From Mailhella massiliensis (GTDB taxonomy: Bacteria > Desulfobacterota > Desulfovibrionia > Desulfovibrionales > Desulfovibrionaceae): 41,691 nt of DNA. The notes under the pieces were generated by a model. The model did not search any database. It had not been told where the DNA came from and saw only the letters and a program-made list of their open reading frames with translations. Numbering within the stretch: position 1 is the first letter of the stretch; every line of letters starts with the position of its first letter. The stretch lies in assembly GCF_900155525.1 (NCBI RefSeq), contig NZ_LT706937.1, positions 1 through 41,691 on the forward strand, given 5' to 3'. Made by a program: the position numbers and the translations under genes. Positions 1 to 41,691 of this stretch are shown here, piece after piece.

Positions 1-31
1 TCAATCTGAGCCAGAATCAAACTCTCCAGTT
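1..31 (-). rRNA. rrs: 16S rRNA, 5' end only (gene continues off the window)
   Basis: Read on the minus strand, the first 31 bases give AACTGGAGAGTTTGATTCTGG followed by CTCAGATTGA. This is the near-invariant start of bacterial 16S rRNA, the region of the classic 27F primer. Only the very 5' end is present; the rest lies to the left of the window. The exact mature 5' end is set by analogy with Desulfovibrio-type 16S genes and may be off by a few bases. Confidence 0.95.
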
Positions 32-105
32 GAAAAGTATTTGATTTAGAGAACATAAAGTTCTCAAATCGAACTCAAAGCTCTATTTCCCAACTCGCTC
101 TTCAC

Positions 106-118
106 TTGTCAAAGAACC
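106..118 (-). promoter_or_regulatory. rRNA leader boxA antitermination element
   Basis: On the minus strand this reads GGTTCTTTGACAA, close to the boxA consensus (TGCTCTTTAACA) that nucleates the Nus antitermination complex on rRNA transcripts. It lies about 75 bases upstream of the 16S start and about 25 bases downstream of the predicted transcription start. A small GC hairpin (121-125 with 132-136) lies between it and the promoter. Confidence 0.7.
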
Positions 119-144
119 GTGCCGCTCACTCGCGGCGGTGTTGC

Positions 145-173
145 TTTATGCAACTTTTCGTTTCCGCTGTCAA
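145..173 (-). promoter_or_regulatory. rRNA operon promoter (sigma70)
   Basis: On the minus strand there is a perfect -35 TTGACA (168-173), a 17-base spacer and a -10 CATAAA (145-150). Upstream of the -35 (174-196) the minus strand carries A-tracts that look like an UP element, as expected for a strong rRNA promoter. Transcription would start near 138 and enter the boxA leader and then 16S. Other rRNA promoters could lie further upstream. Confidence 0.65.
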
Positions 174-196
174 CAACTTTTTTCAAAGTTTTTTTT

Positions 197-829
197 CAGC
201 GAAGCGCCTTCGGTGTGGGCTCGTTTGAGCCGCTGTGCCTCAGCGCGTTTTCGAGTTATGCCCGTTTCACCCCGTTCTGTCAAACACTTTTTTCGCCTTT
301 TTCGGGAAATTTTTCGCTGATTCTTCGTATCCTGCCGATAAAACTTGTCATAGGGAACAAAATTTTTTTGTTTTTTCTCTTCCGAAAGGCCTTTTTCCGG
401 CAATTCTTCCCCCGAAAGGCCGAAAACGCGGAAAAAATACCCGGCAAAGCGGAAAACAGTTGCAGGAAAGCGCTCTTTTGCCCTTTTCCTCTCAACATTT
501 TCCGCCGCGGCCCGTTTTCAACGGAAACGCCGTTCCACCTCTCTCTTCCGGGAAAACACGCCGTTTTCCGCTTCTCATGCAGAGCTTCCGAGAAGAATCT
601 GCGGCAGACAATACTGAAGAGCATGTGCCCTGTCCCGGGCAAGCATGCTCCCCTCCTCCGCCGGAAGGCGCATGATGCACAGAATCAGTGACCGGAATCC
701 TCTGGTCGCCCGTCGCCTCTTCTGCCCGTATATCCACTGCACACTCTGCCGGTGCAGCGCGCAAAAAAGCCTTCCTTCCTTAAAAAAGCTGTTGTTTTCT
801 CCTTCCGGGAATCTCCGGGTGCTTCCACC
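197..829. other. Gene-free stretch upstream of the rRNA operon
   Basis: No convincing gene is seen here. The open frames overlap in several directions, carry no family signature and have biased composition (Arg/Phe/Pro-rich translations typical of non-coding DNA). No tRNA, IS or CRISPR was recognised. Confidence 0.6.
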
Positions 830-864
830 AAAAAAAGCGCCCCTCTTTTCAAGGAACGCTTTTT
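830..864 (-). terminator. Rho-independent terminator of the mtn operon
   Basis: On the minus strand AAAAAGCG (864-857) pairs with CGCTTTTT (839-832), and the T-tract runs to 830. It lies about 107 bases beyond the mtnP stop codon. The A/T tails on both sides mean it could also work on the plus strand. Confidence 0.6.
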
Positions 865-970
865 GAACACGGCCTTTCCAGTTCTCCCGGCCTGCCGCAA
901 AGCGGGATTCCCCCTTCCGGGGAAGCCTTCTAAAAACGCATCCTGCCGTGTTCGGTAAGATACGTCTTCT

Positions 971-1720
971 TTACGCCAAGCGGGGGATGACCAGCCGGAA
1001 AAGTTCCAGCACCTTTTGCGCATTGGCCTGCGCCACGGAGAGAATGGCCTCCCAGGTAACGGTATCGTCTTCCTTCCAGGAATCATAATCCGTGCTCATG
1101 GCCACGGCCGCATACGGTACGCCCAGCTCATTGGCCATGATGGCTTCCGTGGCAATACTCATATTGATGATGTCCGCGCCCCAGCTTCGGAACATGCGGG
1201 ATTCCGCCCGCGTGGAAAAACGCGGCCCCTCGATGGTAACGACCGTTCCGGTTTTATGGAAGGCATAGCCCAGCCCGGCAAGACCTTCGATCAGCGCGCA
1301 ACGCAGGTCCGCATCAAAAGGATCGGCCATGGCTGTATGCACGGGCTCGCCCGGAGCGAACGATTCGAAAAAGCTCAGCTTGCGTGACCTTGTGAAGTCG
1401 ATGAACTGATCGGGAATGATAAGATCGCCGCGCCGTATTTCCTCACGCAGGGAACCGACCGCCGTGCTGGCCAGAACATGGGTGCAGCCTGCGTTCTTCA
1501 GCGCCCAGATATTGGCGCGATAGTTCACCTGGGTGGGGGGAATGGTGTGTTCCCTCCCGTGCCGCGCCATGAGCACCACGGGCACGCCGTCGATCATCCC
1601 TTCGCGCAGAGAGCTGGAGGGCTGCCCGTAGGGCGTATCCATGACGATGTCGCGGGCGTTTTCAAAAAGAGTGGGGTCGTCAAGCCCGCTGCCGCCGATA
1701 ATGCCTATTTTTCTGCTCAT
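971..1720 (-). CDS. mtnP: S-methyl-5'-thioadenosine phosphorylase
   Basis: This enzyme phosphorolyses methylthioadenosine, and in many bacteria also 5'-deoxyadenosine, to adenine and a 5-substituted ribose-1-phosphate in the cytoplasm. The 249-residue product starts SRKIGIIGGSGLDDP, the phosphate-binding opening of the MTAP/PNP family. It also has ARHGREHTIPP, NYRANIWALK, TIEGPRFSTRAES and the NMSIATEA segment. Length fits the family. The ATG at 1720 is preferred over the in-frame ATG at 1735 because GGGAG lies just upstream and the protein then begins with the family's usual first strand. It is the last gene of the minus-strand run mtnA, class II aldolase, mtnP, 145 bases after the aldolase, followed by a terminator. 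Assignment to MTAP rather than a general purine nucleoside phosphorylase rests on motif pattern and context. Confidence 0.92.
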   Translation of the reverse strand: MSRKIGIIGGSGLDDPTLFENARDIVMDTPYGQPSSSLREGMIDGVPVVLMARHGREHTIPPTQVNYRANIWALKNAGCTHVLASTAVGSLREEIRRGDLIIPDQFIDFTRSRKLSFFESFAPGEPVHTAMADPFDADLRCALIEGLAGLGYAFHKTGTVVTIEGPRFSTRAESRMFRSWGADIINMSIATEAIMANELGVPYAAVAMSTDYDSWKEDDTVTWEAILSVAQANAQKVLELFRLVIPRLA

Positions 1721-1865
1721 ATTCGCTCCCGTCATGTCGTTTGCAGCTCCGGTCGCATGTCGCGCCCGCCTGTGCCGGACTTTTGCCGACGCGCAGGCAA
1801 AAAGCCGTTTTCTGAATCATTCTCCACCCGCCGTCATTCATGCCCGGCGTTACAAAGCGCCCGGA

Positions 1866-2468
1866 TCAGCAGGGAATATACCCCTGCGAGAGCATATAGA
1901 GAAGATCGCGCATGTGCTCCACATCGGGAGCATACATGATGAACCCGTCCTGATGTCCGGTCATGACAATGATGCCGTCCGCCGGATGCCGGCGCACCAG
2001 CTCCGCGACGCTGCGGGCCATGGCCGGAGTACCGAAGGCCGCATCCGGCGCCGTGGCCGGAGCCCTGCCCTCGATCAGTTGCCCGTAAAGCCCTGCATGA
2101 TGCAGATGAATGACACAGTTGATGGAAGGAGAAGCCTCATACACCGCCGCATGGGTCATGGATTCCGAACTGGCCTGGGCGGGCCCCGTGGACCACACGG
2201 TGTTGGCGTCGATATCGCAGCGGGTCACCAGCGTGTAGCCTTCCGGCCCCAGCTCGGGAATATGCCCCGTAGCCGTGGCCGTGACCACAAAACCGTTTTC
2301 CGCGCGGAGAGATACGTTGCCGTAGCCCACGCCGTTTTCCAGAACCCCCACAAGCCCTGCGCGCACAAGATCGGAGCGCAGATCGTTCAACGCCTTCCAG
2401 CCGGGATGCGTCGGGGCCGGACCGTTCTCATGCACGCAGCGGTATTTGACATAACCTTCTTCGGTCAT
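1866..2468 (-). CDS. Class II aldolase, probably the DHAP-shunt aldolase (Ald2-like)
   Basis: A 200-residue class II aldolase/adducin family protein. Visible zinc ligands are H121 and H123 in HLHH and H172 in TGHQDG, and E102 in SSESMTH sits at the catalytic glutamate position. It lies 10 bases downstream of mtnA and upstream of mtnP. In Rhodospirillum rubrum and some E. coli, an aldolase in this setting cleaves 5-(methylthio)ribulose-1-phosphate or 5-deoxyribulose-1-phosphate to DHAP plus a (methylthio)acetaldehyde/acetaldehyde. By context the same role is inferred here. The alternative is methylthioribulose-1-phosphate dehydratase (MtnB), a homologous fold. No other gene of the full methionine salvage pathway is nearby, which favours the aldolase. 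RBS is weak (GGAAG within the mtnA end). Confidence 0.8.
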   Translation of the reverse strand: MTEEGYVKYRCVHENGPAPTHPGWKALNDLRSDLVRAGLVGVLENGVGYGNVSLRAENGFVVTATATGHIPELGPEGYTLVTRCDIDANTVWSTGPAQASSESMTHAAVYEASPSINCVIHLHHAGLYGQLIEGRAPATAPDAAFGTPAMARSVAELVRRHPADGIIVMTGHQDGFIMYAPDVEHMRDLLYMLSQGYIPC

Positions 2469-2478
2469 CGTTTCTTCC

Positions 2479-3585
2479 TTATGCCTGTTCAGGATACAGG
2501 GAAAGAATGCCCTTTTCCGAGGCCTCGCATACGCCGCGCTCGGTAATGAGCCCCGTAATGAGGCGTGCCGGAGTCACGTCGAAGGCCCAGTTACGGGCGG
2601 GCGTCTTCTGCGGGCAGATGAGCACGCGCTCAAGGGCGCCCTTCTCCGAAAGCCCGGACATGACGCGCACCTCGTCGGCCTTTCTTTCTTCAATGGGAAT
2701 TTCACGCACGCCGTCGCTCAGGGCGAAATCGAACGTGGAGGAAGGCAGCGCCACATAGAAGGGAACCGTATTGTCGTACGCGGCCAGCGCTTTCAGATAG
2801 GTACCGATCTTGTTCGCAGCATCGCCCCGGCGCGTCACTCTGTCGGTGCCGGTAATGACCATGTCCACCATGCCGTGCTGCATGAGATGTCCCCCTGCGT
2901 TGTCGGCGACAAGATCGTGGGGAACGCCGTGCATACCCAGTTCCCAGGCGGTAAGCGAAGCGCCCTGATTACGCGGCCGTGTTTCATCCACCCATACATG
3001 AACGGGAATACCCGCGTCGAACGCGGCGTACACGGGCGAAAGCGCGGAACCGTAATCCACAAAGGCCAGCCACCCGGCATTGCAATGCGTAAGAATATGG
3101 ACGGGTTTCCCGCCCTTGCGGGCCGCAATTTCCCTGATGATTGCAAGGCCGTGCTCGCCTATGCGGCGGCAGAACGAGGCATCCTCGTCGGCTATGGCCT
3201 GCGCTTCGGCATGGGCGGCGGCAACGGCATCCTTCCGGCCCAGCCCGGCAAGAGCCTTCTTCTGCCGCTCCAGCGCCCAGGCAAGATTGCTCGCCGTAGG
3301 CCGCGTGGCGCGCATTTTCCCCATGCTTTCCGCCATGAAGCCGGAAAAATCGCCCTCGGGCGCGGTGCGGGCCGCAACCCATACGCCCCATGCCGCGGCA
3401 GCGCCGATAAGTCCCGCCCCGCGCACATGCATGTCGCGTATGGCGCGGCACACATCGTCCACGGTTTTCAGCTCAATTGTCCTGAATTCGTGGGGAAGCG
3501 CCGTCTGATCGATGATGCAGAGCGTTTCCTCCCCGCCCCTCTCTTCCGTCCAGATGGTACGGTAATGCCTGCCGTTCACGTTCAT
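2479..3585 (-). CDS. mtnA: S-methyl-5-thioribose-1-phosphate isomerase
   Basis: It converts the aldose-1-phosphate made by MtnP into the ketose (ribulose-1-phosphate form), the substrate of the next enzyme. The 368-residue protein shows the MtnA/eIF2B-like motifs in order: RGAGLIGAAAAWG (residues 55-67), THCNAG with catalytic Cys168, DETRPRNQG (200-208), and GTDRVTRRGDAANKIGT with catalytic Asp248. Length is typical. It is first of three metabolic genes on the minus strand and follows the AMIN-domain gene by 15 bases, so all four may share the promoter at 4687-4716. Nothing is missing from the active site. Confidence 0.95.
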   Translation of the reverse strand: MNVNGRHYRTIWTEERGGEETLCIIDQTALPHEFRTIELKTVDDVCRAIRDMHVRGAGLIGAAAAWGVWVAARTAPEGDFSGFMAESMGKMRATRPTASNLAWALERQKKALAGLGRKDAVAAAHAEAQAIADEDASFCRRIGEHGLAIIREIAARKGGKPVHILTHCNAGWLAFVDYGSALSPVYAAFDAGIPVHVWVDETRPRNQGASLTAWELGMHGVPHDLVADNAGGHLMQHGMVDMVITGTDRVTRRGDAANKIGTYLKALAAYDNTVPFYVALPSSTFDFALSDGVREIPIEERKADEVRVMSGLSEKGALERVLICPQKTPARNWAFDVTPARLITGLITERGVCEASEKGILSLYPEQA

Positions 3586-3600
3586 GTTTCTGCCTCCGGC

Positions 3601-4644
3601 CTACTGTATGCTCAGCTCAAGGCAGTTGCGGTTCAGGGGAACCAGAGCCACCTTGCCCATGGTCTTCATGTCCAGCACGATGCGGGTCTTGTCGTCATGC
3701 TGCCCCACGCGAACAGCCTGAACAAGTCTGTTGCTGGGAACACGGGGAACTTCCAGTTCCCAGTTGCCCGCAAGATCGAGCACCACGCGATCGGGATTGC
3801 CGAGAACGGAACAATGCCCCACCATGGGAGCATTGCCCTGAAGAACAAGCTTGATGAGGCTGCCCTTCATGGAAAATTTTGCGGAAGTCACCACCCGTTC
3901 ATACCGGGGCCGGGCCTTTTTCCCTGCGACTCCCTCGCCGCCCGATACAATACGCGGCTCCGCGGAAGCCTCGCGGGAGGAAGCTGCGGAAGTACGCGCC
4001 CGGGCCGTTCCGGCTTCCTCCGCAGCATCGTTCTTTGCGGCAGATGCTGCAACCCGGGAATCCTTCCTTTCGGCCACGGCTTCCACGACAGCAGCCTGCG
4101 ATTTCTCCGCCTGCTGCGAAAGTACGGCTTTTTCTGCAGAGGCCTTCTCCGCAGAACGGGGCGTTTCCTCACGCTCTGCCGGAACCTTCTTTTCTTCGAC
4201 CTGTTCCGGCTCCCGGACAGAGAAAGCCTCCACCACCGAAGCAGCAGTCTTCGCTTTCTCATGAACGGGGGAAGAAACGGCGCCTTCGGACGCGGGCGCG
4301 GCCTGCTCTCCGCTCCGGGGAGCATTCGGCAACGGCTGCGTCTCATGGCTGCCTTCCGTAAAGCTGCTCTTCTCGCCGGAAGGGGGCGTATCGTCCATGC
4401 GCGCGGAAGGAGGTTCCGCGTCCTTTATCGCTTCCGGGCCGGAGGCCTGCTCTTCTTCCATCGAAGAAGACGCGCCTTCCGCCCCTCCTCTGCCTTCCTG
4501 ATATTCCGTGAGTCCGACAATCTTTCCCGACACTTCCGAACGTCCGGCCTCATAGCCGGGTTCATCCTTCAAAAGCGCGGCAACGCCCACGGCGACGACC
4601 AGCATACCCGCCGCACAGGCGAAAAGACGCAATGTCCTGCGCAT
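3601..4644 (-). CDS. AMIN-domain membrane-anchored envelope protein
   Basis: A 347-residue protein with a single N-terminal membrane segment (LRLFACAAGMLVVAVGVAAL). A long low-complexity linker rich in Glu, Ala, Ser and Lys follows (about residues 30-245). The C-terminal ~95 residues match the AMIN fold, with FSMKGSLIKLVLQG, DRVVLDLAGNWEL and RIVLDM strands. AMIN domains localise amidases and secretin partners to the cell envelope by binding peptidoglycan; no catalytic domain is present here. The ATG at 4644 is preferred because GAGAGG lies immediately upstream; an ATG at 4656 is in frame but has no RBS. It is the first gene of the transcript that continues into mtnA, a grouping with no obvious functional logic. 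Confidence 0.8.
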   Translation of the reverse strand: MRRTLRLFACAAGMLVVAVGVAALLKDEPGYEAGRSEVSGKIVGLTEYQEGRGGAEGASSSMEEEQASGPEAIKDAEPPSARMDDTPPSGEKSSFTEGSHETQPLPNAPRSGEQAAPASEGAVSSPVHEKAKTAASVVEAFSVREPEQVEEKKVPAEREETPRSAEKASAEKAVLSQQAEKSQAAVVEAVAERKDSRVAASAAKNDAAEEAGTARARTSAASSREASAEPRIVSGGEGVAGKKARPRYERVVTSAKFSMKGSLIKLVLQGNAPMVGHCSVLGNPDRVVLDLAGNWELEVPRVPSNRLVQAVRVGQHDDKTRIVLDMKTMGKVALVPLNRNCLELSIQ

Positions 4645-4686
4645 AGAACCTCTCATGCTTCATGATCCGAAGCGGTATTTCGTACC

Positions 4687-4716
4687 TCTATAGCCGAGAT
4701 GTCCATGCCATGACAA
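4687..4716 (-). promoter_or_regulatory. Promoter for the AMIN-mtnA-aldolase-mtnP transcript
   Basis: On the minus strand TTGTCA (4716-4711) and TATAGA (4692-4687) are separated by 18 bases, 5/6 and 4-5/6 matches to sigma70. The start point would be near 4680, giving a leader of about 36 bases. Confidence 0.5.
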
Positions 4717-4784
4717 GCCGCCCCCTTCATGTGAAAAATTCTGCCACGGTGGACGGTCCGGCCTTTTTCCTATAGACCATGGTC

Positions 4785-5138
4785 ATGCATGAACTTTCCC
4801 TTATGGCAAGCGTTATGGACATCGCCCGGGAGGAACTTTCCCGGCACGGGGCCTCGCGTCTTCTTCTTCTGCGCATACGCTACGGCGTACTGGATCAGGT
4901 ACAGCCCGACGCCATGCGCATGGCCTTCGAGGTCATGACGGCAAAAACGCCTCACGAAGGCGCAAAGCTGGAACTTGTGGAAGAACCGCTCGGACTCTGC
5001 TGCCGATTGTGCGGGCATGTGTTCCATCCCGAAGACAAAAACGCTCTGTACCTGCCCTGCCCCGCCTGCGGGGAAACCGCTCCCTTCAGCATCACGGGCG
5101 GGGAAGGCATTTTTCTCGACCACCTGGAGGCGGAGTAA
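4785..5138 (+). CDS. hypA: Hydrogenase nickel incorporation protein HypA
   Basis: A nickel metallochaperone that, with HypB, delivers Ni to the large subunit of [NiFe(Se)] hydrogenases. The 117-residue protein has the obligatory N-terminal Met-His-Glu nickel site and a structural zinc site made of C73-x2-C76 and C92-x2-C95. The start is placed at 4785 because HypA needs MHE at its very N-terminus; an upstream in-frame ATG at 4779 would add two residues and destroy the site. No good Shine-Dalgarno precedes it, and a TATAGA hexamer ends only 8 bases upstream, so the transcript may have little or no leader. hypB follows after 45 bases. The hydrogenase structural genes and hypCDEF are not in this window. 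Confidence 0.95.
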   Translation: MHELSLMASVMDIAREELSRHGASRLLLLRIRYGVLDQVQPDAMRMAFEVMTAKTPHEGAKLELVEEPLGLCCRLCGHVFHPEDKNALYLPCPACGETAPFSITGGEGIFLDHLEAE

Positions 5139-5183
5139 CACTCGCGCCCTCTTACTCTTTTTCAGAAAAAGCTGAGGTTCACC

Positions 5184-5852
5184 ATGGAAATCCCCGTCGT
5201 ACGCAATGTACTGGAGGCCAACGACCGCATCGCCGCGCGCCTGCGCGCCGACTTCACGCAGCGCGGCATACTCGTGCTCAACCTCATAAGCTCTCCCGGT
5301 TCCGGCAAGACGTCTCTTCTGGAACGCACGCTGAACGACCTCGCGGGAGAATTCCGCATGGCCGTCATCGAAGGCGACCTGCAGACCGACAACGACGCCC
5401 GCCGCGTGGCCGCATCCGGCGCGCAGGCCGTGCAGATCAATACCGAAGGGGGCTGCCACCTGAACAGCAGCATGATCAGCGAAGCGCTTCAGGCCGTCGA
5501 CCTCGAGGGACTCGACATTCTGTTCATCGAAAACGTGGGCAACCTCGTCTGCCCCACGGAATTCGACTGCGGAGAAGATGCGAAGATCGCTCTGCTCAGC
5601 GTGACGGAGGGAGACGACAAGCCCCAGAAGTACCCCTATCTTTTCCACAAGGCCAAGGCCATGATTCTCAACAAGATCGACCTGCTGCCCTATGTGGACT
5701 TCGACGTGGACAAGGCGCGCGCCCACGCCCGCGCCGCCAACGCCGATCTTGCCGTCATGGAAGTTTCCTGCCGCACCCGTTCCGGCCTGGACGCCTGGTA
5801 TGAATGGCTGCGCGCCGCAACACGCGCCAAGAAAGAAGCCGCCCATGACTGA
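5184..5852 (+). CDS. hypB: Hydrogenase nickel incorporation GTPase HypB
   Basis: A 222-residue SIMIBI-class GTPase that powers Ni transfer from HypA. It has a Walker A SSPGSGKTS (residues 36-44), the metal-binding GGCHLN pair C91-H92 at the dimer interface, ENVGNLVCP and the NKIDLLP base-specificity motif. The N-terminal CxxCGC high-affinity nickel motif and the His-rich stretch of some HypBs are absent, so this is the short, non-storage form. The RBS is GAGG 7 bases before the ATG. The stop codon overlaps the start of folC by 8 bases, so the genes are translationally coupled. Confidence 0.95.
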   Translation: MEIPVVRNVLEANDRIAARLRADFTQRGILVLNLISSPGSGKTSLLERTLNDLAGEFRMAVIEGDLQTDNDARRVAASGAQAVQINTEGGCHLNSSMISEALQAVDLEGLDILFIENVGNLVCPTEFDCGEDAKIALLSVTEGDDKPQKYPYLFHKAKAMILNKIDLLPYVDFDVDKARAHARAANADLAVMEVSCRTRSGLDAWYEWLRAATRAKKEAAHD

Positions 5853-7212
5853 TCAGAACTTATGCTGCTGCCGCCTGCCTGAGGACGCGCCCTTCCATAC
5901 CTACGAGGACGTGCTGAAGCATCTGGACTCTCTCGGCCTCTTTCATATGGATATGGGGCTGGGACGTATGGAGCGCGCGCTGAAGGGCCTCGGACTCGAC
6001 AAGCTCCGCTGCCCCGCCGTACAGATCGTGGGAACCAACGGCAAGGGTTCCACCTCCGTCTTTCTTCAGTCCATAGCCATGGCCCACGGGCTGAACGCGG
6101 GGCTGTACACTTCTCCTCATTTCGTATGGCCGGAAGAACGCATCCGTCTGAACCGCACCATGCTTCCCCGCCGCATCTGGCCCGCCCTTGCCGGAGATGC
6201 CGTCCGTATCGAGCCCGGGCTCACCTATTTCGAGCTGCTTACCGTCATGGCGGCTTCCGCCTTCCAGACCAGCGAATGCGATCTCATGATCTTCGAAGCG
6301 GGACTCGGCGGCCGTTACGACGCCACCACCGCCCTTCCCGTGGACATGACCTGTTTTGTGCCCATGGGCATGGATCACATGAACGTGCTGGGCGACACTC
6401 TCGCCGCCATAGCTGACGACAAGGCCGACGCGCTGCGCAAGGGAGTTGCCGTGGCCGTCAGCGCTCCGCAGGTGCCGGAAGCGCAGGACGTTCTCTTTGC
6501 ACGGGCCGAGGAGCGCGGCATCCCGCTGTGCTCCTGCCCCACGCCCCGGGGCTGCGGCGGCACCCGGGCCGGTATCGCGCTTTGGGAAAACCTGCCCGAC
6601 GAGCTGAAGGCCTGTTCCGTACTGCCGGAAGACGCGGTGCTCGGCCTGCGGGGACCGCATCAGCGCATCAACGCCCAGACTGCGGTGCTTGCCTGGGTGC
6701 TGCTGTGCCACCGCTACCGCTGGAAAACCGACGCCCGCACCATTGCGCGGGGGCTCAGAAATGCCTTCATTCCCGGAAGGCTGCAGTATGTTCCGGCGAC
6801 GGGACGTCGCCCCGCCCTGTGGCTGGACGGCGCGCACAACACCCACGGCATGACGGCCCTTCTTGCAGCCGTTGCGCAGATGAAGGAAGAGGAACTTCCC
6901 GGAGCGCTGGTGTTCTCCTGCCTGGCGGACAAGGAACCGGAAAAACTCACGGCTCTTGTACGCTCTCTGGCAAAAGACCTGCCCCTGTTCGTTCCCACCA
7001 TCAAAGACAACGCCCGCGCCGCACAGGGGAGCGAGCTGGCCGCCATGCTCGGCCCGAACGCCTGCGCCGTACCGGACCTTGCCGAAGCTCTGGAAAAAGC
7101 GAAGTCGGCCGCCGGGGGAAGGCCCGTGATGGTGTGCGGCTCGCTGTACCTGCTTTCGGAGCTTTTCACCCTCTGGCCCGACCTTCTGGAAGCGCCGGGT
7201 GCCTCCGCATAA
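5845..7212 (+). CDS. folC: Bifunctional dihydrofolate synthase / folylpolyglutamate synthase
   Basis: It adds glutamate to dihydropteroate and folates. The 455-residue Mur-ligase-family protein has the ATP-binding loop VGTNGKGSTS, the FEAGLGGRYDATTALP region, and LDGAHNTHG and SCLADKEPE in the C-terminal domain. The start at 5845 overlaps the end of hypB (ATG in a +1 frame inside the last three hypB codons). The reading frame stays open further upstream, but that part is a shadow of hypB. The N-terminus is unusually Cys-rich (LCCCRL). selA follows 36 bases later. Confidence 0.92.
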   Translation: MTDQNLCCCRLPEDAPFHTYEDVLKHLDSLGLFHMDMGLGRMERALKGLGLDKLRCPAVQIVGTNGKGSTSVFLQSIAMAHGLNAGLYTSPHFVWPEERIRLNRTMLPRRIWPALAGDAVRIEPGLTYFELLTVMAASAFQTSECDLMIFEAGLGGRYDATTALPVDMTCFVPMGMDHMNVLGDTLAAIADDKADALRKGVAVAVSAPQVPEAQDVLFARAEERGIPLCSCPTPRGCGGTRAGIALWENLPDELKACSVLPEDAVLGLRGPHQRINAQTAVLAWVLLCHRYRWKTDARTIARGLRNAFIPGRLQYVPATGRRPALWLDGAHNTHGMTALLAAVAQMKEEELPGALVFSCLADKEPEKLTALVRSLAKDLPLFVPTIKDNARAAQGSELAAMLGPNACAVPDLAEALEKAKSAAGGRPVMVCGSLYLLSELFTLWPDLLEAPGASA

Positions 7213-7248
7213 CAAGGCTGTTCCCTCCAAACCATGCAAGGAGTATCC

Positions 7249-8646
7249 ATGTCTTCCCTTTTTCGCTCGCTTCCTTCGGTGGACGCCTGCCTGCGCGCTC
7301 TTGAAGAAAGGTTTCCTTCCACGGCGCACGCCGTGCTGCGGGAAAGCTGCCGCGCCGTGCTCGAGACTCTCCGTGAAGACATACGCGCGGGCCTTGTGAA
7401 GGACGCCTCCGAGCTGACCGTGGAAGCCGTGCTGCCGCGCCTTTGCTCCGCCGTGGAAAAAAGCACCCGTCCCCGTCTCCGCCGCGTGCTCAACGGCGCG
7501 GGCGTGGTGGTGCATACCAATCTCGGCCGTTCCGTTCTGGCAAAAAAAGCACAGGAGGCGGTGCGCGTCGCCGCCTCGGGCTACAGCAACCTGGAATTCG
7601 ACCTGGAAACGGGAGAACGGGGCAGCCGCATCAGCCTTGTGGAAGAGCTTCTCACCACCCTCACCGGCGCGGAGGCCGCCCTTGTGGTGAACAACAACGC
7701 TGCGGCGGTGCTGCTCATGCTGGATACGCTCTGCAAAGGCGGGGAAGTCATCCTTTCCCGGGGGCAGCTTGTGGAAATCGGCGGCAGTTTCCGCATTCCC
7801 GACGTGATGGAGCGCAGCGGAGCCGCGCTGAAGGAAGTGGGAACCACCAACCGCACCCACCTTGCCGACTACGAAAAGGCCCTCTCTGAAAACACCCGCG
7901 CCGTGCTCTGGGTTCATCCTTCCAACTACCGCATCATCGGATTCCACTCCTCGGTTCCCCCTGCGGAGCTTGCCGCCTTCGCCCATGCCCACGGCCTGCC
8001 CCTTCTGGAGGATCTCGGAAGCGGGAGCCTGCTCGATTTCTCGCAGTGGGGCCTGCACGATGAACCCACCGTACCGGAAGTGCTGAAGGCAGGTACCGAC
8101 GTCGTCACCTTTTCCGGCGACAAGGTGCTCGGCGGCCCTCAGGCGGGCATCATCGTGGGCAGGAAGGAGTATGTGGACAGGATGAAGCGCAACCAGCTTC
8201 TGCGCGCCCTGCGCTGCGACAAGCTCACCCTGGCGGCGCTCGAAGCCACGCTCAGCCTGTATCTCGACAAGGAAACGGCCCTGCGGGAAGTACCTACGGT
8301 GCGCCGCATGACCATGAGCGCCGACCTGCTGCACGCACGCGCCGAAACGCTGCGGGCGCTGCTTGAAAAAGAACTCGGCCCCCTTGCCGGATGTTCGTTG
8401 AAAAGCGACTTCTCCCGCGTAGGGGGCGGAGCCTTTCCCGAACAAGGTATGCCCACCACGCTCATAGCCATCAAACCTGCGGGCATATCCGCCGCACAGC
8501 TGAAAAAACGCCTGCTCCGCACCGATCCTCCGCTTATCGGCAGGCTGGAAGATCCGTATTTCCAGCTTGACCCCCGCACCCTGGAAGAGGAAGATTTCCC
8601 CGATGCGGTGCGCGTGCTTAAACAAGCCCTCTGCGACAACCGCTGA
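7249..8646 (+). CDS. selA: L-seryl-tRNA(Sec) selenium transferase
   Basis: This PLP enzyme converts seryl-tRNA(Sec) to selenocysteinyl-tRNA(Sec) with selenophosphate. The 465-residue protein shows GAGVVVHTNLGRSVL, the EFDLETGERGSR region, NNNAAAVLL, EDLGSGSL and the PLP lysine K292 in SGDKVLGGPQAG. The ATG at 7249 is chosen because AAGGAG sits just upstream; an in-frame ATG at 7234 lies upstream of that RBS. Presence of selA means the cell makes selenoproteins, which fits hypAB next door since several sulfate reducers have [NiFeSe] hydrogenases and Sec formate dehydrogenases. selB and selC are not in the window. Confidence 0.95.
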   Translation: MSSLFRSLPSVDACLRALEERFPSTAHAVLRESCRAVLETLREDIRAGLVKDASELTVEAVLPRLCSAVEKSTRPRLRRVLNGAGVVVHTNLGRSVLAKKAQEAVRVAASGYSNLEFDLETGERGSRISLVEELLTTLTGAEAALVVNNNAAAVLLMLDTLCKGGEVILSRGQLVEIGGSFRIPDVMERSGAALKEVGTTNRTHLADYEKALSENTRAVLWVHPSNYRIIGFHSSVPPAELAAFAHAHGLPLLEDLGSGSLLDFSQWGLHDEPTVPEVLKAGTDVVTFSGDKVLGGPQAGIIVGRKEYVDRMKRNQLLRALRCDKLTLAALEATLSLYLDKETALREVPTVRRMTMSADLLHARAETLRALLEKELGPLAGCSLKSDFSRVGGGAFPEQGMPTTLIAIKPAGISAAQLKKRLLRTDPPLIGRLEDPYFQLDPRTLEEEDFPDAVRVLKQALCDNR

Positions 8647-8689
8647 CCGAACCGCACCTGAAAACAACTCTCATCCTTTCGAGGTCATC

Positions 8690-10066
8690 ATGGACGAACT
8701 TGCATCCACCTCCACTTCCGGCTGGGAAGTCTACCGCTCGGCCGAAGACCGCCGCGCCATGTACGAGCTGGCCGACGCCTATATCCGTTTCATTTCCGAC
8801 TGCAAGACGGAACGCGAAGCCGTTTCCGGCGTCATCGCCCTTTTGAAGGAAGCGGGCTATACGGAAGGCTTTTCCTCCGATAAAGGCTGGCAGGCCCTGC
8901 ACAACAAGGCCATCTTCGTGGCCCGCAGGGGCAGACGCCCGCTGAGCGAAGGCATTCGCCTCATAAGCGCCCATACCGACAGCCCCCGCCTCGACCTCAA
9001 GCAGCATCCGCTGCAGGAACAGGTGGGAGTGGGCCAGGCCAAGACCCACTATTACGGCGGTCTGCGCAAATACCAGTGGTTTGCGCGTCCGCTGGCCCTG
9101 CACGGCGTCATCGTCACGGCCGAAGGCCGTTCCATCGACGTGCGTCTTGGTGAAGAGGAAGGCGATCCGGTCTTCACCATTGCCGATCTTCTGCCCCATC
9201 TTTCCCATAAGGACGGCAACCTCACGCTTTCCGACGCCTTCGATGCGGAAAAGCTCAACGTCATTCTGGGGCACGAACCCGTGCTCAAGGAAGAAGATGC
9301 GGAAGCCCCCAAGGAACCGGTCAAGGCCCGTATGCTTCAGCTTCTGCATGAGAAGTACGGCATAAAGGAAGACGACCTCATTTCCGCCGAACTTGAAGCC
9401 GTGCCCGCCGGCCCCGCCCGCTATGTGGGACTGGACAAGGGTATCGTGGGCGGCTATGGTCAGGACGACCGCATCTGCGTCTACACCGCCCTGCGAGCGC
9501 TGCTTGATGCGGAAGAACCCGAATACACTTCCTGCCTCATTTTCTGGGACAAGGAGGAAATCGGTTCCGACGGTTCCACCGGCGCAAGCTCGCGCTTCTT
9601 CCAGTACTGCGTGGAAGACATGGCCGCCTATTGGGAACCGGAAACCCCCTTCCGCCGCATCATGATGAACACGAAGGCCCTTTCCGGCGACGTACATGCG
9701 GCCGTGGACCCCGACTGGCAGGACAGGCACGAGCTTAAAAATTCCGCCTTTTTCGGTCACGGCGTGGCATTCTGCAAGTTCACCGGTTCCCGCGGCAAGT
9801 ACGGCGCCAACGACGCGCACCCCGAATACGTCGGCTGGATGCGCGGCGTGCTGGATGCGAAGAACATTCCCTGGCAGATGGCGGAGCTCGGCAAGGTGGA
9901 CGTGGGCGGCGGCGGAACCGTGGCCCTTTTCCTGGCCGCCTACGGCATGGATGTGGTGGACGCCGGGCCCGCGCTGCTCGGGATGCACAGTCCCTTCGAA
10001 CTTTCTTCCGTGCCCGACATCTACTCTGCGAAACTCGCCTATCAGGCCTTCCTTGAAGCGAAATAA
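8690..10066 (+). CDS. M18-family metallo-aminopeptidase
   Basis: A cytoplasmic di-zinc aminopeptidase of the M18 (aspartyl aminopeptidase-like) family, 458 residues, as expected. Metal and catalytic motifs are visible: SAHTDSPRLD with H95 and D97, KGIVGGYGQDDRI, WDKEEIGSDGSTGASS with E289/E290, DVHAAVDPD, and near the C-terminus the NDAHPEY and KVDVGGGGT segments. The start at 8690 has GAGG five bases upstream; the frame is open upstream only as a shadow of selA. It lies 43 bases after selA and is followed by a clear terminator, so it ends the hypA-hypB-folC-selA run. Substrate preference cannot be read from the sequence. Confidence 0.9.
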   Translation: MDELASTSTSGWEVYRSAEDRRAMYELADAYIRFISDCKTEREAVSGVIALLKEAGYTEGFSSDKGWQALHNKAIFVARRGRRPLSEGIRLISAHTDSPRLDLKQHPLQEQVGVGQAKTHYYGGLRKYQWFARPLALHGVIVTAEGRSIDVRLGEEEGDPVFTIADLLPHLSHKDGNLTLSDAFDAEKLNVILGHEPVLKEEDAEAPKEPVKARMLQLLHEKYGIKEDDLISAELEAVPAGPARYVGLDKGIVGGYGQDDRICVYTALRALLDAEEPEYTSCLIFWDKEEIGSDGSTGASSRFFQYCVEDMAAYWEPETPFRRIMMNTKALSGDVHAAVDPDWQDRHELKNSAFFGHGVAFCKFTGSRGKYGANDAHPEYVGWMRGVLDAKNIPWQMAELGKVDVGGGGTVALFLAAYGMDVVDAGPALLGMHSPFELSSVPDIYSAKLAYQAFLEAK

Positions 10067-10109
10067 AAGTCTTTTTTCCTCTGCTCCGCAGACCGCATTC
10101 TGAACACGG

Positions 10110-10140
10110 GGCCCCGGAACTTCCGGGGCCTTTTCTTTTT
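10110..10140 (+). terminator. Rho-independent terminator after the aminopeptidase
   Basis: GGCCCCGGAA pairs with TTCCGGGGCC (10110-10130, effective loop of a few bases), followed by TTTTCTTTTT. It closes the hypA-to-aminopeptidase transcript. Confidence 0.85.
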
Positions 10141-10460
10141 CATCACGCTCCGCCGTCATGCTGCGGAGCCTGTCACCTTCCACGAAAAACGACGTCTTTT
10201 TCCCAGCCCTCTTGCTCCGCCCGGAAGACGCAGGAAAACTTTTCCGCCCTCCGTTTCTCCCCGTATTCACGCCAAACCAAGCTTTCGGCTCTTCCGCTGC
10301 GGAGCTTGCCCGGAGAGTATGCACTCCGGCTCCCGGCATCCTTTTCCCTGCAAGTTGCGGCACGGGACAGACCGCAACATACGCGCGCCGAGGCTGCCCC
10401 TCCGGGAACACCGGTCGTTCCCTCCCCTGAACATGTTCCCTTAGGCAGAACGCGCATAGA
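10141..10460. other. Gene-free stretch between convergent transcripts
   Basis: No gene is supported. The stretch lies between two terminators belonging to convergent genes, and the open frames have no recognisable family signature or RBS. Confidence 0.6.
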
Positions 10461-10493
10461 CAAAACGGGCGCGTATGTGTTTCATACGCGCCC
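10461..10493 (-). terminator. Terminator of the alcohol dehydrogenase gene
   Basis: An 11-bp perfect stem, GGGCGCGTATG with CATACGCGCCC (10467-10477 and 10483-10493), with a 5-base loop. On the minus strand it is followed by GTTTTG. A second GC hairpin without a T-tract (10525-10532 with 10539-10546) lies closer to the stop codon. Confidence 0.6.
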
Positions 10494-10558
10494 GCCGGGG
10501 AGGGATGTACCAGAATGTGGAGGGGGCCGGAGGGGAAGCTCCGGCCTATGTCATGCTC

Positions 10559-11758
10559 TTACAGGGCCTTCTTGTAGATGGCGGCCACGGCGGCATCGGT
10601 CATGATGCGGGGGTTGGTCAGGCCGCAGGCGTCCTTCTGGGCGTTGGCGGTCATGATCGGAATGTCTTCCTCGCGGACTTCCTTGCCGTACTTCTTGCCG
10701 AGGGCGATGAGGCCGTCGGGGATGTTCACATCGCGGGAGAGTTCGCGGATGGCCTTGACGGCGGCTTCAGCGGACTCATTGGCGGTGTAGCCTTCGGTAC
10801 GTTCACCGAGCAGCTTGGCGATGCGGCCGAAGCGGCGACGGGCGGCGATGAGGTTGTATTCGCAGACGTAGGGCAGCAGAATGGCGTTGCATTCGCCGTG
10901 CGGCAGGTTGTAGAAGCCGCCGAGCTGATGAGCCATGGCGTGGACGTGGCCGAGGCTGGCGTTGTTGAAGGCCATACCGGCGAGGTACTGGGCGTAGCAC
11001 ATGCCTTCGCGGGCTTCCTTGTCCTGACCGTTGGCCACGGCACGACGCAGATAACGGTTGATGAATTCAATGGCCTTTTCAGCGCAGGCATCCGTCATGG
11101 GAGTGGCGGCAGTGGAAACATAGGCTTCCACGGCGTGGGTCAGAGCGTCCATACCGGTGGCGGCGGTGAGCGAAGGCGGCATACCCATCATGAGGACGGG
11201 GTCGTCGATGGCGACGCTGGGGGTGCAGCGCCAGTCCACGATGGCCATCTTCACCTTGCGGGCCACGTCGGTGATGATGCAGAAACGGGTCATTTCGGAA
11301 GCGGTACCGGCGGTGGTGTTCACGGCAATGTAGGGCGGGAAGGGCTTGGAGGACTTGTCCACGCCTTCGTAGTCCTGAATCTTGCCGCCGTTGCTCACGA
11401 GGAAGCCGACGCCCTTGCCGCAGTCATGGGAGCTGCCGCCGCCGAGGGTGATGAGGCTGTCGCAGCCGTTTTCCTTATATACGGCAGCAGCGTCCGTAAC
11501 ATTCTGATCGGTGGGGTTCGGAACGGCACCGTCGAACACAACATAGGAAATACCCGCGCCGTCAAGAATGTCGGTGATCTGCTTCAGAATGCCGCAGGCA
11601 ACGATACCCTTATCGGTTACTATAAGAGGATGCTTGGCGCCCAGGCTCTTCAGACGGTTGGGAATCTCCTTGCTGCAGTTGGGACCTACCAGAGTAACAG
11701 TAGGAATGAAGAAGGAAGTGATCTGACCCTGATACATGCATTTGACATCGGTGCTCAT
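10559..11758 (-). CDS. Iron-containing (group III) alcohol dehydrogenase
   Basis: An NAD-dependent, Fe-containing alcohol dehydrogenase of 399 residues, cytoplasmic. Motifs: GGGSSHDCGKG (dinucleotide binding), NTTAGTASEMTRF, and metal ligands in GMDALTHAVEAY and HAMAHQLGGFYNLPHGE. From memory it is very similar to the abundant alcohol dehydrogenase of Desulfovibrio vulgaris (DVU2405 type), which oxidises ethanol and other short alcohols. Bilophila sulfoacetaldehyde reductase belongs to the same superfamily, so the physiological substrate is open. The RBS is AAGGAG 5 bases before the ATG. It is a single-gene transcript with its own terminator and a long AT-rich upstream region carrying repeated CATTTCAAAA motifs. 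Confidence 0.9.
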   Translation of the reverse strand: MSTDVKCMYQGQITSFFIPTVTLVGPNCSKEIPNRLKSLGAKHPLIVTDKGIVACGILKQITDILDGAGISYVVFDGAVPNPTDQNVTDAAAVYKENGCDSLITLGGGSSHDCGKGVGFLVSNGGKIQDYEGVDKSSKPFPPYIAVNTTAGTASEMTRFCIITDVARKVKMAIVDWRCTPSVAIDDPVLMMGMPPSLTAATGMDALTHAVEAYVSTAATPMTDACAEKAIEFINRYLRRAVANGQDKEAREGMCYAQYLAGMAFNNASLGHVHAMAHQLGGFYNLPHGECNAILLPYVCEYNLIAARRRFGRIAKLLGERTEGYTANESAEAAVKAIRELSRDVNIPDGLIALGKKYGKEVREEDIPIMTANAQKDACGLTNPRIMTDAAVAAIYKKAL

Positions 11759-12431
11759 AGTAACTCCTTGGTAGCATTGATAGCGAAAGGATAAGAGACT
11801 TGTACTGTATTTGTCCTACGGGAATGCTGTGAAAAAGTCAAAGCTTATAAAAAAATAAAAAAATAACTATTTCATTTCAAAATTCAATAAAGAAAATCAT
11901 CAATAATCATGGCATATTACCATGTTACCAAATCAACAAGCCCGAAACTTTTCCGCTTCCATTTCAAAATTCCATTTCAAAACTATTTTCCAATGCCCTC
12001 CCCCGTCCCCCCTGGGGAAGGATTTAACATGGCGGCATTTCATACAACCTATCGTATAATACACGAAAATCATTCATACTCTTTCTCTATTTCAAAAAAA
12101 TTGAAACCTGCCTTGTCCCGTTTTCTCCTCTCCCCAGAAAGAGAGTTTCCTCTTCTCCCTCTCCGTTCCACCGGAAAACTTTTCCGACTTTTCCGTATGT
12201 CGCTGTCTCCCCAACGCTCTTTCCCTCTCTTTAATGAAGAAGAAACCTCCGCCCCGGGGCTTTTCGCCCCAGCTTCCGTTTTTCCCCTGCCCCGCCGTTT
12301 CCGGGAAAATACCGTGCACATGCAGAAACCGCCTTGAAACACATCATATCCTGGGCTATAAGAAAACAAACCGAAAGAACGTACATGATCTTTTCCGTCA
12401 TGTCCGCCTTTTGCAAAACATGGAGAGTATC
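11759..12431. other. AT-rich divergent regulatory region (adh / GlcG-like gene)
   Basis: A 673-base region with no supported gene, between two divergent genes. It holds a cluster of CATTTCAAAA repeats (11873-11882, 11960-11969, 11973-11983), a TTTCAA-N5-TTGAAA inverted repeat (12090-12106) and a CATGG-N7-CCATG inverted repeat (11908-11924). A possible adh promoter on the minus strand is TTGAAA (11880-11875), a 17-base spacer, then TATTTT; its -35 lies inside the first repeat. Confidence 0.5.
11957..11983. repeat. Tandem 13-bp direct repeat containing CATTTCAAAA
   Basis: TTCCATTTCAAAA occurs twice back to back (11957-11969 and 11970-11982), and the second copy is followed by C. Together with the copy at 11873-11882 it forms a cluster upstream of the alcohol dehydrogenase. 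The same core, CATTTCAAAAC, is the reverse complement of half of the palindrome at 21089-21104 upstream of tunR and moeA, suggesting a shared regulator. Confidence 0.55.
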
Positions 12432-12926
12432 ATGCGTCACATTCTTCTTACCTGCGCTCTTCTGGCCGCTCTGGTTGCTCCCGCCTCCGCCGCCGTCGAC
12501 ACCAGCAAACTTCAGCTTCCCGGCGATCTGACGCTGGAACAGGCCCAGAAGGTCGTGGACGGCGCTCTCGCCTTCGCCAAGAAGCAGGGCGTGCCCATGA
12601 ACATCACCGTCGTCGACGCCGGCGGCAACCTCAAGGCCTTCTGCCGCATGGACGGCGCGTTCCTCGGCAGCATCGACGTTTCCATGAAGAAGGCGAAGAC
12701 CGCGCGCATGTTCAACATGTCCAGCGCCGAACTCGGCGCCGCGTCCCAGCCCGGCGGCGAACTGTTCGGCATTGAAGTGACCAACGGCGGCCTCGTGATC
12801 TTCGGCGGCGGCGAGCTGCTGAAGGACAAGAACGGCGTCATCGTCGGCGCCATCGGCGTTTCCGGCGGTTCCGTGCAGGAAGACACCAATGTGGCCAAGG
12901 CCGGTGTCGCCGCGCTGAACAAATAA
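12432..12926 (+). CDS. Secreted GlcG/HbpS-like (DUF336) protein
   Basis: A 164-residue protein with a clear Sec signal peptide (MRHILLTCALLAALVAPASA, cleavage before AVDT) and one GlcG/HbpS-type domain. Family marks are LTLEQAQKVVDGALAFAKKQG, ITVVDAGGNLKAFCRMDGAF, SIDVSMKKAKTA and the glycine-rich VGAIGVSGGSVQED ending. Relatives bind haem or cobalamin-like ligands or accompany glycolate and diol metabolism, but the general role is unclear. The start at 12432 has GGAGAG five bases upstream; the longer open frame is non-coding. It is monocistronic and ends with a terminator. Being exported is typical of only part of the family. Confidence 0.85.
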   Translation: MRHILLTCALLAALVAPASAAVDTSKLQLPGDLTLEQAQKVVDGALAFAKKQGVPMNITVVDAGGNLKAFCRMDGAFLGSIDVSMKKAKTARMFNMSSAELGAASQPGGELFGIEVTNGGLVIFGGGELLKDKNGVIVGAIGVSGGSVQEDTNVAKAGVAALNK

Positions 12927-12975
12927 ACGGAAGGCCGCCTCTCCGGCGGCAGAGGACTTTTTTACCGGCCATCAG

Positions 12976-13005
12976 GGGCGGATGCCTTCCGGTATCCGCC
13001 CTTTT
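12976..13005 (+). terminator. Rho-independent terminator after the GlcG-like gene
   Basis: An 8-bp perfect stem, GGGCGGAT with ATCCGCCC (10-base loop), followed by TTTT. A shorter hairpin (GCCGCC with GGCGGC, 12934-12950) with T6 at 12958-12963 lies just before it and may act in tandem. Confidence 0.7.
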
Positions 13006-13070
13006 CCTTCCGGCCGCGCGTTTTCCTCCGTCTTTTTCCCTCTCTCCATGGGGTATTGAGGATTTTCTTT

Positions 13071-13625
13071 ATGGATATCATTCAGGCCATCAAAGCACGG
13101 CGCAGCATACGCAGCTATACGGAAGAGCCGATAGCAAGGCAGGTTGTGGAAAAACTTGCGGAACTTGCCGTCAAGGCTCCCACGGGATCGGGCATGGAGC
13201 CATGGGGATTCGCACTTCTTCAGGACAGGCAGGAAATCGACGCGCTCTCCGAACGCATCAAGAAAAAGGTGCTGGAGCACCTGGAAGACTATCCGCAGTT
13301 TTCGCAATATGAAGGGTGGCTGCGCAACGACAAGTACCACATTTTCAATAACGCGGGCACGGTGCTCATCATCTACGGCGACCGCACCTCGCCCTGGCAT
13401 GTGTACGACTGCACCCTTGCGGCGGGCAACATCATGCTCGCGGCGCAGGAACAGGGCATAGGGTGCTGCTGGATAGGCTTTGCCGAGGCGCTGTTTGACG
13501 AAGCCGACTTCAAGGCCGCCCACCACGTTCCCGAAAACTTCCATCTTGTGGCGACGCTGAGCATGGGATACGCCAGAGTTGCCGTTCCGCCCTGTACCCG
13601 CAAGGCTCCCGTTTTCTTTTCCTGA
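13071..13625 (+). CDS. Nitroreductase-family flavoprotein
   Basis: A 184-residue FMN-dependent NAD(P)H oxidoreductase-type protein. Family features are the N-terminal MDIIQAIKARRSIRSYTEEPI with the FMN-phosphate-binding RRSIR, KAPTGSGMEPWGF, and the CTLAAGNIMLAAQEQGIGCCWIGF helix and strand. The start is the ATG at 13071 with TGAGGA upstream; a TTG at 13056 is in frame but overlaps that RBS. Substrate is unknown: such enzymes reduce nitroaromatics, quinones or, in anaerobes, specific metabolites. It appears to be a single gene between the GlcG-like gene and the AOR operon. Confidence 0.9.
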   Translation: MDIIQAIKARRSIRSYTEEPIARQVVEKLAELAVKAPTGSGMEPWGFALLQDRQEIDALSERIKKKVLEHLEDYPQFSQYEGWLRNDKYHIFNNAGTVLIIYGDRTSPWHVYDCTLAAGNIMLAAQEQGIGCCWIGFAEALFDEADFKAAHHVPENFHLVATLSMGYARVAVPPCTRKAPVFFS

Positions 13626-13792
13626 ACATGACAGCCCGGGAACCGGGCGGAGCGCGGGACTTCCTCCTGACCCGCCGCCATGCTCCTCCTTCATGGCCAT
13701 ACGCCCGGTTCCTTTCCTTACCGGCCGCTTCCGCGCCAGAAAGTCACGAAACAGGCTTTTTCCGTCAAAAGCGTGATTGTTTTTTCTCTTCC

Positions 13793-13822
13793 TTGACGAA
13801 AAAAATCCTCCGGCCCTATGTT
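13793..13822 (+). promoter_or_regulatory. Candidate promoter of the AOR operon
   Basis: TTGACG (13793-13798), an 18-base spacer and TATGTT (13817-13822). The start point would be near 13829 with a leader of about 50 bases. Confidence 0.4.
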
Positions 13823-13881
13823 CGCCTTAAAGGAGCTTCTCCTATCCTACAAGCAACCGCGAACCAGACAAGGAGCACGGC

Positions 13882-15624
13882 ATGTTTCGTTTTCTGCGTG
13901 TGAACATGGCCACCAAGGCCTGCTTTTTTGAAGACATCCCCGAAGAATACGCCGGTCTCGGCGGCCGCGCGCTGACGTCCACCATCGTCGCCCGCGAAGT
14001 CAACCCCATCTGCACGCCCCTCGGCCCGCACAACAAGCTGGTGTTCGCTCCCGGCCTTCTCGGAGCCACCAACAGCCCCAACTCCAACCGTATTTCCGTG
14101 GGCTGCAAAAGCCCGCTGACCGACGGCATCAAGGAATCCAACTCCGGCGGTCAGCCCGGCGGCCATCTCGCCAAGCTCGGCATTCTCGCCATCATCGTGG
14201 AAGAAATGGCCACGGAAGGCGAATGGTGGCAGCTTGAAGTGAGCAAGGACAGCGCAAGACTCGTGCCCTCCCCCGTGGCCGGGCTGAACAACTTCGACGC
14301 CGTGGCCAGGCTCGTGGAAACCTACGGCAAGGAATGCAGCTACGTCACCATCGGCAGGGCCGGCGAATTCAAGCTGACCGCCGCCAGCATCGCCTTCACC
14401 GACAGAGAACTGCGTCCCCAGCGCCATGCCGGACGCGGCGGCGTGGGCGCCGTCATGGGTTCCAAGGGCCTGAAGGCCATCATCATCAACCCCGAAGGCG
14501 GCAAGAACCATCCCCTCGCGGATGAGGAAGCCTTCAAGGCTGCTTCCAAACGCTTCGCCAAGGCTCTCACCAGCCATCCCATCACGGGCAAAGGCCTTGC
14601 CGAATACGGCACCGCCGTGCTCGTCAACATTCTGCACGAAGCCGGCGGCCTGCCCACCAGAAACTTCACCGTCGGCCAGTTTGAACAGCACGAAGCCGTT
14701 TCCGGCGAACGCATGAACCAGCTCACCAAGGAACGCGGCGGCGAAGGCGCTGTGGCCCACGGCTGCATGAGCGGCTGCATCATCCGCTGCAGCGGCATCT
14801 TCCCCGACGCTCAGGGCAAGTTCAAGAGCAAGTGGCCCGAATATGAAACCCTGTGGTGCTTCGGCCCCCACAGCAACATCGGCGATCTTGACCTCATCTG
14901 CACCTTCGACCATATGTGCGACGACTTTGGTGTGGATACCATCGACGTGGGCGTGGCCATCGGCGTGGCCATGGCCGGCGGCGGTATTCCTCTCGGCGAC
15001 GGCAAGGCCGTGCTCGAGGCCATGCAGGGCATCAGCGACGGCACGCCCCTCGGCCGCGTCATCGGCTGCGGTACGGCGACCACCGGCCGCGTGTTCGGCG
15101 TGAGAAGAGTTCCCTGCGTCAAGGGCCAGAGCCTGCCCGCCTACGATCCCCGCGCCGTCAAGGGCGTGGGCGTCACCTACGCCACCACCCCCATGGGTGC
15201 GGACCATACCGCCGGCTACTCCGTGACCGCCAACATTCTGAGCTGCGGCGGCAAGGTCGATCCGCTCAAGAAGGAAGGCCAGATCGAACTTTCCCGCAAC
15301 CTGCAGATAGCCACGGCTTCGGTGGACAGCGTGGGTCTGTGCCTGTTCACGGCCTTTGCCATCCTCGACATCCCGGATGCTCTCGCCGCCATCGTGGACA
15401 TGCTCAACGCCAAGTTCGGCTGGAACCTCACCGGCGACGACGTGGTCACCCTGGGCCAGCGCATTCTGTCCACGGAAATCGACTTCAACCGTCGCGCGGG
15501 CATCACGGAAGCCGCCGACCACCTGCCCGACTTCTTCAGCGACGAGCCCGTGGCGCCGCACAACACGACGTTCGACTTCACGCCTGAAGAACTGCAGACC
15601 ACCTTCAACTGGATCAAGAAGTAA
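13882..15624 (+). CDS. Tungsten-type aldehyde:ferredoxin oxidoreductase, YdhV-like subgroup
   Basis: A 580-residue AOR-family protein; canonical members carry a tungsto-bispterin and a [4Fe-4S] cluster and oxidise aldehydes with ferredoxin. N-terminal marks include EYAGLGGRALTS, FAPGLLGATNSPNSNR and KESNSGGQPGG. The cluster ligands read HGCMSGCIIRC (C295-x3-C299-x3-C303) rather than the C-x2-C-x3-C of Pyrococcus AOR, with a fourth Cys in SVGLCLF. From memory this CMxGCxIRCS pattern is that of E. coli YdhV and its relatives, whose substrate is unknown. The RBS is AAGGAG. The gene heads an operon with a MoaD-like carrier and an E1 enzyme, and a 12-bp hairpin follows it. Confidence 0.9.
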   Translation: MFRFLRVNMATKACFFEDIPEEYAGLGGRALTSTIVAREVNPICTPLGPHNKLVFAPGLLGATNSPNSNRISVGCKSPLTDGIKESNSGGQPGGHLAKLGILAIIVEEMATEGEWWQLEVSKDSARLVPSPVAGLNNFDAVARLVETYGKECSYVTIGRAGEFKLTAASIAFTDRELRPQRHAGRGGVGAVMGSKGLKAIIINPEGGKNHPLADEEAFKAASKRFAKALTSHPITGKGLAEYGTAVLVNILHEAGGLPTRNFTVGQFEQHEAVSGERMNQLTKERGGEGAVAHGCMSGCIIRCSGIFPDAQGKFKSKWPEYETLWCFGPHSNIGDLDLICTFDHMCDDFGVDTIDVGVAIGVAMAGGGIPLGDGKAVLEAMQGISDGTPLGRVIGCGTATTGRVFGVRRVPCVKGQSLPAYDPRAVKGVGVTYATTPMGADHTAGYSVTANILSCGGKVDPLKKEGQIELSRNLQIATASVDSVGLCLFTAFAILDIPDALAAIVDMLNAKFGWNLTGDDVVTLGQRILSTEIDFNRRAGITEAADHLPDFFSDEPVAPHNTTFDFTPEELQTTFNWIKK

Positions 15625-15633
15625 CCTATTACG

Positions 15634-15661
15634 CCCTCGCGCGGCACACGCCGCGCGAGGG
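15634..15661 (+). other. Intercistronic stem-loop between AOR and moaD-like gene
   Basis: A perfect 12-bp stem, CCCTCGCGCGGC with GCCGCGCGAGGG, and loop ACAC. It has no T-tract. It begins 9 bases after the AOR stop and ends 11 bases before the next start. It probably protects the AOR message or attenuates readthrough, giving more AOR than MoaD. Confidence 0.7.
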
Positions 15662-15672
15662 ATCTTCCGCCC

Positions 15673-15921
15673 ATGAGCATACAGATACGACTGAGCACCA
15701 CCCTGCGCGACCTTGTTCCCGGCTACGATCCGGAAACGGGACTCACCTTTGAACTTCGCGAAGGTGAAACCTCCCTCACGGCCGAAGAGACGGCAAGGCG
15801 CATCGGCATTCCCCCGGAAGAAATCACCATCGTCATGATCAACAGCCGCCAGAACGAACTCGGCGATCTGGTGCATGACGGCGACCGTGTGGCCTTCTTC
15901 CCCCCCGTGGGAGGCGGTTAG
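15673..15921 (+). CDS. MoaD/ThiS-family sulfur carrier protein
   Basis: An 82-residue beta-grasp protein ending in Gly-Gly-Gly, with the family's HDGDRVAFFPPVGGG C-terminus that is adenylated and thiocarboxylated. In MoaD it supplies the dithiolene sulfurs of molybdopterin. Its place between AOR and an E1-like enzyme implies a dedicated sulfur donor for the tungsten-pterin of that AOR. The stop codon abuts the ATG of the next gene with no gap. No MoaE (large subunit of MPT synthase) is in the window. Confidence 0.88.
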   Translation: MSIQIRLSTTLRDLVPGYDPETGLTFELREGETSLTAEETARRIGIPPEEITIVMINSRQNELGDLVHDGDRVAFFPPVGGG

Positions 15922-16779
15922 ATGAACGCCCTTCCCGAACGAGAACACCTGCTTTCCCTGCTCGAACCCTTCCTGCAGGGCAGCGCGGAGGAATCCTCCG
16001 TCCGGGCCGAGGGCATACGCCTGCTGGCAAAGAAGTTCCGGCTTTCCGAAAGGGAGGCCATGCTCGCCCTGCTCCGGCAGGACATCTGGCCTTTGCGCTT
16101 CATCCGCAGCAAAGGGGGCTTCCGCGCGGAGGATATTGCGCTGCTCATGGATCTTCGCATCCTCATTGCAGGCTGCGGAGGGCTGGGCGGACAGGTTGCG
16201 GAGCTTCTCGCGCGTACGGGCGCGGGACGGCTCACGCTCTGCGACCCCGATGTTTTTGAAGAGAGCAATCTCAACAGACAGTGCTTCTGCACGGAAAAGA
16301 CGCTGGGCCGGCCCAAGGCCGAAGTCTGCCGTGAGGGACTTCTGGATATAGCCCCCTACATGGATATCGAGGCCTGCGTCACGGCGCTGGATGAAAGGAA
16401 TCTGCCCGGTTTTCTGCAGCGCGCGGATGTGGTCATCGACTGCCTCGATTCCGTGGCGGGAAAGAAAATGCTGGAAAAGGCCGCCCTGGAAGCGGACGTG
16501 CCCTGCGTGCACGGAGCCGTTTCCCGAAGCGAAGGATTCGCCCTTTTCGACGAAAACGTGCCCCTTCCCTGCGCGTTGCTGTATCCCGATGAGGGGGATT
16601 TTTCCCGCTCTCACCCGCCCATGAACGCCCACGCGCTTACCGTAACGGGAACCTCCTGTCTCATGGTCGCTCTGCTTCTGCGCCGCGTCTGCGGAAAGAG
16701 GCGCGGCGACGGACAGCTCTTTCACCTCGATCTTTCCATTCCCGAACTGGAAAGGCTCGCCTTCAAAGGCAGACCGTAG
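15922..16779 (+). CDS. MoeB/HesA/ThiF-like E1 activating enzyme
   Basis: A 285-residue ubiquitin-E1-like enzyme expected to adenylate the C-terminal Gly of the adjacent MoaD-like protein. It has the nucleotide-binding AGCGGLGGQVAELLARTGAG, DPDVFEESNLNRQ with the arginine finger, and the IDCLDSVAGKKML region. An extra N-terminal ~75 residues (helical, charged) precede the fold. The paired CxxC zinc ligands of MoeB are not seen, which is closer to HesA. It starts immediately after the moaD-like stop codon. Confidence 0.88.
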   Translation: MNALPEREHLLSLLEPFLQGSAEESSVRAEGIRLLAKKFRLSEREAMLALLRQDIWPLRFIRSKGGFRAEDIALLMDLRILIAGCGGLGGQVAELLARTGAGRLTLCDPDVFEESNLNRQCFCTEKTLGRPKAEVCREGLLDIAPYMDIEACVTALDERNLPGFLQRADVVIDCLDSVAGKKMLEKAALEADVPCVHGAVSRSEGFALFDENVPLPCALLYPDEGDFSRSHPPMNAHALTVTGTSCLMVALLLRRVCGKRRGDGQLFHLDLSIPELERLAFKGRP

Positions 16780-16813
16780 TGCGGGATCATCGTTTTAATA
16801 CAAGGAACTCGGC

Positions 16814-17167
16814 ATGGCATTCATCAGCGATCAGCAATGGAGACGTATAGAACCCTTTCTCGCCCGAGGCAAAAAGGTGGGGCGTCCGCGCAAAAGCGAC
16901 CGTGAAACGCTGGAAGCCGTTCTCTATGTTCTGACGACGGGCTGCCGCTGGTGCGACCTTCCCCGCGATATGGGCAGCTATGTTACCGCATGGCGTCGCT
17001 TCACCGCCTGGAAAAAGGACGGCACGTTCGACATCATCCGTTCCTGCCTGCCCGCCAGCATACAGCTTTCCGAAAATGCCAGCACTCCCCGGAAAATAAA
17101 GGAAGGCAAGTGCAGCCTGGCCATGAAGAAGTACTCAGGAACCAAAGCCCCGCAGGCGGAATCCTGA
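16814..17167 (+). pseudogene. Truncated IS5-type transposase (DUF4096 N-terminal domain only)
   Basis: A 117-residue protein whose first ~80 residues match the helix-turn-helix/DUF4096 start of IS5-family transposases: DQQWRRIEPFL, GRPRKSDRETLEAVLYVLTTGCRWCDLPRDMG, and the TAWRRFTAWKKDGTFD segment. The catalytic DDE domain is absent and is replaced by a Lys-rich tail. No inverted repeats were found around it. It keeps a good RBS (AAGGA, 7 bases before the ATG) and begins 34 bases after the E1 gene, so it may be translated as part of the AOR operon. It is unrelated in detail to the intact IS at 33625-34454. Confidence 0.75.
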
Positions 17168-17220
17168 TCTCAGGCACCGCACGGGCATCGGCCGCGCCTC
17201 ATTCCCGGCAGATCCTGCAC

Positions 17221-17254
17221 AGCCTTTCCCGCTTTGCCGCAGGAAAGGCTTTTT
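17221..17254 (+). terminator. Rho-independent terminator ending the AOR operon
   Basis: AGCCTTTCC (17221-17229) pairs perfectly with GGAAAGGCT (17242-17250), then TTTT. It lies about 55 bases after the transposase fragment, so that fragment is probably within the AOR transcript. Confidence 0.75.
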
Positions 17255-17432
17255 CATACACGGCGCCCCCGCGGACGCGCTCCGGCGAAGCTTTTCTCTT
17301 CAAACGTATCTTCTTTACAGTCGGCCGGATCTCCATACGGCTGTTTCCCTTGCGTACGCCGTCCATCGGCACCGTTCATCCGGCATCACGCGTCCACGGC
17401 AGGCGGAAACTCCCGCTTCCTGTCCGCCCGGA

Positions 17433-17487
17433 TAAAAAACGCGCTTTCTCCCTGCCTGCCTCACAGGCTCCTGCAGGGAAAAAGCGC
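17433..17487 (-). terminator. Terminator of the moeA-PBP transcript
   Basis: A 15-bp stem with one mismatch (17441-17455 with 17473-17487) containing a smaller inner hairpin (GCCT CAC AGGC). On the minus strand it is followed by GTTTTTTATC. It lies about 100 bases beyond the moeA-PBP stop. Confidence 0.75.
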
Positions 17488-17588
17488 GTCTCTTCCGCCT
17501 TGTGGGAAAAACGGTCGTTCTTCCGCACAAGGCATGATCCGTCATCTTCCGGCCATTCTGCCTTCTGCAGCAGAAAGCCGGAACAATG

Positions 17589-19547
17589 CTATTTTCCGTC
17601 GTATTCCCAGAGAATCTCCCCGGTACGCCCCACACCGTAGCCGCCCATGGCAAGAACGGCGTTCTTGAAGACATCCGAACGGATGACGTCCAGCAGCGCG
17701 AGGATTCTCGCATCCTCCGCATAACGGCAGGGAATGACGAGATCGTATTCCTCCACGCCCACGGAAATAAATTCCAGCCCGAGAGCCGCGGCTGCGGAAC
17801 GCACGCCGAGTCCGGCATCGGCCCTGCCGGAAAGCACGGCCGCCGCCACGTTCATGTGCGTGTACTCCTCGTCTCTGTAGCCCTGTACGCGGGCGGGGGA
17901 AAGGCCGCGCTTTTTCAGTTCATAATCCAGAAGCACGCGGGTTCCGCTGCCTCTCTGGCGGTTGATGAAGCGCACGTCCTCCCGGCAGAGGTCTTCAAAG
18001 GAGGCAACCTTCTTCGGATTGCCGGGCAGAACCATGATCCCCTGTTCCCTGTCCACCAGATGCACCAGAAGAGAAGGCACCCCTTTCAGGTGTTCCCGCA
18101 TGGCGCTGCGGTTGTAGACGCCCGTTTCCTCATCCAGCAGGTGACTGCCCGCCAGATGGCACTGTCCGCGTCCGAGGGCGAGAAGCCCTCCGAGAGAACC
18201 CACATGCGCCGAGGTGAGGCGGAAGCCGGGATGGTTCCTTCTCAGCATACTGTCGATAAGATCCAGCGTATTGTCATGGCTGCCCGTGGCGAGCAGCGCC
18301 CCCTCTATTTCCCTGCGGGTACGGAACAGCTCCGCCCGCACGGCTTCCCCGGCGTTCAGGCCTTCGCGGTCACGTTCCACGGGGATCACCGCATCGGCAC
18401 GGGAAAGGCTGGTCACCGTACCGGCGCCGCGGGGCAGAGGTACGGCAAAACAGGTTCCATTCACCATGCCGAGTTTCACACGGACACGCTCTTCCATGCC
18501 CGGCCGTGAGGGAATGGGATTACAGGGAACCACCTCCAGACTCTCCCGGCAGGCAGGCTCCCTCTTCAGCCAACGGGCAAGAAGGGGCAGAACAAATTCT
18601 TCCATGGCCACAATGGCGGAAACGGGATAACCGGGCGTCCCCACCACGGGCACGCTGCGTCCGCCCTCCGTCACAAGGCCGAGAGCCGTGGGCTTGCCCG
18701 GCATGACGGCCACGCCGTGCACGAGAAGTTCTCCCATGGAGGCGATGACGTCGGCCGTGTAGTCGTGGCTGCCCGCCGAGGAACCGGCGTTCAGCACCAC
18801 AAGGTCGGCCCCTTCCTCCATGGCACGGCGCACGGAGGCGCGGATGAGTTCCGGCTCATCCGGCACGACGGGGTACACCTCCGCCTCGCCTCCGGCCTCT
18901 GCTATCATGGCGGAAAAAATAATGGAATTAAATTCGGGAAGAGCACGCCCCGCCCGGAGATCCTCTTCCTTCGCCTCATCGAGCGCCACAATTTCCGAGC
19001 CGCTGGGAATCACGACCACCTTCGGCTTCCTGAGTACCACGGGATGCGTCACGCCCCCTGCGGCCAAAGCGCCCAGCTCATACGGCCCGATGGCCACGCC
19101 CGGCGCGAGAATGATTTCCGTGGCCACCATGTCTTCCCCGAGCTTGCGCACATGCTGCCAGGGAAAGGCAGCTTTTTCTATGACGGCGAATCTGCCCTCT
19201 TCCTCCAGATTCACATGCTCCACCATGACCACGGCGTTGCAGCCCGAAGGAAGCGGATGACCGGTATTGATCCAGAAGGCGTCCTTTCCTATTTCCAGGC
19301 GCAGGGGCCTCCGGGGAGAGGCGGTGAAGGTATCTTCCGCCTTCACGGCAATGCCGTCCATGGCCGCGCCGTGAAAGGCCGGGGAGGAACGCAGGGCATC
19401 CACCGGACGGGCAAGCACCCGGTGCAGCGCAGCGGAAAGGGGAACGCTCTCCTCCTCCGGTTCGGAAAGCGACGTGTCGATACGGGAAAACCAGAGATCC
19501 CGGGCCTCTCCGGGAGCCATCATCGTAAGGTAGGTATGCCTGGCCAT
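17589..19547 (-). CDS. MoeA fused to a periplasmic-binding-protein-like domain
   Basis: A 652-residue cytoplasmic fusion. Residues ~1-415 are MoeA (metal insertion into adenylated molybdopterin): FHGAAMDGIAVKAED, INTGHPLPSGCNAVVMVE, IPSGSEIV, NAGSSAGSHDYT, GKPTALG and GTPGYPVSA. Residues ~425-652 are a PBP-like domain (ATGSHDNTLDLID, AHVGSLGGLLAL, NRQRGSGTRVLLDYELKK, and the DAGLGVRSAA region), as in the MoeA/LysR-substrate-domain fusions of anaerobes. The second domain may sense or present the oxyanion. The RBS is GAGGA 5 bases before the ATG. It lies downstream of the stand-alone moeA on the same strand. Confidence 0.92.
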   Translation of the reverse strand: MARHTYLTMMAPGEARDLWFSRIDTSLSEPEEESVPLSAALHRVLARPVDALRSSPAFHGAAMDGIAVKAEDTFTASPRRPLRLEIGKDAFWINTGHPLPSGCNAVVMVEHVNLEEEGRFAVIEKAAFPWQHVRKLGEDMVATEIILAPGVAIGPYELGALAAGGVTHPVVLRKPKVVVIPSGSEIVALDEAKEEDLRAGRALPEFNSIIFSAMIAEAGGEAEVYPVVPDEPELIRASVRRAMEEGADLVVLNAGSSAGSHDYTADVIASMGELLVHGVAVMPGKPTALGLVTEGGRSVPVVGTPGYPVSAIVAMEEFVLPLLARWLKREPACRESLEVVPCNPIPSRPGMEERVRVKLGMVNGTCFAVPLPRGAGTVTSLSRADAVIPVERDREGLNAGEAVRAELFRTRREIEGALLATGSHDNTLDLIDSMLRRNHPGFRLTSAHVGSLGGLLALGRGQCHLAGSHLLDEETGVYNRSAMREHLKGVPSLLVHLVDREQGIMVLPGNPKKVASFEDLCREDVRFINRQRGSGTRVLLDYELKKRGLSPARVQGYRDEEYTHMNVAAAVLSGRADAGLGVRSAAAALGLEFISVGVEEYDLVIPCRYAEDARILALLDVIRSDVFKNAVLAMGGYGVGRTGEILWEYDGK

Positions 19548-19652
19548 AGAATCCTCTTTCGGCGCATCTCTGCGCCCCGGTCAAAAAAGCGCATACGCCG
19601 CCGTGCGGGCCGCAGCCGGGCCTGCCGCAGGCGCACGCCTTTTCCTGCATGA

Positions 19653-19692
19653 AAAAACGGCCGCCCTGCCCTCCGTATCGGCGAAGACGGCC
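19653..19692 (-). terminator. Possible weak terminator between the two moeA genes
   Basis: On the minus strand GGCC(G) at 19692-19688 can pair, with bulges, with (C)GGCC near 19662-19658, followed by GTTTTTT. It begins about 17 bases after the upstream moeA stop, and would lower expression of the fused paralog. The stem is imperfect. Confidence 0.35.
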
Positions 19693-19708
19693 CGCAATAC
19701 GCTCCGCT

Positions 19709-20935
19709 CTAATCCAGAATGTAGGCGGATACCACCTGCCCGGCATACAGCCCTTCGCTGTTTTCCGGGCAGACCACCAGAGCATCAGCGCTCACAAGGC
19801 CGGAAATCAGCCCCGAAGGCGTGGTGACGGGCTCGGCCGTCCAGCCTTGTTCCGTGAGGGAAAGCCGGACGCGGATGAAATCCCGCCGCCCCTGAGCGGA
19901 AGCCACGGCACGGGAAAGCACCGCCGGAACCGAAGGCATCATGCCCTCCCGGCCGCCCTGAAGGCGGCGCAGCAGAGGCAGAAGAAAAACGCGGGCGCAC
20001 ACAAGGGCGCTCGACACATGACCGGGCAAGCCCATGAGCCAGGCCGCACCGGAACGGGCGAGAATAAAGGGCTTTCCGGGGCTGATGGCCACGCCGTGGG
20101 CCAGAAGTTCGCTCTGCGGCATGGCGCGGAAAATATCCACGGTATGATCGCGCATGCCTGCCGAAGAACCGCCGGAAAGAAGCACCACATCGGCACGGGA
20201 AAGGGCTCCGCGTACCACGGACTCCAGCGCCGCCATGTCGTCGCGCACAAGCCCTTCCATGCTCACCTCGGCCCCCGCGCTCCGGCACAGGGCCGCCAGA
20301 GAGTGGGAGTTCACGTCGCGCACCTGCCCGGGCGCAGGCTTCTGCGTAAAGGGGACCACTTCGTCTCCGGTGGAAACAATGGCCACACGGGGCCTGCGGA
20401 ACACAGGCACGACGCACTGACCGAGCGCGGCAAGAAGGCCTATTTCCTGAGGACGCAGCCGCCTCCCTGCAGGAAGAAGCACGCTCCCGCAGGAGGCGTC
20501 TTCATCAGCTTCCAGCACATGGTCGCCCGGAGCCTGGGAGCGGATGAGCTCCACCATGTTTTTCCCTGCCGGGCGGGAGTACTCCACCATGACCACGCAG
20601 TCCGCCCCTTCGGGAAGCATGCCCCCCGTCATGATGCGGGCCGTCTGCCCTTCGAGAAGAGAAAATTCCGGCGCCCTGCCCATGGGGCATTCGCCTACGC
20701 ATTCCAGAAGCGCGGGCGAACCTTCCTGTGCGCCGAACACATCCCGTGCGCGCACGGCATAGCCGTCCACCGTGGAACGGGCAAATCCCGGCAGATTCTC
20801 GGGGGAAATCAGATCCTCGGCCAGACGCCGCCCCGCAGAGTCGTCAAGGGGAACGCGCTCCGCGCTCAGCGGCGCGCATGCTTCGACGAACGAAAGGATC
20901 TCGTCCACCGGTTTAAGGGTAAGAAAGGACTTCAT
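19709..20935 (-). CDS. moeA: Molybdopterin molybdenumtransferase (stand-alone MoeA)
   Basis: A 408-residue MoeA, full length, inserting molybdate or tungstate into MPT-AMP. Motifs: ARSTVDGYAVRARD, MTGGMLPEGADCVVMVE, VSTGDEVVPF, LLSGGSSAGMRDHT, SPGKPFILAR and GLPGHVSSALV. The start at 20935 has AGGAG upstream; the frame continues open beyond it but that part is non-coding. It is divergent from tunR across a 307-base regulatory region. Having two MoeA proteins is common where both Mo and W enzymes are made, but which metal each prefers cannot be told. Confidence 0.93.
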   Translation of the reverse strand: MKSFLTLKPVDEILSFVEACAPLSAERVPLDDSAGRRLAEDLISPENLPGFARSTVDGYAVRARDVFGAQEGSPALLECVGECPMGRAPEFSLLEGQTARIMTGGMLPEGADCVVMVEYSRPAGKNMVELIRSQAPGDHVLEADEDASCGSVLLPAGRRLRPQEIGLLAALGQCVVPVFRRPRVAIVSTGDEVVPFTQKPAPGQVRDVNSHSLAALCRSAGAEVSMEGLVRDDMAALESVVRGALSRADVVLLSGGSSAGMRDHTVDIFRAMPQSELLAHGVAISPGKPFILARSGAAWLMGLPGHVSSALVCARVFLLPLLRRLQGGREGMMPSVPAVLSRAVASAQGRRDFIRVRLSLTEQGWTAEPVTTPSGLISGLVSADALVVCPENSEGLYAGQVVSAYILD

Positions 20936-21088
20936 GCCGGGCTCCTGCGTATAAGATGGTATTTTCCGGGAGTATAGTCTTTTGAAGAAAAAAGAAAAGA
21001 TACGTCTGAAAGGCTCAGGATGCAATTTTTCTGCTTTTTTCCTTGTGAATATCTTTTTTAGCCTGTGATCCCGCCATGAAGGATGAGA

Positions 21089-21104
21089 GTTTTGAAATGA
21101 AAAC
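21089..21104. promoter_or_regulatory. Palindromic candidate TunR operator
   Basis: GTTTTGAAATGAAAAC, an inverted repeat GTTTT-N6-AAAAC in the moeA/tunR divergent region. The TGAAATGA core recurs at 21165-21172 and as CATTTCAT at 21213-21220. The position fits autoregulation of tunR and control of moeA. That TunR binds it is an inference; I do not recall the published motif exactly. Confidence 0.5.
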
Positions 21105-21242
21105 CGTCTTGTAACCGATATGTACGCCTTTCCGCATTGCCCCGGCCGAAATTTTCTGATAATGTGAAATGAGAATTTTTCTTCGGCAATATTGAAACAT
21201 GGCCGACAGGCGCATTTCATTATGCCCCAGCCATGATTTTTT

Positions 21243-22301
21243 ATGCCCTCCTGCCCGCCGAATGCCATGCCGCAGAGCATGCACGAAAAGGCGCGGGAGA
21301 GCAAAGACGGTGAAACCTTGACGCAGGAACATCTGAACAAACACATGCTCGAACAGCTCACGCTGCGCTGGGAGGCATGGGAGGCGGAAGCCACGACCAC
21401 GGCGAAAAAAATCGTCCGCGCGCGGCTGCATCTTCTGTTTCTGCTCATCCGCTATGGGGGGCTGCGCCTCGGCGAGGCCCTGAACCTGAACGCGAAATCC
21501 GCCGTCGACACCGTCACCGGCATGGTTCGCGTGCCCGATCCCGGCGGCCGCGACATCATGCTCCCCCTCTCCTGCATGAAGCATATCCGGCGCATCCTCA
21601 GCCTGCCCGAAGCGGAGGATGCCGCCTTTCTGCATTTCGACCAGGGTTTCGTACGGAAAAAATTCTACGCCGTGGCGCAGGGACTCGGGCTTTCGCCGGG
21701 CATGGCCGGGCCGCGCGCCATCCGCTATGCACGGGGGCTCGAGCTTCTCAGGCTCCATGTTCCCTTCAACGTGGTGCAGGCCTTCCTCGGCCAGCAGAAA
21801 ACCTCTCAGATCGCCGAATTTCTCGCCTTTGCCGGAGGCGAAGCCAAGGATATCGTGCGCGAAAGCGCCTCCGGCAGATGGAAGGAACATGAGAACGTCA
21901 ATTCCTTCATAGGCATCATCACGGCCATGGAAACAGGTATGCGCGCCGCAAGCATAGAGGTCACCACCTTTTCCGATCTCGTCATCACGGCTCTTTGCGA
22001 CATGCGGCAGTTCATGGACATGGCTCCGCACCTCAATCAGGTGGTCACCGTTTCCGTTACGCCGGAACACATCGTGCTTTCCACGGAAAAAAATCCGGGA
22101 AGCCTGCAGGGGCCCGTGAAGGCCACGGTCGTTTCCCTGCATCAGGACATGGTGGAAAGTTTTCTCACGCTGGAACTTGCGGACGGCACCAAGGTAAGCG
22201 CCGTGCAGGAAAGCACGCCGCTTTCCCGTCTCAGACTCAGGCAGGGCAGTCAGGTCTTCATGAGTTTTCCGGCGAGAGGAGTCCGCATCAGTACGGACTG
22301 A
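21243..22301 (+). CDS. tunR: TunR-type tungstate-responsive transcriptional regulator
   Basis: A 352-residue regulator with an N-terminal phage-integrase-like DNA-binding domain (about residues 25-210: KIVRARLHLLFLLIRYGGLRLGEALNL, GPRAIRYARGLELLRLHVP, VVQAFLGQQKTSQIAEFLAF). Two C-terminal TOBE/ModE-like oxyanion domains follow (about 215-352). The recombinase-like domain lacks a clear catalytic Tyr. This is the architecture of TunR, described in Desulfovibrio, where the apo-protein controls tup and mod transporters and releases DNA on binding tungstate. The tup genes directly downstream agree. Start choice is uncertain: ATGs at 21243, 21267 and 21279 all lack a strong RBS. Confidence 0.88.
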   Translation: MPSCPPNAMPQSMHEKARESKDGETLTQEHLNKHMLEQLTLRWEAWEAEATTTAKKIVRARLHLLFLLIRYGGLRLGEALNLNAKSAVDTVTGMVRVPDPGGRDIMLPLSCMKHIRRILSLPEAEDAAFLHFDQGFVRKKFYAVAQGLGLSPGMAGPRAIRYARGLELLRLHVPFNVVQAFLGQQKTSQIAEFLAFAGGEAKDIVRESASGRWKEHENVNSFIGIITAMETGMRAASIEVTTFSDLVITALCDMRQFMDMAPHLNQVVTVSVTPEHIVLSTEKNPGSLQGPVKATVVSLHQDMVESFLTLELADGTKVSAVQESTPLSRLRLRQGSQVFMSFPARGVRISTD

Positions 22302-22343
22302 GCGTATCAACCGCCCTTCGGGGCCAACACAAGGAGCAACACA

Positions 22344-23165
22344 ATGAATCACTTCGGCAAAACCCTTCTGGGCGCTCTTTTCGCCCTCTCCTGCGCCGCG
22401 CCCGTGCAGGCTGCGGATACCCTGATGATGGCCACCACCACCAGCACGCAGGATTCCGGTCTGCTGGAATATCTCGCCCCCACCTTCCAGAAGGAAACGG
22501 GCATCGACCTCAAGTGGGTGGCCGTGGGCACCGGCAAGGCCCTGGAAATCGCCAAGAACTGCGACGCCGACGTTCTGCTCGTCCATGCTCCCGACGTGGA
22601 GAGGAAGTTCATCGACGACGGCTACGGCATCGACCGCCGTCAGATCATGTACAACGACTTCGTCATCGTCGGCCCCAAGGCCGACCCTGCGAAGATCGCC
22701 GGCAAGACCACGGCGGAAGCCCTCAAGACCATCTATGACGCCAAGGCGGGCTTCGTGAGCCGCGGCGACAAGTCCGGCACCCATTCCGCGGAACTGGCGC
22801 TGTGGAAGAAGTCCAACCTGAACCCCGACAAGGAATCCTTCTACATTTCCGCCGGTCAGGGCATGATGGCCACGCTCGCCATCGCCGCCGAAAAGGGCGC
22901 CTACGCCCTTACCGACCGCGGCACCTGGATCAAGTACGCCAACAAGCAGGGCGACGCAAACCCCCTCGCCATCGTGGTTGAAGGCGACTCCGCCCTCTTC
23001 AACCAGTACAGCGTGATCACCACGAACCCCGCCATCTGCCCCAACGTCAAGAAGGATCTGGCCGGAAAGTTCGAAGACTGGTGGGTGAAGCCCGAAACCC
23101 AGAAGCTCATTGAAGACTACAAGCTGGAAGGCAAGCAGCTCTTCTTCCCCAACGCGGGCAAGTAA
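22344..23165 (+). CDS. tupA: Tungstate ABC transporter, substrate-binding protein
   Basis: A 273-residue periplasmic protein with a signal peptide (MNHFGKTLLGALFALSCAAPVQA) followed by the TupA ligand motif TTTSTQDSG. Further marks are HAPDVERKFIDDG, YNDFVIVGP, SRGDKSGTH and YALTDRGTW. TupA binds tungstate far better than molybdate or sulfate. The RBS is AAGGAG. It follows tunR by 42 bases, and the leader contains a small GCCC-TTCG-GGGC hairpin (22313-22324). Confidence 0.95.
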   Translation: MNHFGKTLLGALFALSCAAPVQAADTLMMATTTSTQDSGLLEYLAPTFQKETGIDLKWVAVGTGKALEIAKNCDADVLLVHAPDVERKFIDDGYGIDRRQIMYNDFVIVGPKADPAKIAGKTTAEALKTIYDAKAGFVSRGDKSGTHSAELALWKKSNLNPDKESFYISAGQGMMATLAIAAEKGAYALTDRGTWIKYANKQGDANPLAIVVEGDSALFNQYSVITTNPAICPNVKKDLAGKFEDWWVKPETQKLIEDYKLEGKQLFFPNAGK

Positions 23166-23172
23166 CTCTCAC

Positions 23173-23194
23173 GCGGGCCGGGCGACCGGCCCGC
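23173..23194 (+). other. Intercistronic stem-loop between tupA and tupB
   Basis: A perfect 9-bp stem, GCGGGCCGG with CCGGCCCGC, and a GCGA (GNRA-type) tetraloop. It has no T-tract and starts 8 bases after the tupA stop. Such a hairpin can protect the binding-protein message so that TupA outnumbers the permease. Confidence 0.65.
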
Positions 23195-23209
23195 CTTCTA
23201 CAGGTATCC

Positions 23210-23905
23210 ATGGGATATTTCAGCGACGGCATGCACAAGGCGATCGCCCTTCTCCTCAACATGGACGACGCCACCTTTTCCGCGATACAGGCAACGCTTT
23301 CCTCCACAAGCTGCGCCCTCGTCATCGCCATGGTTCTGGGCCTGCCTCTGGGCTTTCTGCTCGGCTACGCCTCGTTCCCGGGCAAAAAGACGCTCCGGCT
23401 CATTTCCGATACGCTGCTGGCCTTCCCCACGGTGCTCATCGGCCTCATCGTCTATGTGCTCATCACCTACCGGGGACCGTTCGGGCAGTTCGGGCTTCTT
23501 TTCACGCTGCCCGGCATGGTCATCGGTCAGAGCATACTCGCGCTTCCCATCATCGTTTCCTGGACGGCGCAGGCCGTGGAAAGCCTGGATGCGCGATGCC
23601 GGGAAACGCTGCTCACGCTGGGAGCCTCGCCTCTTCAGGTGGCTCTGCACACCATACGCGAAGTCCGCTACGACCTCGGCATGGTCTGCGTCACGGCCTT
23701 CGGCCGCGTGGTGACGGAAGTGGGCGTGGCCATGATGCTCGGCGGCAACATCCGCTATTCCACGCGCACCATGACCACGGCCATCTCGCTGGAAACCAGC
23801 AAAGGAGAGTTCGCACAGGGCATAGCCCTCGGCCTCGTACTTCTTCTCATCGCCTTTCTGGTCAATTTTCTTCTGGCCTGGTTCAGGCGCATGGGGCGCG
23901 CATGA
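23210..23905 (+). CDS. tupB: Tungstate ABC transporter, permease
   Basis: A 231-residue inner-membrane protein with about five hydrophobic segments and a BPD-type permease EAA loop (ETLLTLGASPLQVALHTIREVRYDL, near residues 138-162). It forms the channel for tungstate delivered by TupA. Short length and opening motif match TupB. It ends in an ATGA overlap with tupC. Confidence 0.93.
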   Translation: MGYFSDGMHKAIALLLNMDDATFSAIQATLSSTSCALVIAMVLGLPLGFLLGYASFPGKKTLRLISDTLLAFPTVLIGLIVYVLITYRGPFGQFGLLFTLPGMVIGQSILALPIIVSWTAQAVESLDARCRETLLTLGASPLQVALHTIREVRYDLGMVCVTAFGRVVTEVGVAMMLGGNIRYSTRTMTTAISLETSKGEFAQGIALGLVLLLIAFLVNFLLAWFRRMGRA

Positions 23906-24537
23906 AAACACTTTTTGAAGCGCACGATCTCTGCAGGTGCTACGGTAGTCTGACGGCGCTCTTTCTCCCCTTCTTTTCCATGGAGCAGGGAGAAATCGTG
24001 GTGCTCACCGGAAGAAACGGCAGCGGCAAGTCCACGCTGCTCCGGCTTCTCGCCTTTCTGGAAAAAGCCACCTCCGGCACGCTCTTCTACGGCGGCTCCT
24101 CCGCCGATCCGCGCCGGGAGATCACGCTCCTTCTGCAGGAACCGTACCTCATGAAGGCTTCCGTATACTGGAACGTGACGCTCGGTCTGCGCCTGCGCGG
24201 CATGACGGACAGAAAGATTCTGCGCGAAAAATACAGAGAAGCCATGCTCGCCGTAGGCTTTGCCGACCCCGACCACATGGCCTCACGCGGGCCGGGGGAA
24301 CTTTCCGGTGGAGAGAGGCAGCGCATAGCCCTCGCCTCCCGGATCATTCTTTCCCCCTCCGTGCTGCTTCTTGATGAACCCACTTCCAATGTTGACGAAG
24401 CGAGCGAAAAGGCCATACTGAATATTGTGCGTACGCTTCACGCCCGGGGCGTGAGCGTCGTTTGCGCCACGCACGACAGAGACGTTTCCGCCGCTCTGGA
24501 GGCGAGGGAAGTGGCCCTCGCCGGCAGAAAGTCCTGA
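23902..24537 (+). CDS. tupC: Tungstate ABC transporter, ATPase
   Basis: A 211-residue ABC ATPase. Walker A is GRNGSGKST, the Q-loop LLLQEPYLM, the signature LSGGERQR, Walker B VLLLDEPTSNVD and the H-loop ATHDR. The start at 23902 overlaps the tupB stop (ATGA). No TOBE domain follows the ATPase, so tungstate sensing is left to TunR. The next gene begins 47 bases downstream. Confidence 0.93.
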   Translation: MKTLFEAHDLCRCYGSLTALFLPFFSMEQGEIVVLTGRNGSGKSTLLRLLAFLEKATSGTLFYGGSSADPRREITLLLQEPYLMKASVYWNVTLGLRLRGMTDRKILREKYREAMLAVGFADPDHMASRGPGELSGGERQRIALASRIILSPSVLLLDEPTSNVDEASEKAILNIVRTLHARGVSVVCATHDRDVSAALEAREVALAGRKS

Positions 24538-24584
24538 TCGGGCGCTCCCGGAACAAACCGCCTCTCAAAGGCTTGGAGAACATC

Positions 24585-25040
24585 ATGCGTATCGTTGCCG
24601 TATCCACCAGTACCCGCAAGGGAGAAAAGAAAGTCAACCGCCCCGAAGTCACGCTCGTGGCCAATCACGGCGTGGAAGGCGACGTCCACGCCGACGGCAC
24701 GCACCGCCAGCTCAGCCTGCTGGCCATGGAAGACATTGAATACATGCGCTCCATGGGAGCCGACGTGCATCCCGGCGACTTTGCCGAGAACATCACCACC
24801 GAGGGCGTGGAACTTCACACCTGTCCGCTCGGAACCCGCTTCACCATCGGCGACGACATCGAACTCGTGCTTACCCAGATCGGCAAGGAATGCCACATGG
24901 GCTGCGCCATACGCCAGCAGGTGGGCGACTGCATCATGCCCCGCCGCGGCGTGTTCTGCCGTATTCTGAAAGGCGGCGTGGTCAGGCCCGGCGACAGCTT
25001 CCGCATAAGCTTCCGCCCCCAGGTTCTTCCCACAGCGTGA
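24585..25040 (+). CDS. MOSC-domain protein
   Basis: A 151-residue single MOSC domain. It has the NHGVEGDVHADGTHRQLSLL opening and GDFAENITTEGVEL. A conserved Cys-containing stretch, IGKECHMGCAIRQ, follows, then PRRGVFCRILKGG. MOSC domains handle sulfur in Mo-cofactor chemistry (MOCOS, YiiM, mARC). Stand-alone bacterial ones are often beside moaC or mogA, as here, perhaps for cofactor sulfuration. The start at 24585 has GGAGAA upstream; the frame continues open upstream but that is a shadow of tupC. It ends 13 bases before the moaC-mogA fusion. Confidence 0.88.
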   Translation: MRIVAVSTSTRKGEKKVNRPEVTLVANHGVEGDVHADGTHRQLSLLAMEDIEYMRSMGADVHPGDFAENITTEGVELHTCPLGTRFTIGDDIELVLTQIGKECHMGCAIRQQVGDCIMPRRGVFCRILKGGVVRPGDSFRISFRPQVLPTA

Positions 25041-25053
25041 CGCCGAGGCTCCC

Positions 25054-26091
25054 ATGTCCGATTTCTCCCATCTCGATGCCTCCGGCGCCCCCCGCATGGT
25101 GAACGTGGGCGCAAAGTCCGAAACAAAGCGCACGGCCATAGCCCGCGCCGTGGTGGAACTGAACGCCCATACTCTGGAACTTCTCAAGGCCAAGGCCCTG
25201 CCCAAGGGCGATGTGCTCACCGTGGCCCAGGTGGCGGGCATCATGGCGGCAAAGCGCACTTCCGAACTCATTCCCATGTGCCACCCTCTTGCCATCACCC
25301 ATGCCGACGTGCGCTTCAAGGTGCAGGACGAGCCTCCATCCGTACTGCTGGAAGCCTCTGCCAGCACCACCGGACGCACCGGGGTGGAAATGGAAGCCAT
25401 CATCGCCGCGCAGATAGCCGCGTCCACCATTTACGACATGGTCAAGGCCGTGCAGAAGGATGTGGTCATCCGCGACGTGCGCCTCATCCTGAAATCCGGC
25501 GGCAAGAGCGGACTGTTCAAAACCGACGATCCGCTGCTTTTCGAGGTGGAGGACAGCCCTCTTCCCGCCCCGCGTCCCGCCCCCGAAGCATGGAACGGGG
25601 AAGGCCTTGCCGTGGCCTGCATCACCTTGTCGGACAAGGGCTATGCCGGGGAAAGAGTCGATGAAAGCGGCCCCGCCCTCATGGACATGCTCTCCGCCCT
25701 GAATCCTGCGAAAAAGGAACTCTTCCTTCTGCCGGACGACCCGCGAGCCCTGCGCAAGCTGGTGAAGGATCTCGCCTCATCGGGCTGGGGACTCATCGTC
25801 AGCACTGGCGGCACCGGTCTTTCTCCGCGGGACTTCACGCCCGAAGCGCTTCTGCCCGTACTGGAGCGCCGCCTTCCCGGCTTTGAACAGGTCATGTTCT
25901 CCGAAGGGCTTTCGCATACGCCCCGGGCCGTGCTGTCGCGCTGCCTTGCTGGCACGCTGGGCAGAACCATGGTGCTGGCGCTGCCCGGAAGCCGCCGCGC
26001 CGCGGCGGAGAACCTCGCCTCCCTGCTGCCCGTGCTGCCCCATGCGCTGGAAAAGCTGAACGGCGACATGAGCGACTGCGGGAGAAAATGA
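25054..26091 (+). CDS. Bifunctional MoaC-MogA fusion
   Basis: A 345-residue fusion of two Moco steps. Residues 1-~160 are MoaC (cyclic pyranopterin monophosphate synthase): PRMVNVGAKSETKRTA, AAKRTSELIPMCHPL and GVEMEAIIAAQIA. A Pro-rich linker (PLPAPRPAPEAW) leads to residues ~185-345, a MogA/MoaB domain (MPT adenylyltransferase) with ITLSDKGYAGERVDESGP, VSTGGTGLSPRDFTPEA and LPGSRRAAAENL. The two steps are not consecutive in the pathway, so the fusion probably serves co-expression. moaA starts one base after the stop codon. Confidence 0.93.
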   Translation: MSDFSHLDASGAPRMVNVGAKSETKRTAIARAVVELNAHTLELLKAKALPKGDVLTVAQVAGIMAAKRTSELIPMCHPLAITHADVRFKVQDEPPSVLLEASASTTGRTGVEMEAIIAAQIAASTIYDMVKAVQKDVVIRDVRLILKSGGKSGLFKTDDPLLFEVEDSPLPAPRPAPEAWNGEGLAVACITLSDKGYAGERVDESGPALMDMLSALNPAKKELFLLPDDPRALRKLVKDLASSGWGLIVSTGGTGLSPRDFTPEALLPVLERRLPGFEQVMFSEGLSHTPRAVLSRCLAGTLGRTMVLALPGSRRAAAENLASLLPVLPHALEKLNGDMSDCGRK

Positions 26092-26092
26092 C

Positions 26093-27148
26093 ATGCCTGA
26101 AGCCATGGATGATTCTCCCGCCCTGCTCGTCGACGGTCACGGAAGGGAAGTGCGCTACCTGCGCATTTCCGTGACCGACCGCTGCAACCTCTGCTGCCGC
26201 TACTGCCGCGACGAGGATATCCCCTTTATTCCCCATGAACGCATCCTGCGCTTTGAGGAAATCGAAAAAATCATCGGTCTCGCCGTGGAACTCGGCGTGC
26301 ACAAGCTCCGTTTCACCGGCGGAGAGCCCTTTGCCAGAAAAGGCTTTCTGGATTTTCTCGTCGGGATTCACGAACGCTTCCCGCATACGGCCCTGAAGCT
26401 GACCACCAACGGCACGCTTCTTGAACCTGCGCTGGATACGCTGAAAAAACTCGGCGTTTCGGTCAACCTCTCCCTCGATACGCTGGACAGGGAAAAATAC
26501 GCCTCGGTCACCGGCAGGGACATGCTCCCCACGGTGCTCGAGAACATGCACCGTATGCTGGACATGGGCATTCCCCTGAAGATCAACGCCGTGGCCATGC
26601 GCGGCGTCAACGACGACGAACTTCCCGCTCTGGCGTCTCTCGCCATGGAATGGCCTGTGGACGTCCGCTTCATCGAGTTCATGCCCATGGGGGACGCCAC
26701 CATCTGGTCGAAGAACCTGTTCTGGAGCGCAGCCGATATTCTGGACTCCGCCCGCAGACACTGGGAACTCATGCCCGTGACGCTCCGTCGCAAAGACGGC
26801 GACCAGAGTGAGGGCAAGGCCGCCGAGGAGCGCGGCCCGGCGAAACTGTGGAAGCTCATCGCCGAAGACGGTACCGTTTCCCGGGGGAGCTTCGGGCTCA
26901 TCACCTCCGTCACGCAGAGCTTCTGCCGTTCCTGCAACCGCCTGCGCCTCACGGCCGAGGGAAACCTCCGCACCTGCCTTTTCGACGATACGGAATACCC
27001 CATCCGCGACGTGCTGCGTGAAAAGGGACTCGACGAGGTACGCCGCATCATGATGGATGCCGTGGCCCGCAAGCCCATAGGCGCGGAAATCCTTGCCGCA
27101 AGCCACGGTCCCGTGGCGCATAAGAGAATGTCCGCCATAGGGGGATGA
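26093..27148 (+). CDS. moaA: GTP 3',8-cyclase (radical SAM)
   Basis: A 351-residue enzyme performing the first step of pterin cofactor synthesis; it cyclises GTP using SAM. The radical SAM cluster is C31-x3-C35-x2-C38 (TDRCNLCCRYC), followed by FTGGEPFARKGF. The second, substrate-binding cluster is SFCRSCNRLRLTAEGNLRTC, and the catalytic Gly-Gly tail (SAIGG) is present. It releases 5'-deoxyadenosine, the compound the mtn cluster in this window can salvage. It is the last gene of the tunR operon, followed by a bidirectional terminator. Confidence 0.96.
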   Translation: MPEAMDDSPALLVDGHGREVRYLRISVTDRCNLCCRYCRDEDIPFIPHERILRFEEIEKIIGLAVELGVHKLRFTGGEPFARKGFLDFLVGIHERFPHTALKLTTNGTLLEPALDTLKKLGVSVNLSLDTLDREKYASVTGRDMLPTVLENMHRMLDMGIPLKINAVAMRGVNDDELPALASLAMEWPVDVRFIEFMPMGDATIWSKNLFWSAADILDSARRHWELMPVTLRRKDGDQSEGKAAEERGPAKLWKLIAEDGTVSRGSFGLITSVTQSFCRSCNRLRLTAEGNLRTCLFDDTEYPIRDVLREKGLDEVRRIMMDAVARKPIGAEILAASHGPVAHKRMSAIGG

Positions 27149-27164
27149 AGCAACCCAGAATCGA

Positions 27165-27202
27165 AAAAGCAGGCTCTCCTCTTTCAGGGAGAGCCTGCTT
27201 TT
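27165..27202. terminator. Bidirectional terminator between moaA and lysR
   Basis: A perfect 15-bp stem, AAAAGCAGGCTCTCC with GGAGAGCCTGCTTTT, and an 8-base loop. On the plus strand TTTTATTTT follows; on the minus strand TTTTTCG. It serves both convergent genes. Confidence 0.9.
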
Positions 27203-27220
27203 ATTTTCCGCAAAAAAACT

Positions 27221-28144
27221 CTACAGCCGCTCCTGCCGGTACACCTCACGAAAACTTTCCATGATGGCCTTCTCCACGGGGGAAAGCCTGTCCTCACGCG
27301 GATAGACAAGACAGTTCAATCCCGGCATGGGATAATCTTCTACAAACAGACCTTTCAGACTGCCCTCGGGAATATTGGGATTGCGCGCGACACTGACGGG
27401 AAACACGGCGGCCACCGTGTCGTCGCGCAGAATAATGTTCAAAAGGCTCTCCTGCTTGGAACCATAGTACGGCGCGTGCTGGCGGGAAAAATACTGGTAT
27501 ATGCCGCTGTAAAAAAAAGCATGATCGTCGTTGGGGTAGAGCGCTGCGGTGAACTGCCCCAGATCTTCCGTTCTCAGCATCCCCCGTGAGGCCAGAGGAT
27601 GGCGGCTGTTGACGATGACCGCATAATCGTCCGCTCCCATGACTTCCACGCGCATACTGCTCTTTTCCAGAACAAGACGGCGATTTTCCAGCTCTTCCGG
27701 CGGCAGAGCTCCGCAAAGTCCGATCATGGAATCCTCCATCACCATATGCATGAGCTCATCTTTCTTCCTTTCATGCAGCTCAATGGCTACATTGGGATAC
27801 TTTTCCTTAAGCGACAGAACGGCCTTGCCCAGAATAAGGTTGATCATGGAACTGGTGCCAGCTATCCGTATGGGCAGTCTGGCGGCACTGTCGTCATCCA
27901 TGAATTGCGCCCATCTGGAGCAGATGTCCACGATGCGCTGAACGTCATCGAGTATGGCTTCCCCCTGCGGGGTAAGACTGACGCCGGACTTCGAGCGGCT
28001 GAATACGGAAAAACCAAGACTCTTCTCCAGAGAGTTCATGGAAGCAAGCAGGGACTGTTGAGTGATATCGAGCTGCAGGGCGGCCTTGTTGATGGAACCG
28101 CAGCGAGCGATTTTCAAAAAATACCTGAACTGCCGTATTGTCAT
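27221..28144 (-). CDS. LysR-family transcriptional regulator
   Basis: A 307-residue LTTR. The N-terminal winged HTH is typical (MTIRQFRYFLKIARCGSINKAALQLDITQQSLLASMNSLEKSLG), followed by a substrate-binding domain (ISM... GTSSMINLILGKAVLSLKEKYP, PLASRGMLRTEDL, TVAAVFPVSVA). The start at 28144 is favoured, as the protein then opens with the usual LTTR helix and AGGCGG lies 8 bases upstream; an ATG at 28171 adds nine residues. It is divergent from the reductase-TRAP operon and most likely its activator. The co-inducer is unknown, perhaps the transported compound. Confidence 0.88.
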   Translation of the reverse strand: MTIRQFRYFLKIARCGSINKAALQLDITQQSLLASMNSLEKSLGFSVFSRSKSGVSLTPQGEAILDDVQRIVDICSRWAQFMDDDSAARLPIRIAGTSSMINLILGKAVLSLKEKYPNVAIELHERKKDELMHMVMEDSMIGLCGALPPEELENRRLVLEKSSMRVEVMGADDYAVIVNSRHPLASRGMLRTEDLGQFTAALYPNDDHAFFYSGIYQYFSRQHAPYYGSKQESLLNIILRDDTVAAVFPVSVARNPNIPEGSLKGLFVEDYPMPGLNCLVYPREDRLSPVEKAIMESFREVYRQERL

Positions 28145-28293
28145 ACCTGATGCCGCCTTATTTCTCTTCATGGCATCGCGTCAGCAACGGAAGCCATACA
28201 CCGTGCACCCCATGATGCTCCACCAGTGTCGAGAAAATTTTCCCAAAAAAATTCTGGCCCGGAATATACTCGTAATAAAATAAAAAAATATAT

Positions 28294-28310
28294 TATATCA
28301 AAGTGATATA
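28294..28310. promoter_or_regulatory. Candidate LysR operator
   Basis: TATATCA-AAG-TGATATA, a perfect 7-bp inverted repeat containing a T-N11-A LTTR box. A likely -10, TATAGC, lies at 28332-28337, which puts the palindrome centre near -42 of the reductase promoter, a usual activation site. A clear -35 is lacking, as in activator-dependent promoters. Confidence 0.6.
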
Positions 28311-28372
28311 TTCGTTACAGCTTTTTACCTGTATAGCGTCACAACTTTCATCTTCTATGCCTGGTCCCCCAA

Positions 28373-28394
28373 CATTGTTACGAAAGAAACAATG
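28373..28394. promoter_or_regulatory. Second inverted repeat in the reductase leader
   Basis: CATTGTT-N8-AACAATG, 51 bases before the reductase start and downstream of the presumed start point. It could be a second operator or an mRNA hairpin in the 5' leader. Confidence 0.4.
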
Positions 28395-28445
28395 CTAGCA
28401 GAGTCAGATCCGACCGACCACCATTTTCTCAAGGAGAGTATATCC

Positions 28446-30479
28446 ATGAGTTCTCCGGTTTACAAGCAGCTCTACCCGCATCTGTTCAGTCCTCTTACCG
28501 TCGGCGGCGCAACATTTAAAAACCGCATTTTCGTCGCCCCCACACATACGCCCTTTTCTGCAGGAGTGAACAATCTGATGACTCCGGAAGGAATGCGCTA
28601 CTACGGCGGCTTCGCCAAAGGCGGCGCCGGAGCCGTGCATATTGGCGAATCGCTGCTGGACAGGGTCAACAGCGCGGCACACGACAGTCACCTGAACATC
28701 ATAGATGAGGAATGTCTCAAAACCTACAATACCTATAACGAATACTGTCACATTTTCGGAGCCAAGACCTCCATAGAATTCAACCACAGCGGGCATTTCG
28801 CCATGCCTGCCTTCGGCGACGGCCGTGATCCCATGTCGGCCATGGATATGGACATGCCGAGCGGCGTGCATGTACGCGCCATGAACGAGGACGACATGGA
28901 CTATGTGGCGCATATCTATTGCAAGGCCGCAAATATGGCCAAACGCGCCGGCTTCGACATGATCCTGCTCCACTATGGTCACGGCTGGCTCATGGGCGGC
29001 TTTCTTTCTCCCATTCTGAACAGGCGTACGGACAAGTACGGCGGCAGCGTGGAAAACCGTATGCGCTTTCCGCTCATGGTGCTCGAACGTGTGCGCAAAA
29101 CCGTCGGCAAAGACTTCCTCATCGAAGTGCGTCTGAGCGGCGATGAATGTGTGCCTGAAGGCATACAGATAGAAGATACCATAGAAAACGTGCGCATGCT
29201 GCAGGACTACGCCAGCATTGTGCATATCTCCACAGGCAACCGCTTCGTTCCGTTCAGCCGGGCCATCATGCACCCCACGCACTTCATCGAGGAAGGGCAC
29301 AACGTACATCTTGCGGCAAGGGTGAAGAACACGCCCGACATTCATATCCCCATCGGTACTCTGGGCGGCATCGACACTCCCGAATTTGCGGAAAAGGTTC
29401 TGGCTGAAGGCAAGGCCGACTATGTGCTTATGGCACGCGGCTGGATAGCGGACCCCGACTGGGCAAACAAGGCCCGCTGCGGCAAGGCGGAAGATATACG
29501 TCCCTGCATCCGCTGCATGCACTGTCTGGACATTCCTCTGGGCAAACGCAATACAAGTCTGCACAATATCGCGGACATTTTCGATGAGTTCCCCACCACC
29601 ACGCGGCGCGCAGAATGCGCGGTGAACGTGTATCACGGCAACGGCCAGTGCCGTCTGGATCTGCCTCCGGCAAAAAGCAAAAAGAAGGTAGTCGTCATCG
29701 GCGGAGGCGTTGCAGGCCTGAATGCGGCGCTTACGGCATGCGAACGCGGACATGAAGTCGTACTCTTTGAAAAGTCCGACACTCTGGGAGGCCAGCTCTC
29801 CATCTACGCCCCGGCCATGTGGTTCAAGATCGACAATATGGAACATTACCGCCGTTACCTGGAAATACAGGTGCGCAAAGCCGCCATACGCCTCCATCTC
29901 GGCGAGGAGGCCACTCCCGAACGCGTAGCCGCGGAGTCCCCGGACGCCGTCATCGTCGCCGTAGGCGCACAGCCTCTGCTGCCTCCCATTCCGGGCCTGA
30001 ACGCCCCCCACGTGTTCACCGCCATGAACATACTCGGCCATGAAAAGGAAAAACTTCCCGGCATCCGCACTGCCGTCATCGGCGGGGGGATGGTGGGCTG
30101 TGAAGTCGCACTCCAGCTTTCTCACCTCGGTTACACGGTGGATATCGTGGAAATGGCTCCCATGCTGGCTCCCGACGGCATCTATACCGAACGCGTCCAT
30201 ACTCTGCACCTCATGGACAACGACCCGAACATCACTTCTCATGTTTCCACCCGCTGCGTGGAAATCGAAAAGGACAAGATCGTTGTGGAAACGTCGGAAG
30301 GCGTCGAAACCATCCGGGCCGATGCCGTCATCATCTGCACGGGAATGAAATCCCTTGACGAGGAGGCCCGGCAATTCGACGACCTGGCCTTCGACGTCAT
30401 CCATGTAGGCGACTGTAAAAAGGTGGGCACCGTAGCCGACGCCACGGCGGCCGGATATGACGCAGCCGCAGTACTTTAA
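28446..30479 (+). CDS. Old-yellow-enzyme/enoate-reductase-like flavin Fe-S oxidoreductase
   Basis: A 677-residue soluble protein of the 2,4-dienoyl-CoA reductase / BaiCD / trimethylamine dehydrogenase family. Residues 1-~345 are an FMN TIM barrel, with HYGHGWLMGGFLSPILN and RRTDKYGGSVENRMRF near the active site. A cluster region follows, C354-x2-C357-x2-C360, with the next Cys at 391 (AECAVN); the usual spacing is C-x2-C-x3-C-x11-C, so it is altered and has an insertion. Residues ~410-677 are an FAD/NAD(P)H module (KVVVIGGGVAGLNAAL, TAVIGGGMVGCEVALQL). Family chemistry is NADH-driven reduction of an activated C=C bond. The RBS is AAGGAGAG. It heads an operon with a TRAP transporter. Substrate unknown. 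Confidence 0.88.
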   Translation: MSSPVYKQLYPHLFSPLTVGGATFKNRIFVAPTHTPFSAGVNNLMTPEGMRYYGGFAKGGAGAVHIGESLLDRVNSAAHDSHLNIIDEECLKTYNTYNEYCHIFGAKTSIEFNHSGHFAMPAFGDGRDPMSAMDMDMPSGVHVRAMNEDDMDYVAHIYCKAANMAKRAGFDMILLHYGHGWLMGGFLSPILNRRTDKYGGSVENRMRFPLMVLERVRKTVGKDFLIEVRLSGDECVPEGIQIEDTIENVRMLQDYASIVHISTGNRFVPFSRAIMHPTHFIEEGHNVHLAARVKNTPDIHIPIGTLGGIDTPEFAEKVLAEGKADYVLMARGWIADPDWANKARCGKAEDIRPCIRCMHCLDIPLGKRNTSLHNIADIFDEFPTTTRRAECAVNVYHGNGQCRLDLPPAKSKKKVVVIGGGVAGLNAALTACERGHEVVLFEKSDTLGGQLSIYAPAMWFKIDNMEHYRRYLEIQVRKAAIRLHLGEEATPERVAAESPDAVIVAVGAQPLLPPIPGLNAPHVFTAMNILGHEKEKLPGIRTAVIGGGMVGCEVALQLSHLGYTVDIVEMAPMLAPDGIYTERVHTLHLMDNDPNITSHVSTRCVEIEKDKIVVETSEGVETIRADAVIICTGMKSLDEEARQFDDLAFDVIHVGDCKKVGTVADATAAGYDAAAVL

Positions 30480-30562
30480 AGTTTCTCCTGGCGTGCTGCG
30501 CACCATGCCATGGCAGAGGACGCAGTACGCCCTTTCCCAGTTTTGAGAATACGGAGGTCTCT

Positions 30563-31618
30563 ATGAACAAGCGCTTCCTCATTGCTCTGGCAGCCACAGT
30601 GGCGTTCAGCTTTACCCTGCCCATAGCCTCACAGGCGAAGACCTGGAACCTGCGTTTTACAGGATCAGACTTCGAATCCCACCCCAGCGTAACCAACGGT
30701 CTTCTGCCCTGGCTCAAGGAAATTGAAAAAGCCACCAACGGGCAGGTAAAAATACGTTACTTCAATCCCAACACCATCTGCCCGGTAAACGAAATCGTTA
30801 CCTCCATCGAAAGCGGCGCCATCGATATGGGTGCCATTGACCATGCGCGCAACACCGGCCGTTTTCCTCTGCACGATGTCTTCCTGCTTCCCCTTATTAC
30901 AGGAAATTCCACAGCTCAGGGGGTGACGGCATGGCGCGTATTCCAGTCCTCGCCCCTGCTGCAGAAAGAAATGGCATCCGTCAAGGTCCTCGGATACTGG
31001 GGAGGCGGCTCCATGCAGATCATGACCAAGGAAAAGCCCGTCACAAAGCTTGAAGATATGAAGGGGCTGCGCATGACGTGCATGAGCAAACCCTTTGCCG
31101 ACGCCGTGCAGGCGCTGGACGCCAACCCCATCACTGTTCCTCTTCCCGACATCTACATGACGCTCTCGCGCAATTCTGCCGACTCCGCCCTCTTTTCCCT
31201 GCTGGCCTCCGGCTCCATCAAGATCCAGGATATCATCAAGCACATCACCTTGGTGAGCCTCTGCAAGGACATCCGCTTCGTCGGCATCAACAAGGATCTG
31301 TGGGACAGCTTCCCCCCGGATATTCAGAAGGCCATTGAAAGCACCTGCTGCAGCGAGTCCTGGGCGGCCCGCATGTCCGGTGTCATGGATGAAGGCGACG
31401 TTTCCGGCAGAGAACTTCTTACCAAGGCAGGAGCCAAATTCTATACTCTGGACGATGCAGAATACGAACGCTGGGTCAAGGCCTGCGCACCTCTGGATCA
31501 GGCATGGATAAACAAGGTTGTAGAACTCGGCATTGCCGAAAAAGATGCGAGGGCACTGCTTGAACAGGTCCGCAAGGTAGGCGCGGAAGTAACCAACTCT
31601 CTGTCAAAGCCCCGGTAA
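30563..31618 (+). CDS. dctP: TRAP transporter substrate-binding protein (DctP family)
   Basis: A 351-residue periplasmic protein with a signal peptide (MNKRFLIALAATVAFSF to SQA) and DctP/DctP7-like body: PWLKEIEKATNGQVKIRYF, VTSIESGAIDMGAI, and LEDMKGLRMTCMSKPFADAVQALDANP. In most DctP proteins the last motif reads GLKIR, the Arg making a salt bridge to the ligand carboxylate; here the aligned residue is Thr. The ligand may thus lack a standard carboxylate or bind differently. The RBS is GGAGG. It lies 83 bases after the reductase gene and is followed by a 15-bp hairpin before the permease. Confidence 0.9.
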   Translation: MNKRFLIALAATVAFSFTLPIASQAKTWNLRFTGSDFESHPSVTNGLLPWLKEIEKATNGQVKIRYFNPNTICPVNEIVTSIESGAIDMGAIDHARNTGRFPLHDVFLLPLITGNSTAQGVTAWRVFQSSPLLQKEMASVKVLGYWGGGSMQIMTKEKPVTKLEDMKGLRMTCMSKPFADAVQALDANPITVPLPDIYMTLSRNSADSALFSLLASGSIKIQDIIKHITLVSLCKDIRFVGINKDLWDSFPPDIQKAIESTCCSESWAARMSGVMDEGDVSGRELLTKAGAKFYTLDDAEYERWVKACAPLDQAWINKVVELGIAEKDARALLEQVRKVGAEVTNSLSKPR

Positions 31619-31632
31619 TCCCTTCTCCCCTC

Positions 31633-31671
31633 TTTTCTGTCCCGGAATGATCGCATTTCCGGGACAGAAAA
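31633..31671 (+). other. Intercistronic stem-loop between dctP and dctQM
   Basis: A perfect 15-bp stem, TTTTCTGTCCCGGAA with TTCCGGGACAGAAAA, and a 9-base loop. No T-tract follows on the plus strand. Like the AOR and tupA hairpins, it follows the gene whose product is needed in excess. Confidence 0.75.
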
Positions 31672-31722
31672 GATATCCGCATGCTGCATCCGAAACCAAC
31701 AACACCGCAAGGGAGGATAATC

Positions 31723-33624
31723 ATGAGTTCCGGTATTGAAAATGCTGCGCATCGCCTGGCCGTGCTTTCCAAAAGCGTCAACGGAGTCTTCTACAGACTC
31801 TCCGCGCTGGCCGCGGGACTCATGGTCATCCCTACGGTTCTGGATGTACTCAGCCGTTTTCTGTTCAACAAATCCCTCATCGGAGCCATGGAGCTTGTCG
31901 AGTTCTGCATGGTCATCCTTGTCTTCAGCAGTCTGGGATACATTCAGGACGATCGTTCCCACATCCGTGTCACCCTGCTTACCGATCACTTTTCCCCGCG
32001 TGTGCGGGATATGCTGGAAGCTGTTTCCACGCTGTGCCCCTTTCTGCTGCTCTGCCTCATCACCTGGTGCGTATTCCAGAACGGCGTGACCAAGTCCGGC
32101 ACCAACGAGCTGAGCGGCATGCTCGGCATTCCGCTTGCGCCCTTCATCTTCTACGGTGCTCTCGGCTGTCTCATCTTTTCCCTCGCTCTGCTTGCGAACT
32201 TCATCTCCGTTGCGGCGGACATGCTTTCCCGACGAATGCACCTTTCCTTCCTGTGCGGCATCGTATTAAGCGTACTGCTGCTTTCCGTGCCGTTCTTCGT
32301 CCGCGGAACGGAAATTGCCGACAACTACATGCTTCTCGGCTCCCTCGGCATGGTCATTCTCATGGCAAGCATACTTCTGGGCATGCCCATAGGGCTGGCC
32401 ATGGCGCTTATGGGATATATCGGCATGCTGGTCATATACCCCAACTTCAAGGCTTCCTTCTCCATGCTGGGCGTCAATCCCTACAATGTGGCCTCAAACT
32501 ATACCTATACCGTAGTTCCCATGTTCATCCTTATGGGAGAGCTGGCCATGTACAGCGGCATCAGCCGGGATCTGTTCAACGCCGCCAACGTATGGCTCGG
32601 CCGCCAGCCGGGCGGCCTCGGCATAGCCACCGTAAGCGGATGCGCGGGTTTCGCCGCCGTTTCCGGCGATTCCATGGCCACCGCCGTGACCATGGCTTCC
32701 GTAGCCCTTCCTGAAATGCGCAAGAAGAAGTACGACCCCGGCCTTGCCTGTGCAACTCTCGCCGCAGGCGGCACTCTGGGCATACTCATCCCCCCGAGCA
32801 CAGGCTTCATTTTCTATGCGCTCGTGACCGAAGTCTCCATAGGAAAGCTCTTTGTCGCAGGCGTCATCCCCGGTATTCTCCTTACGCTCATGTTCATATC
32901 CGTGCTGCTCTTCATCGCCTATCGGCATCCTGAGCTCTCCCCTCGTGGGGAATCCACCACCTTTAAGGAAAAAATACGTTCCATCAAAGGAATCTTCGCC
33001 ATGGTCGCCCTGATCTTTCTCATTCTCGGCGGCATTCTCCTCGGCTGGTTCAGTCCCAACGAAGGCGGTGCCGTCGGCGCGGCCGGCACGCTTCTCTATG
33101 CACTGTGTCGTCGTCGCCTCAGCTGGAACGACTTCAAGAGCGCACTCAATTCCACGGCACAGGTCACCGGCAGGCTTCTTCTGATACTTATCGGAGTGAG
33201 CATTCTGGGTACATTCCTCGCTGCCACTGCCCTGCCTTACGATCTGGCCGACACCGTAGTAAGTCTCCACGTCAACAGATATGTACTGCTTGCGGCCATC
33301 GTACTCTTCTACATCATCATGGGCTGCCTCATGAACGTCATCCCCATGATCCTGCTCACGCTGCCCGCCATCTACCCCACCATCATAGAACTCGGCTTCG
33401 ACCCGGTGTGGTTCGGCGTGGTGGTCGTCATTCTCATGGAAGCCGGGCAGATCACTCCTCCCGTGGGCATCAACGTTTTTGCCCTGAGCAGCGTAGCCAC
33501 CGATGTGCCCATGGCCAGCATTTTCCGCAGAGTGATCCCCTTCTTCTTGGCCATGATGTTCCTGGTCTTCCTGCTTGCGGTATTCCCGCAGATAGCTCTC
33601 TGGCTTCCCTCCGTGCTGTTCTAG
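31723..33624 (+). CDS. dctQM: Fused TRAP transporter permease (DctQ-DctM)
   Basis: A 633-residue inner-membrane protein. Residues ~1-175 are the four-helix DctQ small subunit (GAMELVEFCMVILVFSSLGYIQDDRSHIRVTLL). Residues ~195-633 are the twelve-helix DctM large subunit with GMPIGLAMALMGYIG, SGCAGFAAVSGDSMATA, GGTLGILIPPSTGFIFYA and the GQITPPVGINVFAL motif. It imports the ligand of the adjacent DctP using an ion gradient. The start at 31723 has GGGAGG upstream. The stop codon TAG is part of the CTAG at the left edge of the IS element; the coding frame is intact. Confidence 0.92.
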   Translation: MSSGIENAAHRLAVLSKSVNGVFYRLSALAAGLMVIPTVLDVLSRFLFNKSLIGAMELVEFCMVILVFSSLGYIQDDRSHIRVTLLTDHFSPRVRDMLEAVSTLCPFLLLCLITWCVFQNGVTKSGTNELSGMLGIPLAPFIFYGALGCLIFSLALLANFISVAADMLSRRMHLSFLCGIVLSVLLLSVPFFVRGTEIADNYMLLGSLGMVILMASILLGMPIGLAMALMGYIGMLVIYPNFKASFSMLGVNPYNVASNYTYTVVPMFILMGELAMYSGISRDLFNAANVWLGRQPGGLGIATVSGCAGFAAVSGDSMATAVTMASVALPEMRKKKYDPGLACATLAAGGTLGILIPPSTGFIFYALVTEVSIGKLFVAGVIPGILLTLMFISVLLFIAYRHPELSPRGESTTFKEKIRSIKGIFAMVALIFLILGGILLGWFSPNEGGAVGAAGTLLYALCRRRLSWNDFKSALNSTAQVTGRLLLILIGVSILGTFLAATALPYDLADTVVSLHVNRYVLLAAIVLFYIIMGCLMNVIPMILLTLPAIYPTIIELGFDPVWFGVVVVILMEAGQITPPVGINVFALSSVATDVPMASIFRRVIPFFLAMMFLVFLLAVFPQIALWLPSVLF

Positions 33625-34454
33625 GCTCAGGACTCATTAATTGCCAAAAGGGTAAAAAGTTCTTATTGTCGGCATAGGGAGGATGCCATGAAGGAACTTT
33701 TTTATCTTTCTCATGAACAGATTGCTCGTATCAAACGCTACTTTCCTCGTTCCCATGGCATTCCGAGAGTCGATGACAGGCGTGTCGTCAGCGGCATTAT
33801 CTATGTCATCAAGCACGGCCTGCAATGGAAAGATGCTCCGCGCGAGTATGGACCATACAAAACTCTCTACAATCGTTTTATCCGCTGGAGCCGATTGGGG
33901 GTCTTTAACAGGATTTTTGCGGAGCTTGTTGAGCAAAACGGCTCCACAACACGCTTGATGATTGATGCCACACATCTCAAGGCACACAGGACAGCAGCAA
34001 GTTTGCTGAAAAAAGGGGCCTTTCCCGATGTATCGGACGCACAAAAGGCGGCCTGAATTCAAAACTCCACGCTGTCTGCAATGCCTTCGGTCAACCGTTG
34101 GCCTTCCATCTGTCCGGCGGTCAGGTGAGCGACTACAAAGGCGCTGCTGTCCTGCTTGATACTCTGCCGCAGGCCGGGGAGCTTCTGGCGGATAGAGGCT
34201 ATGATGCCGACTGGTTTCGTCATGCCTTGTCCCGTAAAGGAATCACGCCGTGTATTCCCGGCAGACACAGCCGGAAAACTCCGGTGGCCTATGACAAGGA
34301 GGTTTATAAGCAGCGGCACAAGATAGAAATCATGTTCGGCCGGCTCAAGGATTGGCGCAGAATAGCCATGCGTTATGACCGTTGTGCCCACACGTTCTTT
34401 TCGGCTATTTGTCTCGCTGCCATTGTCATCTTTTATATTTAATGAGTCCTGAAC
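33625..34454 (+). mobile_element. IS5-family insertion sequence, complete (830 bp)
   Basis: Terminal inverted repeats are GCTCAGGACTCATTAA (33625-33640) and TTAATGAGTCCTGAAC (34439-34454), 15 of 16 matching. The flanking CTAG (33621-33624 and 34455-34458) is a likely 4-bp target duplication; a TA duplication with ends shifted one base is also possible because CTAG is palindromic. The element holds one transposase in two overlapping frames and sits at the dctM stop codon. Confidence 0.9.
33688..34442 (+). CDS. IS5/IS427-type transposase, two frames joined by -1 frameshift
   Basis: The first frame (33688-34056) encodes DUF4096 and the first DDE Asp (LMIDATHLKAHRTA). The second frame, -1 relative to it and ending at 34442, encodes LLADRGYDADWF (second Asp) and RHKIEIMFGRLKDWRR (Glu). 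The switch point is CTGAAAAAAGGGG near 34009-34021; after a -1 shift the protein reads through GRTKGGLNSKLHAV, the standard IS427 join. All catalytic residues are present, so this looks like programmed frameshifting or transcriptional slippage on A6, not decay. The RBS is GGGAGG. Confidence 0.85.
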
Positions 34455-34508
34455 CTAGGCATGACCTGCCCCTCGGGCCCTGATGCACGCCCCCATGCAT
34501 CTTCCTCA

Positions 34509-34543
34509 TAGAAAGCGATCCGGGTATTCCGGGTCGCTTTCTA
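34509..34543 (+). terminator. Stem-loop, probable terminator of the TRAP operon, displaced by the IS
   Basis: TAGAAAGCGATCCGG pairs with CCGGGTCGCTTTCTA (15 bp, one G-U pair, 5-base loop). No long T-tract follows. Before the IS insertion it would have lain about 50 bases beyond the dctQM stop. Confidence 0.5.
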
Positions 34544-34675
34544 CGTCTGTATCATGCAGAAAACGCCTTTCCATATGCCCGACTTTCACGGAAAACTTTT
34601 CCTGCTTTCGAGCTGTAAATTTCTTTCAGGGGCTTTCCCGACAAAGTTCCCTCTACCACTTCACGTTTCCTCCTC

Positions 34676-36484
34676 TCAAACTCCGCTCTTCTTTCCGTCG
34701 TCATACCAGATGACGGTGAGCTGACGGCGGGCGCGGGTCATGCCCACATAAACAAGAGCGTGAAACCGGGCTTCGCTGCGCGTCATCCCCCGCTCTCTTC
34801 TCCGTTCCCAGAAAGCACGGCGGTCCCGGCTCTCCCTGAGCAGAAGATGTTCCCTGCCTTCCGCAAGGCTGAGGGGCAGCACCAACGTGACGCAGGCAAA
34901 ATCCATGCCCTTCATGCTGTGTATGGTGGAAACCGTAACGGAATCCGTAGTGATGTCGTAACGGCGTTTGGCGCGCTCATCTTCCGAAGGCCACAGCGTC
35001 ATCATGCCGCGACGGGCAAGGGCATCGAGCAGCAGATGGGGCAGGTTGCCGTCCGTTCTTGCATAGAGAACGGCCATTTCTCCCTGGGGCAGACCGGAAC
35101 GGCGCATATCCGCCACGCCGGAAGCGGCCATGGCGGCGGCCTCCTCCCTGCCGGAAGCGTAGCGCACTTCCGGCATGTCGCCATCCAGAACACCCAGCTC
35201 CTTATCCGGTGCGTAAACCTCCGCATCGAGCCAGTCTTCCGCAAAAGCTGCGATCTGCCGGGTGGAGCGGTAACGGTTCTTCAACGAAAACGTCTTCATA
35301 CCGGGCATGTTCAGCCACGTTTCGGGACTGCTCTCGGCATAGAGGTGCTGCTCCGCATCCATGGCCGCGAGAAGCGACGTGTCCTCCCTCAGAAGCAGCG
35401 TCACGGCTCGCACCATCATGGGGGTGAAGTCCTGCGCCTCATCCACAAGCACGGCATCCCAGATTCCGCAAAGTTCATGACCGGCTTCCAGTTCCTCCAC
35501 TGCCATGGCCTGCACGGTCCTGTAGTAGTCGGCGTTCTCCTTCTCCTCCACCTTGTCTCCGAGAATACGGGCCATAAGATCGAACACGGGCATGACCTCC
35601 ACCCCGCCCGTTCCCAGAGGCAGGGCTCTTTCCGCAAGCATACGCCGGATATAGCCCGCAAGGGAAAGATTGAAGCAGAGAAAAAGCACTTTTGCGGAGG
35701 GGCTTTTCTTAAGAATCTCTTCCGCCCTCCGCGCCAGAATCAATGTTTTCCCGCAGCCTGCCGCGCCGCGCAGCAGTCTCCGGCCGCCGGTGAAACGAAG
35801 GGCCGCCTTTTCCTGCTCTTCATCCAGCGTCACCAGCCTCTTTTCCCCGCTCTGCCAGTCCACACCGGGTATCTGCATGATCACGGCATGGCCCAGCTTG
35901 CGTTCCACGGTCTGCACAAGAGTTTTGCCGTGCTCGTAAAAAAAACGGCAGGGAAAGCGTTCGTTCAGCATGTTCTGAAAAAATCCGCCCTTGTCGGAAG
36001 CACGCTCCAGCGCTTCCAGTTCTTCCTGAAACAGCGTGGTACGGGGGGATGTCAGTTCCGAAATCAAAGGATCACGGCGCAGCCGCTCCTCATAATCGGC
36101 ACGCCTCATATTCGGCAACACCACGCCGCATTGCAGGGGGAGCAGAAATTCCTTTCCTCCCGGCTTCTGAAACATGGCCTTCAGAAGGTTAAGGTAGTGC
36201 TGCGACTGCCCGAACGGACAGGTACGGTTCTCTTCCTTCCATCCCAGGCGCAGCCGGACCACGTTTCTGTCCGCCGAAACCACCTGATCCAGCGCCCAGT
36301 CCTTCACTTCCAGCACGATAAGACCATTTTTCGGCGTATAGAGCACGAAATCGGCCGTCTCACCATCCAGAGAAGGATTGATCCACGCCGTGAAGAACAC
36401 GGGAAGCTTTTCCAGAAAACGGTAAAGACGCCTTTCACCCTCGGTGGCTTCCTCAGGAAGGGAAGCGGGAATCATGGTGGCCAT
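34676..36484 (-). CDS. NERD-domain protein with UvrD/Rep-type helicase
   Basis: A 602-residue fusion. Residues ~10-115 are a NERD nuclease-related domain with the restriction-endonuclease-like D45...E59-V-K61 (ADFVLYTPKNGLIVLEVKDW). Residues ~215-602 are a superfamily 1 helicase: LDEEQEKA Q-motif, Walker A GAAGCGKT (K246), Walker B LVDEAQDF, STIHSMKGMDF and VYVGMTRARRQL. Such proteins act in DNA repair or as antiphage or plasmid-restriction factors. The start at 36484 has GGAG upstream; the open frame beyond lacks coding character. It is divergent from a WYL-type regulator gene. Confidence 0.88.
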   Translation of the reverse strand: MATMIPASLPEEATEGERRLYRFLEKLPVFFTAWINPSLDGETADFVLYTPKNGLIVLEVKDWALDQVVSADRNVVRLRLGWKEENRTCPFGQSQHYLNLLKAMFQKPGGKEFLLPLQCGVVLPNMRRADYEERLRRDPLISELTSPRTTLFQEELEALERASDKGGFFQNMLNERFPCRFFYEHGKTLVQTVERKLGHAVIMQIPGVDWQSGEKRLVTLDEEQEKAALRFTGGRRLLRGAAGCGKTLILARRAEEILKKSPSAKVLFLCFNLSLAGYIRRMLAERALPLGTGGVEVMPVFDLMARILGDKVEEKENADYYRTVQAMAVEELEAGHELCGIWDAVLVDEAQDFTPMMVRAVTLLLREDTSLLAAMDAEQHLYAESSPETWLNMPGMKTFSLKNRYRSTRQIAAFAEDWLDAEVYAPDKELGVLDGDMPEVRYASGREEAAAMAASGVADMRRSGLPQGEMAVLYARTDGNLPHLLLDALARRGMMTLWPSEDERAKRRYDITTDSVTVSTIHSMKGMDFACVTLVLPLSLAEGREHLLLRESRDRRAFWERRRERGMTRSEARFHALVYVGMTRARRQLTVIWYDDGKKSGV

Positions 36485-36724
36485 AAACACTCCGTACGAC
36501 GTTTGAGTCTCCGCCCGGATACGACGGGCGGAAGCTGCGCTCATCCCTGCGCCCATGGTATGCCCGCAGGGATGATACGGCAAGAAATCTCCCGTGAGGA
36601 ACCATGACGCGGACATCCCCCGTTTTCTCTTCACGGGCGGCCGCCATTGGAAAAGAAACGCCCGGTCTCTGTTTTTTCTTGCGTTTGCAGAAAATTCACG
36701 CAACTCTCACGACAGGAGGGCATC

Positions 36725-37672
36725 ATGGACAGCGCACATCACCTTCAGGAAGACGACTCGCCGAGAATCACGCGGCTTCTGCGCATTGCACAGGAAATAC
36801 GCCGGGAACCGCATCAGACGCAGGAAAGCCTGTGGCGCAGGTTCGGCATCAGCCGCAGCCAGTATTATAAGGATAAAAGCGCTCTGGCGGATGTGGGTTT
36901 CCGCTTCGATTTTCAGAAAAACCGCGGTTTCCGCATTCTGGAGGACAGGCTGACGCCCATCACGGGACTCACCTTCAGCGACCGCCTTCTGCTTATGTTC
37001 GCGCTGGAACATCTTGCCGCCGAAGGCGACGGTACGCTGGCGGCCCTTGCCATGGAAACGGGCCGGAAACTTGCCGGAGGGCTGGATTCTCCCTTCCGGG
37101 AACAACTGCAGAAAAGTTTCGACTCCTGCGTCACTCAGGGAGCCTTCGGCGTCAGGCCGGAAGTGCTGGCCGCTCTTCAGGACGCCGTAAGCCGCGGGCA
37201 GCGCGTCCGCATTCTGTATACGCGCGCCGCGGACTGGACCCGGAGCTGGCGGGAACTGGACCCCCGCCGCCTCTATATCCGCAAACGGGCCATGTACCTC
37301 TACGCCAGAACGGTGGATGAAACGCCACCGGCCTGGAAAATCTTCCGCCTGAACCGCATTGATGAGGTACGCGCCACCGGCATTTTCTGCAGCTGGGACC
37401 CCATGGACGACGGTGGATTTGAAGAAAAGCAGAAAAACGCCTTTTCCGGCGTGTTCGGCGACAGGCTCTACGATGTCACGCTGCGCTTCACCGGCAATGC
37501 CATGCACTACGTTCTGGAAAAAAACTGGCATTCCAGCCAGCGCATCCGCCGTTCCGAACATGAACTGCTTTTTTCCGTGCGCGTTTCCGATCCGCAGGAA
37601 GTATTGTACTGGGCAAAACAGTGGGGGCATGAGGCGGAAGTCATAGGCGTGGAGCCTTCGGACGAGGAATAA
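36725..37672 (+). CDS. HTH/WYL-type transcriptional regulator
   Basis: A 315-residue protein with an N-terminal HTH (TRLLRIAQEIRREPHQTQESLWRRFGISRSQYYKDKSAL, residues ~14-55) and a central WYL-like domain (~150-225: AVSRGQRVRILYTRA, RRLYIRKRAMYLYARTVDE, FRLNRIDEV). The WYL triplet itself reads MYL. A C-terminal WCX-like segment follows. WYL regulators often control phage-defence and DNA-repair genes and respond to nucleic-acid signals. Its position back-to-back with the NERD-helicase (240-base gap) suggests it regulates that gene. The RBS is AGGAGGG. Confidence 0.85.
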   Translation: MDSAHHLQEDDSPRITRLLRIAQEIRREPHQTQESLWRRFGISRSQYYKDKSALADVGFRFDFQKNRGFRILEDRLTPITGLTFSDRLLLMFALEHLAAEGDGTLAALAMETGRKLAGGLDSPFREQLQKSFDSCVTQGAFGVRPEVLAALQDAVSRGQRVRILYTRAADWTRSWRELDPRRLYIRKRAMYLYARTVDETPPAWKIFRLNRIDEVRATGIFCSWDPMDDGGFEEKQKNAFSGVFGDRLYDVTLRFTGNAMHYVLEKNWHSSQRIRRSEHELLFSVRVSDPQEVLYWAKQWGHEAEVIGVEPSDEE

Positions 37673-37897
37673 GTCCCCTGCTGTTCCCCGCATGAGTGTC
37701 CGGTCGTCCCCTCGTCACCGGAGCGGAATGCACGGCATCTTCCCGGCAGTCATCCCTCTTCCCCGGTCATCCTTCCCGTTCCCGTCCACCCATAGGTGGA
37801 TGGGGCCGACATCTTTTCTTTTTCGTTCTCCTTCTGCTGCTATGGTGTTTTCAGGGAATATCATCCGCCGGCAAAGCGGCGTCAGCAAGGAGAACAC

Positions 37898-39022
37898 ATG
37901 TCTCATCACCATCATGCCCCCGGGGGCATCGCCGAGGAAAAAAACACCCGGAACGAAATTCTTTCCCTCTTGTGGGAGGAACCGGAACTGCTCGCCTTTC
38001 TGCGTGAACAGGACGAGGAACTCTGCCTTGCCGCCGTACGGGAAAACGGGCTTACGCTGCGCCATGTACGGTGTCAGACGCCGGAAATCTGCCTTGCCGC
38101 CGTACAGGAAGACGGCGAGGCACTGGAATATGTGCAGGAACAGACGCCCGTTCTCTGCCGGGCGGCCGTCACGCAGAACGGACTGGCCCTGCGCTTTGTG
38201 AAGGAACAGAATACGGAGCTATGCGAGCTTGCGCTGAAGCAGAACCCCGACGCCCTGCGTCATGTACGCAGCATCACGCCGGAACTTCTCCGCCTTGCCG
38301 CCCTTTCCTGCCGGGGTACCTCTTTTCTTCCCGAAGGCGCAGATCCCGATCTTTTTCTGGACAGGAAGGCCTCGGCCCGCAAGGCGCTGCTGCGCATGAA
38401 ACACCCCACGGAAGCCGCCTGTCTGCGCGCCGTCACGGCCGACCCCGACGCGCTGGAACTTCTTGATGAAGACCGGCAGAGCGAAGCGGTCTGCCTTGCC
38501 GCCGTGCGTCAAAACGGCGAAGCCCTGCGCCATGTGCGCCGTCAGAGCCGCATCGTATGCCTGGCCGCCGTGCGGGAAAGCGGCCTTGCGTTGCGCCATG
38601 TTCTTGAACAGACGGAAGAAATCTGTCTCGCCGCCGTACGGGAAAACGGCGAAGCCCTGCGTTATGTACGCAATCAGACGGAAAACATCTGCCTTGCCGC
38701 CGTGCGCAACGAAGGCGACGCCCTGCTCTATGTACGGAACAAAACCCCCGAAATCTGCCGGGAAGCCGTGGCACAGTACGGCGGCGCCATACGCCTTGTT
38801 CCCGAGCAGGACGAAGACCTCCAGCTTGCCGCTCTGCGTTCCGATCCCTACAGCATACGCTGGATGGCAAGTCCCTCGCGCAAGGTCATCATGAATGTGG
38901 TGCAGACATGGGGACAGGCGCTGCAGTTCGTCCCGGGACAGGATGAGGAGACATGTACAGCGGCTCTGAGCAATGACGGCGAATCTCTGCGCTATGTCCA
39001 CAGGCCAAAAAACGCGCGCTGA
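37898..39022 (+). CDS. DUF4116 repeat protein
   Basis: A 374-residue protein made of about 13 units of 22 residues with pattern QTxEICLAAVRENGEALRYVRN, the DUF4116 repeat. It begins with MSHHHH. Units 1-4 are regular, then an irregular stretch (about residues 140-190), then nine more, the last ones degenerate. No signal peptide or catalytic motif is seen. Function is unknown; the repeats probably form an alpha-solenoid for protein binding. The RBS is AAGGAG. Further repeat fragments lie just downstream in another frame, a sign of expansion and decay. Confidence 0.85.
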   Translation: MSHHHHAPGGIAEEKNTRNEILSLLWEEPELLAFLREQDEELCLAAVRENGLTLRHVRCQTPEICLAAVQEDGEALEYVQEQTPVLCRAAVTQNGLALRFVKEQNTELCELALKQNPDALRHVRSITPELLRLAALSCRGTSFLPEGADPDLFLDRKASARKALLRMKHPTEAACLRAVTADPDALELLDEDRQSEAVCLAAVRQNGEALRHVRRQSRIVCLAAVRESGLALRHVLEQTEEICLAAVRENGEALRYVRNQTENICLAAVRNEGDALLYVRNKTPEICREAVAQYGGAIRLVPEQDEDLQLAALRSDPYSIRWMASPSRKVIMNVVQTWGQALQFVPGQDEETCTAALSNDGESLRYVHRPKNAR

Positions 39023-39084
39023 CGCCGGGCATTTTTCAACGGCGGCGGAAAGTGATACCTGCAACGGGTACTCCTGTCCCCCCT

Positions 39085-39376
39085 TCTTCGCTCCGGCTCC
39101 TGGCCGTGCAGTCAACCGGGCTGAACCTGCGGCATGTCGCCGATCAGGATGCCGCCGTCTGTCTTCATGCCGTCCGGCAGAACGGCATGGCGCTGCGCTT
39201 TATTTTCCGCCCTTCCCGACGCGTACAGCAGCCCGACGTCCGGGCAAGCGGCGACGCCCTGCAGTATCTGTCCGGCGCTTCCGAAGAAAACGCCATGCCT
39301 GCGGCAAGCAGACACGGTCGGAACGGAAGCTCCCTGCGCCTTGTGAGACAACGGAGAGAAGCACTCTGCATGGCCC
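39085..39376 (+). pseudogene. Degenerate DUF4116 repeat remnant
   Basis: In a different frame from the preceding gene and starting about 65 bases after its stop, the translation shows four decaying 22-residue units: LRLLAVQSTGLNLRHVADQD, AAVCLHAVRQNGMALRFIF, then DVRASGDALQYLSG and ASRHGRNGSSLRLVRQ. Coding character fades after about 39376. It is either the eroded 3' end of a once longer repeat gene, cut by a frameshift, or a decayed duplicate. Confidence 0.65.
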
Positions 39377-39818
39377 CTCGACGCCATCCGCGACTAAGCT
39401 CCGGCCGCCCGGGTACGGGCTGCCACGAACAGGGACGCCCGGGACGCGAAAAACGCTTCGCCTGAAAACGGAAAGAACACTTCCCCGGACAGACAACCTT
39501 CCGCGGCAGACCAGCAGGAACATGTTCTTCCGCCCGAACGGCATTCGCCCGAAGAAAAGGCCGTACTCCACAAGGCACGGCACGAACGCTTTTCCGGCCT
39601 CTCCCCGTTTCCCGCAAAAGAATCCGCGCCCTGCGGAGCTTCCTGTTTTTATGCGCCGCATTCCGCACAGGTTCCGCCCCCCGGTCGGAGGATCTCTCCT
39701 TCCGCACGGCAGGGGCTTTTCCGTGTCCCCCCTGCTTCCCGCATACCGGGAAAGCCCGACGCAGGACGAGGCGCACGCGCCGGGCAACATCCCTTTCCGG
39801 GCGGACAGCCCTTCCCGC
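39377..39818. other. Gene-free stretch between convergent genes
   Basis: No supported gene, repeat or RNA. Long open frames here have no family signature. No clear terminator was found for either flanking gene. Confidence 0.5.
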
Positions 39819-41066
39819 CTACAACCGTTCAAAAGCCTCCACCGGATCTTCGTTTCTGTCCCACAGAGAGGAAAAACGGTCGCGCAGAGACGCGTTCATG
39901 AACGAGCCGTGGAGCTGATGCCCCTGCCAGCGGGCACTGATGCAGCGCCTGCCGGGAAAGGCCGATTCCCAGGCTGCAGAAAAGGAATTCTGCTCCAGCG
40001 GCAGGCGATATTCCGCGTCCAGGAGGCTATGCGCCGCCATCTGATGCCGCAGCATCTGCCCGTCGGCCCGGACAAGCACATAGTCCTTCCCTCCACAGAG
40101 GCGGACCAGTCCGGCAAGAAGCCGCTTCATACGCGCCTCGTGACGCAGAGGGAAGAACACGGCAATGACGACACGGCGTTCCCCGCCGTTTTCCTCTTCC
40201 AGTTCCATATATTCCACATCGGCAAGCCAGAGTATGCGGCGCGCCCGCGCCAGTGCGACCCCGGCATCGAACAGACCCGCCAGTTCAAAACGCGCGGCTT
40301 CGTGAAACGGCTCTGCAAAGGGTTCCCCGGCGTCCCAGCAGGAAAAATTCTCCAGCAGCTTGCCGTGTTTCAGAATGTCCACGGCGTGGGAATAGTCCAT
40401 GATCTGATGCCCGGAAGCAATATCATGCAGTTCCGCTCCCCCCTGCCAGAAGGCTCGGGCGAGACGGGAATCAAGAACATCGTCGGCATTGCCGAGGAAA
40501 ATGTCGCGACGGGGCGGCTCCATGCGTTCCCTGAGGGCGAACGTACCCTTCTGCCGTTCTTCCGCCCGCAGGGAAATGCCGCGTCCGCCCATCATGAGAA
40601 CGGGGGCGGAAGCCTCCTGCGCGCACGCTTCACGGCGTTCCTCACGGGCCCACATTTCATTGCGCCAGGGACGGGGATCGGGCGCCTGCGCATAGGACAG
40701 CAGCGTTTCCCGCGTGAATTCCCACGAAGAACCATCGGTAAAACGCGTATTGGTTCCGAGGAACTGTTCCAGTTGCATGGCCGGAAACACTACGGGATTC
40801 CATGCTGCCACATGGACGATGGACGGATGCCGCAACTGAAGCGCGTAAAAGCCCCCCAGCGAGGACCCCATGACGCAGAGACGGTCGTTCTTCTCGTCCA
40901 CGGCCTCCATGATCTGCCGGCGCAGGGAACAGAGGCATTCGGCAAAAGGCCGGGCATAATCGTATTCAGGACGGATGACCTCCGTACCGAGCAGTTCGGA
41001 AAGCTCCCTGCCGGAACGACTCTGCGCTCCGCTGTTCAGACCATGAATATAGATAAAGCGATCCAT
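39819..41066 (-). CDS. YqiA-like alpha/beta hydrolase with an unrecognised C-terminal domain
   Basis: A 415-residue cytoplasmic protein. The first ~230 residues are an alpha/beta hydrolase of the YqiA/YcfP esterase type: MDRFIYIHGLNSGAQS, PEYDYARPFAECL, the nucleophile elbow MGSSLGG (Ser69), an acidic GNADDVLD and a His in SGHQIMDYSHA. The remaining ~185 residues (about 232-415) hold strands such as RRVVIAVFFPLRHEARMKRLL and DYVLVRADGQMLRHQMAAH that I do not recognise. They are absent from the ~190-residue YqiA proteins. The start at 41066 has AGGAGAAC upstream; the frame is open further but that part is not coding-like. Substrate unknown. Confidence 0.75.
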   Translation of the reverse strand: MDRFIYIHGLNSGAQSRSGRELSELLGTEVIRPEYDYARPFAECLCSLRRQIMEAVDEKNDRLCVMGSSLGGFYALQLRHPSIVHVAAWNPVVFPAMQLEQFLGTNTRFTDGSSWEFTRETLLSYAQAPDPRPWRNEMWAREERREACAQEASAPVLMMGGRGISLRAEERQKGTFALRERMEPPRRDIFLGNADDVLDSRLARAFWQGGAELHDIASGHQIMDYSHAVDILKHGKLLENFSCWDAGEPFAEPFHEAARFELAGLFDAGVALARARRILWLADVEYMELEEENGGERRVVIAVFFPLRHEARMKRLLAGLVRLCGGKDYVLVRADGQMLRHQMAAHSLLDAEYRLPLEQNSFSAAWESAFPGRRCISARWQGHQLHGSFMNASLRDRFSSLWDRNEDPVEAFERL

Positions 41067-41540
41067 ACGTTCTCCTGCCGGTATGATGCCGGCTCCGGTA
41101 AGAGGCCGTGCAAAGGCCGTGTTTTGCGCCTGTCCGAACCCGCTTCGGAGGCAAAGCGCCGCTCCCGGAAGCTCTGCACGCAAGGCGTATGTGTCCGGCG
41201 CTTCCGGCAAAGGACCGGACAATGCCGGTACGGACAGCTCTCTTCCGTTTTCCGGCCTTCCGGCTCCCCTTCTACTGAAACATATAGCCCATACATTCCG
41301 GCATGGTACAGATAAAACACGCCTCGCGTCCACCTCTGCGTAGACGAAAAAACTCCCTCTGCTCCCCCTTCGGAAAACGGCGGCCGTCTCCCGCCTGCAT
41401 CGCCCACGACAAAAAGCATCCCGCACCGCGTATCCGGCAACGCAGAAAACACCGGAAGACAACATGCAACGTGCAACGAAAAACATGCAGGCTCCGCCTT
41501 TCGAAAAGGTAAACGGAGCCTGCAGCAGAGAACGGAGTCA
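41067..41540. other. Gene-free stretch upstream of the hydrolase
   Basis: No gene supported on either strand. It probably contains the hydrolase promoter, but no convincing pair of hexamers was found. It leads into the structured element at 41541. Confidence 0.5.
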
Positions 41541-41663
41541 GGACCACCCGTAGAACGGGTGGCTTGACCAGCCCTGTAAGGGCTTGTTACTTACTCGCGC
41601 CTTAAGGGCGCCGGCTTGAACTTCTCTAGTCGGCGCCCTGCCTTTTTTTCAACAGTTCAAGCC
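41541..41663 (+). ncRNA. Structured RNA-like element, possibly omegaRNA / IS200-IS605-type transposon end (partial context)
   Basis: Four hairpins in 100 bases. H1: CCACCCG/CGGGTGG (41544-41550, 41556-41562). H2: AGCCCT/AGGGCT (41570-41575, 41579-41584). H3: GCGCC/GGCGC (41597-41611). H4: GGCGCCGGCT/AGTCGGCGCC (41607-41616, 41628-41637), which shares bases with H3. A T7 tract follows at 41643-41649. The segment GGCTTGAACT (41613-41622), partly in the H4 loop, is perfectly complementary to AGTTCAAGCC (41654-41663), allowing a pseudoknot or switch. This pattern recalls RNAs at the ends of IscB/TnpB-type elements, but the protein gene, if any, lies outside the window. It could also be only a complex terminator. 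Confidence 0.5.
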
Positions 41664-41691
41664 CCCATGTACTTTGACTCTTAGCCTGCTC

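Follow-up and report, generated by a model that had tools for sequence, protein, structure and literature searches.

IS200 is a widespread and long-studied insertion sequence, the near-immobility of which is ascribed to several blocks to tnpA translation, a leader hairpin among them (PMC12594629). The RNAs of this family named STnc490, art200 or 5'tnpA (Rfam RF01405) are leader or antisense RNAs, STnc490 being antisense to the start of tnpA according to its naming paper (PMC2515195); in excerpts of these papers the 3' UTR goes without description (PMC12594629, PMC2515195). In ISPpu9, the transposase leader can hide the ribosome-binding site, and RNAs encoded up- and downstream add further control (PMC8450116). 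In Staphylococcus aureus, icaR mRNA has a 3' UTR that pairs directly with its Shine-Dalgarno region (PMC3868564), a precedent for control by pairing between 5' and 3' UTRs. Titles and abstract openings on IS200 and on transposase mRNA yielded no 3' UTR partner of the IS200 leader, which does not establish its absence from print; in the searchable literature, the conserved 5'-3' long-range pairing reported here appears to be undescribed.

The locus analyzed here lies at the right end of a stretch of 41,691 nt (the window), which comprises bases 1-41691 of contig C13 in a genome of 3.47 Mb and 28 contigs. It resembles IS200 (E. coli IS200C) and the IS200 group in having a single HUH/Y1 tnpA, hairpins at both ends (LE and RE) and a leader hairpin that hides the ribosome-binding site, and the 5'-3' complementarity is found in E. 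coli IS200C as well. It differs from the group in the letters of its paired segments, in a longer 3' UTR with a stem that we call P3, and in a lineage-specific insert that gives rise to a terminator-like stem facing backwards. On the tnpA-sense strand, RF01405 matches the leaders of E. coli IS200C and of two subfamilies of the source genome (types C and B), while the Sporofaciens leader (L107) matches below the gathering score. As in ISPpu9 with its RNAs Asr9 and Ssr9, a transposase leader that hides the ribosome-binding site would be combined with further control by RNA, but the downstream RNA of ISPpu9, Ssr9, pairs with the antisense RNA and not with the leader (PMC8450116). In contrast to icaR, the tail described here pairs with the loop of a hairpin that already hides the Shine-Dalgarno sequence, it belongs to a mobile element, and it covaries across phyla. 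By identity this is an ordinary mobile-element end, and the kind of control proposed for it is already known from icaR.

Searching the source genome by BLAST with positions 41530-41691 returned 16 matches, itself included. Reading these copies together with their flanks revealed that, where the window stops, copies elsewhere go on into an oppositely oriented transposase gene, the product of which matches Pfam Y1_Tnp (PF01797, with 32 such matches genome-wide; E = 2.2e-39 for the top copies of type A, the window's own subfamily, and 5.4e-39 for the copy after the joint described below). Because the copies continue into an opposite-strand gene whose protein matches PF01797, positions 41536-41691 comprise the 3' UTR of an IS200-group insertion sequence together with its right end (RE), with tnpA on the minus strand and to the right. 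The proteins of all three subfamilies (types A, B and C) have an invariant D-H-x-H and a Y ahead of the C-terminus, which we take to be the HUH motif and the catalytic tyrosine of the Y1 transposase TnpA. Eight full-length type A TnpA genes, free of internal stops and 99-100% identical to the query, are present in this genome; the nearest named relative, in a search that may omit the genome's own records, comes from an uncultured Mailhella (91% identical). Subterminal hairpins were read in the copies at both ends, and were counted at the RE in 70 of 89 elements and at the LE in 70 of 89. The exact last base of the element is uncertain by about 2, as one copy (L011) diverges after TCCTGA.

An earlier note, made from the window alone, had suspected an IS200/IS605-family end here, and the multiple copies and the transposase gene less than 1.5 kb to the right bear this out. 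It also expected the element's open reading frame to the right: a gene is indeed there, encoding TnpA on the other strand, with no TnpB nearby, and the stretch is the 3' end (RE) of a minus-strand element rather than the start of one, as the note had it. A single N directly past the window edge (C13:41692) marks a scaffold joint, beyond which the flank and the element end are repeated (C13:41758-41919) and followed by an intact tnpA (C13:41923-42390, minus strand) that begins 232 bases past the edge. The note's remark that no local gene explains so much paired sequence is right for the window and wrong for the contig, and holds only because the window ends at this joint. The window copy looks like one place represented twice through scaffolding, and its tnpA stop codon would lie just beyond the edge. 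Within IS200 copies, single-N joints were seen here and in L009 and L012 (C18, about 112500); at C13 the flank is the same on either side of the N, and these joints are probable assembly duplications.

Several other copies deserve mention in their own right. L015 and L016 are decayed relatives, with ends 74% and 73% identical and hairpins still visible, and L013 and L014 are type A ends interrupted at CTAG by an insertion of unrelated sequence, which continues GTTCAGGACTCATTAAATATAAAAG. At four loci (L005, L007, L008 and L009) a type A right end joins a type B left end. The letters at the junction are identical, but the outer left flanks are not. Mis-joining, successive insertions into a single site, or a combined A-B unit may lie behind these loci; since type B soon meets an N in L005, L007 and L009, assembly error is a real possibility.

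Table 1. Features at the right end of the window (positions in the window; minus is the tnpA-sense strand).
Feature	Position	Strand	Sequence or basis
3' UTR and RE of IS200-group element	41536..41691	-	16 own-genome matches; copies and flanks; PF01797
Segment complementary to apical loop of tnpA leader hairpin	41655..41668	-	ATGGGGGCTTGAAC with leader GTTCAGGCTCCCGT
P3 stem, 5' arm	41654..41663	-	GGCTTGAACT; overlaps long-range segment
P3 stem, 3' arm	41613..41622	-	AGTTCAAGCC
P4 hairpin	41597..41612	-	GGCGCCCTTAAGGCGC
P5 hairpin	41570..41584	-	AGCCCTTACAGGGCT; most strongly covarying helix
RE subterminal hairpin, expected TnpA site	41544..41562	-	9 pairs; all cells paired in 37 relatives
Element end, then flank	41536..41543	-	TCCTGACT; flanks of own-genome copies
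Terminator-like hairpin (41606-41638) with T7 (41643-41649)	41606..41649	+	insert seen in alignment

Read in the sense of tnpA, the tail presents P3, P4, P5 and the RE hairpin in this order (Table 1). The stretch folds better than its shuffles on either strand (plus, z -3.25, 3 of 200 as good; minus, z -3.23, 1 of 200). Three successive hairpins, a long stem followed by T7 and an exact 10-bp complement had been pointed out in the earlier note, and each is present where it was placed, although the third hairpin (P4) and the long stem are mutually exclusive because both use 41606-41612. The alignment of 37 tails described below explains the long stem, the fourth in the note's count: an insert inside the P3 loop, particular to this lineage, creates a terminator-like stem with its T7. 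This feature, which was not listed by our consensus scan (loops limited to 3-8 bases), faces transcription entering the element against tnpA. A plus-strand pseudoknot across the T-tract was rejected, as the 10-bp complement belongs to the sense-strand structure as its P3 stem and competes with the terminator-like stem. For a pseudoknot, the better-supported partner is the 5' leader of the mRNA.

We aligned 37 tails from elements of Desulfovibrionaceae, Firmicutes, Spirochaetes, Chloroflexi, Actinobacteria and Enterobacterales, as assigned by record titles and kinship. Entry required a GGCTTGAAC-like motif and an RE-like hairpin. Twenty-five of the tails came from a set of 53 after removal of near-duplicates and of six named rows (L051 was truncated, the P3 loops of L112, L119, L123 and L129 had large inserts, and L108 was badly cut), and a further 12 of 14 rows picked by name, including a better-cut L108, were added on the RE-like hairpin alone. 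In this alignment 93.4% of cells are paired and 83 cells are changed on both sides, as compared to 25.8 in shuffled alignments; P5 is the clearest helix, and 94.0% of P3 cells are paired. The RE hairpin score proves nothing new, because an RE-like hairpin was a condition of selection. An alternative fold with P3 and a shorter P4 scores equally well, as the GCC common to P3 and P4 has two ways of pairing.

We scanned 18 genomes, picked because they hold such elements, with a covariance model of the tail and obtained 92 hits. Eighty of the 92 follow a tnpA domain on their own strand at a distance of at most 400 nt, and two of the other 12 are at contig starts. Conversely, 14 of the 96 Y1_Tnp matches in the 18 genomes are without the tail; many of these are weak or partial, and four, at three places in one genome (G208), adjoin tnpB. 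Rfam gave no match for the 3' UTR at E <= 1 in six loci, and neither tRNA nor tmRNA was found in the window. As judged by these comparisons, a P3-P4-P5-RE structure is a recurrent, covarying feature of the sequence 3' of IS200-type tnpA, and is shared by several phyla.

Comparing the two ends of each element revealed a second, long-range pairing. Three IS200 subfamilies of the source genome each have a tail segment complementary to their own leader, in unrelated letters each time: leader and tail read GTTCAGGCTCCCGT and ATGGGGGCTTGAAC in type A, TGTCTCGACTC and GAGTCGAGACA in type B, and GTGCGGTCTGGCA and TGTCAGACCGTAC in type C. For the window's segment, the leader was taken from intact copies such as L031, there being no leader within the window, and the type A duplex has 11 Watson-Crick and 3 G-T pairs. 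Single-element signals are modest: the type A duplex was matched by 37 of 1000 shuffles and the 12-pair version of E. coli IS200C by 16 of 300. The 13-pair version of a Serratia plasmid copy was matched by 3 of 300. L184 scored weakly (44 of 300 shuffles as good) and L182 showed no match (230 of 300), its tail perhaps not being a true 3' end. In a small sample of two tnpA-tnpB elements, ISEfa4 (L186) and a Bacillus plasmid element (L187), the leader-tail match was not above shuffles (229 and 43 of 300, respectively).

We kept 119 elements with a full leader and tail from loci L030-L179 and reduced them to 62 representatives with TnpA identity under 90%. With windows fixed beforehand, leaders scored a mean of 28.1 with their own tails, as compared to 18.0 with the tails of other elements and 16.2 with shuffled tails; the best of 10,000 permutation means was 20.5. 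A score of at least 25 was reached by 45 of 62 matched and 356 of 3782 mismatched pairs. Three elements were then added (122 in all) and the set was reduced through shared 8-mers to 89, among which relatives remain. Under symmetric scoring, in which G.T and A.C count the same, a duplex was detected in 78 of these 89 elements and in 755 of 3000 mismatched pairs. RNAduplex means were -28.2 for matched and -21.6 for mismatched pairs, with a best of 10,000 permutation means of -23.4, although a cut-off of -12 separates nothing (89/89 matched against 7619/7832 mismatched). Eleven of the 89 have no duplex at threshold, including L037, L038, L058 and L161, in which the gene end is shifted or broken; L120, also below threshold, scores well if G-T is rewarded. 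Chance complementarity is ruled out by the mismatched and shuffled controls.

Covariation in the duplex was assessed in 39 elements of the main subgroup, aligned through the motif alone and not through pairing. Fifty-three cells are changed on both sides as compared to 25.8 in shuffles (0 of 500 as high), a count to be read with the core columns fixed by the motif that served to choose and align the rows. Of five measures used, two did not exceed shuffles in these 39 rows: how many pairs had both sides changed, and how many types of pair occurred (464 and 458 of 500 as high). Mapped on the TnpA tree, 21 pair-keeping double changes fall in six columns (permuted mean 7.9, maximum 17 in 500), and the 20 pair-breaking changes are not unusual (permuted mean 25.2, minimum 10). 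Taken as comparative evidence, these data make pairing between leader and tail well supported.

Mutation of a Watson-Crick pair yields G.T and A.C at the same frequency when neither strand is under selection to pair. On the tnpA-sense strand the long-range duplex contains 82 G.T and 12 A.C, whereas random letter pairs of the same windows give a ratio of 0.89. Part of this excess is inherited, because mismatched pairs that pass the threshold share the conserved core and also lean to G.T (553 vs 279). Counts of G.T and A.C in the other helices were 2 and 1 in the RE hairpin, 13 and 6 in the LE hairpin, and 26 and 17 in P4, and no G-T excess was seen in P5 (2 G.T vs 9 A.C) or in the leader stem. 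Among the helices compared, the long-range duplex thus looks the most RNA-like on this strand. Since G.T is also the milder mismatch in DNA, the excess favours RNA and does not prove it; pairing as RNA rather than as single-stranded DNA appears likely. The leader stem itself, with 20 A.C and 3 G.T on the tnpA-sense strand, shows the opposite of the long-range duplex, and would pair better in the antisense RNA (art200/STnc490).

The leader half of the duplex lies wholly inside the loop of the hairpin that bears the ribosome-binding site in 64 of 70 elements and overlaps the stem by more than 2 nt in only 2 of 70, while the 3' arm of the stem contains a Shine-Dalgarno-like motif (by a loose pattern) in 62 of 70. 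Because the leader half is inside the loop, the leader hairpin and the long-range duplex can coexist as a long-range pseudoknot. These observations suggest a mechanism in which the segment just past the tnpA stop codon would pair with the apical loop of the 5' leader hairpin, joining both ends of the tnpA mRNA. Such a closed form would stabilize the leader hairpin, whose stem holds the ribosome-binding site, so that little TnpA would be made, and it may also present a double strand to RNase III. As local P3 uses the letters of the long-range segment, it would compete with the long-range pairing and could serve as a switch. A closed tnpA mRNA pseudoknot that restrains translation is probably the best explanation of the data as a whole; we infer that the pairing forms in RNA and represses translation, and that P3 acts as the switch.

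The same complementarity could act in single-stranded DNA. Annealing of leader and tail within one strand would then leave tnpA as a loop and place the LE and RE hairpins side by side for a TnpA dimer (synapsis); in an excised circle, the RE-LE junction would come to lie between the paired segments. The TnpA proteins of this family act by way of single-stranded DNA, and the hairpins of both ends are bound by them (PMC6006769), and the mRNA-sense DNA strand has letters identical to those of the RNA, so that sequence data alone cannot fully separate the two. Yet the duplex has 82 G.T to 12 A.C, whereas the RE hairpin has almost none of either (2 and 1) and the LE hairpin 13 and 6, and a role in DNA does not require the segment to sit in the loop of a translation-control hairpin, as it does in 64 of 70 elements. 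We consider this possible but unlikely.

Action in trans, rather unlikely in our estimate, would have the tnpA 3' end, or a small RNA cut from it, bind the leaders of other copies as multicopy control, or open the leader and activate translation, in the manner of antisense RNAs to the leader. The tail segment has the sense of an antisense RNA to the leader, the genome holds the eight near-identical type A TnpA genes noted above, and IS200 is known for a leader-derived small RNA and an antisense RNA (PMC12594629, PMC2515195). However, the stem arms masking the ribosome-binding site stay outside the duplex, apart from an overlap beyond 2 nt in 2 of 70 elements, and direct unfolding is not the obvious result.

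A broader reading, in our view doubtful, treats the two transcript ends as parts of a single composite RNA through which the state of the transposon would be sensed, a circuit tying transposase output to integrity or excision. In the integrated form the tail, made last, would lock the leader only on a complete tnpA mRNA; in an excised circle, the tail would immediately precede the leader across the RE-LE junction, and a junction transcript would pair locally and behave differently.

It is improbable that these are ordinary ends, in which hairpins serve TnpA, terminators stop transcription from outside and the inverted repeat has no function as RNA (being, for example, a site for a protein on double-stranded DNA). 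TnpA does need the RE hairpin (PMC6006769) and the T7 stem resembles an outward-facing terminator, but the covariation of P4 and P5, the strand bias and the placement in the leader loop would be left unaccounted for, and a double-stranded site should give G.T and A.C equally. TnpB omegaRNAs are structured RNAs that end at the RE, the very position of this tail, and one TnpB domain match exists in the window's genome (on C18, not on C13), but an element of the guide-RNA kind (omegaRNA, reRNA or HEARO) that works for TnpB or IscB, in cis or in trans, as suggested in the earlier note, is highly improbable: neither HEARO nor any other Rfam family matched in the window at the gathering score, and the element was not found at the three G208 sites that have tnpA next to tnpB. 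A guide role for TnpB is moreover unsupported, because a TnpB domain lies within 1500 bases upstream on the same strand in 0 of the 92 model hits and PF07282 is missing at E <= 0.001 from 13 of the 18 genomes.

The sites of insertion were also recorded. Left flanks are T-rich, in an analysis whose search pattern itself contained TTAA for type A. An intrinsic terminator occupies the left flank, directly upstream of the element, in 8 of 9 copies of type A and 6 of 9 of type B (G000; L003-L009, L027, L041-L049), as compared to 78 of 11,902 40-mers of the window, and a terminator-like site occurs no more than 82 nt before the LE hairpin in 27 of 70 elements (L101-L178), as compared to 4 of 642 windows farther upstream. 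The insertion target may be the T-tract of a terminator with TTAA or ATTAT.

The comparison of matched with mismatched ends over many copies, combined with G-T against A-C counts, offers a search recipe for long-range pairs, and here points to a bacterial 5'-3' UTR pseudoknot with natural covariation. A conserved 3' UTR partner of the leader would add a layer of control to IS200-group elements from Enterobacteria to Firmicutes, Spirochaetes and Chloroflexi. If the reading as a composite RNA were true, an RNA kept by covariation across phyla would constitute a circuit linking transposase output to the integrity or excision of the element.
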